A stretch of DNA of 64,000 nucleotides from Pseudomonas mendocina. Lineage in GTDB: Bacteria; Pseudomonadota; Gammaproteobacteria; Pseudomonadales; Pseudomonadaceae. Of this stretch, positions 1 to 64,000 are shown one piece after another. A program made the translations under genes and the position numbers. A model generated the notes under the pieces. That model ran no database searches, was not told the origin of the DNA, and saw nothing but the letters and a program-made list of their open reading frames with translations. Within the stretch, counting starts at the first letter, position 1, and the number at the start of each line of letters is the position of its first letter. The stretch lies in contig NZ_LR134290.1 of assembly GCF_900636545.1 (NCBI RefSeq), positions 5,128,838 through 5,192,837 on the forward strand, read 5' to 3'.

Positions 1-1
1 G

Positions 2-865
2 TTCGCCGTGCTGTTCGGTAGTGCGCTGAACCTGGTCGGCGAGCAGGCTAGCGGCGTGGCCAAGCTGATCAACGAGTTCAGCCACGTGATCTTCCGCATC
101 ATGGGCATGATCGTGCGCCTGGCACCAATCGGCGTGTTCGGCGCCGTCGCCTTCACCACCAGCAAGTACGGCCTCGACTCGCTCAGCCATCTCGGCGCCC
201 TGGTGGCGGTGTTCTACGTCACCTGCTTCCTGTTCGTACTGATCGTCCTCGGCGGCGTCCTGCGCCTGTCGGGCGTGCCTCTACTGCCCTTCCTGCGCTA
301 CTTCCGCGAGGAACTAACCATCGTCATGGGCACCGCCTCGTCCGACGCCGTGTTGCCGCAGATCATGCGCAAGCTCGAGCACATGGGCGTGCGCAGCTCC
401 ACCGTCGGCCTGGTGATTCCCACCGGCTACTCGTTCAACCTCGATGGCTTCTCCATCTACCTGACCCTGGCGGTGGTGTTCATCGCCCATGCCACCGGCA
501 CCGACCTGGCGATGAGCGACCTGATCACCATCCTGCTGGTCTCGCTGATCACTTCCAAGGGTGCCCACGGCATTCCCGGCTCGGCGCTGGTCATCCTCGC
601 CGCGACCCTTACCGCGGTGCCGGCGATTCCCGCTGCAGGCCTGGTACTGGTGCTGGCGGTCGACTGGTTCATGGGAATCGGCCGCGCGCTGACCAACCTG
701 ATCGGCAACTGCACCGCCACCGTGGCCATTGCCCGCTGGGACAACGACATCGACATGCAGCGCGCCCACGCGGTGCTCGACGGCAAGCTGAGCGCCCCTG
801 GGCCGAGCCAGGAATCCAGCCCGATGCGGGTGGCGGTGGGCCAGGAAAGCGAGGCGCGCAGCTGA
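2..865 (+). CDS. dctA: C4-dicarboxylate/proton symporter, DctA type (5' end outside window)
   Basis: The window opens inside this gene, in frame from base 2; about 287 C-terminal residues are present. It is an inner-membrane carrier of the dicarboxylate/amino acid:cation symporter family, taking up succinate, fumarate or malate with cations. Visible family marks are the serine-rich hairpin SSDAVLPQ, the substrate segment NLDGFSIYLTLAVVF and the second hairpin TSKGAHGIPGSALVILAA, then a polar cytoplasmic tail rich in Ser/Glu. DctA is the closest match, but other family members (glutamate/aspartate GltP) share these motifs; the NLDGFS form favours a DctA-like carrier. It is followed by two GntR regulators on the same strand, which could control it. 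Confidence 0.85.
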   Translation, partial: FAVLFGSALNLVGEQASGVAKLINEFSHVIFRIMGMIVRLAPIGVFGAVAFTTSKYGLDSLSHLGALVAVFYVTCFLFVLIVLGGVLRLSGVPLLPFLRYFREELTIVMGTASSDAVLPQIMRKLEHMGVRSSTVGLVIPTGYSFNLDGFSIYLTLAVVFIAHATGTDLAMSDLITILLVSLITSKGAHGIPGSALVILAATLTAVPAIPAAGLVLVLAVDWFMGIGRALTNLIGNCTATVAIARWDNDIDMQRAHAVLDGKLSAPGPSQESSPMRVAVGQESEARS

Positions 866-981
866 TGACAACCCGGGCCTGGTCTGCTCTCATCGCCAAG
901 CCGCAAAGCGTGGCCGGCGCTGAGCGTGACTATGCCCGGGCGTGCGCTGGCACTCATCGTTTCGCGGTTTAGGGAGGCCCC

Positions 982-1671
982 ATGTTTTCGTCATCCAAGC
1001 TGGTCGATGCGGTAGTCCGCAAGTTGCTCGCCCCCATCGAGCAGGGCCTGTGGCCGGCCGGCCAGATGCTGCCGGGTCAGCGCGAACTGGCCGAGCAGAT
1101 GGAGGTCAGCCGCCCCAGCCTGCGCGAGGCGATCACCATCCTGGAAACCCTGGGCGTGGTGCGCTCGCTGCCCGGCAAGGGCGTCATGGTGCTGGAGCGC
1201 CAGGGCGCCGCGCTGCCCGAAGTGCAGGCGCCGCCCAGCGCGACCACCGCTGACGTGCTGGAGCTGCGCTACGCGCTGGAGCCCTTCATCGTCGGCCTAG
1301 TCGCCCAGTCGCTCGACGGCGCCGAATTGAGCCAGTTGCGCCTGTTGTTGCTGGACATGCGCGAGGCGGTCGAGGACGGCGACATGCGCGCCCTTGCCAG
1401 CGCCTACACCAGCTTCCACCGCAAGCTGGTGGCACTCAGCTCCAACCCGATCTTCCTCAGCGTGGCCAAGCAGATTGGCGGAGCCCTGGAACAGAGCGAC
1501 CAGTTGATCCGGCACAACCCGGACTACGCCGAGGACATCCTCCAGGAGCACGAAGCAATCCTGCGCGCCATCCGCCGCCAGGACAGCGAGCAAGCCAGCC
1601 AGGCGATGCGTCAGCACATTCTCAACGAAGGCACCCGCCTGAACATCAATCTCCGCGTACCGCAGGCGTGA
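982..1671 (+). CDS. FadR-type GntR transcriptional regulator
   Basis: 229 residues. The N-terminal winged helix-turn-helix (about 5-75) shows the GntR pattern PGQRELAEQMEVSRPSLREA followed by a wing with LPGKGVMVL. The rest is an all-helical FCD ligand-binding domain with the acidic/histidine positions (ELRYALEPFIVGLVA, SFHRKLVAL, EHEAILRAI) that bind metal and a carboxylate in this subfamily. FCD regulators usually sense small organic acids, which would suit control of the dicarboxylate carrier upstream, but the target is inferred from position only. ATG start at 982 has a GGAGG ribosome site about 7 bases upstream. Confidence 0.85.
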   Translation: MFSSSKLVDAVVRKLLAPIEQGLWPAGQMLPGQRELAEQMEVSRPSLREAITILETLGVVRSLPGKGVMVLERQGAALPEVQAPPSATTADVLELRYALEPFIVGLVAQSLDGAELSQLRLLLLDMREAVEDGDMRALASAYTSFHRKLVALSSNPIFLSVAKQIGGALEQSDQLIRHNPDYAEDILQEHEAILRAIRRQDSEQASQAMRQHILNEGTRLNINLRVPQA

Positions 1672-1756
1672 GTCGCGCGCCATCTGGCCTGCCTGGCAGA
1701 GGCCGGCCGATACCTCGAAGCGGCCTGCAGTTCGGAACCCATCGACAGGTGTGATC

Positions 1757-2470
1757 ATGAATCTTGCCGATCAGCCAGCCCGCCGCGTCGGCGGCGGCAA
1801 ACCCACCAGCCATTTCATCTACCAGAGCATCTACGCGGCGATCCTCGATCGTCGTCTGACACCCACCGCCAAGCTGGACAAGAACACCCTCGGGCGCATC
1901 TTCGGCGTCAGCGGCTGGACGGTACAGCGCGCCCTCACCCGGCTGGCCGAAGAAGGCGCGGTAACCCTGGAGCCGAGGCAGATCGCCCAGATCACCAGGC
2001 CCAGTGAGCAGCAGGCCCGCCAGGTGCTGGAAGCGCGCCTTCTGGTCGAAACGGAGGTCATCCGCCTGCTCGGCACGCGTCCGGCGCAGACGCGCCTGAG
2101 CGAACTGCACGCTCTGGTGGAGCACCAGCGGGCCTGCCTGGCCGATGGTGATGGCGCGGGCCTGATCGAGCAGGCCGGGCAATTTCACCTGAAACTGGCG
2201 GAACTGGCCGGCAACACGCTGCTGCTGGAGTTTCTCCGCGGCCTGCTGTCGCGCGCCTCGCTGAATATCGCCCTGAGCAGGGGCGCGGTCTATTCGGCGC
2301 AAACCTGCGAAGAACATCTGGCGCTGATCACGACGCTGGAAGCCGGCGATACTGCCCACGCGACCCAACTGCTGATCGACCATCTGCATGGTGTGTTCGA
2401 CAGGATGTGCTTCGCCCCCACGCCGACGGCTGACCTGCACGCCGCCTTCAAGGTCAGGCGCACGGCCTGA
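1757..2470 (+). CDS. GntR-family transcriptional regulator (FCD type)
   Basis: 237 residues from ATG 1757; a GTG six bases upstream at 1751 is an alternative. N-terminal winged helix (about 17-80): FIYQSIYAAILDRRLTP, then a recognition helix region FGVSGWTVQRALTRLAEEG. C-terminal helical FCD-like domain from about 95 (LEARLLVETEVIRLL, QFHLKLAELAGN, CEEHLALITTLEAGD). It is a different branch from the GntR gene just upstream (low visible identity), 85 bases away on the same strand. The effector and targets cannot be read from sequence. The ribosome site is weak (ACAGGTG). Confidence 0.78.
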   Translation: MNLADQPARRVGGGKPTSHFIYQSIYAAILDRRLTPTAKLDKNTLGRIFGVSGWTVQRALTRLAEEGAVTLEPRQIAQITRPSEQQARQVLEARLLVETEVIRLLGTRPAQTRLSELHALVEHQRACLADGDGAGLIEQAGQFHLKLAELAGNTLLLEFLRGLLSRASLNIALSRGAVYSAQTCEEHLALITTLEAGDTAHATQLLIDHLHGVFDRMCFAPTPTADLHAAFKVRRTA

Positions 2471-2540
2471 TCAAGCTTCGCGGCGCCCCACTTCTCGCAG
2501 ACAGTGGTAAATCAGCCACGCCCAGCAGCGGCAGCCTTTA

Positions 2541-3266
2541 TCAGAGCCGCTGCTGCAGAACCTCCCACAATGCCTCAATCTCGGCGAACTCCCGATCCAC
2601 CACTGGCAGCGACGGCCGACGCAATAGCAGCACCGGCAGGCCCAACTCACGGGCCACCTGTAACTTCGGCTCGGTGGAAGCACTGCCGCTGTTCTTGCTC
2701 ACCAGCACGTCGCAGCGGATGCGCGCGAACAGCGCGCGCTCCGCGTCCAGCGCGAACGGCCCACGGGCGCCGATGATCTCGGCACGCGGCGGCGCCGGCT
2801 CGGCCTGCAGGCAGCGCACCGTCCAGTGCTGGTGCTCAGGGATCTCGTGTAGATGCGCCAGCGGTTCGCGCCCGGAGGTGAAGAAGGGCCGTTCGAATGG
2901 CGCCAGGGCGCAGGTCAGCTCATCCCAGCCATCCACCTCACGCCAGTTGTCATCCGTGCCAGGCTGCCAGCCGGAGCGACGCAATGCCCAGCACGGCACG
3001 CCCCCCAGCTCGGCAGCGCGGGCAGCGTTATGGCTGATCTGCGCGGCATAGGGGTGGGTCAGATCCAGCAACAGCTCGATGCCTTCGTCGGCGATAAAGG
3101 CGGCCAAGCCCTCGGCACCGCCGAAGCCTCCAACCCTAACCTGGCAGGCCAGATCATCCGGCACCCGACCCAGGCCGGCCAGGCTGTAGACGGTTTCCGG
3201 CCCCAGCTGGCGCGCCAGGCGCAGCGCCTCGGTAGTGCCGCCGAGCAACAAAATGCGCGCACTCAC
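2541..3266 (-). CDS. cobK: precorrin-6A reductase
   Basis: 241 residues. Catalyses NADPH-dependent reduction of precorrin-6A to precorrin-6B (dihydro-precorrin-6) in aerobic cobalamin synthesis; cytoplasmic. The family marks are the N-terminal Rossmann motif [17 protein letters not shown], the conserved [12 protein letters not shown] segment near residue 70, and the VSKNSGS motif near residue 200. Its start overlaps the end of cobL by four bases (ATGA), so cobL-cobK form a translationally coupled pair on the minus strand, divergent from the riboswitch-controlled cobG operon. About 70 bases separate its stop from the convergent GntR gene. Confidence 0.93.
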
Positions 3267-4465
3267 GGCTTGCGCACCGTCAGCAGTGTGATCGGCAGCG
3301 CCGCACGCCAGGTGTCGAAGCCGCCCAGCGGTTGTGCTTGGGCCACGGTCAGCCGCAGCAACTCGCCACCGTGCTGCTCACGAAAACTTACCAGCGCCGC
3401 CTCGCTCTGAATGGTCACGGCATTGGCCAGCAGGCGCCCGCCCGGCTTGAGCGCGTCCCAGCACGTTTCCAGCACGCCGGGCACGGTGACGCCGCCGCCA
3501 ATAAAGATCGCATCCGGCACCGGCAGCCCGACCAACGCCTCGGGCGCATGCCCGGCGACCAGTTGCAGGCCGGGTACACCGAGTGCATCGCGGTTATGGC
3601 GGATGTGCGCCTGGCGCCCCTCGTTGGCTTCGATAGCGATGGCGCGACAGGCCGGATGTGCGCGCATCCATTCGATGCCGATGGAGCCGCAACCGGCGCC
3701 GACATCCCACAGCAGCTCGCCAGGCAACGGAGCCAGACGCGCCAGGGTGACCGCGCGTACGTCGCGCTTGGTCAGTTGCCCGTCGTGGCGATAGGCGTCG
3801 TCCGGCAGGCCGCAGGTCGGCGGCAGCAGTTGTGCCTCGGCGTCGGCCAGGCACTCCACCGCCAGCAGATTGAGGTCGGCGCCACGCGGCAGGCTCCAGC
3901 TTTCGGCCAGGCCATCGATACGCCGCTCATCCGGCCCGCCAAGGTGTTCCAGCAGGCTCAGGCGGCTGGCGCCGAAACCACGGGCACGCAGGGCTTCGGC
4001 GACCTGAGCGGGTGTGTCGCCATCGGCGCTCAATACCAGCAGGCGCACGCCGGGAAACAGCCGGGCATTGAGCGTGGCCAGCGGCCGACCGACCAAGGAG
4101 ACCACCTCCACCTCCTGCAGCGGCCAGCCCAGGCGCGCCGCCGCCAGCGATACCGAGGACGGCGCGGGCAATACCAACAGCTCATCAGCCGGCACCTGGC
4201 GCGCCAGGCTGGCGCCGACGCCATAGAACATCGGGTCGCCACTGGCCAATACGCACACCGCTTCGCCGCGGCGGGCCAACAGCGGCGCAAGGTCGAAGGG
4301 GCTCGGCCAGGTTTCCCGCTCGCCACTGATGCACGGCGGCAGCAGCGCCAGTTGCCGTGGCGCACCGACGATGCGGGTGGCCGCCAGAAGGGCGCGGCGC
4401 GCAGCCTTGCCGAGGCCGGGATAACCGTCTTCGCCGATGCCGACCAGGGTCAACCAGGGTTTCAT
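3263..4465 (-). CDS. cobL: precorrin-6B C5,15-methyltransferase (decarboxylating)
   Basis: 400 residues from the ATG at 4465 ([14 protein letters not shown]); an upstream in-frame ATG at 4480 would add five residues. It is the bifunctional enzyme that methylates C5 and C15 and decarboxylates the C12 acetate of precorrin-6B to give precorrin-8X. Residues 1-200 are a CbiE-like tetrapyrrole methylase ([26 protein letters not shown]). The C-terminal half is a CbiT-like Rossmann methyltransferase with the SAM loop [18 protein letters not shown] and IFIGGG. Coupled to cobK. The gene start lies 68 bases from the cobalamin riboswitch on the opposite strand, so the riboswitch itself does not lead this transcript. 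Confidence 0.93.
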
Positions 4466-4533
4466 CCAATGTCCTCGCACGGGCCCGACGGAGCGCCTGT
4501 CCGCGCTCCGGGCAAAGCGGGCATAATACAGCC

Positions 4534-4756
4534 TTCGTCGGTGCCCTTGAGTCGATACGACTCCGCAACGGGCCTAAGAGGGAATCCGGAGCGATCACTG
4601 ATCGCCACCGAGCTGCCCCCGCAACTGTAAGCAGCGAGTCCAATGCAATCGGCCACTGGGAAAAGGCCGTTGAAAAAGTAGGTAGTTTTTCAACGGCCTG
4701 TTAACCGGGAAGGCGCAACGGACCATGACCTGCCAGCCAGGAGACCTGCCGACGAA
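4534..4756 (+). promoter_or_regulatory. cobalamin riboswitch upstream of cobG-cobH-cobI
   Basis: The aptamer is closed by P1: TTCGTCGG (4534-4541) pairs with CCGACGAA (4749-4756). Inside are the conserved blocks AGAGGGAATCCGG, GCTGCCCCCGCAACTGTAA, GGCCACTGGG, CCGGGAAGGC and the B12 box GCCAGGAGACCTGCC (about 4734-4750). A possible -10 box CATAAT lies at 4522-4527, putting transcription start close to the P1 5' arm. In this class adenosylcobalamin binding represses the downstream genes, which are cobG onward. A long extra hairpin sits in the variable region (see 4664-4699). The expression platform is the ~110 bases before the cobG start. Confidence 0.95.
4664..4699. repeat. 14-base perfect inverted repeat inside the riboswitch variable region
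   Basis: AGGCCGTTGAAAAA (4664-4677) is repeated inverted as TTTTTCAACGGCCT (4686-4699) with an 8-base loop GTAGGTAG. It lies between the GGCCACTGGG and CCGGGAAGGC blocks of the aptamer, where cobalamin riboswitches tolerate variable helices. It resembles a dispersed hairpin repeat that has landed in this site, but whether it recurs in the genome cannot be told from this window. Confidence 0.85.
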
Positions 4757-4864
4757 CGCTGGTCGCGAGTGCCAACATCGGGCGGGGTGTACCGATGCCA
4801 TGAAATCCCCCTTGGGGCGAATTTCGCTGGTTCGGTCGCCGCGTCGTTATCCACAGGTGATGCC

Positions 4865-6178
4865 TTGCTCGCGCCCGTTCGCCCCTCTGCCTGTCCCGGC
4901 CTGCTGCGTATCGTGCCTGCGCTGGATGGCGGCATCTGCCGCATCAAGCTGCCCGGCGGCGTGCTGCGCAGTGCCCAGGCGCGGGCGATTGCCCAGGCGG
5001 CGCAGCAGTGCGCCGGGGGCGTGCTGGAGCTGACCAACCGCAGCAACCTGCAGATCCGTGGCGTGCTACCGGGCCAGGAAGCACCGCTGATCGACGCCCT
5101 GCTCGCCGCTGAACTCGGCCCCCGGGTAGCCGCTGCCGACGACGTGCGCAACCTCCTGCTGAGCCCCGCCGCCGGCCTCGATCCGCACATGCGGATGGAT
5201 GTACGCCCGCTGGCCAGCCAGTTGCTCGACCTGTTGCAGGACACCCCGGCATTGCATGCGCTATCACCCAAGTTCGCCCTGCAGCTGGACGGCGGCGAGG
5301 CCCTGGCCATGCGCGAACACCCCCATGACCTGTGGCTGGCTGCCGAGGATGAAACCCACCTGCTGCTGGGCCTGGCCGGCTGCCCCAGCGACACACCACT
5401 GGCGCGAGTCGAGGTGACGCAGGCAGTCGAACTGGTACGCCAGCTCCTGCTGCTGTTCCTCGAACTTGCCACTCCGGAACAAACGCGCATGCGTCACTTG
5501 CTGGCGCATATCCCGGCAAGCGACCTGCTGCAACGCCTGCAGACTCGACTGGATTTCCCCTTGCAACCGGTGCCGGCCTGTTGGCAGCCGAGGGCTGGCT
5601 TAGGACGCGCTCCGGCAGGAATTTACCCACAGACGCAGAGCGGCCTGCGTGTGGTGGCGGCCGGCGCCCAGCTGGGTCGCCTGCACGCTGACCAACTCCT
5701 CGCCATTGCAGAACTGAGCGAGCGCCACGGCGACAGCGAGTTGCGCCTGACACCCTGGCAGGGTCTGGTGCTGGGCAACGTACCCGAAGCGAAGGCCGGC
5801 GAGTCGCTATCCGCGCTGGCCGAACTCGGGCTGCTCACCGAGACCGCCGAGCCGCTTCTCGGCCTGATCGCCTGCACCGGCTCGGCGGCCTGCGCCCGCG
5901 GCCTGGCCGACAGCAAGCACCACGCCCTGCACCTGGCCGACCTGCTGCGCGAAAGCGGCGCTCGCCCGCAAGTGCACCTCAGCGCCTGTCCACGCAGTTG
6001 CGCCAGCGCCCGCGTGCAGCCCTACACCCTGCTGGCCAGCTCGCCCGAGCACTACCAGCTCTATCAACGCACACCCGAGGCGCCCGGTTTCGGCCGTCTG
6101 CTGGTGCCGGCCATGACCATCGACGAGGCCGGCGCCTGGTTCGCCCGCCAACACCCCGCAGGAACCCCCGATGCTTGA
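4865..6178 (+). CDS. cobG: precorrin-3B synthase
   Basis: 437 residues from a TTG at 4865 that has AGGTGA five bases upstream and gives MLAPVRPSACPGLLRIV, the expected family N terminus; an in-frame GTG at 4769 would add 32 unlikely residues. The enzyme is a monooxygenase with siroheme-like fold and a 4Fe-4S cluster, converting precorrin-3A to precorrin-3B with O2, so it marks the aerobic pathway. Two ferredoxin-like half domains are visible (GGICRIKLPGG, ELTNRSNLQIRG; then a repeat in the second half), and the cluster ligands are CTGSAAC and CPRSC near the C terminus. First gene behind the cobalamin riboswitch; overlaps cobH by eight bases. Confidence 0.92.
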   Translation: MLAPVRPSACPGLLRIVPALDGGICRIKLPGGVLRSAQARAIAQAAQQCAGGVLELTNRSNLQIRGVLPGQEAPLIDALLAAELGPRVAAADDVRNLLLSPAAGLDPHMRMDVRPLASQLLDLLQDTPALHALSPKFALQLDGGEALAMREHPHDLWLAAEDETHLLLGLAGCPSDTPLARVEVTQAVELVRQLLLLFLELATPEQTRMRHLLAHIPASDLLQRLQTRLDFPLQPVPACWQPRAGLGRAPAGIYPQTQSGLRVVAAGAQLGRLHADQLLAIAELSERHGDSELRLTPWQGLVLGNVPEAKAGESLSALAELGLLTETAEPLLGLIACTGSAACARGLADSKHHALHLADLLRESGARPQVHLSACPRSCASARVQPYTLLASSPEHYQLYQRTPEAPGFGRLLVPAMTIDEAGAWFARQHPAGTPDA

Positions 6179-6797
6179 TTACATCCGCGACGGCCAGGAA
6201 ATCTACCGCCGCTCCTTCGCCACCATCCGCGCCGAGGCCAACCTCGACGGCATACCCGCCGACCTAGAAAAACTCGCCGTGCGGGTGATCCACGCCTGCG
6301 GCATGGTCGACGTGGTCGAGGATCTACGCTTCTCCCCCGGCGCGGGCGCTGCGGGTCGTGCCGCGCTGCTGGCCGGTGCGCCGATCCTCTGCGATGCGCG
6401 CATGGTCGCCGAGGGCATCACCCGCCCGCGCCTGCCGGCCAATAACCCGGTGATCTGCACCCTGCACGATGCCGGCGTGCCGGAACTGGCCCGCGAAGTC
6501 GGCAACACCCGCTCGGCGGTGGCCCTGGAACACTGGCGCGAGCATCTGGAAGGCAGCGTGGTGGTGATCGGCAATGCGCCGACTGCACTGTTCTACCTGC
6601 TGGAAATGCTCGATGCCGGGGCGCCCAAGCCAGCGCTGATCATCGGCATGCCGGTGGGCTTTATCGGTGCGGCGGAATCCAAGGATGCCCTGGCCGCAGA
6701 CAGCCGTGGCGTGCCCTATGTCATCGTCCGTGGCCGCCGTGGCGGCAGTGCCATGGCGGTGGCGGCGGTCAACGCCCTCGCCTCGGAGGTGGAATAA
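6171..6797 (+). CDS. cobH: precorrin-8X methylmutase
   Basis: 208 residues. Moves the C11 methyl group of precorrin-8X to C12, giving hydrogenobyrinic acid; cytoplasmic homodimer in characterised members. The catalytic histidine lies in [13 protein letters not shown] (about residue 41), and [18 protein letters not shown] and the glycine-rich [15 protein letters not shown] segments are family hallmarks. Full length. Its start is inside the 3' end of cobG (eight-base overlap) and its TAA stop shares one base with the cobI start (TAATG), so cobG-cobH-cobI are translated as a tight unit under the upstream riboswitch. Confidence 0.95.
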
Positions 6798-7537
6798 TGG
6801 CTGGCCGTCTGCTTGGCCTCGGCGTCGGCCCTGGCGACCCCGAACTGCTTACCCTCAAGGCTCTGCGTTTGCTGAAATCGGCGCCGGTGGTGGCCTACTT
6901 CGTGGCCAAGGCCAAGCACAATGCCGGCCATGGCGGTAATGCCTTCAGCATCATCGAAGAGCACCTGAGCGATGCCCAGCAGCGCCTGCCGCTGGTCTAT
7001 CCGGTAACCACCGAGAAACTCGCCCCGCCGCTGTCCTACGAGGATGTGATCGCCGATTTCTACGACACCTGCGCGCAGCAGATAGCCCAGTTGCTCGATG
7101 CCGGCCAAGACGTGGCGGTGATCTGCGAAGGCGACCCGTTCTTCTACGGCTCCTACATGTACCTGCACGACCGTTTGGCCGAGCGCTACGACGTCGAGGT
7201 GGTGCCCGGCGTGTGCTCGATGCTCGGCTGCGCCTCGGTGCTCGGCACGCCGCTGGTCTATCGCAACCAGAGCTTGAGCGTGCTTTCCGGCGTGCTGCCG
7301 GAAGACGAGCTGGAGCAGCGCCTGCGAGATGCCGAAGCGGCCGTGGTGATGAAGCTCGGGCGCAACTTCGACAAGGTGCGCCGCGTGCTGCGCAAGCTCG
7401 GCCTGGACGACCGCGCCCACTATGTCGAACGCGCGACCATGGCCAGCCAGAAGATCGTGCCGCTGGATGAGGTAGAGCCGATGGATTCGCCGTACTTCTC
7501 CATGATTCTGGTACCCGGCCAGAAATGGCGGGGGTAA
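6797..7537 (+). CDS. cobI: precorrin-2 C20-methyltransferase
   Basis: 246 residues. SAM-dependent methylation of precorrin-2 at C20 to give precorrin-3A, the step feeding CobG. Tetrapyrrole methylase fold: N-terminal [18 protein letters not shown], the [14 protein letters not shown] motif (about 111-125), [14 protein letters not shown] and a C-terminal PYFSMILV strand. Coupled to cobH by TAATG. After its stop the operon is interrupted by about 310 bases of dispersed repeats before cobJ, so it is unclear whether cobJ is transcribed from the same promoter. Confidence 0.94.
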
Positions 7538-7850
7538 CTCGCTCGACATGCTTGTCTCCCCTCTCCCGCTTGCGGGAGAGGGGCCGGGGGAGAGGGTCTA
7601 ACCGGCAACTCCGAATCGCCTGAGCCACCCTCTCCCCAACCCCGCTCTGCGCCCCAGCCCTTCGCATGGCTCAGGGCGCTTCAGCGGGCGAAGCAATGCT
7701 TCGCTATTTCCGCTTCCGCCCCATAAATGGGAGAGGGAGCAGTCCGAGTGTGAACGAGGCAATTCATTTACCTCAGGACTCAGTTCGTAGCCCGGATGAA
7801 ATCCGGGAACCCCATTCCCCGGATTGCATCCGGGCTACAGGATCTACCGC
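7538..7850. repeat. repeat-filled gap between cobI and cobJ
   Basis: No gene is seen in these 313 bases. At 7558-7583 there is a perfect hairpin, CCCCTCTCCCGC and its inverse with a two-base centre, followed by a GGGGGAGAGGG tract and further C/T-rich partial copies to about 7735. At 7787-7838 a separate 52-base element has 12-base inverted arms GTAGCCCGGATG/CATCCGGGCTAC with an inner copy of the same arm. Both are of the kinds scattered between genes in pseudomonads. Neither hairpin has a T-tract, so they are not obvious terminators. cobJ begins 12 bases after the second element. Confidence 0.85.
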
Positions 7851-9506
7851 ATGAACATCGTCATCCTCGGCGCCAGCGCGCTGGCCACTGCACAACGCCT
7901 CAAGGCGCTTTATCCACAAGCCGTGATCCATGGTCTGCGCGGCCGTGCCGATGGCGCTGAACACCACTACGACGAGTTCGGCGAGCACCTGCGCGCCCTC
8001 TATCGCGCCGGTCAGCCACTGGTGGTGCTGTGCGCCGCCGGCATCGTCATCCGCAGTCTTGCCGCGCTGCTGGCGGAAAAGGGTGCCGAGCCGCCGGTGC
8101 TGGCCCTGGCCGAGGACGGCAGCGCCGTGGTGCCGCTGCTCGGTGGCCTGGCCGGGGTCAACCGCCTGGCCCGCGAGATCGCCGCACACCTGGGCGTCAC
8201 GCCAGCCATCACCACCAGCGGTGAGCTGCGCTTCGGCACCTGCCTGCTGGAGCCGCCGGCCGGCTATGCACTGGCCGACCTACAACAGGGCAAGCGCTTC
8301 GTCAGCGACCTGCTCGGCGGCGAGACGGTGCGCATCGAAGGCCAGGCGCCCTGGCTGGAAAGCGCGCAACTGCCGGTGGATAACGCCGCCAGTCGGGTTA
8401 TCCACATCACCCCCGAGGCCCGCCCGGCGCAGCCCGATGAACTGCTGATCCACCCGCGCAGCGTCGCCGTGCTGATCGAGCAGCCCAGCGCCGACCTGCC
8501 GGCTCGACTGCAGCAAGTACTGAGCACCACCAACCTGGCACCACAAGCGCTGGCCTGCCTGCTCGCGAACAAAGCCTGGATGGCCAAAGCCGAACTGCAC
8601 GCCACCGCCGCCGAGTTGAAGCTGCCACTGCGCTTTATCCACAGCACATCCGAGCTACCGCCCGAACACCATGCCGGCGACGGCCTGCGCTTGCTGCTGG
8701 GTGAACAGCCGCTGGATATCGAACGCCTCGGCCAGCGCCGTGGCCGCCTCAGCGTGGTCGGCCTCGGCCCCGGCGCCGCCGAGCATATGACCCCCGCCGT
8801 GCGCCGCGCCCTGGACGAGGCCGAAGACCTGCTCGGCTACGACACCTACGTGAAGATGGCCGGCCCGCTGCGCGCCGATCAGTGCGTGCATCCCAGTGAC
8901 AACCGCGAAGAGCTGCAGCGCGCCGCCCACGCCTTCGAACTGGCCGCCAGCGGCCGCCGCGTGGTGATGATCTCCTCCGGCGACCCTGGCGTGTTCGCCA
9001 TGGCCGCCGCCGTGATGGAGGCGCTGGAAAGCCCGCAGAGCGAGGCCTGGCACGGCGTCGAACTGGAAGTGTTGCCGGGCGTCTCCGCCGCCCTGGCCAC
9101 CGCCGCCAAGGCCGGCGCGCCGCTGGGTCATGACTTCTGCCTGATCTCGCTATCGGACAACCTCAAGCCCTGGGCGGTGATCGAGAAACGCCTGGAGCAC
9201 GCCGCCCTCGCCGACCTGGCTATGGCCTTCTACAACCCGATATCCAAGGCCCGCCCCTGGCAACTCGGCCGCGCGCTCGACTTGCTGCGCCAACACCGCG
9301 AACCGCAGACCCTGGTGGTGCTCGGCCGCGATATCGGCCGCCCCGCCGAGACACTGCGCAGCCTCACCCTCGGCGAGCTGACGCCGGAGATGGTCGACAT
9401 GCGCACCCTGGTGATCATCGGCTCCAGCCAGACCCGCCGCTTCCCGCGTGCCGACGGCGGCGAGTGGGTGTATACGCCTCGCTGGTATCCCGCCCAGGCC
9501 GACTAG
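7851..9506 (+). CDS. cobJ: CbiG-like domain / precorrin-3B C17-methyltransferase fusion
   Basis: 551 residues from ATG 7851 (MNIVILGASALA). Residues about 1-290 match the N-terminal and middle parts of CbiG (LVVLCAAGIVIRSLAALL, EDGSAVVPLLGGLAGVNRLA, ITTSGE), followed from about 299 by a tetrapyrrole methylase domain (LSVVGLGPGAAEHMTPA, SSGDPGVFAMAAAVME, EVLPGVSAALATAAKAGAP, AFYNPISKARPW). The methylase makes precorrin-4 from precorrin-3B by C17 methylation with ring contraction. The CbiG part is the known pseudomonad fusion; its role in the aerobic route, where CobG forms the lactone differently, is not settled from sequence. The complementary CbiG C-terminal domain is encoded apart as cobE at 38853. 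Confidence 0.93.
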   Translation: MNIVILGASALATAQRLKALYPQAVIHGLRGRADGAEHHYDEFGEHLRALYRAGQPLVVLCAAGIVIRSLAALLAEKGAEPPVLALAEDGSAVVPLLGGLAGVNRLAREIAAHLGVTPAITTSGELRFGTCLLEPPAGYALADLQQGKRFVSDLLGGETVRIEGQAPWLESAQLPVDNAASRVIHITPEARPAQPDELLIHPRSVAVLIEQPSADLPARLQQVLSTTNLAPQALACLLANKAWMAKAELHATAAELKLPLRFIHSTSELPPEHHAGDGLRLLLGEQPLDIERLGQRRGRLSVVGLGPGAAEHMTPAVRRALDEAEDLLGYDTYVKMAGPLRADQCVHPSDNREELQRAAHAFELAASGRRVVMISSGDPGVFAMAAAVMEALESPQSEAWHGVELEVLPGVSAALATAAKAGAPLGHDFCLISLSDNLKPWAVIEKRLEHAALADLAMAFYNPISKARPWQLGRALDLLRQHREPQTLVVLGRDIGRPAETLRSLTLGELTPEMVDMRTLVIIGSSQTRRFPRADGGEWVYTPRWYPAQAD

Positions 9507-9540
9507 GGCATCGCTCGCAAGCCGGATTGCCAAGCGTTTG

Positions 9541-9585
9541 CAGGAGCGGATTTATCCGCGAATTTCGCGGCTGAAGCCGCTCCTA
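9541..9585. repeat. REP-type palindromic element
   Basis: A 45-base palindrome with outer arms AGGAGCGG/CCGCTCCT and inner arms CCGCGAA/TTCGCGG. It belongs to the 'GGAGCGGCTTCAGCCGC' kind of extragenic palindrome also present at 33069, 37361 and 59141 in this window. It lies between cobJ and the AraC-type gene. Confidence 0.85.
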
Positions 9586-9696
9586 CGGATCAGCGATTGG
9601 TTTTATCCACAGCCCCAGCCATCTGCACAAACGTTCTAGGCATACCCGACAAACGGGTTAAGCTCAGGCGTTCAATTTTCCACTGTGAGCCGGGCG

Positions 9697-10536
9697 ATGA
9701 ACGCGCAATCATGGGTCGACCTCAAGCAGGATGCCGATACCGGCATCGAGGTGATCCGCGCGCATTTCGAGGGCCACGCCTACGATCCGCACTGGCACGA
9801 CAGCTACCTGATCGGCTTCACCGAACAGGGCGTGCAGCAGTTCCATTGCCGCCGTGCGCTGTTCAGCAGCGTCGCCGGGCAGACCTTCTTCCTCGAGCCC
9901 GGCGATATTCACGACGGCCATGCGCCGACGCCGGGCGGTTTCACCTACTCCACGCTCTATCTTGAGCCGGCCTGGCTGGAGCGTGCGCTGCCGGCGTTGT
10001 TCGAGCAGGCGCCTGGCGACTGCCTGCCCGGCGTGCCGCGCACCCAGCCGGACGACCCCGGCCTGCTGCCGTGCATCGCCAACGCCCTGCAGGCATTACG
10101 CGACGGAGAGCCACGCATGGTGCGCGACGCAGCACTCGATGCGCTGCTGGAACGCATCTCGCGCAGCCTGCACTGGCGCCAGCGCCTGCCGGGTAACCCG
10201 CAGATTCCCCACGTGGCCCTGCGCGCCCGCGACTACCTGCATGCGCATTTTCAGCAGAACATCGGCCTCGACGAGCTGGCGCGTGCCTGCGGCGTCGACC
10301 GCTTTCGCCTCAGCCGCGCATTCAAGGCGGCCTTCGGCATCGCCCCGCATGGCTATCTGATCCAACTGCGCCTGGTGCGCGCCCGCCGTCTGCTGGCCCT
10401 CGGTACGGCGCCAGCGGATGTCGCCAGTGATCTGGGCTTCGCCGACCAGAGCCACCTGGGCCGCTGGTTCCGCCGCGCCAATGGCCTGACCCCAGGCGCC
10501 TACCGCAACCGCTGCACAAAGCTTCAAGACCACTGA
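9697..10536 (+). CDS. AraC-family transcriptional regulator with cupin sensor
   Basis: 279 residues from ATG 9697; a GTG at 9685 is possible. The N-terminal half is an AraC-type cupin (DPHWHDSYLIGFTEQGVQQFHC, FLEPGDIHDGHAP). The C-terminal ~100 residues hold two helix-turn-helix motifs: LDELARACGVDRFRLSRAFK and PADVASDLGFADQSHLGRWF, ending with the usual TPGAYR. It is followed 50 bases later by a LysE-family exporter on the same strand; AraC-LysE pairs are common and suggest control of amino-acid or metabolite export, but the ligand cannot be read. An exact DnaA nonamer lies upstream at 9603-9611. Confidence 0.88.
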   Translation: MNAQSWVDLKQDADTGIEVIRAHFEGHAYDPHWHDSYLIGFTEQGVQQFHCRRALFSSVAGQTFFLEPGDIHDGHAPTPGGFTYSTLYLEPAWLERALPALFEQAPGDCLPGVPRTQPDDPGLLPCIANALQALRDGEPRMVRDAALDALLERISRSLHWRQRLPGNPQIPHVALRARDYLHAHFQQNIGLDELARACGVDRFRLSRAFKAAFGIAPHGYLIQLRLVRARRLLALGTAPADVASDLGFADQSHLGRWFRRANGLTPGAYRNRCTKLQDH

Positions 10537-10586
10537 GCGAGCCCTTCGGACAATCGCGCCATAGCCTCGATATGGAGCGACTCCCA

Positions 10587-11207
10587 ATGCCCTTCACTGC
10601 CATGAGCCAGTGGCTGCCCTTTATCCTGTTCGCCTCGGTGGCGTCGATTACCCCCGGCCCGACCAACCTGCTGATCCTCGGCAGTGCTGCCCGCTTTGGC
10701 CTGTCCATTGCCCTGGCCATCGCGGTCGGGGCGAGCCTGAGCGCCAGCCTGATGCTGCTGGTGGTCGGCCTGGGTCTCGGCGAACTGCTGGCCCACGCCC
10801 CGCTGCTGCAGACGACGATGAGCTGGGCCGGCGCCGCCTGGATCAGCTGGATGGCCTACAAGCTGATGCGCGCCGATGCGGCTGGCCTGGACGAGCACGG
10901 CGTCGACCGGCGCCAGGGCTTCGTCCAAGGCGCCGGCTTGCAGTTGATCAACCCCAAGACCTGGTTGATGACCCTGTCGGTCACGGCGATCTTTCTCGAC
11001 GGCCAGGCTTCGTTCGGCGCGGTAGCAAGCTACGCGACGCTGTTCATGCTGGTGTCCACGCCCTGCCTGCTAGCCTGGGGCCTGCTCGGCATCGGCAGCG
11101 CGCGCCTGTTGCGACCACCGGCCAGGCTGCTGTTGTTCAACCGCTGCATGGCCCTGTTGCTGCTGACTTCGGTGTGGGTGCCGTTGCTGTCCCAGCTTCG
11201 CGGCTGA
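10587..11207 (+). CDS. LysE/RhtB-family exporter
   Basis: 206 residues from ATG 10587 (a GGAG lies about ten bases upstream); ATG 10572 is a less likely start. Six hydrophobic segments are visible and the family signature ITPGPTNLLILGSAARFG sits at the end of the first, with LINPKTWLMTLSV in the fourth. Such carriers export amino acids or related small metabolites by proton antiport from the inner membrane. Adjacent downstream of an AraC regulator. The 3' end carries a CAGCTTC...GAAGCTG hairpin (11193-11212) shared with the convergent GlxA-type gene. Confidence 0.88.
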   Translation: MPFTAMSQWLPFILFASVASITPGPTNLLILGSAARFGLSIALAIAVGASLSASLMLLVVGLGLGELLAHAPLLQTTMSWAGAAWISWMAYKLMRADAAGLDEHGVDRRQGFVQGAGLQLINPKTWLMTLSVTAIFLDGQASFGAVASYATLFMLVSTPCLLAWGLLGIGSARLLRPPARLLLFNRCMALLLLTSVWVPLLSQLRG

Positions 11208-11213
11208 AGCTGC

Positions 11214-12197
11214 TTACGCCGTGGGTTTGGTTTGGCGGCGCATCGCCCCAGGCGTGGTACCGAAGCGCTGGCGGAACAGCTTGCCCAGATGGCTGGCATC
11301 GCTGACGCCGATCTCGTCGGCAAGCTGCGCCAGGCTGTGGCTGGAGTTGAGCAGACGCCAGCGCACGTGCTGCAGGCGCAGTTCATTCCAGTATTCGCGT
11401 GCACTCATGCCCTGGCTGGCTTGGAACAGGCGATCGAGCTGACGGCGGCTGATGCCAACACTGGCCGCCAGTTGCTCGATGCCGTCGGCACTGGCCAGGC
11501 CGTGGCGCATCAGCGCGATGGCGCGGTCGACATGGCGCTCGCCACTCGGCGCCGTGTGCAGCGAACGCAGTGCGTGCTGGCCGCTGCGTGTCTCGTCCAC
11601 CAGCATGTCGGCCAAGCCCTTGAGCGCCCGCGCCCGACCACTGCCCTGGGCCAGCAGCTCCACCGCCAGGTCGATGGCGGCTGTGCCACCGGCGCAGGAA
11701 ATCCGTGCGCCATCGAGGCAATACAGTCGCTCACGAGCCAGGCGCAAATGCGGAAAGCTGGCGCGAAATTCCGCCTCATGGCGCCAGTGCACCGCCACCC
11801 GATGCCCATCGAGCAGCCCGCAGGCGGCAAGCAGGAAGCTGGCATTGTCGATCGCCACCAGCTTCACTCCGGCGCGGGCGGCACGCCGCAGCAAAGGCTG
11901 GAAGGCCGGAGCCAGCGCGGCAGTGGCCTGCGCGTTGCGCCCGCCGAACAGCACCAGGTAGTCGAAGTCGGCCAGATCGAGTTGTTCCGGCGTGGCCTCA
12001 ATACGCAGCGCCGCACCGCTGCTGGACTGAACATGCCCAGGCTGCAGGCCGAGAATCGTCCAGGCGCAGTAGCGCTGACGGCTGTAGTCCTCGTCGTCGG
12101 CGCTGAAGCGCAACTTGTCGAGAAAGCCACCGAAGGGCAGCAGGGCGAACTCCGGCAGCGGCAGCAGGAGAAAACGCAGATCGGGGCATTCGGCCAT
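11214..12197 (-). CDS. GlxA-type AraC transcriptional regulator (DJ-1/PfpI + HTH)
   Basis: 327 residues. N-terminal DJ-1/PfpI-like domain (about 8-190) with FLLLPLPEFALLPFGGFLD, DYLVLFGGRN and VAIDNASFLLAACGLLDG, the last in place of the nucleophile elbow; the position usually taken by cysteine is alanine/serine, as in regulators of this class that have lost enzyme activity. C-terminal AraC helix-turn-helix pair (IEQLAASVGISRRQLDRLF, LAQLADEIGVSDASHLGKLF). These regulators often control amine or betaine catabolism. It is divergent from a second LysE-type exporter at 12292, which is the natural candidate target. Confidence 0.87.
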   Translation of the reverse strand: MAECPDLRFLLLPLPEFALLPFGGFLDKLRFSADDEDYSRQRYCAWTILGLQPGHVQSSSGAALRIEATPEQLDLADFDYLVLFGGRNAQATAALAPAFQPLLRRAARAGVKLVAIDNASFLLAACGLLDGHRVAVHWRHEAEFRASFPHLRLARERLYCLDGARISCAGGTAAIDLAVELLAQGSGRARALKGLADMLVDETRSGQHALRSLHTAPSGERHVDRAIALMRHGLASADGIEQLAASVGISRRQLDRLFQASQGMSAREYWNELRLQHVRWRLLNSSHSLAQLADEIGVSDASHLGKLFRQRFGTTPGAMRRQTKPTA

Positions 12198-12291
12198 GGC
12201 AGTCCAGAATCAACCGTTAGATGACCAGAATCTACCTCAATCACGACACTGTCGCTGACTAGACTGGCCGCGCATTCACAGGAGACCCCGC

Positions 12292-12903
12292 ATGGCCCTC
12301 GAACTCTGGCTCGTCTACTTCGTCGCCACCCTCGGCCTGGCGCTGACGCCCGGCCCCAACAGCCTGCTGGCGCTGACTCACGGCGGACTGTACGGCGCGC
12401 GTATGGCGCTGGCCACCATCCTTGGCGGCGTGGTCGGCTTCAGCACCTTGATCGCCCTGGCTATGTTCGGCCTCAGCGCGCTGCTCAAGACCGCGCCCAC
12501 CGCGCTGCTGGCGCTGAAGTGGATCGGTGGCGCCTACCTGATCTGGCTGGGCGTGCAACTGTGGCGTTCGCCGCCGATGAACCTGACCCTGACCGACAGC
12601 GGCACCCGCCCCGGCGCCGCCCGGCTGTTTCGCCAGGGCCTGCTGTCGGCGTTGTCCAATCCCAAGGTGATCCTGTTCTACGGCGCCTTCCTGCCGCAGT
12701 TCCTCGACCCACAGCGCGGCCTGGCCGTGCAGTTCGTGGTGATGGCAGCGACCTTCGCCGTGGTCGAGTTCCTCGTCGAGCTGCTGCTGGCGCTGCTGGC
12801 CTTCCGCGTGCGGCCCTGGCTGCAACGGGGCGGCCGCACCTTCAACCGCAGTTGCGGCGTGCTCTTCGTGCTGATCGGCGTGGCGCTGCCACTGGCGCGT
12901 TGA
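12292..12903 (+). CDS. LysE/RhtB-family exporter
   Basis: 203 residues. Same fold as the exporter at 10587: first segment LGLALTPGPNSLLALTHGG carries the LysE/RhtB signature, and LSNPKVILFYGAFLPQFL is the conserved fourth-segment loop. Six hydrophobic stretches; inner membrane. A good AGGAG ribosome site precedes the ATG. It is divergent from the GlxA-type regulator (95-base shared promoter region). The substrate is unknown; RhtB relatives export homoserine, threonine or lysine. Confidence 0.88.
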   Translation: MALELWLVYFVATLGLALTPGPNSLLALTHGGLYGARMALATILGGVVGFSTLIALAMFGLSALLKTAPTALLALKWIGGAYLIWLGVQLWRSPPMNLTLTDSGTRPGAARLFRQGLLSALSNPKVILFYGAFLPQFLDPQRGLAVQFVVMAATFAVVEFLVELLLALLAFRVRPWLQRGGRTFNRSCGVLFVLIGVALPLAR

Positions 12904-13044
12904 GGCGAACAGCTATGGGGTGAGTGTTATCCACCTCACAGCCTGGGGACATAGCCTTGCCAGCAGGGCAATGGCCGATAGAATGCCCCGGCACAAGGAT
13001 GCGCCATCCGGGCGAAATTCGATAACCGATTAAGGACGATCAAC

Positions 13045-14055
13045 ATGCGCTATGTTCACTGCCTGCCAGTGGTTTTTTCCAGCCTGATTCTGGGCTGCGC
13101 CGTCACACCCGAGCAGAACGAAGCAGACCTCAACGCCAAGCTACCTGCAATGACACTGGAGAGCGTGCTGCCCTCGGCAGAGGAAAACGCGTACTGCAAG
13201 CGGCACATGGATAGCGACATTCTCTACGGAGTGGGCACTGCGCTGTTCAATGAGAATGACGTGGCAAGCGCCAAAAGCTGCCTGATCTTTGCCGCCCCCG
13301 AACATCACCGGGCCTTCTGCTACCTGTCGTTGATTGCCGACAGAGACCAGCAGAAATCCCAGGCCGACAGGGATCAGGAGTCCTTCAGCTACATGGCCTA
13401 CGCCGCGAGCCAGAACGACTGGTGCGCAGAGTACGGCATGTGGCGCGTCTACCAGATCGGCAGCAAAGGGGTCGAACGTGATCCGGAACTCGCCAAACGC
13501 TGGCTGGAACGCTCGGCTCTGCATGGCTACAACGAATCCCAGAACGCTCTTGTCTATCGCTATGAAGCGGATGGTGACCTCGTTTCCAGCCTGGCCTGGT
13601 CACGCATACTCGGCGACGAGCAAGCCGACCAGCAGGACCAGCTGCGCCAGAAGATGGATGCCAAGCAGCTCGCCGCCAGTGACAAGCTCTATGAGCGCCT
13701 CACCAAACAAGTCACCAGCAAGGAAACGATGTACGCGGAAGCACGCGAAGAGGATATCGGCCGTTACTCCGCCACCATTCACCTCGCCGTACCGCAGGCT
13801 CTCGACGGCATGAACACCGAACAACGCCGTGAATTCATCCGGGAGACCCTGGCCATCGCGCTCGAAAACGATCAGATCGAGAGCCGCGAACAGGTCGCGC
13901 TCTACATGATGATGACGCGCAGCGCCCGGCTGAAAGGCATCACTACCGACGTACTGGCCAACGAACAGCTACTGGCGATTCTGCACAACGACGAGCTGAC
14001 TTTGGCCGAGGCGCAAGCTCAGGCCCAGGGCGTGATCGACGCCGCCTACCCGTAA
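13045..14055 (+). CDS. Sel1-repeat-like lipoprotein, function unknown
   Basis: 336 residues. An N-terminal lipoprotein signal ends in the lipobox LILGC (Cys about residue 18), so the mature protein should be membrane anchored, probably in the outer membrane. The middle region (about 95-175) has Sel1/TPR-like helices, clearest in GVERDPELAKRWLERSALHGYNES. The C-terminal part is charged and helical with no recognised family. Codon use resembles the neighbourhood but GC is slightly lower. It is a single-gene unit with a strong terminator. Sel1 proteins mediate protein contacts; nothing more specific can be said. Confidence 0.75.
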   Translation: MRYVHCLPVVFSSLILGCAVTPEQNEADLNAKLPAMTLESVLPSAEENAYCKRHMDSDILYGVGTALFNENDVASAKSCLIFAAPEHHRAFCYLSLIADRDQQKSQADRDQESFSYMAYAASQNDWCAEYGMWRVYQIGSKGVERDPELAKRWLERSALHGYNESQNALVYRYEADGDLVSSLAWSRILGDEQADQQDQLRQKMDAKQLAASDKLYERLTKQVTSKETMYAEAREEDIGRYSATIHLAVPQALDGMNTEQRREFIRETLAIALENDQIESREQVALYMMMTRSARLKGITTDVLANEQLLAILHNDELTLAEAQAQAQGVIDAAYP

Positions 14056-14081
14056 CGCTCGAACCCTGGCGCAACTCTGCA

Positions 14082-14115
14082 ACGCAGCCCACGGCAAACC
14101 GTGGGCTGCGTCGTT
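14082..14115 (+). terminator. intrinsic terminator after the lipoprotein gene
   Basis: A perfect 13-base stem ACGCAGCCCACGG/CCGTGGGCTGCGT with a CAAA loop (14082-14111), followed by a short CGTTT. It separates the convergent lipoprotein and flavin reductase genes and may act in both directions; the T-tract is weak. Confidence 0.8.
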
Positions 14116-14685
14116 TCAGGCTTTCACTGCCTCACCTATCGCGTAGTAATGCCCGCCTGCCACGTGATGCAGGCTGCGCAGGCTCGGGTCGGCCGTTTCG
14201 AAATGCCAGCGACCGTCGCGGAACACCCGCTCATCGGCCCAGGCCGCGATCACCTCGCCGATGAACAGGTCGTAAGCTTGCTGGTTGTGCCGCTCATCGA
14301 TCAGCCGGCAGACCAGCCAGGCCGAGCAGCCCGCCACCAGCGGCAGATCGTAGCCTTCCAGGGTGAACAGCTCGACGCCGGCATGGGCCAGCTTGGCCGG
14401 GTCATCGGCCAGGCTGGCGCTGCCCACCGCTTGGGTCAGTTGCAGTTGCGCCACGGTCGGTACCTGGATGGCGAACAGGCCGCTGCCCTCGATCAGCGCA
14501 CGGGTGCGAGTGGCCTTGTCTAGCACCACGGTGAGCTTCGGCGGGTCGAAATCCAGGGCGCAGCACCAGGCTGCTGCCATGACGTTATCCACAGCCTGGT
14601 AGCGGGCCGACACCAGCACGGTGGGGCCATGATTGAGCAGGCGGTACGCCTTGGCCAGGTCGACGGGACGGATCGACGCGTTCAT
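14116..14685 (-). CDS. flavin reductase-like domain protein
   Basis: 189 residues from ATG 14685, which has an AGGAG site six bases upstream. The fold is that of the FMN-binding flavin reductase-like family (flavoredoxin/DIM6-NTAB type): TVLVSARYQAVDNVMAAAWCCALDFDPPKLTVVLDKATRTRALIEGSGLFAIQVP, quoted here in parts, covers the FMN site with the C-x-A..L-x-F-x-P-P pattern (residues about 20-75), followed by the conserved acidic SAWLVCRLIDE region. Such proteins use NAD(P)H to reduce flavins or sulfur/nitroso substrates. The physiological partner is not evident from neighbours. Confidence 0.8.
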   Translation of the reverse strand: MNASIRPVDLAKAYRLLNHGPTVLVSARYQAVDNVMAAAWCCALDFDPPKLTVVLDKATRTRALIEGSGLFAIQVPTVAQLQLTQAVGSASLADDPAKLAHAGVELFTLEGYDLPLVAGCSAWLVCRLIDERHNQQAYDLFIGEVIAAWADERVFRDGRWHFETADPSLRSLHHVAGGHYYAIGEAVKA

Positions 14686-14767
14686 GCAAACTCCTGAAAG
14701 CGAAAAAGGCCCCGCATGCTGGCCCTTGAAGACCCGCATCGCAAGCGCCTGCAACAGTGGTTATGGA

Positions 14768-14842
14768 TCAGCACTCCTGCGTGGCCGGGCGCAGGACGAT
14801 CTCGTTGATGTCGACGTAGTTGGGCTGAGGTCGCTCACGGCA
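14768..14842 (-). pseudogene. C-terminal remnant of a short-chain dehydrogenase
   Basis: On the minus strand an open frame ending at the TGA 14768-14770 reads QPNYVDINEIVLRPATQEC, the typical C terminus of YdfG-like short-chain dehydrogenases (VDINEIVLRP). No start codon or Rossmann fold remains upstream (to higher coordinates); only about 20-25 codons survive. It occupies the 254-base gap between the flavin reductase and the MHS carrier and is best read as the leftover of a deletion. Confidence 0.6.
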
Positions 14843-14903
14843 ACGCCATCGTCGCCTGCGAAGCGCTGCGCGCAGGGCGCAGCCGATAACGTCTAACCTG
14901 ATC

Positions 14904-14918
14904 GCCAGACCGTCTGGC
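14904..14918. promoter_or_regulatory. operator-like inverted repeat upstream of the MHS carrier
   Basis: GCCAGAC-C-GTCTGGC is a perfect 7-1-7 palindrome, 22 bases before the start of the carrier gene, nested in outer arms CCTGAT/ATCAGG (14897-14902 and 14925-14930). The core AGACCGTCT is like sites bound by TetR-family repressors. No regulator gene is adjacent, so the assignment is only by shape. Confidence 0.5.
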
Positions 14919-14939
14919 TCGAGCATCAGGAGAGGACGT

Positions 14940-16244
14940 ATGAACGCCGCAGCCCACGGTCAGCAGGTCAGCCCGGCCACCTTGCACAAGGTGATCGCCG
15001 CCTCGGCCATCGGTAACTTCGTCGAGTGGTTCGACTTCGCCGTCTACGGCTTTCTCGCCGTAACCATCGCCTCACTGTTCTTTCCGCCGGGCAATCCGAC
15101 CCTGGCGCTGCTGCAGACCTTCGCCGTGTTCGCCGTATCGTTCGCCCTGCGCCCGCTGGGCGGGATCGTCTTCGGCATTCTTGGCGACCGCATCGGCCGC
15201 AAGCGCGTGCTGTCGATCACCGTGCTGCTGATGGCCGGTGCCACCACGCTGATCGGCCTGCTGCCCACCTACGCCAGCATCGGCTTGCTCGCACCGCTGC
15301 TGCTGGCGCTGGCGCGCTGCCTGCAAGGTTTTTCCGCCGGTGGCGAATACGCCGGCGCCTGCGCCTTCGTCATGGAGCACGCGCCGACCGAACAGAAAGC
15401 CCGCTATGGCAGCTTCGTGCCAGTGTCGACCTTCCTCGCCTTCGCCTCGGCAGCCGGCCTGGTGTTCGGCCTCGACCAACTGATCAGCAGCGAGCAGATG
15501 CAGGCCTGGGGCTGGCGCCTGCCCTTTTTGATCGCCGCGCCACTGGGCCTGGTGGGCCTGTATATGCGCCTGCGCCTGGACGAATCGCCGGCCTTCAAGG
15601 CGATGGCCGCCGAACCCGCGCCGGAACATTCGCCGCTGATGGAAACCCTGCGCCTGCACGGTGCGACCATCGCCTGCCTGGGCGCCTTCATTTCGGCCAC
15701 AGCGCTGTCGTTCTACATGTTCACCACATATCTCACCACCTACATGCAGGTGGTCGGCGGCGCCACGCGGCCGACCGCCCTGTTGGCCAGCCTGATGGCG
15801 CTGACCTTCGCCGGGCTGCTGTGTCCCTTGGTCGGGCGCTATTCGGATCGCGTCGGCCGTCGGCGCACCATCCTCACCGCTGGTGTGGCGCTGATCGTCG
15901 CGGTGTACCCGGCCTTCACCCTCGCCACCTCCGGTGCGCTGCTGCCGTCGGCGCTGGGCGCCATGCTGCTGGCCGTCGGCGCGGTGATCTGCGGCGTGGT
16001 GACGGCGGTGCTGCTGTCCGAGCAGTTCCCTACCCGGGTGCGCTACACCGCCTCGGCCTTCACCTACAACCTGGCCTATACGATCTTCGGCGGCACCGCA
16101 CCGCTGGTCGCCACCTGGCTGATCGAGCAGACCGGCGACCGCATGTCACCGGCCTACTACCTGATCGTCATCGCCCTGATCGCCCTGGCTGGCGGCCTGG
16201 CGCTGCCAGAGTCATCGAAACGGCCGCTGAACTACCAGCGCTGA
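14940..16244 (+). CDS. MFS transporter, metabolite:H+ symporter (MHS) family
   Basis: 434 residues with about 12 hydrophobic segments. Family marks: GNFVEWFDFAVYGFLA in the first segment, the loop 2-3 motif GILGDRIGRKRVLS, LQGFSAGGEYAGACAF and the second-half loop GRYSDRVGRRRTI. MHS carriers (KgtP, ProP, ShiA and others) import organic acids, osmolytes or aromatic acids with protons across the inner membrane; the specific substrate is not readable. AGGAG ribosome site just upstream. Tail-to-tail with the TonB receptor gene, only four bases apart. Confidence 0.9.
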   Translation: MNAAAHGQQVSPATLHKVIAASAIGNFVEWFDFAVYGFLAVTIASLFFPPGNPTLALLQTFAVFAVSFALRPLGGIVFGILGDRIGRKRVLSITVLLMAGATTLIGLLPTYASIGLLAPLLLALARCLQGFSAGGEYAGACAFVMEHAPTEQKARYGSFVPVSTFLAFASAAGLVFGLDQLISSEQMQAWGWRLPFLIAAPLGLVGLYMRLRLDESPAFKAMAAEPAPEHSPLMETLRLHGATIACLGAFISATALSFYMFTTYLTTYMQVVGGATRPTALLASLMALTFAGLLCPLVGRYSDRVGRRRTILTAGVALIVAVYPAFTLATSGALLPSALGAMLLAVGAVICGVVTAVLLSEQFPTRVRYTASAFTYNLAYTIFGGTAPLVATWLIEQTGDRMSPAYYLIVIALIALAGGLALPESSKRPLNYQR

Positions 16245-16248
16245 GCGA

Positions 16249-18507
16249 TCAATACGCCACCGAATAGCTGAGGCCATAGGTGCGCCCGGCTGCCGGCAGG
16301 CTGGAGATGGCGCCGTAGGTGGCCTCGGCCTGCTGGCCGTAGACGGTCTTGTAGTCGCGGTTGGCCAGGTTATAGACACCGAAACCGACCTCGCCGCCCA
16401 GCCAGGGCGCATGGGCGATCAGGTCGACCACGGTATAGCCCTGGATCTTGGTCGCCGGGGTGGCGCGGATGGTTGGGCTGATCGCGGCGGACTGGGCGTC
16501 GTCGTAGGCACGGTCGCTGCCACCCACGGTGAGCGCCTGCAGGCGCACGCCATAGCCATCGAGGAAGCGCCAGTCGCTATAGACGGTGGCCTTCAGCGGC
16601 GAGACGCGGAAGGCATTGAGCTCGCGCCAGTTGCCAGCGGCGTCCTTGTACTGGCCACGGGTGTAGGCCAGGGTGCCGCCCAGCGTCCAGCCCTCGGCGA
16701 CCGGCACCTGCAGGTTACCCTCGGCGCCCCATACGCGCTCGTCGGTGTCGGCCACCGAGACGCTGAAATCGCGGTTGAACTGCACCACCTTATCGGAGGT
16801 GTTGTAGAAGGCGGTGACCCCGGCGTTCAGGCCGCTGGCATCGCCCAAGCGCCAGCCCAGTTCGTAGTTGTTGACCTTGATCGAATCGATGCTGCTGCTA
16901 TCGATGACGAAGCTGGCCGGCACATCGCGCAGCATGCGCTGGGTGTCGGGCAGGCTGAAGCCCTGGGAGAAGTTGGCGAACAGTTGCTGAGTGTCGGTCA
17001 GCTTGTACACCGCCCCTAAGTTGAACAGGGTCTCGCTGTGGCGCACGTTGCCGCCTTCCAGGGTGCGCGCCTGGTAGCCGGCCACGGTCGCCGCGGTGAC
17101 GGCCTCGCCATAGGGGATGGAATCGTCCACCTCGTTGCGGATGGTTTCGCGGCGCACCCCAGCCTGCAGGCTGAGGCGCTCGGTAAGCTGGTAGTCGCCC
17201 TGGAGGAACGCGCCGGTCTTGCTCACTTCCACATCCGGGCCCATGGAGGAGCTGTAGGTCTCGCGGTAGTTAAGGCCGTTGCTGGTGAAGAAGCTGTTGA
17301 AGTCGTAGAACTGGCCGTCCTGACGATCCTGTTCGCGCTCGTGATCGAGGCCATAGCTCAGTTGCAGATCGCGTCCAGCCAGCTCGAAGCCTTTCTGCAA
17401 AGCGGTGCGCACGCCCCAGACGTCGATGTCGGTGCTCGACTGCATCACCACGTTGGCCACGCCACCGGGCAACGCGGCATTGGCCGCACGGCTGGCGAAG
17501 GGGAACCAGCGCGACTTTTCCTTGCGGTAGTAGGCTTCGGCGGTCAGTTGCTGGCCACCCAGCAGGTCGCGGTTGAGGTACTGCACATTGGCGCCGTAAT
17601 GACGGGTGCGCGGCTGGTCGTCGAGCTGCAGGCCATCCACGGCCTTGTGGCTGGGGGCAGCGCTGTTGAGCAGGACGTTGAGATTGGGGCCGTAATCCGG
17701 GCCGTAGTCGCTGTCCTGCTCGTCGTCGTAGTAGCGCACGCCGCCGCTCAGTTGCTGGTCGTCGTCCAGGTGCCAGGTCAGGCGGCCGTTGAAGTCGAAG
17801 CTGGTGGTGTCCTGGCGGTCGGTCTGGGAGATTTCCGGGCCGATGCGATCACCGTCGGCATCGCGAATCTCGCCTTGCTTGGTGAAACTCAGGCCGGCGA
17901 AACCGCTGACCGCGCCCTGGTGGAAAGCGGCGGTCTGCGAGGCCTCGTAGGCCATGGCGTCACGCGCCGCCTTGCCGGGGGTGCGCAGGCCGATGCGGCT
18001 GCTGAAGTCGCTGGTTTCATCGTCGGCATTGCGCGTGATGATGTTGATCAGGCCGCCGGTGGCGCCGGCGCCGTAGATGCTGGTGGCACCGGAGATCACC
18101 TCGATGCGCTCGATCATCGCCGGGTTGATGCTGTTGAGCTGGCGCGAACCATCACGCGAGCCGGTCAGCGGTACGCCGTCGATCATCACCTGCACGGTGC
18201 GCCCGCGCATAGTCATGCCGTAGTTGCTGGTGGTGCCGCTGCTCGGCGCCAAGGAAGGCACGAGCTGGCCGAGGATATCGGCGGTGGAGCGCCCGGCTGC
18301 GGCCTGTTCGGCAACCTGTTCGTGCTCGATGCTGTACACCGTGCCGGCGATCTCGGCGACGCTCTTGGCCGAACGGGTGGCGGTGACCACCACCGGGCCG
18401 AGCTCCTGAACCTGGCTGGTCGCGGTGTCGTCGGCCTGCGCGTGGAGCGCGCCGCTCACCGCCAGGCTGAGCAAGGTGACCTGCATGGATGCCGAAAGAT
18501 GCCTCAT
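16249..18507 (-). CDS. TonB-dependent siderophore receptor (IutA-like)
   Basis: 752 residues from ATG 18507 (MRHLSASMQVTLLSLAV), a Sec signal peptide ending near ALHAQA. The plug domain (about 40-150) has VVVTATRSAKSVAEIAG, the TonB-box region, and GMTMRGRTVQVMIDGVPL, ERIEVISGATSIYGAGATGG. The rest is a 22-strand beta barrel ending SYSVAY. Sequence blocks such as FANFSQGFSLPDTQRMLRD are like the aerobactin/rhizobactin receptor group, so a hydroxamate-citrate siderophore is the best guess. Last gene of a three-gene minus-strand unit behind a Fur-type site; 22 bases downstream of the RhtX-like carrier. Confidence 0.88.
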   Translation of the reverse strand: MRHLSASMQVTLLSLAVSGALHAQADDTATSQVQELGPVVVTATRSAKSVAEIAGTVYSIEHEQVAEQAAAGRSTADILGQLVPSLAPSSGTTSNYGMTMRGRTVQVMIDGVPLTGSRDGSRQLNSINPAMIERIEVISGATSIYGAGATGGLINIITRNADDETSDFSSRIGLRTPGKAARDAMAYEASQTAAFHQGAVSGFAGLSFTKQGEIRDADGDRIGPEISQTDRQDTTSFDFNGRLTWHLDDDQQLSGGVRYYDDEQDSDYGPDYGPNLNVLLNSAAPSHKAVDGLQLDDQPRTRHYGANVQYLNRDLLGGQQLTAEAYYRKEKSRWFPFASRAANAALPGGVANVVMQSSTDIDVWGVRTALQKGFELAGRDLQLSYGLDHEREQDRQDGQFYDFNSFFTSNGLNYRETYSSSMGPDVEVSKTGAFLQGDYQLTERLSLQAGVRRETIRNEVDDSIPYGEAVTAATVAGYQARTLEGGNVRHSETLFNLGAVYKLTDTQQLFANFSQGFSLPDTQRMLRDVPASFVIDSSSIDSIKVNNYELGWRLGDASGLNAGVTAFYNTSDKVVQFNRDFSVSVADTDERVWGAEGNLQVPVAEGWTLGGTLAYTRGQYKDAAGNWRELNAFRVSPLKATVYSDWRFLDGYGVRLQALTVGGSDRAYDDAQSAAISPTIRATPATKIQGYTVVDLIAHAPWLGGEVGFGVYNLANRDYKTVYGQQAEATYGAISSLPAAGRTYGLSYSVAY

Positions 18508-18529
18508 GGTTTCCCCCAGAGAAAGCGCG

Positions 18530-19759
18530 TCAATGATTGTCGGTGCCGGCCTGAATGCGCCGGACGATAGGTTTGCAGAGCAGGACGCTGAGCACGGAAA
18601 GCGCGCCCAGCAGCAGGTAATAGGTTTCGTAGCCCAGGCCCTTGGCGAGGAAGCCCGACAGCGAACCGCCAACGAAGAACACCAGTAGTTCGAAGCACAC
18701 CAGCACGGTGAAGTCGGTGCCGGCCTGCTGCCGCGAGCACAGCTGCATGAACAGGGCGTAGAGGCTGGTCATCGCCAGGTAGCGGATGGCCAGGAGCACC
18801 AGCACCATGGCGCCGAGCCACAAGGGCGAGCCGTCGGCCAGGCCGCTGAACAGCAGCCCGGCGACCGCCAGATAGGCCAGGCTGCGCAGCCAGCCGGCGC
18901 GCAGCAGCAGGGTCGCCGCGCGCTGACGTAGCAACAGGCGCGCAGCCGCCACGGCGGCGAGCAGCCCGACGCTGGCACCGGCCACCGACATCAGCAGGCC
19001 GATCTGCGTCAACGACCACTGGCGATCCACCAGCATCGGCGTGAGCATGGCCATGGCCGGCGCCTCGACCAGGCGATAGACCAGGATCAGCAGCAGCGCC
19101 CAGCGGATCTCCGGGCGCTTGAAGGTGGCGATGAAGCCCGGCCTGGCCGCCTCGGCCTGCGCCGGCAGGCGATCATCGACCCGCGCCACCGCCAGCATGG
19201 TCAAGGCGCTGAGGCCGGCCAGGGTCAACAGCGCGCTCTGCCAGCCGACCACCTGATACAGCCACAGCACGCCGGCACCGCCGAACATACTGCCCAGCGC
19301 TACGCCGATGCTTTGCGCCATGCTGCCCAGGCGATGATCGTCGCTGGCCAGCGACTCCACGGTGTAGCCGTCGATGGCGATATCCTGGGTGGCGGCGAAG
19401 GTGGATATCCACAGGCTCACCAAGACGAACAGCAGCAGGCCGTGCTCCAGGCCGGTCAGCGCCAGCACCAGGATGCCGGCCACCAGCGCCGCCTGGGTCA
19501 GCCACAGCCAGGTGCGGCGACGGCCGAGGCTGTGCAGGTAATGCCGGTCGACCAGCGGCGCCCAGAGAAACTTGAACGCCCAGGGGACGTACAGCAGCGA
19601 AAGCATGCCGATCCAGCGCAGGTCGACACCCTGGCTACGCAGGATGGCCGGCATCGCCACATTGAAGAAGTACAACGGCAGCGCGTGGGCCAGGTACAGC
19701 ACCACGATCACCGCCAGCGCCAGCCGGGTCACTGGCACCGATTCAGACGGTCGCGACAT
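18530..19759 (-). CDS. RhtX/FptX-type siderophore MFS importer
   Basis: 409 residues, about 12 membrane segments. The N terminus AVIVVLYLAHALPLYFFNVAMPAILRSQG, then WIGMLSLLYVPWAFKFLWAPLVDR, matches single-component inner-membrane importers of the RhtX/FptX group (related to AmpG), which carry intact ferric siderophores into the cytoplasm. This explains the absence of an ABC importer in the cluster. Its start overlaps the upstream 129-residue gene by 17 bases and the TonB receptor follows 22 bases later, so outer- and inner-membrane steps are co-expressed. Confidence 0.87.
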   Translation of the reverse strand: MSRPSESVPVTRLALAVIVVLYLAHALPLYFFNVAMPAILRSQGVDLRWIGMLSLLYVPWAFKFLWAPLVDRHYLHSLGRRRTWLWLTQAALVAGILVLALTGLEHGLLLFVLVSLWISTFAATQDIAIDGYTVESLASDDHRLGSMAQSIGVALGSMFGGAGVLWLYQVVGWQSALLTLAGLSALTMLAVARVDDRLPAQAEAARPGFIATFKRPEIRWALLLILVYRLVEAPAMAMLTPMLVDRQWSLTQIGLLMSVAGASVGLLAAVAAARLLLRQRAATLLLRAGWLRSLAYLAVAGLLFSGLADGSPLWLGAMVLVLLAIRYLAMTSLYALFMQLCSRQQAGTDFTVLVCFELLVFFVGGSLSGFLAKGLGYETYYLLLGALSVLSVLLCKPIVRRIQAGTDNH

Positions 19760-20132
19760 GAGTCACCATGCGCTCGGCGATCCAGCGATAGCCGTGCGTC
19801 CTGTCCAGGGTGACGAAATAGGGCACGCCCCAGGCGGCATGCAGCGCCGGGGTATCGAGCCGGGCCTGTTCCTCGGCGTCACAAGCGATGCGCACCAGCC
19901 CCCGACAGACCTCGCGGAACGCCGCCTTGTGCTGCTTGTACCAGACGCCCTGAATGGCCCGGTAATCCTCGGCGAAGGTGCTGCCCTCGCGGGTACTGGA
20001 AATGAAGAAGAACGGCTGACGGCCCTCGATCAAACGCTCGATGCTGTCCAGCCACTGGCTTATCTGCGCCGCGTCGACATGCTCGTGAAAGACCGCCTCG
20101 ACCACCGCCGTTTGCGTAAGGAGCAAACCCAT
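19743..20132 (-). CDS. conserved protein of unknown function in a siderophore uptake operon
   Basis: 129 residues, not recognised. The sequence has no signal peptide or membrane segment, and one cysteine pair (CRGLVRIAC). It reads as a compact alpha/beta protein with aromatic-rich patches (QPFFFISSTREG, YRAIQGVWYKQHKAAF) ending HGYRWIAERM. First gene of the unit, 17-base overlap with the RhtX-like carrier, and directly behind the Fur-type site. Position is comparable to small unknown genes in other siderophore uptake operons (for example fptB in the pyochelin set), so a cytoplasmic role in handling the imported complex or iron release is plausible but unproven. Confidence 0.7.
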   Translation of the reverse strand: MGLLLTQTAVVEAVFHEHVDAAQISQWLDSIERLIEGRQPFFFISSTREGSTFAEDYRAIQGVWYKQHKAAFREVCRGLVRIACDAEEQARLDTPALHAAWGVPYFVTLDRTHGYRWIAERMVTHVATV

Positions 20133-20161
20133 CGTTGTCTGATTCCCATGATCATTGGTGA

Positions 20162-20259
20162 CGCAACCAAAACGATTGCGACCTCATTGCACATGAGAAT
20201 AATTCTGAACAATGTTGCGCGCTTAGGCGAAAAGAAGGAAAAATTAGCCGCAACGAAAC
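20162..20259. promoter_or_regulatory. divergent promoter region with Fur-type box and repeated CGCAAC half-sites
   Basis: TGAGAAT-A-ATTCTGA at 20194-20208 fits the 7-1-7 Fur box (11 of 14 positions against TGATAAT-N-ATTATCA). The hexamer CGCAAC occurs at 20162, inverted at 20214-20219 and again at 20249, two of them as CGCAAC-(C/G)-AAA(A)C, which would suit half-sites for the AraC-type regulator encoded at 20279. The region separates the iron-uptake unit (minus) and the regulator (plus), so both could be iron-repressed and regulator-activated. Confidence 0.6.
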
Positions 20260-20278
20260 TTCCATCGGTCACGCCACC

Positions 20279-21232
20279 ATGACGGTCTTCACCTGCGGTC
20301 AGCTCAGCGATGTCGCCCACACCCTCGGCGGCAACCTGCATTTCCAGCGCGAGCTGCCGGGCGAACAGCCGGTGCTCGATGGCGAGCAACAGGTGCAGGT
20401 GCTGAGCGAAGGCCTGGTGCTGTACTTCAGCCACAGCCGCGACCTGGTCGACGCCAGCAGCGACAACCGCCTGGCACCAGGCATCACCGCCGCCTTCCTG
20501 CTGCAGGGCGAAGCCGAAGTCAGCCTGCCGCGCCAGCGCCTGCACTTCGACGCGCGCCCAGGTGGCCAGCGCGCCATGCTGGTCAACCTCACCGATAGCG
20601 ACCAGTTCCAGCGTCATTGGCGCAGCGGCCGCGAAGAAACCAAGGTGTGCCTGAGCATCACCCCGGACTGGCTGCAACAGGTCGCCCTCGGCAGCCAACT
20701 GCGCAGCGACGCCCTGCTGCGCTTCAGCCGCAGCCACTGGCACAACCTGCCCTGGCAACCCTCGGCGGACATCCTCCAGCGCGCCCACCAGTTGCTCGAA
20801 CGTGACGCGACCCTGCCGCCGCTGCTACAGCGCCTGCAACGCGAGAGCTTCGCCCTGGATCTGGCCTGCGACATCCTGCGCGGCATCGATGCGCCCCAGG
20901 AGAAACGCCTCGGCAGCCATCTCGAACGCTGCCTGGCGCGCCTCGAGGAGTGGCTCGACAGTGGTGAGGCCGACACCCTGAGCATCGCCGACATGGCCCG
21001 CCGGCTCGGCACCAACCCGGTCGACTTGCAGAACGCCTTTCGCAGCCGCAACGGCACCACCATCGCCGCCTACCTGCGCCGCCAGCGCCTGGCCCGCGCT
21101 TATCACGCCATGCGCCAGCAGGGCCTGTCGGTGGAGGCTGCCGCCAGCCTGGCCGGTTACGAACACCTCAGCAGCTTCAGCGCCGCCTTCAAGCGCCAGT
21201 ATGGATTTCCGCCGTCGCAGGCTCGTCGCTGA
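20279..21232 (+). CDS. PchR-like AraC-family regulator of siderophore uptake
   Basis: 317 residues. The N-terminal half is like PchR-type sensors (LVLYFSHSRDLVDASSDNRLAPGITAAFLLQGEA in pieces, residues about 45-85), which bind a siderophore that has entered the cell. The C-terminal AraC DNA-binding domain has LSIADMARRLGTNPVDLQNAFR and LSVEAAASLAGYEHLSSFSAAFKRQYGFPPSQAR. It is divergent from the RhtX/TonB receptor unit with a Fur-type site between, the standard layout for a siderophore-responsive activator. The ligand is presumably the same siderophore. Confidence 0.87.
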   Translation: MTVFTCGQLSDVAHTLGGNLHFQRELPGEQPVLDGEQQVQVLSEGLVLYFSHSRDLVDASSDNRLAPGITAAFLLQGEAEVSLPRQRLHFDARPGGQRAMLVNLTDSDQFQRHWRSGREETKVCLSITPDWLQQVALGSQLRSDALLRFSRSHWHNLPWQPSADILQRAHQLLERDATLPPLLQRLQRESFALDLACDILRGIDAPQEKRLGSHLERCLARLEEWLDSGEADTLSIADMARRLGTNPVDLQNAFRSRNGTTIAAYLRRQRLARAYHAMRQQGLSVEAAASLAGYEHLSSFSAAFKRQYGFPPSQARR

Positions 21233-21342
21233 GCGAAGTGGATCAATCCAAATCTGCACAATTGGATCTATGTGACTGGGCCACTGCTGCGTAGATTCAC
21301 CGCTACCGGGGCAGGCCATCACGCCCCTCAACGCAGATACGG

Positions 21343-21831
21343 ATGAACACCATGACCCAACGCCTCGACTACTTCGCACTCTCCCCCAAGGCCTCCGGCA
21401 AGTACGTGGAATTTTCCATGCTGCTGAACAAGACGCCGTTTCTCGCCGAGATCGCCCACCTGGTCACCCTGCGCGCGTCGCAGATCAACGGCTGCGGCTT
21501 CTGCGTCGACATGCACGTGAAGGAAGCCAAGATCCATGGAGAGCGTGAGCTGCGCCTGCACCATGTGGCCATCTGGCGTGAATCGCCGCTCTTTTCCCCA
21601 CCCGAGCGCGCTGCGCTGGAATGGACGGAGGCGCTGACCCAGCTGGCGCCGCACGGCGTCTCCGACACCATCTATGCCAGCGTGCGTGAGCAGTTCTCCG
21701 AACAGGAACTGTCCGACCTGACCTTCCTGGTGGTCGCCATCAATGGCTGGAACCGCCTCAACGTGGCCTTCCGCACCGTGCCGGGTTCTGCCGACAAGCA
21801 GTTCGGCCTGGACAAGGCGGGCCTGGCCTGA
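21343..21831 (+). CDS. carboxymuconolactone decarboxylase/AhpD-family protein
   Basis: 162 residues from ATG 21343; the ATG at 21352 (MTQRLDYFALSPKA) is equally possible and matches the usual family start. The AhpD-like core has the redox pair C-x-x-C in INGCGFCVDMHVKEAKIHGE with the downstream histidine, as in alkylhydroperoxidase D and the MSMEG/YnjA-type proteins. Such proteins reduce peroxides or serve as general disulfide reductants. Single gene; an ATCCAA-N10-TTGGAT repeat lies upstream at 21246-21267. Function beyond the family is not clear. Confidence 0.85.
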   Translation: MNTMTQRLDYFALSPKASGKYVEFSMLLNKTPFLAEIAHLVTLRASQINGCGFCVDMHVKEAKIHGERELRLHHVAIWRESPLFSPPERAALEWTEALTQLAPHGVSDTIYASVREQFSEQELSDLTFLVVAINGWNRLNVAFRTVPGSADKQFGLDKAGLA

Positions 21832-21992
21832 GGGTTATCCACAGCGACGGCCGCCCTGCTTCTCCCTGAGCGGCCCGCTGCACAGCACGGGCAAAACCGG
21901 CATGATGTGCCCCCGCGCCAGCGGTCTGTGGGTGACGAATCCTCGTCAGCCCTCATCAGACACACTCGCCGCCCGCTCAACGGAGCCCTTGC

Positions 21993-24137
21993 ATGCTGCC
22001 CCTGCCGTTTTCCCGCCAACCTGCCCACCTCACTCTGCTCGCCCTCGCCTGCCTGAGCGCTCACAGTGCTATCGCCGATGAGCCCGTGCAGCTCGATGCC
22101 CTGCAAGTCAACGGCGTGCAGATGAGCGAAGTGGAGGCCGCGCGCGAAGAGCTCAAGCGCGTGCCGGGCGCGACCAATGTGGTGGATATGGCCAAAGTCG
22201 AGCAGGGCCGCGTGGCCGGCGTCGCCGATGTGCTGGCCTACCAGCCCGGCGTCTACGCGCAGTCTCCCGGCAACGAAGGCGTGAAGATCAGCGTGCGCGG
22301 CTCGGGCATCAACCGCGGCACCGGCTCGCATGCTTCCGGCACCCATATCATGCTCGACGGCCTGCCACTGACCGGCCCCGGCGGCACGCCTTACGAACTG
22401 CTGGAACCGCTGTGGATAAGTCGCGCCGAAGTGCTGCGCGGCGCCAACGGCTTCGACCATGGTTCGCTGGCCCTGGGCGGCGCCATCGACTACATCACCC
22501 ACACCGGCTATACCGCGCCCAAGCTGCAACTGCGCTATGAAGCAGGCAGCCGTGGCTACCAGAAGCGCAGCATCGCCTCCGGCCAGGTGCTGGGCGATTT
22601 CGACTACTACTTCGCCCTCACCGATAGCGAAACCAACGGCTATCAGGATCATTCCTCAGGCAAGGGCAAAGGCGTCGCCGCCAACTTCGGCTACCGCCTC
22701 AATGAGAACCTGGAGACGCGTTTCTACCTGCGTTACCGCGAGACCGAGCACGAAGTACCGGGCCGCCTGACCAAGGCGCAGATCGAACATGACCCACGTG
22801 CCGCTGCCGCCAATAACCTGCGTATCGACGCCTACCGCGATCAGCCCGGCAGTACCTGGCTGGCCAACAAGACCACCTGGCAGATCGACGATGACTCGAC
22901 CCTGGTGGCGGGCCTGGCTTATCACCATTACCCGATGGATATCGTCGAGAACAGCTCGCCCAACGGCAACACCTACCGGGTTCGCGTGAACTACAGCGAC
23001 GTCAGCGGCACGCTGAATTACACCCGCCGACACACCCTGTTCGGGCTCAACAGCATCACGACTCTGGGTTTCCGTAGCACCACCACCCTGCCCAGCAGCA
23101 AGTCGAAAGAGAACGCCGCGTTACCGATCACCGTCGGCGGCACTGACTATCCGGCCGGCACACTGATGCGCGCCTACGAACACCTGGGTTCGGACACCGT
23201 GCTGCATATCGGCAACGAGCTGGAGCTAACGCCCGACCTGTGGCTGACCAGTGGCCTGGCGCTGATCCATACCCGCCGCGAAGTGCAGGTGACCTGGCCA
23301 GCCACCGACGACAAGCTCGACGAAAGCACTTGGGACTACGCACCGCGTATCGGCCTGCGCTACCAGCTCAACCCTGAGGTGCAGCTGTACGGCAATATCA
23401 GCCGCTCGGTGGAACCGCCACATGCCTGGTCGATGATCTGGAGTTCGCCACTACGCTTCCCGGCCAATAACCAGCCGTACGCCTCTCGCCAGCGCGCACC
23501 GATCTCGATGGACAACCAGACCGCCACCACCTTCGAGGTAGGCGGCAGCGGCGAGTCCGCACTGGGCCAGTGGGAGTTGACCTACTACTACTCGCAGGTG
23601 CGTCACGAGCTGCTGACCGTCGAGATCGAGAACAACGTCTTCGCCGAATCCAATGCCAGCCCCACCGTGCACCAGGGTATCGAAGCCGGCCTGAACAGCC
23701 CGCTGTGGCAAGGCGGCACGGCCGGCGCCCTGAGCCTGCGCCAGGCTTACACCTTCAGCGATTTCCACTACCGCGACGACGACGCCTTCGGCGACAACCG
23801 CCTGCCCGGCCTACCACGCCACTACTACCAGGCCGAGCTGCGCTACGACCACCCGAGCGGCTTCTACGCCGGCCTCAACACCCAGTACGCCTCCAAGGTC
23901 GCGGTGGACTACGCCAACTCCTACTACGCCGATGCCTACGCCACCTTCGGCGCCACCCTCGGCTACGCCTCGCCGAAAGACGACTGGCAAGCCTGGCTCG
24001 ACCTGCGCAACCTGACCGACAAACGCTATGCCGCCACCGTGACGCCGGGCTATAACGACAGCGGCGCGGATGTGGCGCGCTCCACGCCAGGGGAAGGGTT
24101 TGGGGTGTATACCGGGGTTTCTTGGAGTTGGTTGTAA
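21993..24137 (+). CDS. TonB-dependent outer-membrane receptor
   Basis: 714 residues. Signal peptide to about ALACLSAHSAIA, then a plug with the TonB-box-like VQLDALQVNG, GVYAQSPGNEGVKISVRGSG, ISRAEVLRGANGFDHGSLALGGAIDY, and a beta barrel ending in the aromatic GVSWSWL. It lacks close resemblance to classic ferrichrome or enterobactin receptors and may be of the FecA/YncD side of the family; the substrate is unknown. No regulator or inner-membrane carrier is next to it. The last ~15 codons are present again, in altered form, at 25526-25576. Confidence 0.87.
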   Translation: MLPLPFSRQPAHLTLLALACLSAHSAIADEPVQLDALQVNGVQMSEVEAAREELKRVPGATNVVDMAKVEQGRVAGVADVLAYQPGVYAQSPGNEGVKISVRGSGINRGTGSHASGTHIMLDGLPLTGPGGTPYELLEPLWISRAEVLRGANGFDHGSLALGGAIDYITHTGYTAPKLQLRYEAGSRGYQKRSIASGQVLGDFDYYFALTDSETNGYQDHSSGKGKGVAANFGYRLNENLETRFYLRYRETEHEVPGRLTKAQIEHDPRAAAANNLRIDAYRDQPGSTWLANKTTWQIDDDSTLVAGLAYHHYPMDIVENSSPNGNTYRVRVNYSDVSGTLNYTRRHTLFGLNSITTLGFRSTTTLPSSKSKENAALPITVGGTDYPAGTLMRAYEHLGSDTVLHIGNELELTPDLWLTSGLALIHTRREVQVTWPATDDKLDESTWDYAPRIGLRYQLNPEVQLYGNISRSVEPPHAWSMIWSSPLRFPANNQPYASRQRAPISMDNQTATTFEVGGSGESALGQWELTYYYSQVRHELLTVEIENNVFAESNASPTVHQGIEAGLNSPLWQGGTAGALSLRQAYTFSDFHYRDDDAFGDNRLPGLPRHYYQAELRYDHPSGFYAGLNTQYASKVAVDYANSYYADAYATFGATLGYASPKDDWQAWLDLRNLTDKRYAATVTPGYNDSGADVARSTPGEGFGVYTGVSWSWL

Positions 24138-24200
24138 GGCGGTGAGCTCGTAGAAAACGCCTTATAAAGGACAGGATGAGCCTGGAGGCAAGGACGACTA

Positions 24201-24950
24201 ATGGACCAGATTTTGAGGTACTGGCGCGCTATTCGCAGTGCAGTGCGCGCAAGCTGCAGTAAAGGACTCGTAGGAACATTTGAGTTCTGGGTGGTCGTCA
24301 CATTAATCGCCCTGGCCACAGGCGGTGTCTTCTTTTTGATCTTGTACAGCGATGAAGTGGCTCAGAACGGAGAGTTTGGGCAGCATGGGGTGGTCACCTT
24401 GGGCCAGGTCGTCGATGAGTCCATCTGCAGCAACGGCACGCGCTTCGGACATGAGTACTGCTATGACATCCTGTTCACCACAGCAGACGGCGAACAGGTG
24501 GTTTTCGGCGCGCGCGGCCTAACCAGCTACAGCGCTGGCTTAGGTGTACTTCCCAAAACGATGTTCGTCCAATACCTCCCGTACCGTCCAACCTCTGCGC
24601 GATTAGCGGGAGATAGTGGTGAAGGAGGCTTACTGCTGGGCCTGGGGCTGGCCATGACCGGCTTTGCACTGTTCTGCCTGTTCGGGCTCATACGAGCGCA
24701 GGTAGCGTGGTACAGCATGCAAGAATTACTCGAGCATCTTGAGTCGCTAATAGACAAACGCTGCTTCGACGAAGCTGTCGATTTCGCTATGGGCAACTCA
24801 AACCTGGAAGACCGGAACACACTTCTCGCGACCTTGATACTTCGGCTTTTCGAGTTGAAGGAAGTGCACCACGCCCAGCAGATCCTTGCTCGTGAAGACA
24901 TTCCCGATCTGGAAAAGGCCTTCGGGGCTCAAGGAATGGAAATACGTTAA
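24201..24950 (+). CDS. membrane protein of unknown function
   Basis: 249 residues, not recognised with confidence. Two hydrophobic segments: about 28-50 (FWVVVTLIALATGGVFFLIL) and about 142-165 (GGLLLGLGLAMTGFALFCLF). Between them lies an extracytoplasmic domain with two cysteines (ESICSNGT, HEYCYDILF) and a DUF3592-like strand pattern (VVTLGQVVDES, YDILFTTADGEQVVF). The C-terminal ~75 residues are a cytoplasmic helical, acidic domain. Base composition is less GC-rich than neighbouring genes, hinting at transfer. It sits between a TonB receptor and two GNAT genes in an accessory-looking stretch. Confidence 0.7.
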   Translation: MDQILRYWRAIRSAVRASCSKGLVGTFEFWVVVTLIALATGGVFFLILYSDEVAQNGEFGQHGVVTLGQVVDESICSNGTRFGHEYCYDILFTTADGEQVVFGARGLTSYSAGLGVLPKTMFVQYLPYRPTSARLAGDSGEGGLLLGLGLAMTGFALFCLFGLIRAQVAWYSMQELLEHLESLIDKRCFDEAVDFAMGNSNLEDRNTLLATLILRLFELKEVHHAQQILAREDIPDLEKAFGAQGMEIR

Positions 24951-24990
24951 GGACGATTGGATCGTTGACCGACGAAAGAGCGAGAACAGC

Positions 24991-25452
24991 ATGGACTGCA
25001 TGATCAGGCTTGCAACAAAGGGCGACGCGACAGTGATCAGCCGTATCGTGATCGCCGCGTTGCGTGGGTCGAATGCTCAGGACTATCCACCCGAAGTGAT
25101 CGCTCAGGTCGAGAAAAGCTTCACGCCCGAAGCGGTCGCTACCCTGCTCGACAAACGCAGGGTTTTCGTCGCCTCGATACATGGAGTGCCAATCGCCACT
25201 GCCAGCCTCGATAGCGATGTGGTCAGAACGGTCTTCGTCGATCCATCGCACCAGGGCAGCGGTGTGGGTCGTCGGCTGATGGAGACACTCCATGCCGAAG
25301 CGCTGAACGCTGGTATTTCCCGGCTTCTGGTGCCGTCATCGCTGACCGCAGAAGGCTTCTATTCCGGCTTGGGCTACCGCAAAGTTCGCGAGGAATCACA
25401 CGGGGCGGAGCGCACCATCGTGATGGAAAAAACGCTGCAGGCGTGTGGATAA
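24991..25452 (+). CDS. GNAT-family N-acetyltransferase
   Basis: 153 residues from ATG 24991. The acetyl-CoA binding motif A is clear: VRTVFVDPSHQGSGVGRRLME (R/Q-x-x-G-x-G/A pattern, about 82-102), with the C-terminal FYSGLGYRKV motif B. These enzymes transfer acetyl groups to amines; the substrate is not readable. The final codons overlap an exact DnaA nonamer (25444-25452), its TAA serving as the stop. Spaced 40 bases after the unknown membrane protein. Confidence 0.82.
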   Translation: MDCMIRLATKGDATVISRIVIAALRGSNAQDYPPEVIAQVEKSFTPEAVATLLDKRRVFVASIHGVPIATASLDSDVVRTVFVDPSHQGSGVGRRLMETLHAEALNAGISRLLVPSSLTAEGFYSGLGYRKVREESHGAERTIVMEKTLQACG

Positions 25453-25525
25453 GGCTGCGAGGCTTTCCGAATCACTTGCTACTGTCCAGCATCCTTGTTC
25501 AACAGTAGCCTAGTGCTACCCATAC

Positions 25526-25576
25526 TCAGGGAAAGAGTTTGGGGTTCATGCAGGGGTTACTTGGAGTTGGCTCTGA
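25526..25576 (+). pseudogene. fossil 3' end of a TonB-dependent receptor gene
   Basis: In frame, 25529-25576 reads GKEFGVHAGVTWSWL then TGA. This matches the C terminus of the receptor ending at 24137 (GEGFGVYTGVSWSWL) at 11 of 15 residues, and the DNA is similar too. An in-frame stop occurs at 25511-25513, so nothing upstream is coding. The TGA overlaps the ATG of the next GNAT gene (TGATG). It marks a duplication or an old receptor gene lost by deletion. Confidence 0.75.
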
Positions 25577-26082
25577 TGGCGCAGACGTACACCACGTACT
25601 ACTTGGAAATGATCTCGCAGGATCAACTGAGGGCCAAGCCTCAGCGTAGCGACCTGCACATCGTTGAGTGCGAAGAGCCACAGGGCGCGTTCAATCGATT
25701 TCTTTACCACTTGGTTGGCTCGGCCTGGGAATGGGGTGATCTGGATAGCTGGAACGACACGCAGTGGCAGGCCATCGTGGAAAACCCAGCACATCGAACC
25801 TGGGTCGCCTATCACCGGGGTGCCATTGCCGGTTACTACGAGCTGTTCCGTCCTGACGGGCACAGCGCGGAGATCCGCTACTTCGGTCTGGCTCCACAGT
25901 TTCTCGACTGTGGCTTCGGTGGCTCACTGCTCAGTCATGCCATTCAATCGGCCTGGCAGTGGCCGGGCACTGAGCGCGTTTGGGTACACACCTGCACCTT
26001 CGATCATCCCGCAGCGCTGGCTAATTATCAGGCTCGTGGGATGCTAATTTATCAGGAAGAAGTCTGCGAAATACCCAGCTGA
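25576..26082 (+). CDS. GNAT-family N-acetyltransferase
   Basis: 168 residues from ATG 25576 (MAQTYTTYYLEM). GNAT motif A is seen in EIRYFGLAPQFLDCGFGGSLLSHAI (residues about 99-122, Q/R-x-x-G-x-G/A replaced by FLDCGFGG), and the C-terminal HPAALANYQARGM is the usual motif B. The N-terminal half (GSAWEWGDLDSWNDTQW, VENPAHRTWVAYHRGAIAGYYEL) is typical of the larger soluble GNATs of unknown substrate. Its start codon overlaps the stop of a receptor-gene remnant, suggesting it was once translationally coupled to a receptor gene. An alternative start 81 bases upstream would run through the remnant in another frame. Confidence 0.8.
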   Translation: MAQTYTTYYLEMISQDQLRAKPQRSDLHIVECEEPQGAFNRFLYHLVGSAWEWGDLDSWNDTQWQAIVENPAHRTWVAYHRGAIAGYYELFRPDGHSAEIRYFGLAPQFLDCGFGGSLLSHAIQSAWQWPGTERVWVHTCTFDHPAALANYQARGMLIYQEEVCEIPS

Positions 26083-26186
26083 AGCAGATTTTTAACCACC
26101 TTCCGATACTGCTGCATCATCGCGGTGTGAACGATTGCAGGTGGGGTGAACAACGCTCTTCTTGTCCACCGCTTCTGACCTAAGCC

Positions 26187-26948
26187 CTACGCCATACCTT
26201 CCTTACGCAGCAAATAACTATCCATGATCCACCCATTAAGCCCCCGCGCCTCAGCGCGGGTGCTGGCGATACGTTCGGCTACTTCGTCCAGCGGGCCGGC
26301 AATCAGGATTTCATCGGCGGTACCGACGTAGGCGCCCCAGTAGATATGCAGCCCCTGGCCGACGAAGCGGCGGTAGGTGTCCTTGGCGTCGAGCATCACC
26401 GCCACGCTGTCCACGCCTTGCGGCCAGCCTTCGGCGAGCAGGCGGCCGGTGGTGATTTCCACAGCGCGGCCGATGCTGTTGAGCGGGATACGGTGGCGTG
26501 CGGTCAGCGCCTGCAGGCTGGTGATGCCGGGGATCACGTCATAAACGAAGTCACCGCGCCGCGCCGCGATGGCCTCGATGATGCGGATGCTGCTGTCGTA
26601 CAGCGATGGGTCGCCCCAGACCATAAAGGCCGCCGTTTCGCCGTCGGCCATCTGCTCGTCGATAAGCTGCTCGAATACCGCCTGCTTGTCGCGGTTGAGC
26701 TCGTCGACACTGGCGCGGTAGTCGGCCGCCTCGCGCTCGCGCTCCGGTTGCAGGCCTTCGGCGAAGCGTGGCGTGTGGCCGTCGAGAAAGCGCGCGCAGA
26801 TCTCGCGACGCAGGGCGTTGAGCTTGTGCTTGGCCGCGCCCTTGTCCATCAGGAAGATCACGTCGCTGCGACGCAGCGCCTTGATCGCCTGGTAGGTGAT
26901 GTAATCCGGGTCGCCGGCGCCGATGCCGACCAGCAGCAGGGTTTTCAT
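26187..26948 (-). CDS. cobF: precorrin-6A synthase (deacetylating)
   Basis: 253 residues from ATG 26948. Methylates precorrin-5 at C1 with loss of acetate, giving precorrin-6A; SAM dependent, cytoplasmic. Tetrapyrrole methylase marks: LLVGIGAGDPDYITYQAIKA, FMVWGDPSLYDSSIRIIE, DVIPGITSLQALTARH. CobF is specific for the aerobic route. Its ATG overlaps the stop of the VWA gene by four bases (ATGA), so it is coupled to the ChlI/VWA pair rather than to the other cob methylases, a separate fourth transcription unit of the pathway. Confidence 0.93.
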   Translation of the reverse strand: MKTLLLVGIGAGDPDYITYQAIKALRRSDVIFLMDKGAAKHKLNALRREICARFLDGHTPRFAEGLQPEREREAADYRASVDELNRDKQAVFEQLIDEQMADGETAAFMVWGDPSLYDSSIRIIEAIAARRGDFVYDVIPGITSLQALTARHRIPLNSIGRAVEITTGRLLAEGWPQGVDSVAVMLDAKDTYRRFVGQGLHIYWGAYVGTADEILIAGPLDEVAERIASTRAEARGLNGWIMDSYLLRKEGMA

Positions 26949-27712
26949 GGGATTCTCCAGGTGCGTCCTGGCACGCCGGGCGCCAGGTCGTCGATATGTT
27001 GGTAGTCGGCCTGTAGCGCCTGCGCCAGCTGGCGGGCACGGCCCAGGCGGATGGGCGCGCGCTCGGTATCGAGCAGCAGGGTGGGGCACGGCAAGGGCGC
27101 CAACGTGGGCAGATCACGCAAGCGGCCGTCGGTGAGAATCAGCAGGCGCTGGCGTTCGCTCGGTTTCGCTCGTTGCCGACGCAACAGCCAGTCGTCCGCC
27201 TGATTCAGTGCATCGAGCAACGGCGTACCACCACCAGCGCCCAGCTCGTGCAGCCAGCGGTGCAGCTCGGCGCTGGCCTTGCGCCCCTGCCACAGCCATT
27301 GCGCCTCACGACCACCGGCCTGCAGCACGGCCAGGCGCGCGCGCTGGCGATAGGCGCTGTCGAACAACTCGGCGAGCACACCCTTGGCAAGGCTCAGAGC
27401 CCCATGCCGACGGGTCGAGGCGGAGGCATCGACCAGCACCAGCCACAGCTCGTCGGCCTGCTGGCTGCGCGGGCGCAGCACCAACTGTTCGCGGCGTTGC
27501 GGCCGGCCCTGGCGCAGGGTCGCCGCCCAGTCGATACGCCCGTCCGCACCGTTGCGGGCGGCGCCACGCAGGCCGCCGCCAAGTCGTCCGGGCCGGTTAC
27601 GGGCATCCGCGCCTGTGGCTGTGCGCGGGCGGATGCTCAGGGCTTTTTTGGCCAGCGCGGCGGTACGCGCCGCTCGCCCATGGCCTGCGGCTGCGCCGGC
27701 AGCTCGCCCCAC
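26945..27712 (-). CDS. VWA-domain protein, ChlD/CobT-like chelatase subunit
   Basis: About 255 residues if started at the in-frame GTG 27712; the start is uncertain. The von Willebrand A domain has a complete MIDAS: LVLVDASAST (D-x-S-x-S), GGTPLLDALNQADDW and LLILTDGRLRD. This is the short D-type partner of the AAA ATPase just upstream, and together with CobN they would make up the ATP-driven cobaltochelatase in pseudomonads. No ATG is available in frame; the GTG lies 76 bases inside the ATPase gene, while a CTG overlaps the ATPase stop exactly (CTGA). Coupled to cobF by ATGA. Confidence 0.8.
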   Translation of the reverse strand: MGRAAGAAAGHGRAARTAALAKKALSIRPRTATGADARNRPGRLGGGLRGAARNGADGRIDWAATLRQGRPQRREQLVLRPRSQQADELWLVLVDASASTRRHGALSLAKGVLAELFDSAYRQRARLAVLQAGGREAQWLWQGRKASAELHRWLHELGAGGGTPLLDALNQADDWLLRRQRAKPSERQRLLILTDGRLRDLPTLAPLPCPTLLLDTERAPIRLGRARQLAQALQADYQHIDDLAPGVPGRTWRIP

Positions 27713-28638
27713 TGGCCTTCGCCCTGGCTTTGCTCGGATGCCTGTTGTGGCGCCTGGCTCTGCTCGGGCGGCGTGGCAGCCGGCGGCTGTTGCTGACGAC
27801 GGCGATGGCGCAGGACGAAGTCCTCCACCGCATCGATATCCACAGGCTCGATTCCCGCTACCCCACGCCAAGCGGCATGAGCACGGGCGGCACGCAGCCA
27901 GACCAGATCGGCGCGCAGGCCATCAACGCCAGCGGCGAAGCAGCGCTGACTGATCTCGCCCAGGGCAGCGTCATCCAGCGGAATATCGGCAAGCCTCTGG
28001 CGAGCATTCTGGCAACGGGCAGCGAGGGCAGCCTGCTCGGTTTGCCAGCGCTGCAGGAAGGCAGCAGCGTCAGCATCGAAGGCCAGGCGGCGACGGACGA
28101 TCTCGGCGCGCTCGGCCGGCTGCGGCTGACCATCGAGGGCCAGGTTGAGGCCGAAGCGGTCGAGCAGTTGCGGGCGCAGTTCGCCTTCTTCTGCGTTCAT
28201 GGTACCGATCAGCACGAAGCGCGCGGCATGCCGGTGGGAAATGCCGTCGCGTTCCACATGGTTGACGCCGCTGGCGGCGGCATCGAGCAGCAGGTCGACC
28301 AGATGATCGGGCAGCAGGTTGACCTCATCGACATACAACACGCCGCCATCGGCACGGGCCAACAGGCCAGGGGAAAACTGCGCCCGGCCCTCGCCCAGCG
28401 CCGCGTCCAGATCCAAAGTGCCGACGATACGCTCCTCGCTCGCGCCCAGCGGCAGGGTGACGAAGCGCCCACCCTCCAGCAGATCGGCCAGGCCGCGGGC
28501 CAGGGTGGACTTGGCCATGCCGCGCGGCCCTTCGATCAGCACACCACCAATGGCCGGATCGATGGCCGCCAGGCACAGCGCCAGCTTGAGCGCATCGGCG
28601 CCCACCACGGCAGCGAGCGGGAAGTGGATGTCGGTCAT
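27637..28638 (-). CDS. AAA ATPase, magnesium/cobalt chelatase ChlI-like subunit
   Basis: 333 residues from ATG 28638 (MTDIHFPLAAVVG). Walker A GPRGMAKST (alanine in place of the usual glycine before lysine), Walker B GGVLYVDEVNLL, sensor 1 LIGTMNAEEG and the arginine-finger region QLLDRFGL identify a BchI/ChlI-type AAA ATPase. The C-terminal tail (about 285-333) is low complexity, Gln/Pro rich, and overlaps the VWA gene. In pseudomonads this pair stands in for CobS/CobT in cobalt insertion into hydrogenobyrinic acid a,c-diamide; that role is inferred from neighbours (cobF here, cobN at 33586). Confidence 0.88.
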   Translation of the reverse strand: MTDIHFPLAAVVGADALKLALCLAAIDPAIGGVLIEGPRGMAKSTLARGLADLLEGGRFVTLPLGASEERIVGTLDLDAALGEGRAQFSPGLLARADGGVLYVDEVNLLPDHLVDLLLDAAASGVNHVERDGISHRHAARFVLIGTMNAEEGELRPQLLDRFGLNLALDGQPQPAERAEIVRRRLAFDADAAAFLQRWQTEQAALAARCQNARQRLADIPLDDAALGEISQRCFAAGVDGLRADLVWLRAARAHAAWRGVAGIEPVDIDAVEDFVLRHRRRQQQPPAATPPEQSQAPQQASEQSQGEGQWGELPAQPQAMGERRVPPRWPKKP

Positions 28639-28725
28639 GGGGAGGTTCCGGCAGTGACAAGGCGTGCATGGTAGCAAGCGCGGGCCGTCACTGGCGCCCC
28701 CGAGAGCATGTGGATAACTCGCCGG

Positions 28726-30264
28726 CTACCTGCCTCGACTAAAGAAGAACCTGCTCAACAAACTGAATGCGCAAGAACCCAGGCCCGCATAGAACATCGC
28801 CCAACCGGTGCCATGGCGCAGCGCCGCCTGGGCGATTGCCGCGCCCTGCTCTGCAACCTGCCCTGGCCAGCTCAGGGTATCCAGCTTGCCCGCCGCGATA
28901 TCCTGGCTAAAGGCAGACCACAGCGCAGCCGTGCTCGGCGGCAACGCTTCAGCCAGGTGCTGCCCAATACCCAGTACCAGCACCAGGCCCATCAAGGCGA
29001 TGTTCAGAGCCAGGGTGATCAACCGCGCGCTGAAGTCGATGCCCGAGGCCATGCCGGAGCGATCAGGCGATACCGCCCCCGTGGTGGTGTTGGTGGTAGG
29101 CGAGTTGGTCAGCCCCAGGCCGATGCCGGCGAGCACGCAGCCGGCGAGAATCAGCACGGCATCGGGCTGGCTGGCCAGGTTGGCACCGGCCATCAGCACG
29201 AACCCTGCACCGATCAGGCCCAGACCCAGCGGAATGATGCGCTCGGCGCCATGGCGCAGGGCCATACGCTCGGCCAGCGGCGGCACCAGCAACGCCGGCA
29301 GGGTATAGGCCAGGAGGGCGAGCCCGGTGGCGAGAGTGCTGTAGCCCAGGCCGACCTGAAAGTAGATCGGCAGGAAGATGATGAAGGGCCAGAAGCCCAG
29401 GTTCATCCCCACCGAGCCCATCAGGGCGCCATTGAAGCGCGCGATGCGAAATACCGAGAAATCGAACATCGGCTGCGCGCTGCGCCGCTCGATGACCACG
29501 AACGACACCAAGCCCAGCAGCGCCAGGCCGGCCCAGCCGAGCATGCTCGGGCTGGCAAAGCCGCTCTCGGTGCCCTGGGTAATGAAGTAGACCAGGGCGA
29601 AAACGCTCAGGGTCAGGCTCGCCATGCCGGCGATATCCAGGCGCTGCGCGGCGGGGTCACGCGACTCCTCCACGCTCAGGTGCAGCAGCACCAGCGTCAG
29701 CAGGGTCAGTGGTACATGGACGAGAAACACCCAGCGCCAGTCCGTCAGTTGCAGGATCAGCGCCCCCACCATCGGCCCGAAGCCCAGGCCGACACCGGCG
29801 ATCACGCCCCACAGGGCGAATGCGCGGGCACGGGCCGCGGGTTCGCGGAACTGGTGCGAAAGAATGGCGAACTGGCAGATCATCATGGCTCCGGCGCCGA
29901 TGCCCTGGACGAAGCGCGCCACGATCAGCGTGCTCGCATCGCTCGCCAGGCCGCAGGCCAGCGAGGCCAGGCCGAACAGCCACAGGCACAGCACCAGCAC
30001 ACGGCGCCGACCGAAACGATCCGCCAGGGTACCCGCCGCCATCAGCACGCTGGTACAGGCCAGAGTGTAGGCGTTCATGATCCACTGGGCATCCTGAAAG
30101 CGCGTCCCGAGCTGCTGCTCGAGGGTCGGCAGGATCACCGGCACGCTGGAAATCTCCAGGCCGAACATCAGCGCCACCAGGCAGATGGCGGTCAGGGCCA
30201 GACCGTCCCTGCCGGCACGCGGCGGGTCGAGCACCACGGCCGAAGAGGTGTTGGTACCAGACAT
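28726..30264 (-). CDS. MFS transporter, DHA2 (EmrB/QacA) drug:H+ antiporter
   Basis: 512 residues from ATG 30264, with a clear AAAGGAG site. Fourteen hydrophobic segments are expected; visible marks are MFGLEISSVPVILPTLEQQLG (motif D1 region), GTLADRFGRRRVLVLCLWLF (motif A) and the motif C segment GVIAGVGLGFGPMVGALI. DHA2 carriers expel dyes, antiseptics and other lipophilic compounds. The adjacent divergent LysR gene is the likely regulator. There is no membrane-fusion (EmrA) partner, so it should work across the inner membrane alone. Confidence 0.88.
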   Translation of the reverse strand: MSGTNTSSAVVLDPPRAGRDGLALTAICLVALMFGLEISSVPVILPTLEQQLGTRFQDAQWIMNAYTLACTSVLMAAGTLADRFGRRRVLVLCLWLFGLASLACGLASDASTLIVARFVQGIGAGAMMICQFAILSHQFREPAARARAFALWGVIAGVGLGFGPMVGALILQLTDWRWVFLVHVPLTLLTLVLLHLSVEESRDPAAQRLDIAGMASLTLSVFALVYFITQGTESGFASPSMLGWAGLALLGLVSFVVIERRSAQPMFDFSVFRIARFNGALMGSVGMNLGFWPFIIFLPIYFQVGLGYSTLATGLALLAYTLPALLVPPLAERMALRHGAERIIPLGLGLIGAGFVLMAGANLASQPDAVLILAGCVLAGIGLGLTNSPTTNTTTGAVSPDRSGMASGIDFSARLITLALNIALMGLVLVLGIGQHLAEALPPSTAALWSAFSQDIAAGKLDTLSWPGQVAEQGAAIAQAALRHGTGWAMFYAGLGSCAFSLLSRFFFSRGR

Positions 30265-30304
30265 GAGAAAACTCCTTTCGAGGCTGCCACAACGGCTGTA
30301 GAGC

Positions 30305-30318
30305 ATTCTCAAGAGAAT
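30305..30318. promoter_or_regulatory. inverted repeat in the MFS/LysR divergent promoter
   Basis: ATTCTC-AA-GAGAAT lies 41 bases before the MFS start and 62 before the LysR start. LysR regulators bind interrupted dyads (T-N11-A) in such shared promoters, so this is a candidate site. Short, so chance cannot be excluded. Confidence 0.4.
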
Positions 30319-30379
30319 CTCTTTCTTCATTCGTGATAGTTTTTCCGCCAACAAGGGAACAACAGGCACCAATCACAGC

Positions 30380-31291
30380 ATGGCCATTCCACGTTTCGAC
30401 GGTGTCGAACTCTTTCTGCAGATTGTCGAGAGTGGCAGCCTGACCGAGGCCGCAGAGCGCCTGAACCTTACCCGCTCCGCCGTGGGCAAGGGCCTGGCGC
30501 GGCTGGAGGCACGCCTGGGCACACGCCTGCTGCAACGCTCGACCCGGCGCCAGTGGCTGACCGAGGACGGCCAGGCCTATTACGAGCACTGCCTGCGCGC
30601 CCGGGCTGAACTGGAAGCCGCCGAAGCCGTGCTGGAAAGCGGCCGCCAGCAGCCACGCGGGCGGCTGAAAGCCAGCGTGCCGCTGGCCTTCGGTCATCAC
30701 TACGCCGCGCCAGCCCTGTGGCGCCTGCTGGACAGCCACCCCGAGCTGGAGGTGGAGATTTCCTTCTCCGACCGCCGGGTGGACATGCTGCAGGAAGGTT
30801 TCGACCTGGCGGTGCGCATCGGCGCGTTACCGGACAGCGACCGTCTGAGCGCCCGCCGCCTGGGCGAGCAAGTGATGAGCCTGGGCGCTGCACCTGCCTA
30901 CCTACAGCGTCACGAGCCCATCGAACGGATAGAAGACCTGGCCCGGCACCGCCTCATCGGCTACGGCAGCGCTGCGCCCTCGCCAGGCTGGCAACTGGCC
31001 GATGAGCAGGGGCGCATGCACCATGCGCGGATCGCCTCCGCGCTGTGGCTGGATGACCTGCAATCCGTGGCCGATGCCGCCATCGCCGGCATGGGCCTGG
31101 CCTGGTTGCCGAGCTGGCTGCTGGCGCACTACGTTTTGCGCGGGCAACTGCAACCGGTGCTGGCGGCCTATCGCTGCCAGCCCCTGCCGATCCATGTCAT
31201 CTGGCCGACCGCAACCCATATGCCGGCCAAGACCCGCTGTGCCATCGACGCCCTGGTGGCGGCCACGCCGAGTTGCCTGGCCGGTACCTGA
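30380..31291 (+). CDS. LysR-family transcriptional regulator
   Basis: 303 residues. N-terminal winged helix: FDGVELFLQIVESGSLTEAAERLNLTRSAVGKGLARLEARLGTRLL (given in full only as positions 5-50; key signature SLTEAAERLNLTRSAV). The C-terminal periplasmic-binding-like effector domain follows from about 90 (GRLKASVPLAFGHHYAAPAL, DLAVRIGALPDS, AGMGLAWLPSWLL). It is of the group that often represses or activates neighbouring efflux genes or oxidoreductases. Divergent from the DHA2 drug carrier; nine bases before the convergent stop of the ABC-F gene. Confidence 0.88.
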   Translation: MAIPRFDGVELFLQIVESGSLTEAAERLNLTRSAVGKGLARLEARLGTRLLQRSTRRQWLTEDGQAYYEHCLRARAELEAAEAVLESGRQQPRGRLKASVPLAFGHHYAAPALWRLLDSHPELEVEISFSDRRVDMLQEGFDLAVRIGALPDSDRLSARRLGEQVMSLGAAPAYLQRHEPIERIEDLARHRLIGYGSAAPSPGWQLADEQGRMHHARIASALWLDDLQSVADAAIAGMGLAWLPSWLLAHYVLRGQLQPVLAAYRCQPLPIHVIWPTATHMPAKTRCAIDALVAATPSCLAGT

Positions 31292-31299
31292 GTGGCGAC

Positions 31300-32910
31300 T
31301 CAGCAGCGTTCATGCCGCCAACCGTCGGCAGTCCATAGGAACCGCTCGCTCGGCATCAGCGCATCGACGAACACGGCGTCATGGGAGACCACCAGCAGCG
31401 CACCACGGTAGTCCCGTAGCAGTGCCTCCACGGCCAGGCGCGAGTCGAGGTCGATATGGTTGTCCGGCTCGTCCAGCAACAGCAGTTGCGGCGTCGGGTC
31501 ACGCGCCAGCACACCCGCCAGCGCAACTTTCAGGCGCTGACCGCCGCTGAGCCTGGAGCTGGGCAGCAGCGCCGTCTCGGCATCCACCCCCAAGTGCACC
31601 AGACGTGTACGCAACAGGCTCTCGGCGCTGCCCGGCGTCAACCGCTGTAGATGCTCCAGGGCCGACTCCTGCGCATCCAGCCCGTGCAGATGCTGGTCGA
31701 GCAAGGCCCAGGGCACCTCGACGCGGCACTCGCCCGCCAGCGGCGCCAGGCGGCCGGCCAGCACCGCCAGCAGGCTGGACTTGCCGCAGCCATTGGGGCC
31801 GAGCACGGCAACCCGGCGCGAGCCGAACAGCTCGAAATCCGGTAACGGCGTCGCACCGAACGGCACACGCAGATCACGCCAGTACAGCACCCGACGCCCT
31901 GGCGGCAGAGGCTCGGTTTGTCCATGCAGGATCACCGACTGTTCCTCTACCAGCGCCGAGGCGGCTTCGCGTACCTGCGCATCGAGCTGCTGGCGGCGAT
32001 CCTCCAGGCGCTTGGCAGTACGCCCGGCGCTATTCTCGCTGCGGCTTTTCTGCATGCCGAGCAGGATTTTCGCCTGGTTGCTGTCCTTGCCCTGACGGCG
32101 GCCGCTGGCACTACGCTGTTGCTGGCGTTCCTGCTGCTGGCGCAGTTCACGCTCGCCACGCTTGCGCTCGACACGGGCACTGTCCAACGTCTGCTGCGCG
32201 GCCTCGCGTTCTTGCTCGCGGCGGGCCTGGTAGAAGGCGTAGCCGCCGCCGTAACTGCGCAAGCCGGCTGCGGACAGCTCGACGATACGCTGCATGCCAG
32301 CCAACAGTTCACGGTCATGGCTGATCAACACCAGGCCGCCGCGCCAGCTCGCCAGGCGCTGGCCAAGGCGCCGGCGGCTGAGCAGATCGAGGTGGTTGCC
32401 GGGCTCGTCGAGAATCAGCATGTCCGCCTCGGCCAGCCATGCGCCGAGCAGGGCAACGCGGCTGCATTCGCCGCCGCTCAGTTGCATGGCAGGTGTCTGC
32501 GGGTCGAGATGGCCGAGGCCCTCGTCCTGCAGCGCGCTTGCCAATCGCTCGGCCATATCCCAGCGGCCATCGAGAACCTCGATATCATCGGCATGCGGCT
32601 CACCGCGCATGACCCGCTGCAAGGCATCGAACCACTGCGCACAACCAGCCAGGTCGACGACCCGGTCGCCAGACGCGACAACGATGCGCTGGGGCAGATA
32701 GGCGATACGCCCCTGGCGGATAACGCGCCCATCACTGGGCTGTAGCTCACCGGCCAGCAAACGACCGAGGACGCTCTTGCCAACGCCATTGCGCCCCACC
32801 AGACCGGTGTGGCGTTTATCGAAAACTTCGCTGAGCGCCTCGAACAGCGTGGCGCCGTCGGTAAAGCGAAAAGAAACGCGCTCGAGCGCGACAAGGGAGG
32901 AACCGGTCAT
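31300..32910 (-). CDS. ABC-F family ATP-binding protein
   Basis: 536 residues with two ABC domains and no membrane segment. First domain: GRNGVGKSVLGRLLAG, LSGGECSRVALLGAWLAEAD, LILDEPGNHLDL; second: GPNGCGKSSLLAVLAG, LSGGQRLKVALAGVL, LLLLDEPDNHIDL. The linker (about 245-330) is charged and helical, rich in Arg/Gln, as in ABC-F proteins that act on the ribosome (translation factors or ribosome protection). Subgroup cannot be assigned with certainty; it is not clearly EttA or Uup. Convergent with the LysR gene. Confidence 0.88.
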   Translation of the reverse strand: MTGSSLVALERVSFRFTDGATLFEALSEVFDKRHTGLVGRNGVGKSVLGRLLAGELQPSDGRVIRQGRIAYLPQRIVVASGDRVVDLAGCAQWFDALQRVMRGEPHADDIEVLDGRWDMAERLASALQDEGLGHLDPQTPAMQLSGGECSRVALLGAWLAEADMLILDEPGNHLDLLSRRRLGQRLASWRGGLVLISHDRELLAGMQRIVELSAAGLRSYGGGYAFYQARREQEREAAQQTLDSARVERKRGERELRQQQERQQQRSASGRRQGKDSNQAKILLGMQKSRSENSAGRTAKRLEDRRQQLDAQVREAASALVEEQSVILHGQTEPLPPGRRVLYWRDLRVPFGATPLPDFELFGSRRVAVLGPNGCGKSSLLAVLAGRLAPLAGECRVEVPWALLDQHLHGLDAQESALEHLQRLTPGSAESLLRTRLVHLGVDAETALLPSSRLSGGQRLKVALAGVLARDPTPQLLLLDEPDNHIDLDSRLAVEALLRDYRGALLVVSHDAVFVDALMPSERFLWTADGWRHERC

Positions 32911-33319
32911 CCATGCCTCCAGGCAATGCCGTGAATACGCGCGGGCTGAGGCCGCGATCGATCACTGGTCGTGCGAACACGACGGCATTACTGACGCATT
33001 GGACGAGACTCCGAAAAAGACATGAGCGGCCAGGGTAAAAGCCAGGGAGGCTGACGGCAAGGGTAGTTCTGTAGGAGGGGCTTCAGCCGCGAACTTTTCG
33101 CCGCTAAAGCACCTTCCACGGCGTCCCCTGAAACCGTAGGGTGGGTTAGCGGCGCTTGAAACCGCTCTATCCACCAACACTTAAGGTGCCGCGCCGCGTA
33201 ACCCTCCATGAGTGCCCTCCGGTAACTCCACTGGTGTTTTACGCCGCCATTGCGTCGGAGGATAACTCCACCTCCTTTCCGGACGGCTAACCCACCCTAC
33301 GGGGTTTAGCAGATCATGC
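32911..33319. repeat. gene-free stretch with a REP element and a 169-base inverted-repeat element
   Basis: No credible gene. At 33069-33119 is a REP-type copy (CTGTAGGAGGGGCTTCAGCC ... CCGCTAAAGCACCTTCCAC). At 33134-33302 a longer element is bounded by perfect 17-base inverted repeats, CCGTAGGGTGGGTTAGC and GCTAACCCACCCTACGG, with a GC-rich non-coding interior containing two partial TAACTCCAC direct copies. The end structure is like a small non-autonomous mobile element; no target-site duplication is obvious. The rest (32911-33068) shows nothing definite. Confidence 0.75.
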
Positions 33320-33589
33320 TCAGTTACCTATGCCGCATATGCTCAGAGGGAAAAGAACGATCCCAAGAACTCGCGGAAACAGAGCGGCCAGTCCGGCACT
33401 ACCTACTACACCAGACAGAATCCAGATACCGATTCCGGCAAGGCTGGTAGGGCCGCTGGCGATCAGAATGAACGAAAACAAGCCAATCCATATGCCAGCC
33501 ATAGCACCGATGCAGGCCGAGCGAACTCGCTCACGTCGGGTAATCGGTCGGCGCCACCATACGCCTAAACGGGCCAGTGTTTCTTTCAC
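33320..33589 (-). CDS. small membrane protein coupled to cobN, function unknown
   Basis: 89 residues with a GTG start that overlaps the cobN stop by four bases (GTGA), so translation coupling supports it being real. Residues 1-25 are basic and cytoplasmic (RPITRRERVRS), followed by three hydrophobic stretches (ACIGAMAGIWIGLFSFILIA, SLAGIGIWILSGVVGSAGLA, VLGIVLFPLSICGIG). The pattern resembles small membrane proteins found after cobN/cobW in pseudomonads; a part in cobalt supply is a possibility from position only. No metal-binding histidines are seen. Confidence 0.65.
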   Translation of the reverse strand: MKETLARLGVWWRRPITRRERVRSACIGAMAGIWIGLFSFILIASGPTSLAGIGIWILSGVVGSAGLAALFPRVLGIVLFPLSICGIGN

Positions 33590-36500
33590 ACGCCCTCCTC
33601 ACTATCGAGCAGCAGATTCTCCAGCGCCTCTCGGTATTCGCCAGGGTTCTCCCACAGGCCGCGCTGTTGGGCTTCCAGCAGGCGTTCGAGAATATCATTG
33701 AGCGCACCGGGGTTGTGCTGCTGGATAAAGTCGCGGGTATCCCTGTCGAGCAGGTAGGCATCGGTCAGCAGCGCGTATTGGTGATCGTCCACCAGCTCGC
33801 TGGTGGCGTCGAAGGCGAACAGGTAGTCGATGGTCGCGGCCAGCTCGAAGGCGCCCTTGTAGCCGTGGCGCTTCATGCCCTCGATCCACTTGGGGTTGGC
33901 AGCGCGGGCACGCACCACGCGGCTCAGCTCTTCCTTTAGGCTGCGAATGCGCGGCGTATCCGGCTGGCTGTTGTCGCCGAAGTAGCTGGCCACCTTTAGC
34001 CCGCGCAGGGTTTCCACCGCCGCCAGCATGCCGCCCTGGAACTGGTAGTAGTCGTTGGAATCGAGGATGTCGTGCTCGCGGTTGTCCTGGTTGTGCAGCA
34101 CCGCCTGCATCTGCTCCAGGCGCTCGACGAAGCGCTGCCGCGCCGGCGCGCCCTCGGCGCCGCTGCCGTAGGCGTAGCCGCCCCAGTTGAGGTAGACCTC
34201 AGCGAGATCCGCGCGGCTCTGCCACAGGCGCTCCTCGATGGCGTTCTGCACCCCGGCGCCGTATGCGCCCGGCTTGGCGCCGAACACCCGCCAGCCGGCC
34301 TGACGCCGCGCTTCGGCTTCATCCAGACCGCCATCCTTGAGCGCCAGCGACTCGCGCCAGACCCGCGCCGACAGCGGGTTCATATCTTCCGGTTCATCCA
34401 GTTCGATCACCGCCTGCACGGCCTCGTCGAACAGGCGGATCAAATTGCTGAAGGCATCGCGGAAGAAGCCCGATACGCGCAGAGTCACATCCACCCGGGG
34501 TCGACCAAGCTGTTCCAGCGGCAACACCTCGAAGCGCTCGACGCGCTGGCTGCCGGGCTGCCACACCGGACGCACGCCCATCAGCGCCAGTGCCTGGGCG
34601 ATATCGTCGCCGCCAGTGCGCATGGTCGCCGTGCCCCACACCGACAGGCCTAGCTGGCGCAGGTGGTCGCCTTCGTCCTGCAGATGGCGTTCGAGCAGGC
34701 GATCAGCCGCCTGCACGCCGAGGCGCCAGGCGGTCGGCGTGGGCAGATGGCGCACGTCGACGGTAAAGAAGTTGCGCCCGGTGGGCAGCACATCGAGACG
34801 CCCGCGACTGGGCGCACCACTGGGCCCCGCAGGGACGAAACGCCCTTCCAGTGCCGCCAGCAGGCCGCCCATCTCAGCGTCGCCGCAGGCATCCAGCAAC
34901 GGCGCGATATGCTCGGCCAAGCCGTCGAGGATCAGCGCCACCTCGGCGCCGAAAGCGTCGATTTGCTCTCCGTTCAGGCGCCGTACGATCAACTCCAGTG
35001 CCAGCAGCTCCAGGCGTTCACGGGTATCGCCGACGGTACGCCACAGGCTGTTATCCACAGCCTGCAACGCCTGTGGACGCAGCCCATCCCAGGGCTGGCC
35101 CATGTCGCAATCCAGCGGATCGAGGCCCAGTTCCAGGCCACGGGCCAACGCTCGCAGCAGGCTGGCATTGGCGCCCTGACCGTCGCCACGGGGAATGCGC
35201 AGCAGCGCCAGCAGGGTGTCGCGACGCAGTTGTCCACTGGGCGACTCGCCAAATACGTGCAGGCCATCGCGAATCTGCGATTCCTTGAGGTCGCACAGGT
35301 AGGCGTCGAGTTGCGGCAACCAGCTGTCGGCATCGTCGTTGAGTTGCAGGCCTAGCTCGCGGTCAAGGCTGGCCTCGCGCACCTTGGCCAGAATCTCGCC
35401 ACGCAGCTCGACAGCGCGGCGCTGGTCGAGCTGGCTGGCGTCGTAGTATTCGTCGGCCAGGCGTTCCAGATCGCGCAGCGGGCCGTAGCTCTCGGCACGG
35501 GTCAGCGGCGGCATCAAGTGGTCGATGATCACTGCCTGGGTGCGGCGTTTGGCCTGCGCGCCCTCGCCCGGATCGTTGACGATAAAGGGGTAGATATTCG
35601 GCAGCGGCCCGATCAGCGCCTGCGGCCAGCAGCCCTCGGACAGGCCGACGCTCTTGCCCGGCAGCCACTCCAGGTTGCCGTGCTTGCCGACGTGGATCAG
35701 CGCATCGGCGGCAAAGGCCGTGCGCAACCAGGCGTAGAAGGCGATATAGCCGTGCGGCGGCACCAGATCGGGGTCGTGGTACACCGCTGCGGCGTCGAGC
35801 TGATAGCCACGCGCCGGCTGGATGCCGACGAAGGTCAGGCCGAAGCGCAGGCCGGCGACCATCATCCGCCCGCCGCGGAACATCGGGTCATCCTGCGGCT
35901 CGCCCCAACGCTCGCGCACCGCCCGCTGGTTGGCCAGCGGCAGGCTGTGGAAAAACCCAAGGTAATCGTCCAGCGCCAGGCTTTGCGCGCAGGGCCGTGT
36001 GTCCAGGCCGTCGAGGTCGTTGGTGACGCCGCCGAGCAGGCTGTGGACAAGTGCGGTGCCGCTATCGGGCAGGTTATCCACCGGATAGCCCTGTGCCTGT
36101 AACGCGCGGAGGATATTCAGGGCAGCAGCCGGCGTATCCAGACCCACGCCGTTGCCGATGCGACCATCGCGGGTCGGGTAGTTGGCCAGGATCAGGCCGA
36201 TTCGCTTCTGATCGTTGCTTTTGGTCGCCAACTGGCACCAGTTACTCGCCAGTTCCGCGATATAAGCCATCCCCGGCTCATGCGCCTGGTAGCACACCAC
36301 ATCGCTCTGGCTGCGCTCGCTGCGCCAGGCCAGGCCCTTGAAACTGATGGCGGTGCCGATCAGCCGACCATCCAGCTCGGGCAGCACAACATGCATGGCC
36401 AGGTCACGCGAGCCCAGGCCCTGGGCGCTGGCCTGCCATTGCGCCTGATTGTCCAGCGAGCAGATGGCTTGCAGCACCGGGATATCACGACGGAACACCC

Positions 36501-37335
36501 GCGCCTGCGGCGCCTCGGGGTTGGACAGGGCGAAGCCAGTGGTATTGACGATCAACGCGGCGCTGGTTTCGTCCAGCCAGGCCTGCACCTGATCCAGGCA
36601 GGCCGGCTCCTTGAGGCTGGCCACGGCCATCGGCAGCGGGTTGAGGCCCTGACGAACGAGGTGCGCGCAGAAGGTATCGACGAACGCGGTGTTCGCCGAT
36701 TGCACGTGGTTACGATAGAACAACAGCGCCACCACAGGCGCGGCGGGTTGCCACTGCGCCCGCCAATCGGCTAACTGGGCAGGACTGCGTTGTGGGTGAT
36801 AGAGACCGACGCGCGGCAGCGGTTGCGGCTCCTGCCATGTGTCGTCTCGCCCTAACCAGCGGCTGCCGATGCAGCGGAACAACTGGCGGGCATTGTCCAA
36901 GCCGCCCTGCCGCAGGTACTGCCAGAGCCGCTGGCTGTCCTCTTCGCTGACGTTGCCGAGGGCATTCAACTCCGGGTCGGGCTTGTCATCACCCGGCACC
37001 ATGATCACCGTGGCGCCGCGCGCGCCCAGCTCTACCAGACGCTCCACGCCGTAGCGCCAGTAGCTGACGCCACCATGCACCGAAATCAGAATGACCTTGG
37101 CATGCTGCAGCACCTGCTCGACGTAATAATCCACCGAGGCGTTATTGCTCAGTTGCGCCGGGCTGGTCAGGCGCAGGCTGGGGTAGTCATCCGGCAGTTG
37201 CCGGGCGGCTTCGGCCAACAACGACAAGTGCGAATCCCCCGTGCACAGGATCACCAGCTCGGCAGGCGTCTGGCCAAGGTCGGCGATGCTGTCGGCCGGC
37301 AGTTGGGCGCCGGGCTGGGTGCGTAGGAGATGCAT
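33586..37335 (-). CDS. cobN: cobaltochelatase subunit CobN
   Basis: 1249 residues, full length for the family. Large subunit that binds the corrin ring and cobalt in the ATP-dependent chelation of hydrogenobyrinic acid a,c-diamide. Visible marks: the N-terminal ALIVNTTGFAL region, DALIHVGKHGNLEWLPGKS, GCWPQALIGPLPNIYPFIVN and NPKWIEGMKRHGYKGAFE near the C terminus. Needs the ChlI-like and VWA partners, encoded at 26945-28638. Ninety-one bases after cobW, separated by a REP palindrome; both are probably under the cobalamin riboswitch at 38585. Confidence 0.95.
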   Translation of the reverse strand: MHLLRTQPGAQLPADSIADLGQTPAELVILCTGDSHLSLLAEAARQLPDDYPSLRLTSPAQLSNNASVDYYVEQVLQHAKVILISVHGGVSYWRYGVERLVELGARGATVIMVPGDDKPDPELNALGNVSEEDSQRLWQYLRQGGLDNARQLFRCIGSRWLGRDDTWQEPQPLPRVGLYHPQRSPAQLADWRAQWQPAAPVVALLFYRNHVQSANTAFVDTFCAHLVRQGLNPLPMAVASLKEPACLDQVQAWLDETSAALIVNTTGFALSNPEAPQARVFRRDIPVLQAICSLDNQAQWQASAQGLGSRDLAMHVVLPELDGRLIGTAISFKGLAWRSERSQSDVVCYQAHEPGMAYIAELASNWCQLATKSNDQKRIGLILANYPTRDGRIGNGVGLDTPAAALNILRALQAQGYPVDNLPDSGTALVHSLLGGVTNDLDGLDTRPCAQSLALDDYLGFFHSLPLANQRAVRERWGEPQDDPMFRGGRMMVAGLRFGLTFVGIQPARGYQLDAAAVYHDPDLVPPHGYIAFYAWLRTAFAADALIHVGKHGNLEWLPGKSVGLSEGCWPQALIGPLPNIYPFIVNDPGEGAQAKRRTQAVIIDHLMPPLTRAESYGPLRDLERLADEYYDASQLDQRRAVELRGEILAKVREASLDRELGLQLNDDADSWLPQLDAYLCDLKESQIRDGLHVFGESPSGQLRRDTLLALLRIPRGDGQGANASLLRALARGLELGLDPLDCDMGQPWDGLRPQALQAVDNSLWRTVGDTRERLELLALELIVRRLNGEQIDAFGAEVALILDGLAEHIAPLLDACGDAEMGGLLAALEGRFVPAGPSGAPSRGRLDVLPTGRNFFTVDVRHLPTPTAWRLGVQAADRLLERHLQDEGDHLRQLGLSVWGTATMRTGGDDIAQALALMGVRPVWQPGSQRVERFEVLPLEQLGRPRVDVTLRVSGFFRDAFSNLIRLFDEAVQAVIELDEPEDMNPLSARVWRESLALKDGGLDEAEARRQAGWRVFGAKPGAYGAGVQNAIEERLWQSRADLAEVYLNWGGYAYGSGAEGAPARQRFVERLEQMQAVLHNQDNREHDILDSNDYYQFQGGMLAAVETLRGLKVASYFGDNSQPDTPRIRSLKEELSRVVRARAANPKWIEGMKRHGYKGAFELAATIDYLFAFDATSELVDDHQYALLTDAYLLDRDTRDFIQQHNPGALNDILERLLEAQQRGLWENPGEYREALENLLLDSEEGV

Positions 37336-37360
37336 GTTCGCTCCGAGGGAGGCGCGAATC

Positions 37361-37420
37361 GTGGGAGGGGCTTTAGCCGCGACTATCCGCGAACCGGATC
37401 GCGGCTAAAGCCCCTCCCAC
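37361..37420. repeat. REP-type palindrome between cobW and cobN
   Basis: Perfect 22-base inverted arms (37361-37382 and 37399-37420) starting GTGGGAGGGGCTTTAGCC, with a 16-base centre. Same family as the elements at 9541, 33069 and 59141. In the cobW-cobN message it would form a very stable hairpin and could lower or protect expression of one side. Confidence 0.9.
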
Positions 37421-37426
37421 AATCAC

Positions 37427-38476
37427 TCAGGCCAGCGCCGCCTTCAACTCGGCCTCGATGGCAGCACGGTCGAGCTGCTGGCCGATCACCACCAGGCGGC
37501 TGATGCGCTGCTCGTCGGCTTGCCAGGCGCGGTCGAAGTGGCGGTCGAAGCGCTGACCGACACCCTGCACCAGCAGACGCATGGGTTTGCCAGGGATGGC
37601 GGCGAAGCCCTTGACCCGCAGAATGCCGTACTTGGTCACTGTATCCTTCAGCGCAGCCAGCAGGCGCGCCTCCTCGGTTTCCGGTAGTTCCACGTGGAAC
37701 GAGTCGAATTCTTCGTGATCGTGGTCTTCGTCTTCATCGTCGTGGTGGGTGCGACGGCTGTCGATATGCAGCTCGGTTTCACTGTTCAGGCCCAGCAACA
37801 CGCTCAATGGCAGATCACCACCATGGGCCTCGATCACCTTGACCGCTGGCGGCAGCTCCTCGGCCACCTCGGCGCGCACCGCCGCCAGGGCTTCGGCGTC
37901 GAGCAGGTCGGCCTTGTTGAGGATGACCAGGTCGGCGCTGGCCAGCTGGTCGGCGAACAGCTCGTGCAGCGGCGACTCATGGTCGAGGTTGGGGTCGAGC
38001 TTGCGCTGCTCGTCCACCTGATCGGGGAAGGCGGCGAAGGTGCCGGCAGCCACCGCCGGGCTGTCGACCACGGTGATCACCGCGTCGACCGTGCAGGCGT
38101 TGCGGATTTCCGGCCAGTTGAAGGCCTGCACCAGCGGCTTGGGCAGGGCCAGACCGCTGGTTTCGATCAGGATATGGTCGAGGTCGCCACGGCGTGCCAC
38201 CAGCTCGCGCATCACCGGGAAGAATTCTTCCTGCACGGTGCAGCACAGGCAGCCGTTGGCCAGCTCGAAGACGCGACCATTGGCCTCCTCCTCGCTGCAG
38301 CCGATGGAGCACTGCTTGAGGATCTCGCCGTCGATGCCCAACTCGCCGAACTCGTTGACGATCACCGCGATACGACGACCGCCGGCATTGGCCAGCAGAT
38401 GGCGCAGCAGGGTGGTTTTGCCGGCACCGAGAAAACCGGTGACGATAGTGACTGGCAGTTTGGCGAGGGTTTTCAT
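37427..38476 (-). CDS. cobW: CobW-type GTPase (metallochaperone)
   Basis: 349 residues from ATG 38476. G3E P-loop GTPase: Walker A GFLGAGKTTLLRHLL, the metal-binding NGCLCCTVQEEF (C-x-C-C), DHILIETSGLALPKP and the guanine-specificity NKADLLD. Between the GTPase and the C-terminal CobW domain lies a His/Asp-rich stretch (THHDDEDEDHDHEEFDSFH, about 245-265) suited to binding Co(II) or Zn(II). It is thought to deliver cobalt to CobN. It leads the minus-strand unit behind the second cobalamin riboswitch, and carries a parS palindrome at 37687-37700. Confidence 0.93.
   Translation of the reverse strand: MKTLAKLPVTIVTGFLGAGKTTLLRHLLANAGGRRIAVIVNEFGELGIDGEILKQCSIGCSEEEANGRVFELANGCLCCTVQEEFFPVMRELVARRGDLDHILIETSGLALPKPLVQAFNWPEIRNACTVDAVITVVDSPAVAAGTFAAFPDQVDEQRKLDPNLDHESPLHELFADQLASADLVILNKADLLDAEALAAVRAEVAEELPPAVKVIEAHGGDLPLSVLLGLNSETELHIDSRRTHHDDEDEDHDHEEFDSFHVELPETEEARLLAALKDTVTKYGILRVKGFAAIPGKPMRLLVQGVGQRFDRHFDRAWQADEQRISRLVVIGQQLDRAAIEAELKAALA
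37687..37700. other. parS centromere-like site (perfect palindrome) within cobW
   Basis: GTTCCACGTGGAAC is a perfect 14-base palindrome equal to the core of the bacterial parS consensus TGTTTCACGTGAAACA in its pseudomonad form. It lies in the cobW codons for SFHVEL. ParB (encoded at 54423) binds such sites to organise and segregate the origin region. The site is about 26 kb from the rpmH-side origin. No second equally good copy was found in the window. Confidence 0.8.
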
Positions 38477-38584
38477 CAGGGGCCCCGTGGAGTCGATAAG
38501 TTCGGCGGACGGGTACGCGCAGGCGGGCACGCAAGGGCGTGCTGGCCGCGTCGGATCACCCCGTCCGAGCAAGTGGCTGGTCTA

Positions 38585-38752
38585 TCGAGGCAGGTCTCCT
38601 GGCTCACGGTCTGCACGCTGTGCGTCCTTCACCTTCCCGCTTGAGGCAGTGGTGTATCGAAGGAGTTGCGACCGTTTACAGTTGCGGGGGCAGCCAGGGC
38701 ATCGACCCTGTTCCCTCTTAGCTCCCCGGCGGCTTGCCGGGAAGAACCTCGA
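38585..38752 (-). promoter_or_regulatory. cobalamin riboswitch upstream of cobW-cobN
   Basis: Read on the minus strand: P1 arms TCGAGG (38747-38752) and CCTCGA (38585-38590), the AGCTAAGAGGGAA block, GCTGCCCCCGCAACTGTAAA, GCCTCAAGCGGGAAGG and the B12 box GCCAGGAGACCTGCC (38589-38603). All core parts are present in order. It should lower cobW-cobN expression when adenosylcobalamin is plentiful. Between it and the cobW start lie about 108 bases that form the expression platform. The divergent cobE gene starts 100 bases beyond the aptamer 5' end. Confidence 0.95.
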
Positions 38753-38852
38753 AAGCGAGAAGGCTACGCAGGCCGCGGCGGCCGGTCAATCGCGGTTGAC
38801 CGCTGGCAGGTGCCATGATGAGCTACGCCACCCTCCCACACGAATACCGCTC

Positions 38853-39281
38853 ATGACCGCCAGCCACCTAGATCCCCCCGCCGCCATGGTGGTTGCCGGC
38901 CTAGGCTGTCGGCGTGGATGTGCACAGGACGAATTGCTCGACCTGCTGACCCACAGCCTGGCTCGGCATGAGCTGACGGTGGACAACCTTGCCGGCCTGG
39001 CCAGCATCGCCCAAAAGCGCGACGAAACCGGCCTGCATGGCCTGGCCGAGCATTTGGGCCTGGAGTTGGTGTTCTTCGCCCCAGAGCAACTGAACACCTA
39101 TCAAGCCATGGCAATCGGCAATTCATTGACCCTGGCAGCTGCAGGCAGCCCTGCCGTAGCCGAGCCTTGCGCACTGGCACTGGCAGCGCGCATGGGCGCA
39201 TCGCCCTGCCTGCTCGGCGAGAAAAACCGCAGTGCCAGCGCCACTTGCGCGCTGGCCACCTTCGATAGAGAACTTGCATGA
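38853..39281 (+). CDS. cobE: CobE, CbiG C-terminal domain homologue
   Basis: 142 residues from ATG 38853. Single CbiG_C domain: VVAGLGCRRGCAQDELLDLL at the N terminus, ASIAQKRDETGLHGLAEHLG and the CALALAARMG region. CobE is required for aerobic cobalamin synthesis, though its exact reaction is not established. The rest of a CbiG-like protein is fused to CobJ at 7851, so this organism carries the two parts of CbiG on separate genes about 30 kb apart. Its stop overlaps the cobM start by four bases (ATGA). Start chosen because family members begin here. Confidence 0.9.
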   Translation: MTASHLDPPAAMVVAGLGCRRGCAQDELLDLLTHSLARHELTVDNLAGLASIAQKRDETGLHGLAEHLGLELVFFAPEQLNTYQAMAIGNSLTLAAAGSPAVAEPCALALAARMGASPCLLGEKNRSASATCALATFDRELA

Positions 39282-40033
39282 CCGTCTACTTTATCGGTGC
39301 CGGCCCCGGCAACCCCGAACTGATCACCGTCAAGGGCCAGCGACTTATCCACAACTGCCCGGTGATTCTCTATGCAGGGTCACTGGTGCCCGAGGCCGTG
39401 CTGCAAGGCCACAGTGCCAAACAGGTGGTGAACACCGCCGAGCTGCACCTGGGCGAGATTATCGAGCTGCTGCGCCAGGCCCATGCACGCGGCCAGGACG
39501 TGGCCCGCGTGCATTCCGGCGACCCATCGCTGTACGGTGCCATCGGCGAACAGATTCGCGAGCTGCGTGCCCTAGGTATTCCCTTCGAGATCATTCCCGG
39601 CGTTACCGCCACCGCCGCCTGCGCGGCCTTGCTGGAAAGCGAGCTGACCCTGCCCGGTATCGCTCAGACAGTGATCCTCACGCGCTACGGCACCACCTCG
39701 CCGATGCCTGAGGGTGAGCAGTTACATGACCTTGCCCGGCATCGCGCGACCATGGCCATCCACCTCGGCGTGCGCCAGTTAGCGGCCATCGTTGGCGAAC
39801 TGCTGCCGCACTACGGTGCCGACTGCCCCATCGCGGTTATCCACAGAGCGAGTTGGCCGGATCAGGATTGGGTGCTGGGCACCCTGGCCGATATCGAAGA
39901 GAAAGTTGCCGTCAAGGGCTTTCGCCGCACGGCATTGATCCTCGTTGGGCGGGTGCTCGATCCCGCTGCGTTTGCAGAGTCGGCGCTATATGACGCCACT
40001 CATAGCCATCTCTACCGCCTTGGTAACGATTGA
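39278..40033 (+). CDS. cobM: precorrin-4 C11-methyltransferase
   Basis: 251 residues. SAM-dependent C11 methylation of precorrin-4 to precorrin-5, between CobJ and CobF. Tetrapyrrole methylase marks: VYFIGAGPGNPELITVKGQR, RVHSGDPSLYGAIGEQIREL, EIIPGVTATAACAAL, LTRYGTTSPMPEGEQL and the C-terminal ALILVGRVLD. Coupled to cobE by an ATGA overlap. No riboswitch precedes this pair on the plus strand; the promoter must lie in 38753-38852, next to the divergent riboswitch. Two exact DnaA nonamers fall within the gene (39345, 39837). Confidence 0.94.
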   Translation: MTVYFIGAGPGNPELITVKGQRLIHNCPVILYAGSLVPEAVLQGHSAKQVVNTAELHLGEIIELLRQAHARGQDVARVHSGDPSLYGAIGEQIRELRALGIPFEIIPGVTATAACAALLESELTLPGIAQTVILTRYGTTSPMPEGEQLHDLARHRATMAIHLGVRQLAAIVGELLPHYGADCPIAVIHRASWPDQDWVLGTLADIEEKVAVKGFRRTALILVGRVLDPAAFAESALYDATHSHLYRLGND

Positions 40034-40254
40034 GCCTGGCGAGAAACCGTACAGTTTGCTGAGATCCCCGCCAAATAAGGCGTTCATATACTTATAAACA
40101 AGATAGGAAGCCTGTTATCCAAGCCCTCTGTGGATATCCGACATGTAAACGAACAATTTCTGTACAAGTCTCTGAGAGGCCCTATTTATAAGGCCTACAG
40201 ACAGGTATCACGAGGATATCCACATGTTGGTCCACGGCAACTGTGAGCAACCGC

Positions 40255-40485
40255 CTAGAGCTGCACCTCGACCCGCTTGATACCCAGGCCTCGCAGCTCC
40301 GGTATCACTTCATCCAGGCTGGCAAAGGTTTCTACCTGCTCGGTTTCATCCACTAGAAAGAAGCTGCGGCCGGCATCTTTCTTGAAAAACACGATCCATT
40401 CGGCGATGTTGGCCGGATTGGCCATGATCTGAGTATCGAATAGAACGCCCTCGGCTGTTCTGCGTTTTACATCTGCGCGCTTCAT
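40255..40485 (-). CDS. 76-residue protein of unknown function, divergent from the ParD-like gene
   Basis: 76 residues, not recognised. ATG 40485 has a strong ACAGGAG site eight bases upstream, which supports translation. The protein is soluble and mixed charge: a basic N terminus (MKRADVKRRTAEGV), an aromatic patch (AEWIVFFKKDAGRSFFLVDE) and an acidic C-terminal helix (ASLDEVIPELRGLG) ending KRVEVQL. No cysteine or membrane segment. It is divergent from the ParD-like/aminopeptidase pair across 171 bases containing a 30-base palindrome, and convergent with cobM (221-base gap that is AT-rich and shows no gene). A role tied to that pair is inferred from position. Confidence 0.65.
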   Translation of the reverse strand: MKRADVKRRTAEGVLFDTQIMANPANIAEWIVFFKKDAGRSFFLVDETEQVETFASLDEVIPELRGLGIKRVEVQL

Positions 40486-40616
40486 CCGCTCTCCTGTTCC
40501 AGCATGACTCGGGCCCGCTTGCGGACTTCAGGCAGGCGGGCAGCCCTAGTGTAAAGGATGAGAGAGTCCCATTTGTCCCTGCTACTGATGCTGGTGGGAT
40601 CAAACCCGTTCGTGTT

Positions 40617-40646
40617 TATATATGCTTCATATATGAAACATATATA
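40617..40646. promoter_or_regulatory. 30-base AT-rich palindrome abutting the ParD-like gene's ribosome site
   Basis: The 30 bases form an inverted repeat around a TTCATATATGAA core, with 14 of 15 pairs matching (only C40625/A40638 differ). The last base runs into the SD sequence AGGAG (40646-40650), nine bases before the GTG start at 40657. This is what an autoregulatory operator of a ribbon-helix-helix antitoxin-like protein would look like; as RNA it could also fold over the ribosome site. Confidence 0.75.
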
Positions 40647-40656
40647 GGAGAGCACC

Positions 40657-40869
40657 GTGGGTATCGTCAATATCGATGATAAGTTGCATGACCAAATTCG
40701 CCGGGCAAGCAGCGTCTCGAACCGCTCGATCAACGCCCAGGCCGGCTTCTGGATACGCATCGGTATGCTCTGTGAGATGAACCCGGCGCTGAGTTTCAAT
40801 GAAGTGATGGCCGCGGAAATGCGTGCAGCAGGCGTGGCCGTTCCCCCGCGCATGGCGGATGCGTCATGA
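40657..40869 (+). CDS. ParD-like ribbon-helix-helix protein
   Basis: 70 residues from GTG 40657, with AGGAG just upstream. The N-terminal GIVNIDDKLHDQIRRASSV strand-helix and the second helix SINAQAGFWIRIGMLCE fit a ribbon-helix-helix dimer of the ParD-like group, named after the antitoxin of the ParDE toxin-antitoxin systems. No ParE-type toxin is nearby; instead the stop overlaps the start of a methionine aminopeptidase gene (ATGA), so the two proteins are made together. It likely represses its own promoter through the palindrome immediately upstream. Confidence 0.78.
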   Translation: MGIVNIDDKLHDQIRRASSVSNRSINAQAGFWIRIGMLCEMNPALSFNEVMAAEMRAAGVAVPPRMADAS

Positions 40870-41627
40870 GCAAGACACCTGAGGAGATCGCCCTTATGGC
40901 GGAATCCGGCAGGCTACTAGCCTCCGTATTCGGCTATCTGGATCGGCTGGACCTGCTCGGCATGTCGACCCTGCAGGTCAACGACCTTGTGGATAAGTAC
41001 ATCGTCGAGAAACTCGAGGCACGCCCGGCAAGCAAGGGTCAGTATGGTTTCGCCTATGTCATGAATACTTCACGTAACCAGGTGGTGTGCCATGGAGTCC
41101 CCAGCGCCAAGGAGTTTCTGCGCAGAGGCGATTTCGTGAATTTCGATATCACCCTAGAAAAGAACGGCTACCTAGCCGACTCGAGCAAGGTCTACCTGAT
41201 CGGTGACGTATCGCCGCAGGCGCAGCGACTGATACGCGTGACCTACGAAGCTCTGTGGAAAGGCATCGCTGCCGTACGTCCTGGCGCTCGCCTGGGAGAC
41301 ATTGGCCATGCAATCGAAAGCCATGCGCGTGCGCACGGCTATTCGGTGGTTCGCGACTACTGCGGTCACGGCATCGGCCGGGAAATGCACGAAGCGCCTG
41401 AAGTCCTGCATTGGGGCAAACCCGGCACCGGCCTGACGCTACGCGAAGGCATGACCTTCACCATCGAGCCCATGCTCAATCAGGGAACAGCGGATGTTCG
41501 CACCCTACGCGACGGCTGGACGGTGGTGACCTGCGACGGCCAACTCTCCGCGCAATTCGAGCACACCGTGGCGGTAACTCGCGATGGCGTTCAGGTGCTG
41601 ACGTTACGACCCGACGAAGCGCACTGA
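40866..41627 (+). CDS. map: type I methionine aminopeptidase (extra copy paired with ParD-like gene)
   Basis: 253 residues. Removes N-terminal methionine from nascent proteins. The pita-bread fold residues are all present: substrate histidine in VVCHGVPS, metal ligands D in VNFDITL and D in YLADSSK, H in CGHGIGREMHEAPEV, E in FTIEPM and E in QFEHTVAVT. It should be active. It lacks an N-terminal zinc-finger extension. The essential housekeeping map is usually beside rpsB, so this is probably a second copy. Translationally coupled to the ParD-like gene (four-base overlap). Confidence 0.88.
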   Translation: MSKTPEEIALMAESGRLLASVFGYLDRLDLLGMSTLQVNDLVDKYIVEKLEARPASKGQYGFAYVMNTSRNQVVCHGVPSAKEFLRRGDFVNFDITLEKNGYLADSSKVYLIGDVSPQAQRLIRVTYEALWKGIAAVRPGARLGDIGHAIESHARAHGYSVVRDYCGHGIGREMHEAPEVLHWGKPGTGLTLREGMTFTIEPMLNQGTADVRTLRDGWTVVTCDGQLSAQFEHTVAVTRDGVQVLTLRPDEAH

Positions 41628-41690
41628 TCACATTGGAGGCACGGAAACCCTCTGCGGATAAACGCCTCCGCCATCCGAGCTTCCTTGCCG

Positions 41691-42152
41691 TCAACCTGGG
41701 CAATTCAACTGTTCAGGATGAATCTCGACGGAAAACAGCACGCCATTTCGACCGAGGTAGGAATGTTCCTGATGGAGCCTATGCTTGCGCATCGCAGCCA
41801 TCAGTTGCGGTTCCTTGCAAGCCAGGCGCTCAAGGCCGCTACGGGCCCGTACTTGCATACTGGCCAGGAGTTCCTCGGAGAACATCCGCGCGGGGCGGTC
41901 GATCCGATACCGGTAGAAGATCGTGTCACCACCCATCAGTCCGATGTACTCAAGTGTGGTCAGCGCATCGACCTTCCTGGGAAGCGCGGCGTTCAAACTC
42001 GCCAAACTCTGGGCCAGCTCCGCCTGCTGGGCAACCCGCTCCTGCTCGGCCCTGTGAGCGAAGTAACGACCCGTACCGGCAATGACGATCACAGCCGCGA
42101 TACTCAGGTAAAAATTACGCAGATTGCGCCGTTTCTTCGGCGCCAGCTTCAT
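41691..42152 (-). CDS. membrane-anchored protein of unknown function
   Basis: 153 residues from ATG 42152, which has AGGG at a proper distance; an ATG six bases upstream overlaps that site. A basic N terminus (KLAPKKRRNLRN) and one hydrophobic segment (FYLSIAAVIVIAGTG, about 13-28) indicate a type II membrane anchor, followed by a short helical stretch (EQERVAQQAELAQSLASLNAAL) and a soluble domain with two cysteines (RLACKEP, QLNCPG). No family recognised. It lies upstream of glmS on the same side of the map but is read away from the palindrome module; its stop is 63 bases from the map stop, convergent. Confidence 0.65.
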   Translation of the reverse strand: MKLAPKKRRNLRNFYLSIAAVIVIAGTGRYFAHRAEQERVAQQAELAQSLASLNAALPRKVDALTTLEYIGLMGGDTIFYRYRIDRPARMFSEELLASMQVRARSGLERLACKEPQLMAAMRKHRLHQEHSYLGRNGVLFSVEIHPEQLNCPG

Positions 42153-42186
42153 CAACATCCCTGTCTACCTTTACGAACGAGAAACG

Positions 42187-42207
42187 CCCCCTGGCGGAAC
42201 CAGGGGG
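42187..42207 (-). terminator. intrinsic terminator after glmS
   Basis: On the minus strand CCCCCTGG and CCAGGGGG form an 8-base stem with a five-base loop, followed by CGTTTC. It lies 20 bases beyond the glmS stop. The T-run is short, so efficiency is uncertain. Confidence 0.65.
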
Positions 42208-42227
42208 GTGGCAGCGAATGAGCTAGC

Positions 42228-44078
42228 TCACTCCACCGTTACGCTTTTCGCGAGATTACGCGGCTGGTCGACGTCGGTGCCCTTGAGCACGGCAACGTAG
42301 TACGACAGCAGTTGCAGTGGCACGGTGTAGAGGATCGGCGCGAGCAGGTCATGGATATGCGGCATGGCCACCACATGAGTGCCCTCGCCGTTGCTCATGC
42401 CTGCCTGCTGGTCAGCGAAGACGATCAGCTCACCGCCACGGGCGCGGACTTCCTGCAGATTGGACTTGAGTTTTTCCAACAGCTCATTGTTCGGCGCCAC
42501 GGTGACCACTGGCATGTCGGCGTCGACCAGGGCCAGCGGGCCGTGCTTGAGCTCGCCGGCCGGGTAGGCCTCGGCGTGGATGTAGGAGATTTCCTTGAGC
42601 TTGAGCGCGCCTTCCATGGCCACCGGATACTGCGCGCCACGGCCAAGGAACAGGCTGTGGTGCTTCTCGGCGAACAGCTCGGAGATCTTTTCCACGGTCT
42701 TGTCCATGGCCAGTGCTTCCCCCAGGCGGGTCGGCAGGCGGCGCAGTTCTTCCACCAGTTCGGCGGCCAGCGCCTTGTCCAGGGTGCCGTGCACCTGGCC
42801 GAGGGACAGGGTCAGCAGCATCAGGCCGACCAGCTGGGTAGTGAAGGCCTTGGTCGAAGCCACGCCGATTTCCGGGCCGGCCTGGGTCAGCAGGCACAGG
42901 TCGGATTCGCGTACCAGCGAGCTGGTGCCGACGTTGCAGATCACCAGGCTGGCCAGGTAGCCGCCCTGCCCTGGTGCCTTCTCCTTGGCGTTGCGCAACG
43001 CGGCCAGGGTGTCGGCGGTTTCGCCGGACTGCGAGACGCTGACGAACAAGGTGTCCGGCTGCACTACCACCTTGCGGTAGCGGAACTCGCTGGCCACTTC
43101 GACCTGACAGGGAATCCCGGCCAGTTCTTCCAGCCAGTAACGGGCGACCATGCCGGCGTGGTAGCTGGTGCCGCAGGCGACGATCTGTACGTTCTTCACC
43201 TTGGCAAACAGTTCGGCGGCCTGCGGGCCGAAGGCCTGCACCAGCACGTGGTCGCTGCCCAGTCGACTCTCCAGGGTGCGCTGCACCACCTTGGGCTGCT
43301 CGTGGATTTCCTTGAGCATGAAGTGGCGGTACTCGCCCTTGTCGGCGGCCTCGGCACCTTCGTGGTACTGCACGGCTTCGCGCTGCACCGGCTGACCGGC
43401 TGCGTCCCAGATCTGCACGCCGTCACGACGGATCTCGGCGATATCGCCTTCTTCCAGGTACATGAAACGGTCAGTGACCTGGCGCAGGGCCAGTTGGTCG
43501 GAGGCGAGGAAGTTTTCCCCCAGACCCAGACCGATCACCAGCGGGCTGCCGCTGCGCGCGGCAAGCAGGCGATCCGGCTGCTTCGCGCTGATCACCGCCA
43601 GACCGTATGCGCCGTGCAGTTCCGGGATGGCGGCCTTGAGAGCGGCAGAGAGGTCGCCGAACTGCTGCAGCTTGTGATCGAGCAAGTGGACGATGGTTTC
43701 GGTGTCGGTGTCGGAGTTGAACACGTAGCCCAAGCCCTTGAGGCGCTCGCGCAGCGCTTCGTGATTCTCGATGATGCCGTTGTGCACCACGGCCAGCTCA
43801 TGGCCGGAGAAGTGTGGGTGAGCGTTACGCTCGCTCGGCGCGCCATGAGTAGCCCAGCGCGTGTGGGCGATGCCCAGGCGCCCGGCCAGTGGCTCGGCCT
43901 GCAGGGCGGCCTGCAGCTCGCTGACCTTGCCGACACGGCGGCGGCGATCCAGTGCACCCTGTTCGGTCAGCAGCGCCACGCCGGCGCTGTCATAACCGCG
44001 ATACTCCAGGCGCTTGAGGCCCTCGACCAGGACAGGGGTGATATTGCGCTCGGCGATGGCGCCTACGATTCCACACAT
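42228..44078 (-). CDS. glmS: glutamine-fructose-6-phosphate aminotransferase
   Basis: 616 residues. Makes glucosamine-6-phosphate from fructose-6-phosphate and glutamine, the first committed step to UDP-GlcNAc. The N-terminal Cys of [12 protein letters not shown] is the glutaminase nucleophile; glutaminase motifs ([27 protein letters not shown]) are followed by two SIS domains ([50 protein letters not shown]) and the C-terminal LAKSVTVE. Ten bases after glmR, and in a run with lysE-like and glmU genes. No glmS ribozyme is seen; control here is presumably by GlmR. Confidence 0.97.
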
Positions 44079-44088
44079 GGGGCTCTCC

Positions 44089-44859
44089 TTAGTTTTCCAG
44101 CGGCGCGAGGATCAGCTGGATGCCGCGCGCGCGTATCTGTTCGGCAGCCTGGGTATCCAGGCGCTCGTCGGTAATCAGGGTATGGACGCTGCCCCAGGGC
44201 AGTTCCAGATTGGGAATACGCCGGCCGATCTTGTCGCTCTCGACCATGACGATGACCTCGCGAGCCACCTCGGCCATCACCCGCGAAAGCCCGAGCAGCT
44301 CGTTGAAGGTGGTGGTGCCACGCTCGAGGTCGATGCCGTCGGCGCCGATGAACAACTGATCGAAGTCGTAGGAACGCAGCACCTGCTCGGCCACTTGGCC
44401 CTGGAAGGATTCCGAATGCGGATCCCAGGTACCGCCGGTCATCAGTAGCACCGGCTCGTGTTCGATATCGCGCAGGGCGTTGGCCACATTGAGTGAGTTG
44501 GTCATCACTACCAGCCCAGGCTTGTAGCCAAGCTGCGGAATCATCGCCGCCGTGGTGGTACCGCTGTCGATGATGATCCGCGCGTGCTCGCGAATGCGCG
44601 CCACACCGGCACGGGCAATCGCATGCTTGTATGGGGAGACGGACTGTGTCGGCTCGCTGAACAGCTCTTGCGGCACCGGCACGGCACCGCCGTAGCGACG
44701 CAATAGCAGGCCGTTCTTTTCCAGCGCAGCGAGATCCTTGCGGATGGTCACTTCACTGGTGGCGAAGTGCTGCGCCAAAGCGTCGACACTGACCTCGCCC
44801 TGCTCGGCGAGCAAGGCGAGGATGGTATGACGACGTTGCGGCGTGTTGCGCTTCGACAT
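44089..44859 (-). CDS. glmR: DeoR-family regulator of amino-sugar genes
   Basis: 256 residues from ATG 44859 ([21 protein letters not shown]). N-terminal DeoR helix-turn-helix ([37 protein letters not shown], residues about 22-58, key motif SEVTIRKDL) and a C-terminal sugar-phosphate sensor domain with [41 protein letters not shown] and [11 protein letters not shown]. In pseudomonads the DeoR gene next to glmS is named glmR and regulates glmS. It is ten bases upstream of glmS in the same direction. Confidence 0.9.
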
Positions 44860-44932
44860 GATTAAGTTTCGATTCGAAAGATAATGGCGCAAATCAAAAC
44901 ATATGATCGAAAGGCCCGCAAGCGTCCACCGG

Positions 44933-45544
44933 TCAGTTCAGCGTCAGTTTGACCCCGAAACCGACCAGGCACAGCCCCGCCAACTTCTCAAGGCCACGCG
45001 CAATGCGCGGGTTGGCGCGCATGCGCTCGGCGAGAAAGTGCGTCAGCAGTACGACGAGCAAGCCGTAGAGAAAGGTCAGCAGCATGATGGTCACGGCCAT
45101 GAAACCGAACGTAATCAAGCCCTGATGTCTTTGCGGGTCGATGAACAACGGGAAGAAGGCCATGTAGAAGATGATGGCCTTGGGATTGAAGACCGTGATC
45201 ACCAGGGTTTGCCACAGATACTGGCGCGGCTTGATCTCCAGCGTCGGCGCTGCACCGGGTTTGGCCAGGATCATGCGCAGCCCCAGATAGACCAGATAGG
45301 CTGCACCGAGCCACTGCACCATATGAAAAGCCGCCGGATAGGCTTTCAGCAGCGCGGCAACACCGGCCACCGCCAGCCACAGCAGCACCTGGTCACCGAA
45401 GATGATGCCGAAGGTCGAGGCCAGTCCACCGCGAATGCCACCCTTGCCGGTGGACAGGATCAACGCCAGGTTGCCAGGCCCTGGAATGGCCAACAGGATG
45501 ATGAAAGCTACAACGAAGGCAGCGTAATCCGTCACACCGAACAT
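44933..45544 (-). CDS. LysE-family exporter
   Basis: 203 residues from ATG 45544, preceded by GGAGGGG. LysE signature LLAIPGPGNLALILSTGKGGIRGG and the fourth-segment loop VFNPKAIIFYMAFFPLFIDP. Six hydrophobic segments; inner-membrane exporter of small metabolites. It sits between glmU and glmR with 76- and 73-base gaps, an insertion into an otherwise conserved run, so it may simply share the direction of transcription. It is the third LysE-type gene in this window and distinct from those at 10587 and 12292. Confidence 0.87.
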   Translation of the reverse strand: MFGVTDYAAFVVAFIILLAIPGPGNLALILSTGKGGIRGGLASTFGIIFGDQVLLWLAVAGVAALLKAYPAAFHMVQWLGAAYLVYLGLRMILAKPGAAPTLEIKPRQYLWQTLVITVFNPKAIIFYMAFFPLFIDPQRHQGLITFGFMAVTIMLLTFLYGLLVVLLTHFLAERMRANPRIARGLEKLAGLCLVGFGVKLTLN

Positions 45545-45620
45545 TCCAGACCCCTCCAGCAATGTTATCCACAGCCCTATCGCCTCAAGTCGCACTCGCA
45601 GCCTTAGGCAAGCCAGGCAC

Positions 45621-46979
45621 TCACTTCTTGGTCGGCCGCTTCCAACCTTCGATATTACGCTGCTTGGCGCGGCCGACGGCCAGCGTATCTGCCGGCACAT
45701 CGCTGGTCACCACCGAACCGGCGCCTGTCGTGGCCCGGTCGCCAAGGTTGACCGGCGCCACCAGCGCGCTATTGGAACCGATGAACACGTCCTCACCCAT
45801 GACGGTGCGGAATTTGTTGGCGCCATCGTAGTTGCAGGTGATGGTGCCGGCACCGATATTGGTACGGGCGCCAATCTCGGCATCGCCCAGGTAACTCAGG
45901 TGACCAGCCTTGGCGCCTTCGCCCATTACTGCGTTCTTCAGCTCCACGAAGTTACCCACATGGGCCTTGGCGCCCAGCTTGGTGCCCGGGCGCAGGCGTG
46001 CGAACGGGCCGCAATCGGCGCCCTCGCCCATCTCCGCACCGTCCAGGTGGCTGTTGGCCTTGACGATGGCGCCCTTGCGCAGCACCGAGTCCTTGATCAC
46101 GCAGTTGGGACCGATCTGCACATCATCTTCGATGACCACCTTGCCTTCGAGGATGACGTTGATGTCGATGGTAACGTCGCGGCCGACGCTCACCTGACCG
46201 CGCACGTCGAAGCGATGCGGGTCGCGCAGGGTGACGCCCTGGGCCATCAGGCGGCGAGCCATGCGCTGCTGGTAATGACATTCGAGCTGCGCGAGCTGGA
46301 TGCGGTCGTTGGCGCCGAGCACTTCCATTTCGTCGCTGGCACGTTCGGTGGCCACGGTCAGGCCATCGGCGACGGCCATGGCGATCACGTCGGTCAGGTA
46401 GTACTCGCCCTGGGCGTTGCTGTTGGACAGACGGCCCAACCAGTCGGCCAGGCGCTTACCGGGCACGGCAAGGATGCCGGTATTGCCTTCGCGGATCTGC
46501 CGCTGCGCTTCGCTGGCATCCTTGTGCTCGACGATGGCCTGCACCACGCCTTGCTCGTTGCGCACAATACGACCGTAGCCCGTCGGGTCGGCCAAGTCGA
46601 CAGTAAGCAGACCCAGTTGATCGTCGCTGACCAGGGCCAGCAAACGCTCGAGGGTTGCGGTCTCGATCAGCGGCACATCGCCGTAGAGGATTAGCACGCG
46701 CTCGGCACTGAGCTGCGGCAAAGCCTGAGCCACGGCGTGACCGGTACCGAGCTGCTCGGCCTGGATGACGAAATTGAGATCGTCGGCGGCCAGGCGCTCG
46801 CGAACCTTTTCAGCGCCGTGCCCGATCACCACCTGGATGCTGCCGGGCTGCAGGCTGCGCGCGGTGTCGATGACGTGGCCGAGCATGGGCTTGTCTGCCA
46901 CCGGGTGCAGCACCTTGGGCAGGGCGGAACGCATGCGGGTGCCTTGACCGGCAGCGAGGATGACGATATCGAGCGACAT
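45621..46979 (-). CDS. glmU: bifunctional GlcNAc-1-P uridyltransferase / GlcN-1-P acetyltransferase
   Basis: 452 residues from ATG 46979. The N-terminal uridyltransferase has [28 protein letters not shown] and NTGILAVPG. From about residue 250 a left-handed beta-helix of hexapeptide repeats follows ([30 protein letters not shown] in part), with the acetyltransferase segment [23 protein letters not shown] and the tail [11 protein letters not shown]. It makes UDP-GlcNAc for peptidoglycan and LPS. Separated from atpC by a strong terminator. Confidence 0.97.
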
Positions 46980-47035
46980 GAACGAAGATTCCTTGGCGAC
47001 CACCGGCACGCAGGGTGCCAGCAGAATCAAACGAC

Positions 47036-47069
47036 AGAAAAAGAAAAAGGGTAGCCAAGGCTACCCTTT
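47036..47069 (-). terminator. intrinsic terminator of the atp operon
   Basis: AAAGGGTAGCC (47046-47056) and GGCTACCCTTT (47059-47069) form an 11-base stem. On the minus strand it is followed by TTTCTTTTTC, a clear T-tract. It lies 27 bases beyond the atpC stop and before glmU. Confidence 0.92.
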
Positions 47070-47096
47070 CTCGAACCACGGTTGAAGCAGGCTGCC

Positions 47097-47522
47097 TTAG
47101 CCGCCGAACTTCTTGCGCAGTTGCTGGACGGTACGCAGCTGGGCTGCGACTTCGGCCAGGTGAGCGGCGGCGGAACTGTAGTTGAACTCAGAACCCTGCT
47201 CGCTCAGCGCTTTCTCGGCGGCCTTGAGGGCCTCCTGAGCAGCGGCTTCGTCGATGTCGCTGGCACGTTGCACAGTGTCGGCGAGAACCTTGACCATGTT
47301 CGGCTGCACTTCGAGGAAACCACCGGAGATGTAGAACACCTCGTCTTCGCCACCCTGCTTGATCAGGCGGATCGGACCCGGTTTCAGGTCAGTGATCAGC
47401 GGTGCGTGGCCCGGAGCGATACCCAGATCACCCAGGTTGCCGTGCGCAATCACCATCTCTACCAGGCCGGAGAAGATCTCCGCTTCCGCGCTGACGATAT
47501 CGCAATGGACTGTCATAGCCAT
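47097..47522 (-). CDS. atpC: F1Fo ATP synthase epsilon subunit
   Basis: 141 residues from ATG 47522 (GAGG seven bases upstream). Central-stalk regulator of F1. N-terminal beta sandwich ([56 protein letters not shown]) and two C-terminal helices ([31 protein letters not shown]) that can inhibit ATP hydrolysis. Last gene of the atp operon, before a strong terminator. An exact DnaA nonamer lies in the atpD-atpC gap (47560-47568). Confidence 0.97.
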
Positions 47523-47602
47523 ACGCTTGCCTCAGGTTGCAGGCTGTGGACAACCGCAGTTATCCACAAACCTGATGCGCCCGTTGCCAGGCGCATGGGT
47601 GA

Positions 47603-49009
<1,407 letters not shown>

Positions 49010-49870
49010 TTAAACCGCGGCAGCGCCGCCGACGATTTCCGAAATCTCTTGGGTGATCGCTGCCTGACGCGCCTTGTTGTAAATCAGCTGCAGGTCTTTG
49101 ATGAGCTGGCCAGCGTTATCGGTGGCGTTCTTCATCGCGATCATCCGCGCAGCCTGCTCGGCCGCACTGTTCTCGACCACTGCCTGGTACACCTGCGATT
49201 CGACGTAACGAACCATCAGGCCATCGAGCAGTTCCTTGGCATCGGGCTCGTACAGATAGTCCCAGTGATGCTTGAGGTCTTGATCCGGATCGGCCACCAG
49301 CGGAACCAACTGCTCCACTGTAGGCTTCTGCGTCATGGTATTGATGAACTTGTTCGAGACCACGGACAGACGGTCGATACGTCCCTCGAGGTAAGCGTCG
49401 AGCATGACCTTGACACTACCGATCAGGTCGTTGATCGACGGCTCTTCACCGAGGTGGCTGATCGCAGCGACGACATTGCCACCAAAGTTGCGGAAGAATG
49501 CCGCACCTTTGGAGCCAATCACGCAGAGATCGATCTCCACGCCTTGCTCGCGATCTTTCGCCATGTCCTTGACCAGGGCCTTGAACAAGTTGGTGTTCAA
49601 GCCACCGCACAGACCACGGTCACTGCTCACCACCACATAACCGGCACGCTTCACAGGGCGCTCGATCATGAAGGGATGGCGGTACTCCGGGTTGGCGTTG
49701 GCCAGATGACCAATCACCTGGCGGATACGCTCCGCGTAGGGACGGCTAGCTGCCATGCGCTGTTGAGCCTTGCGCATTTTGCTGACCGCCACTTTTTCCA
49801 TGGCGCTGGTGATCTTCTGCGTGCTTTTGATGCTCGCAATCTTGCTGCGAATCTCTTTTGCGCCTGCCAT
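49010..49870 (-). CDS. atpG: F1Fo ATP synthase gamma subunit
   Basis: 286 residues. Rotating central shaft of F1. The N-terminal coiled helix [28 protein letters not shown] (first 28 residues, key [15 protein letters not shown]), [18 protein letters not shown] and the C-terminal helix [32 protein letters not shown] are diagnostic. It follows atpA by 50 bases that hold a 9-base-stem hairpin (49893-49914). Confidence 0.98.
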
Positions 49871-49892
49871 TTCACACCTATCGGGTTAGCAG

Positions 49893-49914
49893 GCGGGCGT
49901 CTTGCGACGCCCGC
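49893..49914 (-). other. intercistronic hairpin between atpA and atpG
   Basis: GCGGGCGTC-TTGC-GACGCCCGC (plus strand), a perfect 9-base stem with a four-base loop and no T-tract. In a polycistronic message it may tune mRNA stability or relative subunit yield rather than end transcription. A similar hairpin lies between atpB and atpE. Confidence 0.7.
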
Positions 49915-49920
49915 TGCGGC

Positions 49921-51465
<1,545 letters not shown>

Positions 51466-51486
51466 AGCTCTGCTGCCCCTTCAAAC

Positions 51487-52023
51487 TCAAGATTTCAATG
51501 CTTCGGCTAGTTTCGCGAGCTTGCCGCGAACAGAGCCATCGATTACCAGGTCGCCGGCGCGGATCAGTACACCACCGATCAGGGTGGCATCTTCCGCGGC
51601 GTGCAGACGCACTTCTCGGCCGAGCCGTGCACTGAGAACCTTGGCGAGTTTGTCTTGCTGTTCATCGCTCAATGCGAAGGCACTGGTGACATCCACGTCG
51701 ATCGACTTCTCTTGCTCGGCCTTGTACAGCTCGAACAGGGCGAAGATATCCGGCAACAGGGCCAGACGGTCGTTCTCGGCGATAACGCGGATGAAGTTCT
51801 GTGCCTGGGCGTCGAACTTGTCACCACACACCTCGTTGAAGGTGGTGGCCTTTTCTGTACTCGTCAGACGCGGGGCCTTGAGCACGCGCTGCATGGTGTC
51901 GTCGAGCGACACCGCCGCAGCCAGGCCGAGCATGGCTGACCAATTGGCCAGTTGCTGGTGGGCCTGGGCGTGCTCGAAGGCAGCCTTAGCGTAAGGTCGG
52001 GCCAGCGTGGTCAGTTCTGCCAT
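51487..52023 (-). CDS. atpH: F1Fo ATP synthase delta subunit
   Basis: 178 residues. Peripheral-stalk protein joining F1 to subunit b. N-terminal helical domain ([20 protein letters not shown]) and the C-terminal signature [35 protein letters not shown] (residues about 133-167; key [19 protein letters not shown]). Fourteen bases after atpF in the operon. Confidence 0.97.
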
Positions 52024-52037
52024 GATCGCGCCCTCGC

Positions 52038-52508
52038 TTAAATTTCGGCTGCCAGTTTGTTAACCAGCTCCGCATGCGCGTTTTGGTCGATGGATGCGCC
52101 CAGGATCTTCTCCGCACCGCTGACTGCCAGGCTACCCACTTGGGCGCGCAGGGTGTCTTTGATGCCGTTGATTTCCTGTTCGATCTCGGCCTGAGCCTGA
52201 GCCTTCACGCGGTCAGCTTCGACACGGGCCTGATCACGGGCTTCGTCGACGATCTGAGCAGCACGCTTATTGGCTTGCTCGATGATTTCGGCAGCCTGCC
52301 CTTTGGCTTCGCGCAGTTGCTGGGCCACTTTCTCGTGGGCCAGCTCCAGGTCACGAGCCGCGCGGTTGGCAGCGTCCAAGCCGTCTGCGATCTTCTTCTG
52401 ACGTTCCTGCAAAGCCGTAATGACCGGAGGCCATACGAACTTCATGCAGAACAGCACGAAGATGAAGAAGGCAACGGACTGGCCTATCAGGGTTGCATTA
52501 ATGTTCAC
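52038..52508 (-). CDS. atpF: F1Fo ATP synthase subunit b
   Basis: 156 residues. One N-terminal membrane helix ([23 protein letters not shown]) followed by a long charged coiled-coil ([46 protein letters not shown]) that forms the outer stalk as a dimer. Typical length. Between atpE and atpH. Confidence 0.97.
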
Positions 52509-52564
52509 GCCAACACCTCGCTCGTTCGTTGTCCGTCACACCAATTCACTCGAAAACGAGTGAA

Positions 52565-52888
<324 letters not shown>

Positions 52889-52933
52889 TTACAGCATCCC
52901 TCATGCCCGCAGGCAGTAAGGGCTTGTCCTGGC

Positions 52934-52955
52934 CGGCACCGCCTGAGCGGTGCCG
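52934..52955 (-). other. intercistronic hairpin between atpB and atpE
   Basis: CGGCACCGC-CTGA-GCGGTGCCG, a perfect 9-base stem with four-base loop and no T-tract, in the 152-base atpB-atpE gap. Likely an mRNA processing or stability element, since subunit c is needed in many copies. Otherwise the gap shows only the atpE ribosome site. Confidence 0.7.
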
Positions 52956-52974
52956 AGGAACCTCACTGACAGCC

Positions 52975-54263
<1,289 letters not shown>

Positions 54264-54422
54264 CAACTGATGTCCTCGACTATCGACCGCTTTAACTCAA
54301 TGAATTGGCATAAAAAGTGCCAACAAAATTGCGCGCAGAGTATAGGGGGCGTATGCCCCCCATTCAACTGCCAGGTAGTGTTTTCCGACCATGCGCTACA
54401 CGGCCAGATGTGCCGAATTGTT

Positions 54423-55292
54423 TCAGCGGATATGGGCGAGCACGCCCTGCAATTCGTCGAGGGAGTTGTAGCGAATGACCAGTTGGCCTTTGCCCTTGGC
54501 ACCGTGTTTTATCTGCACCGGCGAGCCCAGACGCTCTGCCAGGCGCTGTTCCAGGCGGCTGATGTCAGGATCGGTCTTGGCTTTGACAGGAGTCGGTTTG
54601 GCGGAGAGCCACTGGCGAACCAGGGCCTCGGTCTGACGAACCGTGAGGCCACGTGCGACAACGTGTCGCGCAGCTTCAACCTGCTGTTCGAGGGGCAAAC
54701 CGAGCAATGCGCGGGCATGACCCATTTCCAGATCACCATGGGCGAGCAGCGTCTTGATCTCCTCGGGCAGGGCGATCAGGCGCAGCAGGTTGGTGATGGT
54801 GACGCGAGATTTGCCAACGGCATCGGCGACCTGCTGCTGGGTCAGTTCGAATTCCTGCTGCAGGCGCTGCAGGGCCACGGCTTCCTCGATCGGGTTGAGG
54901 TCCTCGCGTTGGATATTCTCGATCAGCGCCATGGCGATAGCGGCTTCATCCGGCAGCTCGCGAACCATGGCCGGGATCTTGTCCTGGCCGGCCAGTTGGC
55001 TGGCACGCCAGCGCCGTTCACCGGCAACGATCTCGAAACGGCCGTTGCCGATGGGACGCAGCACGATGGGTTGCATCACGCCCTGGGCACGGATCGAAGC
55101 GGCGAGTTCTTCTAGGGCGGTCTGGTCCATGTCACGACGCGGCTGGTACTTGCCACGCTGGATCAGCTCCAGCGGCACGTATTGCAGTTCGCGGGTGTCG
55201 ACCTGGGCGGCCTCTTCCTGCAGTGCGCTGACGGTGTTGCCACCGAGCAGGGCGTCCAGGCCGCGGCCCAGACCTCGTTTCTTCGCAGCCAT
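54423..55292 (-). CDS. parB: chromosome partitioning protein ParB
   Basis: 289 residues. CTP-dependent clamp that loads at parS and spreads. N-terminal KKRGLGRGLDALLGG, the CTP/ParB motif ERRWRASQLAG (GERRWRA), helix-turn-helix ELTQQQVADAVGKSRVTITNLLRLI, and a C-terminal dimerisation domain (KHGAKGKGQLVIRYNSLDELQGVL). Eleven bases after parA. A matching perfect parS palindrome lies at 37687 in cobW. Confidence 0.97.
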   Translation of the reverse strand: MAAKKRGLGRGLDALLGGNTVSALQEEAAQVDTRELQYVPLELIQRGKYQPRRDMDQTALEELAASIRAQGVMQPIVLRPIGNGRFEIVAGERRWRASQLAGQDKIPAMVRELPDEAAIAMALIENIQREDLNPIEEAVALQRLQQEFELTQQQVADAVGKSRVTITNLLRLIALPEEIKTLLAHGDLEMGHARALLGLPLEQQVEAARHVVARGLTVRQTEALVRQWLSAKPTPVKAKTDPDISRLEQRLAERLGSPVQIKHGAKGKGQLVIRYNSLDELQGVLAHIR

Positions 55293-55303
55293 GCGGATGT
55301 TCC

Positions 55304-56092
55304 TTAAGCGGTAGCGGTTTTCGCGGCGGCGCGCTGGCGGCGCACCAGCTCGCCGGCCAGGGCCAGGTAGGCGATGGCACCACGGGATTGTTTGTCGTAG
55401 ACCAGCGCCGGCATACCGAAACTCGGCGCCTCGGCCAGGCGCACGTTGCGCGGGATCACGGCGTCATACAGCTTGTCGCCGAAGTGCTGCTTGAGCTGGG
55501 CGCTGACATCGTTGGTCAGGCTGATGCGCGGGTCGTACATGGTACGCAGCAGACCTTCGATCTGCAGCTTAGGATTGAGCAACTGGCCGATGCGCTGGAT
55601 GCTGTTGACCAGGTCGCTCAAGCCCTCGAGCGCGTAGTACTCGCACTGCATGGGGATGATCACGCCGTCGGCAGCGACCAGGGCGTTGATGGTCAGCATG
55701 TTCAGCGACGGCGGGCAATCGATGAGGATGTAGTCGTAGTTCTCGCGGATAGGCGCCAGAGCGTAACGCAGGCGGCTCTCCTTCATCTTCATTTCCAGCA
55801 GCGCGACTTCGGCGGCCGTCAGGTCACGGTTGGCCGGCAGCAGCTGATAACCACCGTGCTCGGAGAACTGCATGGCCTGGCTCAGGTCGCACTCGCCGAT
55901 CAGCACGTCGTAGATCGAGTGCTCGAGGCCGTGCTTGTCGACGCCGCTGCCCATGGTCGCGTTGCCCTGCGGGTCGAGGTCGATCAGCAACACGCGGCGC
56001 TTGGTCGCCACCAGTGAAGCGGCCAGGTTGATGCACGTCGTGGTCTTGCCCACGCCGCCTTTCTGATTGGCGATCGCGAATACCTTGGCCAT
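55304..56092 (-). CDS. parA: chromosome partitioning ATPase ParA (Soj)
   Basis: 262 residues. Deviant Walker A ANQKGGVGKTTTCINLAASL, Walker A' DLDPQGNATMG, Walker B YILIDCPPSLNMLTINAL. Binds DNA as an ATP dimer and moves ParB-parS complexes during origin segregation. Typical chromosomal ParA without an N-terminal DNA-binding extension. Between rsmG (12 bases) and parB (11 bases), the usual arrangement. Confidence 0.97.
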   Translation of the reverse strand: MAKVFAIANQKGGVGKTTTCINLAASLVATKRRVLLIDLDPQGNATMGSGVDKHGLEHSIYDVLIGECDLSQAMQFSEHGGYQLLPANRDLTAAEVALLEMKMKESRLRYALAPIRENYDYILIDCPPSLNMLTINALVAADGVIIPMQCEYYALEGLSDLVNSIQRIGQLLNPKLQIEGLLRTMYDPRISLTNDVSAQLKQHFGDKLYDAVIPRNVRLAEAPSFGMPALVYDKQSRGAIAYLALAGELVRRQRAAAKTATA

Positions 56093-56104
56093 CTTCCTTC
56101 CCCC

Positions 56105-56748
56105 TTAGACCGAGCGACGCAGTATCAACAGATGGCGCTGGCCTTGGCAACCGGGAACCCGCAGCACATGGGTGGCACTGAGACGGAAGTCCGCCGGCAG
56201 CGCCTGCAGCTCGTCATCCGGGTGCACACCCTTCATCGCCAGCCACTGGGTGTCGGCATTGCCCAGGTGGCGTGTCCAGTTGCTGAAGTCTTCGAGACTG
56301 CTGAAAGCCCGCGAACTGATGCCATCGAACGGCTGCTCCGGTCGGTACGCTTCAACCCGGTTGTGGACAACCTCAAGGTTGGCGAGTTTCAGCTCCAGCT
56401 TCACCTGAACGAGAAAGCGGGTCTTCTTGCCATTGGAGTCGAGCAGGGTGAAACGCCGCTCGGGGAACATGATCGCCAACGGCACGCCGGGCATGCCGCC
56501 GCCACTGCCGACATCCAGCCAGTTGTCCCCACGCTCACCCACGAACGGCACCACCGACAGGCTGTCGAGCAGATGGCGCGAGACCATCTCGTCGGGGTCG
56601 CGCACGGCGGTGAGGTTGTAGGCCTTGTTCCACTTGATCAGCAGGCCCAGGTAGGCGAGCAGTTGTTCCTGCTGTTGGGCGCTGAGCTCGATACCGAGTT
56701 CGCGGGCACCCTGCAGCAGTTCTTCGGCGTGACGCTGAGTGACCGACA

Positions 56749-56749
<1 letters not shown>
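56105..56749 (-). CDS. rsmG: 16S rRNA (guanine527-N7)-methyltransferase
   Basis: 214 residues. SAM-dependent methylation of G527 in 16S rRNA. SAM motif [20 protein letters not shown] near residue 75, then [18 protein letters not shown] and [12 protein letters not shown]. Loss of it gives low-level streptomycin resistance in several bacteria. Its ATG shares one base with the mnmG stop (TGATG), so it is translated together with mnmG; an mnmG-rsmG pair next to parA is standard. Confidence 0.96.
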
Positions 56750-58641
<1,892 letters not shown>

Positions 58642-59400
58642 CACGCACCTCGTGCCTGTTGAGAAGGGGGTCTGAAAGAAAGGCGGCAAGTATAGGGACT
58701 TCAGCCTCCTGAATGAAGCCTTCTGCACAAAAAATAGCCAATCTAATGGCACTGCCCTGCCTCATCGACCTCTTTACCTGATCACTCTCTTACCCATGAG
58801 AAATACGCTCAGGCTTATAAAGAATAGAAAGAGAGAATTTTTATAAAGCTTGTTCTTTATGTTTATGTATAGAGCTAGGCGTTTCTGTGGATAACACGCT
58901 ATAGGTCACGTCCTGTCTGATGTACAGAGAATGATAAGGCTGTGCCGTTCCTGCTGGGTTCCGCTGAGAAAGCTGCTGAACCACTGTGGATGTAAGTGCT
59001 GGTTACCCACAGCCGTGGTTACGCCCAGCTTTGTCATAGGGTTATAGGCAGGGTTTATGGGCGGTTTTCCACAGGGTTTATTTACGCCTGAATAACTCAA
59101 AAGCGCGGAAAATAGCGTTCGCTTGGGTCAGTGCAGTATTGCTGTAGGAGCGGCTTCAGCCGTGATGGCGGCCTGGCACAGTTCGAGGGTTCGCTGTATG
59201 CGAATAGAGCTCGCCGCTAAAGCGCCTCCCACAGCCATCTGTGCGTGTTCGTAGCAATCCGGGACGTGTAGCACCGTGACCTTGTGAGGGAGCCGCTGGG
59301 CGCCACCGCGACAAGGTCACGCGCTGTGGATAACACAGCGCGACCGGTATCGTTGCGATGCCGGACTACAGGAGTGCCGCGTGTGGACCCAGTGAGTGGA
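58642..59400. other. 759-base gene-free region with origin-like features, REP element and nested inverted repeats
   Basis: No gene is seen. 58824-58871 is AT-rich (starting ATAGAAAGAGAG, ending GTTTATGTA) and resembles the block at 63600-63646 by the rpmH origin. Exact DnaA nonamers lie at 58886-58894 and 59325-59333; one-mismatch copies at 58985, 59003 and 59065. A REP-type element spans 59141-59235 (arms GCTGTAGGAGCGGCTTCAGC and GCTAAAGCGCCTCCCACAGC). From 59275 to 59341 two stacked inverted repeats occur, the second enclosing a DnaA nonamer. The mnmG promoter must also lie here. Confidence 0.75.
59275..59341. repeat. two adjacent perfect inverted repeats, one built around a DnaA nonamer
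   Basis: CGTGACCTTGT (59275-59285) and ACAAGGTCACG (59311-59321) form an 11-base stem; immediately adjoining, GCGCTGTG-GATAA-CACAGCGC (59321-59341) is an 8-base stem with a five-base loop. The nonamer TGTGGATAA straddles the second stem and loop (59325-59333). Spacing and perfection suggest a structured site rather than chance. Confidence 0.7.
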
Positions 59401-60768
59401 TCACTTACCGATACAGAAGCTGGAGAAGATTCGTCCCAGCAGGTCGTCGCTACTGAAGGCGCCGGTGATCTCGCCGAGGGCTTGTTGCGCCATGCGCAGA
59501 TCCTCGGCCAGCAGTTCGCCAGCGCCCATCAGGGTGAGCTGGTTGCGGCCATGCTGAAGGTATTGCTCGGCCTGGTGCAACGCTTCCAGGTGGCGGCGGC
59601 GGGCGCTGAAGCCGCTTTCGGCGGTCTGTTGATAACCCATGCAGGCTTTCAGGTGTTCGCGCAGCAGTTCCAGGCCTTCTGCGGATTTGGCCGACAGGCT
59701 GAGGGTGACGTGGCCATCGGCGCTGGTTTGCAGCCCGACCGCTTCACCGGACAGGTCAGCCTTGTTGCGGATCAGGGTGACTCGCGCCGGATCCGGGCGC
59801 TGTTCGAGGAATTCCGGCCAGAGGGCGAAGGGATCGGCGGCTTCCGGTGCGGTGGAGTCCACTACCAGCAGCACGCGATCCGCTTCGCTGATGGCTTTGA
59901 GCGCGCGCTCGACACCAATTCGCTCCACGTGGTCGTCGGTGTCGCGCAGGCCGGCGGTGTCGACCACATGCAACGGCATTCCATCGATGTGGATATGTTC
60001 GCGCAGCACGTCGCGGGTGGTGCCGGCGATATCGGTGACGATGGCCGCTTCGCGCCCGGCCAGGGCGTTGAGCAAGCTGGACTTGCCAGCATTGGGCCGG
60101 CCGGCGATGACCACGGTCATGCCGTCACGCAGCAGGGCGCCCTGGCCGGCTTCGCGCAACACTGTGGATAAGTCGGCGCGCACGCTGTCGAGCTGGCTCA
60201 GCACATGGCCATCGGCGAGAAAGTCGATTTCTTCTTCCGGGAAGTCGATGGCGGCTTCGACATAGATACGCAACTGGATCAGCGATTCGGTCAGCGCATG
60301 CACGCGCTTGGAGAATTCCCCCTGCAGCGAGCGCAGCGCATTGCGTGCGGCCTGCTCGGAACTGGCTTCGATCAGGTCGGCGATAGCCTCGGCCTGGGCC
60401 AGGTCGAGCTTGTCGTTGAGAAAGGCCCGCTCACTGAACTCGCCGGGGTGAGCCAAACGCGCGCCAAGCTCCAGGCAACGGCGCAGCAGCAGGTCGAGCA
60501 CCACTGGGCCGCCGTGGCCCTGTAGCTCCAGCACATCTTCACCGGTGAAGGAGTTCGGGCCGGGAAAATAGATGGCCAGGCCTTCGTCCAGCGTCTGGTC
60601 CTGCTCCGCAAAGAATGGTCCATGATGGGCGAAGCGCGGTTTCAACTCGCGCCTGCAGATGGCCTGAGCCAAATCGCCGGCCAGAGGGCCGGACACGCGC
60701 ACGATGCCCACCCCGCCACGGCCCTGTGCGGTGGCGACGGCGGCGATGGTATCTCGGGCGTGATTCAT
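59401..60768 (-). CDS. mnmE: tRNA modification GTPase MnmE
   Basis: 455 residues. N-terminal folate-binding domain ([21 protein letters not shown]), helical middle, and an inserted G domain with [39 protein letters not shown] and NKADL; the C-terminal FCIGK carries the catalytic/zinc cysteine. Works with MnmG at tRNA wobble uridine. Full length; also called trmE. Confidence 0.97.
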
Positions 60769-60858
60769 GGCGTTCTACTCGGTGTATACGGGTGACTGGA
60801 GCGAGGGCTGAAGGTTGTGGATAAACAACTTCGCTCTTGCGACTGATGCCTGGATAGC

Positions 60859-60883
60859 AAAACGCCCCAATCATGGGGCGTTT
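60859..60883 (-). terminator. intrinsic terminator after yidC
   Basis: AAACGCCCC-AATCATG-GGGCGTTT type stem (60859-60883), followed on the minus strand by TTTTGC. Lies 27 bases beyond the yidC stop, so the rpmH-rnpA-yidD-yidC unit probably ends here and mnmE has its own promoter. An exact DnaA nonamer is in the same gap (60816-60824). Confidence 0.82.
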
Positions 60884-60909
60884 GCTTGATGCTTGGAAGC
60901 CTTGGCGGA

Positions 60910-62688
60910 TCAGGCCTTGGCCGGCTTCGCTGCCGCTTCGATCCGGCGGGTAATGTACCACTGCTGGGCGATGGACAGGCAGTTGTTGACCACCCAGTAC
61001 AGCACCAGACCTGCAGGGAACCACAGGAAGAAGAAGGTGAAGATGATCGGCATCAGCTTCAGCACGCGGGCCTGCATGGGGTCCGGCGGCGTCGGGTTGA
61101 GCTGCTGCTGGATGAACATGGTCGCGCCCATGATGATCGGCAGGATGAAGAACGGATCCTTGATCGACAGGTCGGTGATCCACAGCAGCCAGGGTGCCTG
61201 ACGCATTTCCACGGATTCCAGCAGCACCCAGTACAGGGCGAGGAATACCGGCATCTGCACCAGGATCGGCAGACAGCCGCCCAGCGGATTGATCTTCTCT
61301 TTCTTGTACAGCTCCATCATCGCCTGGGACATCTTCTGGCGATCGTCACCATGCTGCTCTTTCAGTGCCTGCAGTTTCGGCGACACGGCACGCATGCGTG
61401 CCATCGAGCGGTAGCTGGCCGCGGAGAGCGGAAAGAAGATCAGCTTGATGATGATGGTCAGGACGATGATCGACCAACCCCAGTTGCCCAGTACGCCGTG
61501 GATCACTTGCAGCAGCCAGAAGATCGGCTGTGCCAGGAACCACAGGAAGCCGTAGTCGACCGTCAGTTCGAGGCCCGGGGACAGGGTGCTCAGGTGTTCC
61601 TGCAGCTTGGGACCGGCGTAGAGGATTGCGCCAGTTTCGCCTTTGCCGCCGGCTGCGACCTGTACGGACGGGCCGGTGAAGCCGACGATGTAGTTGCCCT
61701 GGCTGTCCTTGCGGGTCTGTATCAGGTTGGTGTTGTCCTTGTTCGGCACCCAGGCGGTGACGAAGTAGTGCTGCAGCCAGGCGACCCAACCGCCCTGCAC
61801 GTTCTCCTTGAACCAGGCGTTGGCGTCGCCCTGGCGGCGCTTCTCATCCTGCTTGTCGATGTCCTTGATGGAAATCTTCTTGTAGGGCTCGTCGGCAGTC
61901 CATACCGCAGCACCCAGGTAGGTGGCAGTGCCGGTAGCGGTGGTCGAGGAAGGGTCACCGCTATTGTCACGCTTGAGCTGGGCGAACAGGTTGCCGCTCC
62001 AGGCCTGATCGCTCTGGTTGTCGATCAGGTAGCGCACGTCGACCTGGTAGGCGGAGGGATCGATACAGCCAGGCTTCTTCAGCTCTTGCTCACGCGCCGA
62101 GCACTCCGGGTTGAGGCCGCGCTTGAAGCTGTAGCGCTTGATGTAGCTGACGCCATTTTCGCTGTAGGTGAGGTCGACGACCAGGCTGTCCTGGCCTTCG
62201 GCCATTTCGTAGCTTTGTTTCTCGCTGGACCACAGTGCACGGCCGCTGGATTTGTCCGGCGCGTTCTGGCCGATCAGTCCGCTTTGTGCCAGGTAGGTAC
62301 GCTCGTTGCCGTTGTCGAACAGCTGGAACGGTACGTCCGGGCGGTCCTGACGGCGCGGGTACTGCGGCAGACGCAGCTGCACGATATCGCCACCACGCGG
62401 GTCGATGGCCAGCTCGAGCACATCGGTTTTGACGCGGATCAGCTCGTCGCTGGTAGCTGCGGTGGGGGCAACGGCTGCAGCGGTAGGCTCGGCCACGGCA
62501 GTGGGAATGTCGTCGCTGCCGGTGCTGGCGGTTGCCGCAGGTGTGTCGGGCAGGGCGGGCGTCGCAGCGGTCGAGGTACTAACCTCGGCTGGCAGGGCAG
62601 CCTGGCCATAGTCCTCGTTCCATTGCAGGACCATGAGGTAGGACACGACTGCCAGGGCGACGATCAGGATCGAACGTTGGATATCCAT
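60910..62688 (-). CDS. yidC: membrane protein insertase YidC
   Basis: 592 residues. N-terminal signal anchor (SILIVALAVVSYLMVLQW), a low-complexity Ala/Thr/Pro linker (about 35-90), a large periplasmic domain, then the five-helix insertase core (LSTLSPGLELTVDYGFLWFLAQPIFWLLQ region, WGWSIIVLTIIIKLIFFPL, NPLGGCLPILVQMPVFLALYWVL) with a basic C terminus. Inserts and folds inner-membrane proteins with or without SecYEG, including ATP synthase subunit c. Two bases after yidD. Confidence 0.97.
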   Translation of the reverse strand: MDIQRSILIVALAVVSYLMVLQWNEDYGQAALPAEVSTSTAATPALPDTPAATASTGSDDIPTAVAEPTAAAVAPTAATSDELIRVKTDVLELAIDPRGGDIVQLRLPQYPRRQDRPDVPFQLFDNGNERTYLAQSGLIGQNAPDKSSGRALWSSEKQSYEMAEGQDSLVVDLTYSENGVSYIKRYSFKRGLNPECSAREQELKKPGCIDPSAYQVDVRYLIDNQSDQAWSGNLFAQLKRDNSGDPSSTTATGTATYLGAAVWTADEPYKKISIKDIDKQDEKRRQGDANAWFKENVQGGWVAWLQHYFVTAWVPNKDNTNLIQTRKDSQGNYIVGFTGPSVQVAAGGKGETGAILYAGPKLQEHLSTLSPGLELTVDYGFLWFLAQPIFWLLQVIHGVLGNWGWSIIVLTIIIKLIFFPLSAASYRSMARMRAVSPKLQALKEQHGDDRQKMSQAMMELYKKEKINPLGGCLPILVQMPVFLALYWVLLESVEMRQAPWLLWITDLSIKDPFFILPIIMGATMFIQQQLNPTPPDPMQARVLKLMPIIFTFFFLWFPAGLVLYWVVNNCLSIAQQWYITRRIEAAAKPAKA

Positions 62689-62690
62689 GA

Positions 62691-62936
62691 TTATTCGGCC
62701 ATCGAAGGGGAACGGGATGTTTTTACGGGTGGAACCGGATCGAAACCGCCGGCATTCCAGGGATGGCAGCGACCGAGACGGCGAGCTGCCAGCCAGCCAC
62801 CACGCAGGAAGCCATGTTGCTCGATGGCTTCGTAGGCATAGCAGGAGCAGCTGGGGTAGAAGCGACAGTGACTGGCCATCAGCGGACTGATGGCGTAGCG
62901 ATAAACCTGAATACAGGCTAGAGCCGCTTTACGCAT
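62691..62936 (-). CDS. yidD: membrane protein insertion efficiency factor YidD
   Basis: 81 residues from ATG 62936, overlapping rnpA by eight bases. The conserved core [35 protein letters not shown] with three cysteines and the following [14 protein letters not shown] are diagnostic. Membrane-associated, helps YidC-dependent insertion. The start is set by the family N terminus (MRKAALA). Confidence 0.95.
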
Positions 62937-63333
62937 GGGGATTGTCGCTTGTCCCGGGGGATAAGTCTGCGTCGCGACTGGGCCGGCTTCGGGCCAAGCG
63001 TTTCCAGAGTTTGCCGAACTGCTGAGCGAGTTCGCCATTCTCCAGATCACCTAGCCCTTTGCGGGCGACCACCACGATATCCCAGCCTGTCAGGTTATCC
63101 TGATTGAGGCGGAAGGACTCGCGGATTTGACGCTTGATGCGGTTGCGCTCGACGGCGAGCTTGACGCTCTTCTTGCCGATCACCAGACCTAGGCGGGGAT
63201 GATCAAGCTGGTTATCGCGCGCTAGCAGCAGGACACTTTTGCCCGGAGCTTTGCCGCTTGGGGAGTCGAAGACTGCCTTGAATTGCCGGGGAGTCAGCAG
63301 TCGCTTTTCCCGGCCGAAGCCTCGACTCACCAC
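62929..63333 (-). CDS. rnpA: ribonuclease P protein component
   Basis: 134 residues from GTG 63333 ([22 protein letters not shown]). Protein subunit that helps the RNA of RNase P mature tRNA 5' ends. The RNR signature is in [23 protein letters not shown] (residues about 50-72). Thirteen bases after rpmH, as in most bacteria, and overlapping yidD. Confidence 0.96.
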
Positions 63334-63346
63334 CTGTCTGGATGAA

Positions 63347-63481
63347 TTAGACAGTCAGACGCTTGCGGCCCTTGGCGCGACGACGCGACAGGACGGCACG
63401 GCCGTTCTTGGTGGCCATGCGGGCACGGAAACCGTGGGTGCGAGCGCGCTTGATGGTGCTGGGTTGGAAAGTGCGTTTCAT
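63347..63481 (-). CDS. rpmH: 50S ribosomal protein L34
   Basis: 44 residues, [20 protein letters not shown] continuing to [12 protein letters not shown]. Very basic, the classic L34. ATG at 63481, TAA at 63347-63349. It is the gene that borders the pseudomonad origin, with dnaA on the other side reading away. Confidence 0.97.
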
Positions 63482-63559
63482 GGTGCGTTACCTGGGTGAT
63501 CGACTAGGGTCGGAATGACCCTGGTTTAAAGAGACCGGCAATTCTAGAGAAAGCCGCGC

Positions 63560-63960
63560 GGTAGGTCAATTTCCAACCAACCTTATTCGCCAGATAGAAA
63601 TAGAAAGAAGGAAAAGGGTTTAAAGCTCTTTTTCTATGTTTATGTTGATTAGTCTTGGCTTGGGTTGTGGACAACCCTCTGATTGCTACGTACTCATTGA
63701 TCCAGCGCCAAGGATAAGCCTGTCCAAAAGGCGTGCTTGCGCTGTGAGTGTCCTGGCCACAACCTGAGGATGGAATACCGCTTTACCCACAGCCCGGTTA
63801 TCCGCATGTTCATCCCCAGAGTTTTGCAGAAGCTTATTGGGTGCTTATCCACAAGCTTTTACTGGCGGCTGATAAGCCTGATGAATGAAACTAAGGCTTT
63901 GATTTTACTTGGCCATCTCGCTCAGGTTGTGTGGATAACTCGGTCTGGGGCCGTTACAAT
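63560..63960. other. oriC: chromosome replication origin (oriC), rpmH-dnaA intergenic region
   Basis: Between rpmH and the expected dnaA gene (outside the window). An AT-rich unwinding-type block lies at about 63594-63651. DnaA boxes: exact TTATCCACA at 63845-63853 and TGTGGATAA at 63930-63938; one-mismatch copies TGTGGACAA 63666, TTACCCACA 63783, TTATCCGCA 63798. Position, composition and box cluster match described Pseudomonas origins. The remaining bases to 64000 (GTTACAATGG and on) probably belong to the dnaA promoter and leader. No gene is seen in 63482-64000. Confidence 0.85.
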
Positions 63961-64000
63961 GGCGACTGTTTCGGATCGCCGCCTGGATAGGGGATAGTCA

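Follow-up and report, generated by a model that had tools for sequence, protein, structure and literature searches.

Methionine aminopeptidase (MAP), which removes the N-terminal methionine from proteins whose second residue is small, is essential and serves as a target for antibacterials. Repressors of the CopG-like kind contact DNA through a strand that begins at their N-terminus. The systems closest to the locus considered here include a MAP subtype and an antitoxin pairing. A passage in PMC11773813 cites Bala et al. (2019) for a proteobacterial MetAP1 subtype in which Asn replaces the active-site Cys, and the title of that work, as cited there, speaks of the relaxed substrate specificity of the Asn-type MetAP1. 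Among ParD_like antitoxins, in turn, a pairing with a zeta toxin appears in the TASmania paper (PMC6504116). The combination of a ParD-like gene with a MAP gene was unreported in the open-licence papers that we searched.

The window, by which we mean the whole stretch of DNA that was analyzed, is the final 64 kb of a 5.19-Mb single-contig genome. The features with which this study is concerned are as follows.

40255-40485, minus strand: gene of a 76-aa protein (from the open reading frame list)
40618..40644, plus strand: candidate operator of three CRTATAYG-type units at 11-bp spacing, the core of palindrome 40617-40646 (pattern scan)
40646..40650, plus strand: AGGAG ribosome-binding site, abutting the operator (read from the sequence)
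40657..40869, plus strand: ParD-like protein (PF11903) of 70 aa that begins with Met-Gly, a putative ribbon-helix-helix autorepressor (Pfam, alignments)
40866..41627, plus strand: type I methionine aminopeptidase, 253 aa, Asn-gatekeeper subtype (Pfam, TIGR00500, ATGA coupling)

The reading frames proposed in the first-pass annotation, namely a 76-residue protein on the minus strand, a ParD-like protein and a complete MAP coupled to it by ATGA, were all found as described. The ParD-like protein scores 72.8 bits against PF11903 (gathering cut-off 23), the MAP at 281.4 bits passes the TIGR00500 cut-off of 171.35, and the stop of the first gene and the start of the second overlap by ATGA. The ParD-like gene starts with GTG in the window; of 143 unique related loci, 136 use ATG. 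The 30-base palindrome that had been claimed was confirmed as an inverted repeat at 40617-40646 with overlapping 18-nt arms that are 94% complementary, and it reaches the AGGAG. The promoter region is also AT-richer, as had been stated, with a GC content of 0.485-0.49 over 40500-40799 versus 0.61-0.68 across the cob genes at 38000-39899 and 0.535-0.63 inside the MAP gene (200-base windows in each case); a consensus scan found no sigma-70-like promoter.

An AlphaFold monomer model of the ParD-like protein, based on a 30-row alignment, contains helices at residues 8-41 and 47-57 and no strand. A Foldseek comparison of this model with the PDB gave no match at E <= 0.001 and none to a ribbon-helix-helix protein, and a profile search of PDB sequences returned no significant relative. 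Because the monomer model gave no such match, the putative ribbon-helix-helix fold is based on Pfam and on the clan table within PMC7354421.

Comparison across genomes shows that the pairing of the two genes is conserved outside close relatives, in many families of the Gamma- and Alphaproteobacteria. In our genus sample of 149 genomes, PF11903 occurs in 93 genomes at 94 places, and MAP lies directly downstream at all 94 of them (at least 81 by coordinates among the MAP matches listed, the other 13 from fetched stretches); at two of the 94 (L298 and L309) the downstream MAP is apparently broken. When the search began with MAP instead, each of the best 30 MAP loci in the genus had a ParD-like gene directly upstream. 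Class-wide, PF11903 was present in 68 of 369 genomes (78 matches), and among 30 loci from these 78 matches ten were of the MAP-linked subfamily, nine of them with MAP within the 1.5-kb flank. Named genomes were represented by the best 80 of at least 598 matching stretches, which is not a random sample; there, MAP flanks the ParD-like gene in 78 of 80 loci when both strands are counted, lying downstream on the same strand in 63 (one of which, L192, is a fragment), divergently in 15 and not at all in 2. The divergent loci come from Rhodobacteraceae-type genomes. A set of 143 unique ParD-like proteins, chosen by the motif RSIN[AS]Q[AS] from 145 unique loci, has MAP adjoining in 139 loci and absent in 4, a count that is not independent, since one of the two partners served as the bait for many of the loci; the counts that start from ParD are independent.

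The pair is not confined to chromosomes. A ParD-like match was found in 152 plasmid records, and of five examined four carry MAP and one lacks it. Scanning viral contigs with a ParD profile gave two matches, both with MAP. Single-sequence scans of viral contigs with the 76-aa and ParD-like proteins found no relative, and phages gave no match at E <= 0.01. When the neighbors at 85 loci were clustered, MAP was present in 71; the next cluster, LysR-type regulators, was present in 10, and some of the other clusters are antisense frames of the ParD-MAP pair itself. The solo ParD-like genes of L195, L206 and L035 (Ancylobacter, Aurantimonas and Aureimonas) are followed not by MAP but by the gene of a small protein that we read as NTF2-like; L195 has an exact operator even so. 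On a Klebsiella plasmid (L033), an annotated NTF2-family gene precedes the ParD-MAP pair.

These counts bear on the simplest alternative, that an ordinary duplicated map gene came to lie next to a ParD-like gene by chance in one Pseudomonas lineage. Two MAPs are indeed listed for most genus genomes searched, including some that lack a ParD-like gene, and the window pair is downstream of glmS, the 3' side of which we take to be the attTn7 insertion hotspot. A chance neighborhood is nevertheless refuted by the 78 of 80 named-genome loci (the best 80 of at least 598) together with the ParD-first pairing in the genus, and since the pairing and the operator are conserved over many families in two classes, we regard it as vanishingly unlikely.

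The palindrome is made of three CRTATAYG units, each itself palindromic, which are separated by 3 bases and lie 11 bp apart. If up to 2 mismatches are allowed, the half pattern matches the window four times, each time within 40617-40646; 100 shuffles gave a mean of 0.33 matches, and none reached 4. When the 149 genus genomes were scanned for RTATAYGNNNCRTATAYGNNNCRTATA with at most 1 mismatch, the pattern was found in 39, at one place each, and all 39 places adjoin a ParD-like gene and MAP; genus genomes without a ParD-like gene had no match at this threshold, and a reversed control pattern had matches in 2 of the 149. The window operator has 0 mismatches and is the sole place in its own genome at <=1 mismatch, and the main map gene of that genome has no operator site. 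Weaker forms occur in the remaining ParD-carrying genus genomes, for example with 2-4 mismatches in 16 of 20 stretches. Upstream of the 143 unique ParD-like loci there are 0-1 mismatches in 90, <=2 in 119 and <=3 in 134, while 2-base-block shuffles of the same upstreams reached 3 mismatches in 0.03% of cases and never fewer.

The operator is found irrespective of the arrangement of the genes. Among 18 named genomes whose ParD gene lacks an intact same-strand MAP, 16 carry it at the ParD gene with <=2 mismatches (the reversed control gave 2 matches in the same 18), and one of the 18 has two ParD loci with the operator and a divergent MAP at both. At divergent loci such as L164, L178 and L203, the same operator lies between the ParD-like gene and a MAP of another lineage with a Cys gatekeeper. 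The palindrome, the conservation of which had been singled out as a point to check, is kept at ParD-MAP loci across Gamma- and Alphaproteobacteria. Because the operator occurs at ParD-MAP places and the main map gene has no site, the regulator seems to be reserved for the locus that encodes it.

The interpretation that we favor is that an antitoxin-derived autorepressor holds a second, active type I MAP in reserve as an operon, and, the trigger excluded, we give it a probability of about 0.72. The ParD-like protein, kin of the antitoxins of ParE-like toxins, would bind the three CRTATAYG palindromes as cooperating dimers, at sites that are one helical turn apart, lie just before its own gene and reach the ribosome site. 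Once bound, it would repress both itself and the MAP gene, whether this is coupled to it or, as in Rhodobacteraceae-type genomes, divergent. Failure of the repressor would then allow the spare MAP to be made and N-terminal methionine removal to be restored. The first-pass annotation had suggested a spare MAP controlled from an operator of its own, and the conservation of pair and operator across the two classes, as judged from sequence, gives this good support.

The linked enzymes are predicted to be active. All seven catalytic and metal residues (five metal ligands and two active-site His), the roles of which we assume to be those in E. coli MAP, are present in the window MAP, and comparison shows the same seven without exception in the unique linked MAPs, of which 121 are on the same strand and 16 divergent. 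Differences appear in the substrate pocket, where the window MAP has Asn instead of the gatekeeper Cys, Gln instead of Tyr62 and Met instead of Phe177 (E. coli numbering). The gatekeeper Asn is at position 67 of the window MAP. The same-strand linked MAPs have Asn in 113 of 121 cases and Cys in 8, the divergent ones have Cys in 16 of 16, and the unlinked MAPs of the same set comprise 24 with Cys and 12 with Asn, these 12 being the genus MAPs without ParD. The main MAP of the window's own genome falls in the Cys group.

It is possible that the altered S1 pocket makes the spare resistant to inhibitors or damage, so that it goes on working once the main enzyme has been poisoned, thiol-reactive compounds being one example. 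This tentative idea, which we would not put beyond a minority chance, concerns why a spare is kept rather than how it is controlled and is compatible with the autorepressor reading. It draws on the prevalence of Asn among same-strand linked MAPs and on the Cys of the genome's own main enzyme, but Cys is retained in 8 same-strand linked MAPs and in every one of the 16 divergent ones, and resistance via the gatekeeper therefore cannot be the general purpose. Moreover, the sensitivity of MAPs to ovalicin is increased by Met at the Phe position.

The ParD-linked MAP appears nearly always to be an extra copy. The window's own genome has one other MAP, 52% identical, which adjoins a gene that, from its reading frame, we read as rpsB. 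Of 36 named-set genomes searched, all 33 with an intact linked MAP carry at least one further MAP, and each of the other three, two of which lack a linked MAP while the third carries a fragment, has one MAP elsewhere. Within the genus, two or more MAPs at E <= 1e-60 are among the matches listed for 91 of the 93 ParD genomes, the exceptions being G374, where the linked MAP looks broken, and G501, which is an 88% complete genome. As a separate observation, G468 has a third MAP (L087) of the Cys type, which is without a nearby ParD gene or operator; a copy of the 76-aa gene is found 0.4 kb away from it.

Extra-copy status would also suit a paralogue for metal limitation or stress, one that uses another metal or is needed under stress and is freed when its repressor is removed by proteolysis in the manner of antitoxins. 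Labile antitoxins are indeed known in general. Against such a paralogue, however, the metal ligands are identical, and the recurrent neighbor clusters listed for the 85 loci included no conspicuous metal regulator or transporter; we consider it doubtful.

To place the linked enzymes, a MAP tree of 83 rows was used, in which 45 rows represent the 137 linked MAPs, since most groups were thinned by fixed steps. The linked MAPs form an Asn clade, a Cys clade with one unlinked member, and a clade of divergent genes that is nested within alphaproteobacterial MAPs. An AU test of 45 linked against 31 other rows, with the 7 unlinked rows inside linked clades set aside, rejected a single clade of linked MAPs (p-AU 0.000117). 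This rejection and the separate clades thus indicate that the same type of repressor and operator has been joined to different MAPs. In the tree of the ParD-like proteins, which has too few columns to be resolved, labels of the linked MAP type are mixed; this fits an exchange of partners and does not show it.

Comparison also indicates that control by ParD is dispensable, because in twelve of the 149 genus genomes MAP persists although both ParD and a recognizable operator are absent: none of 14 upstream regions, from these 12 orphans and 2 other unlinked MAPs, has a TATA-N5/6-TATA match. Six of the twelve were placed in the tree, and all six fall inside the linked clade. In G467, an intact MAP lies beside a ParD gene with an in-frame stop at codon 13. 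The retention of MAP in such circumstances fits a repressor and not an antitoxin. The first-pass annotation had also raised a control derived from a toxin-antitoxin system. In the evolutionary sense this holds up, since sister PF11903 genes adjoin ParE-like toxins (15 of 20 by motif, and both of the two partners given to Pfam score PF15781), and as a live system it does not, given the survival of MAP without ParD or beside the stopped gene. The partner of the ParD-like protein belongs to TIGR00500/PF00557 and not to a toxin family, and PADLOC had no match for the genes of the ParD-MAP locus. The nearest of 20 sister upstream regions has 6 mismatches to the MAP-linked operator. Several ParE-linked sisters (the upstream regions of L006, L015, L016, L023, L026 and L028) share a different palindrome, about CTACAATTGTAG.

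In a true toxin-antitoxin pair, MAP would be the toxin, acting by over-trimming or relaxed specificity, and the ParD-like protein would be its antitoxin. The ParE-like partners of the sisters, the typical layout of a small first gene that overlaps the second and has an operator of its own, and the presence of the pair on plasmids all speak for this. Yet orphan MAPs persist inside the linked clade, G467 has an early stop in its ParD gene with MAP intact, the genes are divergent in Rhodobacteraceae-type genomes, and the partners stem from separate MAP lineages and have a normal housekeeping activity. Such a pair is, in our view, quite improbable, and the data are better described by the autorepressor.

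What would release this repressor is a matter for speculation, and the trigger that we favor is that the repressor itself, with its Met-Gly N-terminus, no longer has its first methionine removed. All 143 MAP-type ParD-like proteins have Gly as their second residue, with all four Gly codons used; the start codon stands directly before Gly2 in 142 of the 143, and the annotated starts agree in five of five plasmid records. The Met-Gly start would be a MAP substrate and opens the strand that is expected to touch DNA. A trimmed repressor could thus bind the operator and keep the spare MAP off, and where trimming fails, through an inhibitor, metal loss or damage, the untrimmed repressor might bind badly and the spare MAP be induced. 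Such a homeostatic loop would be compatible with the invariant Gly2, the position of the start codon and the use of several MAP lineages in two orientations. However, all 20 sister PF11903 proteins, with their starts as we read them, also have a small residue at position 2, of varied kind and followed by differing N-terminal lengths, which weakens the idea. A further point against it is that the monomer model did not yield a ribbon-helix-helix fold, and we judge self-sensing unlikely.

The 76-aa gene had been put forward as a third part of the module, a proposal that was not upheld. It is present in 83 of 149 genus genomes (in two or three copies in a few) but lies at ParD-MAP in only 5 of 30 MAP loci examined, namely the window locus and the four whose MAPs are most closely related to it, and it joins glmS in relatives. 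We therefore rejected it as a component and assign it to the glmS neighborhood. The protein had no Pfam, NCBIfam or PADLOC match, and a plasmid search with it found none. In G481 and G501, no ParD-MAP separates the two genes, and the 76-aa gene shares 4 bases with the end of glmS, in agreement with the earlier description of the block as an inserted cassette; because these relatives join the two genes directly, the ParD-MAP cassette most likely entered between glmS and the 76-aa gene. On the minus strand at 40482-40567, a short frame that ends in ...RAARLPEVRKRARVMLEQESG shares an ATGA with the 76-aa gene, as a coupled gene would; it has no relative outside its own genome in the MAP loci examined and may be a remnant.

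Two further neighbors deserve mention. Between the MAP gene and glmS, at 41691-42158 on the minus strand, a 155-aa protein with a hydrophobic N-terminal stretch is encoded, for which Pfam gave nothing and which occurs in the own genome's locus only among 35 loci compared. On the other side, cobN and a cobW-family gene precede cobM (33586-38572, minus strand). In eukaryotes, a MAP metallochaperone belongs to the CobW/COG0523 family, and the proximity of this gene to MAP is probably a coincidence.

In summary, a protein of an antitoxin family appears here to be joined to a housekeeping activity. If our interpretation is true, a widespread second MAP with a dedicated repressor would constitute a built-in reserve, relevant to the survival of MAP inhibition. 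Against the described systems, the locus compares as follows. The TASmania pairing (PMC6504116) likewise gives a ParD_like antitoxin a partner other than ParE, but that partner is a zeta toxin, and the words "peptidase" and "aminopeptidase" are absent from the main text of that paper. With the Asn-gatekeeper MetAP1 of Bala et al. (2019), as presented in PMC11773813, the window MAP shares the Asn in place of Cys; the passage in PMC11773813 mentions no repressor or operator, and the ParD-linked MAPs include Cys-type enzymes of other lineages as well. The housekeeping map gene has the fold family, 52% identity and the catalytic residues in common with the linked gene and differs in having a Cys/Phe pocket and neither a ParD-like gene nor an operator. 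Finally, the PF11903/PF15781 modules possess a homologous small protein, often an overlapping two-gene operon and, in several, an upstream palindrome. In the locus described here, by contrast, the partner is MAP, the operator consists of three CRTATAYG units rather than the CTACAATTGTAG of several sisters, and the MAP partner survives without the ParD-like gene.
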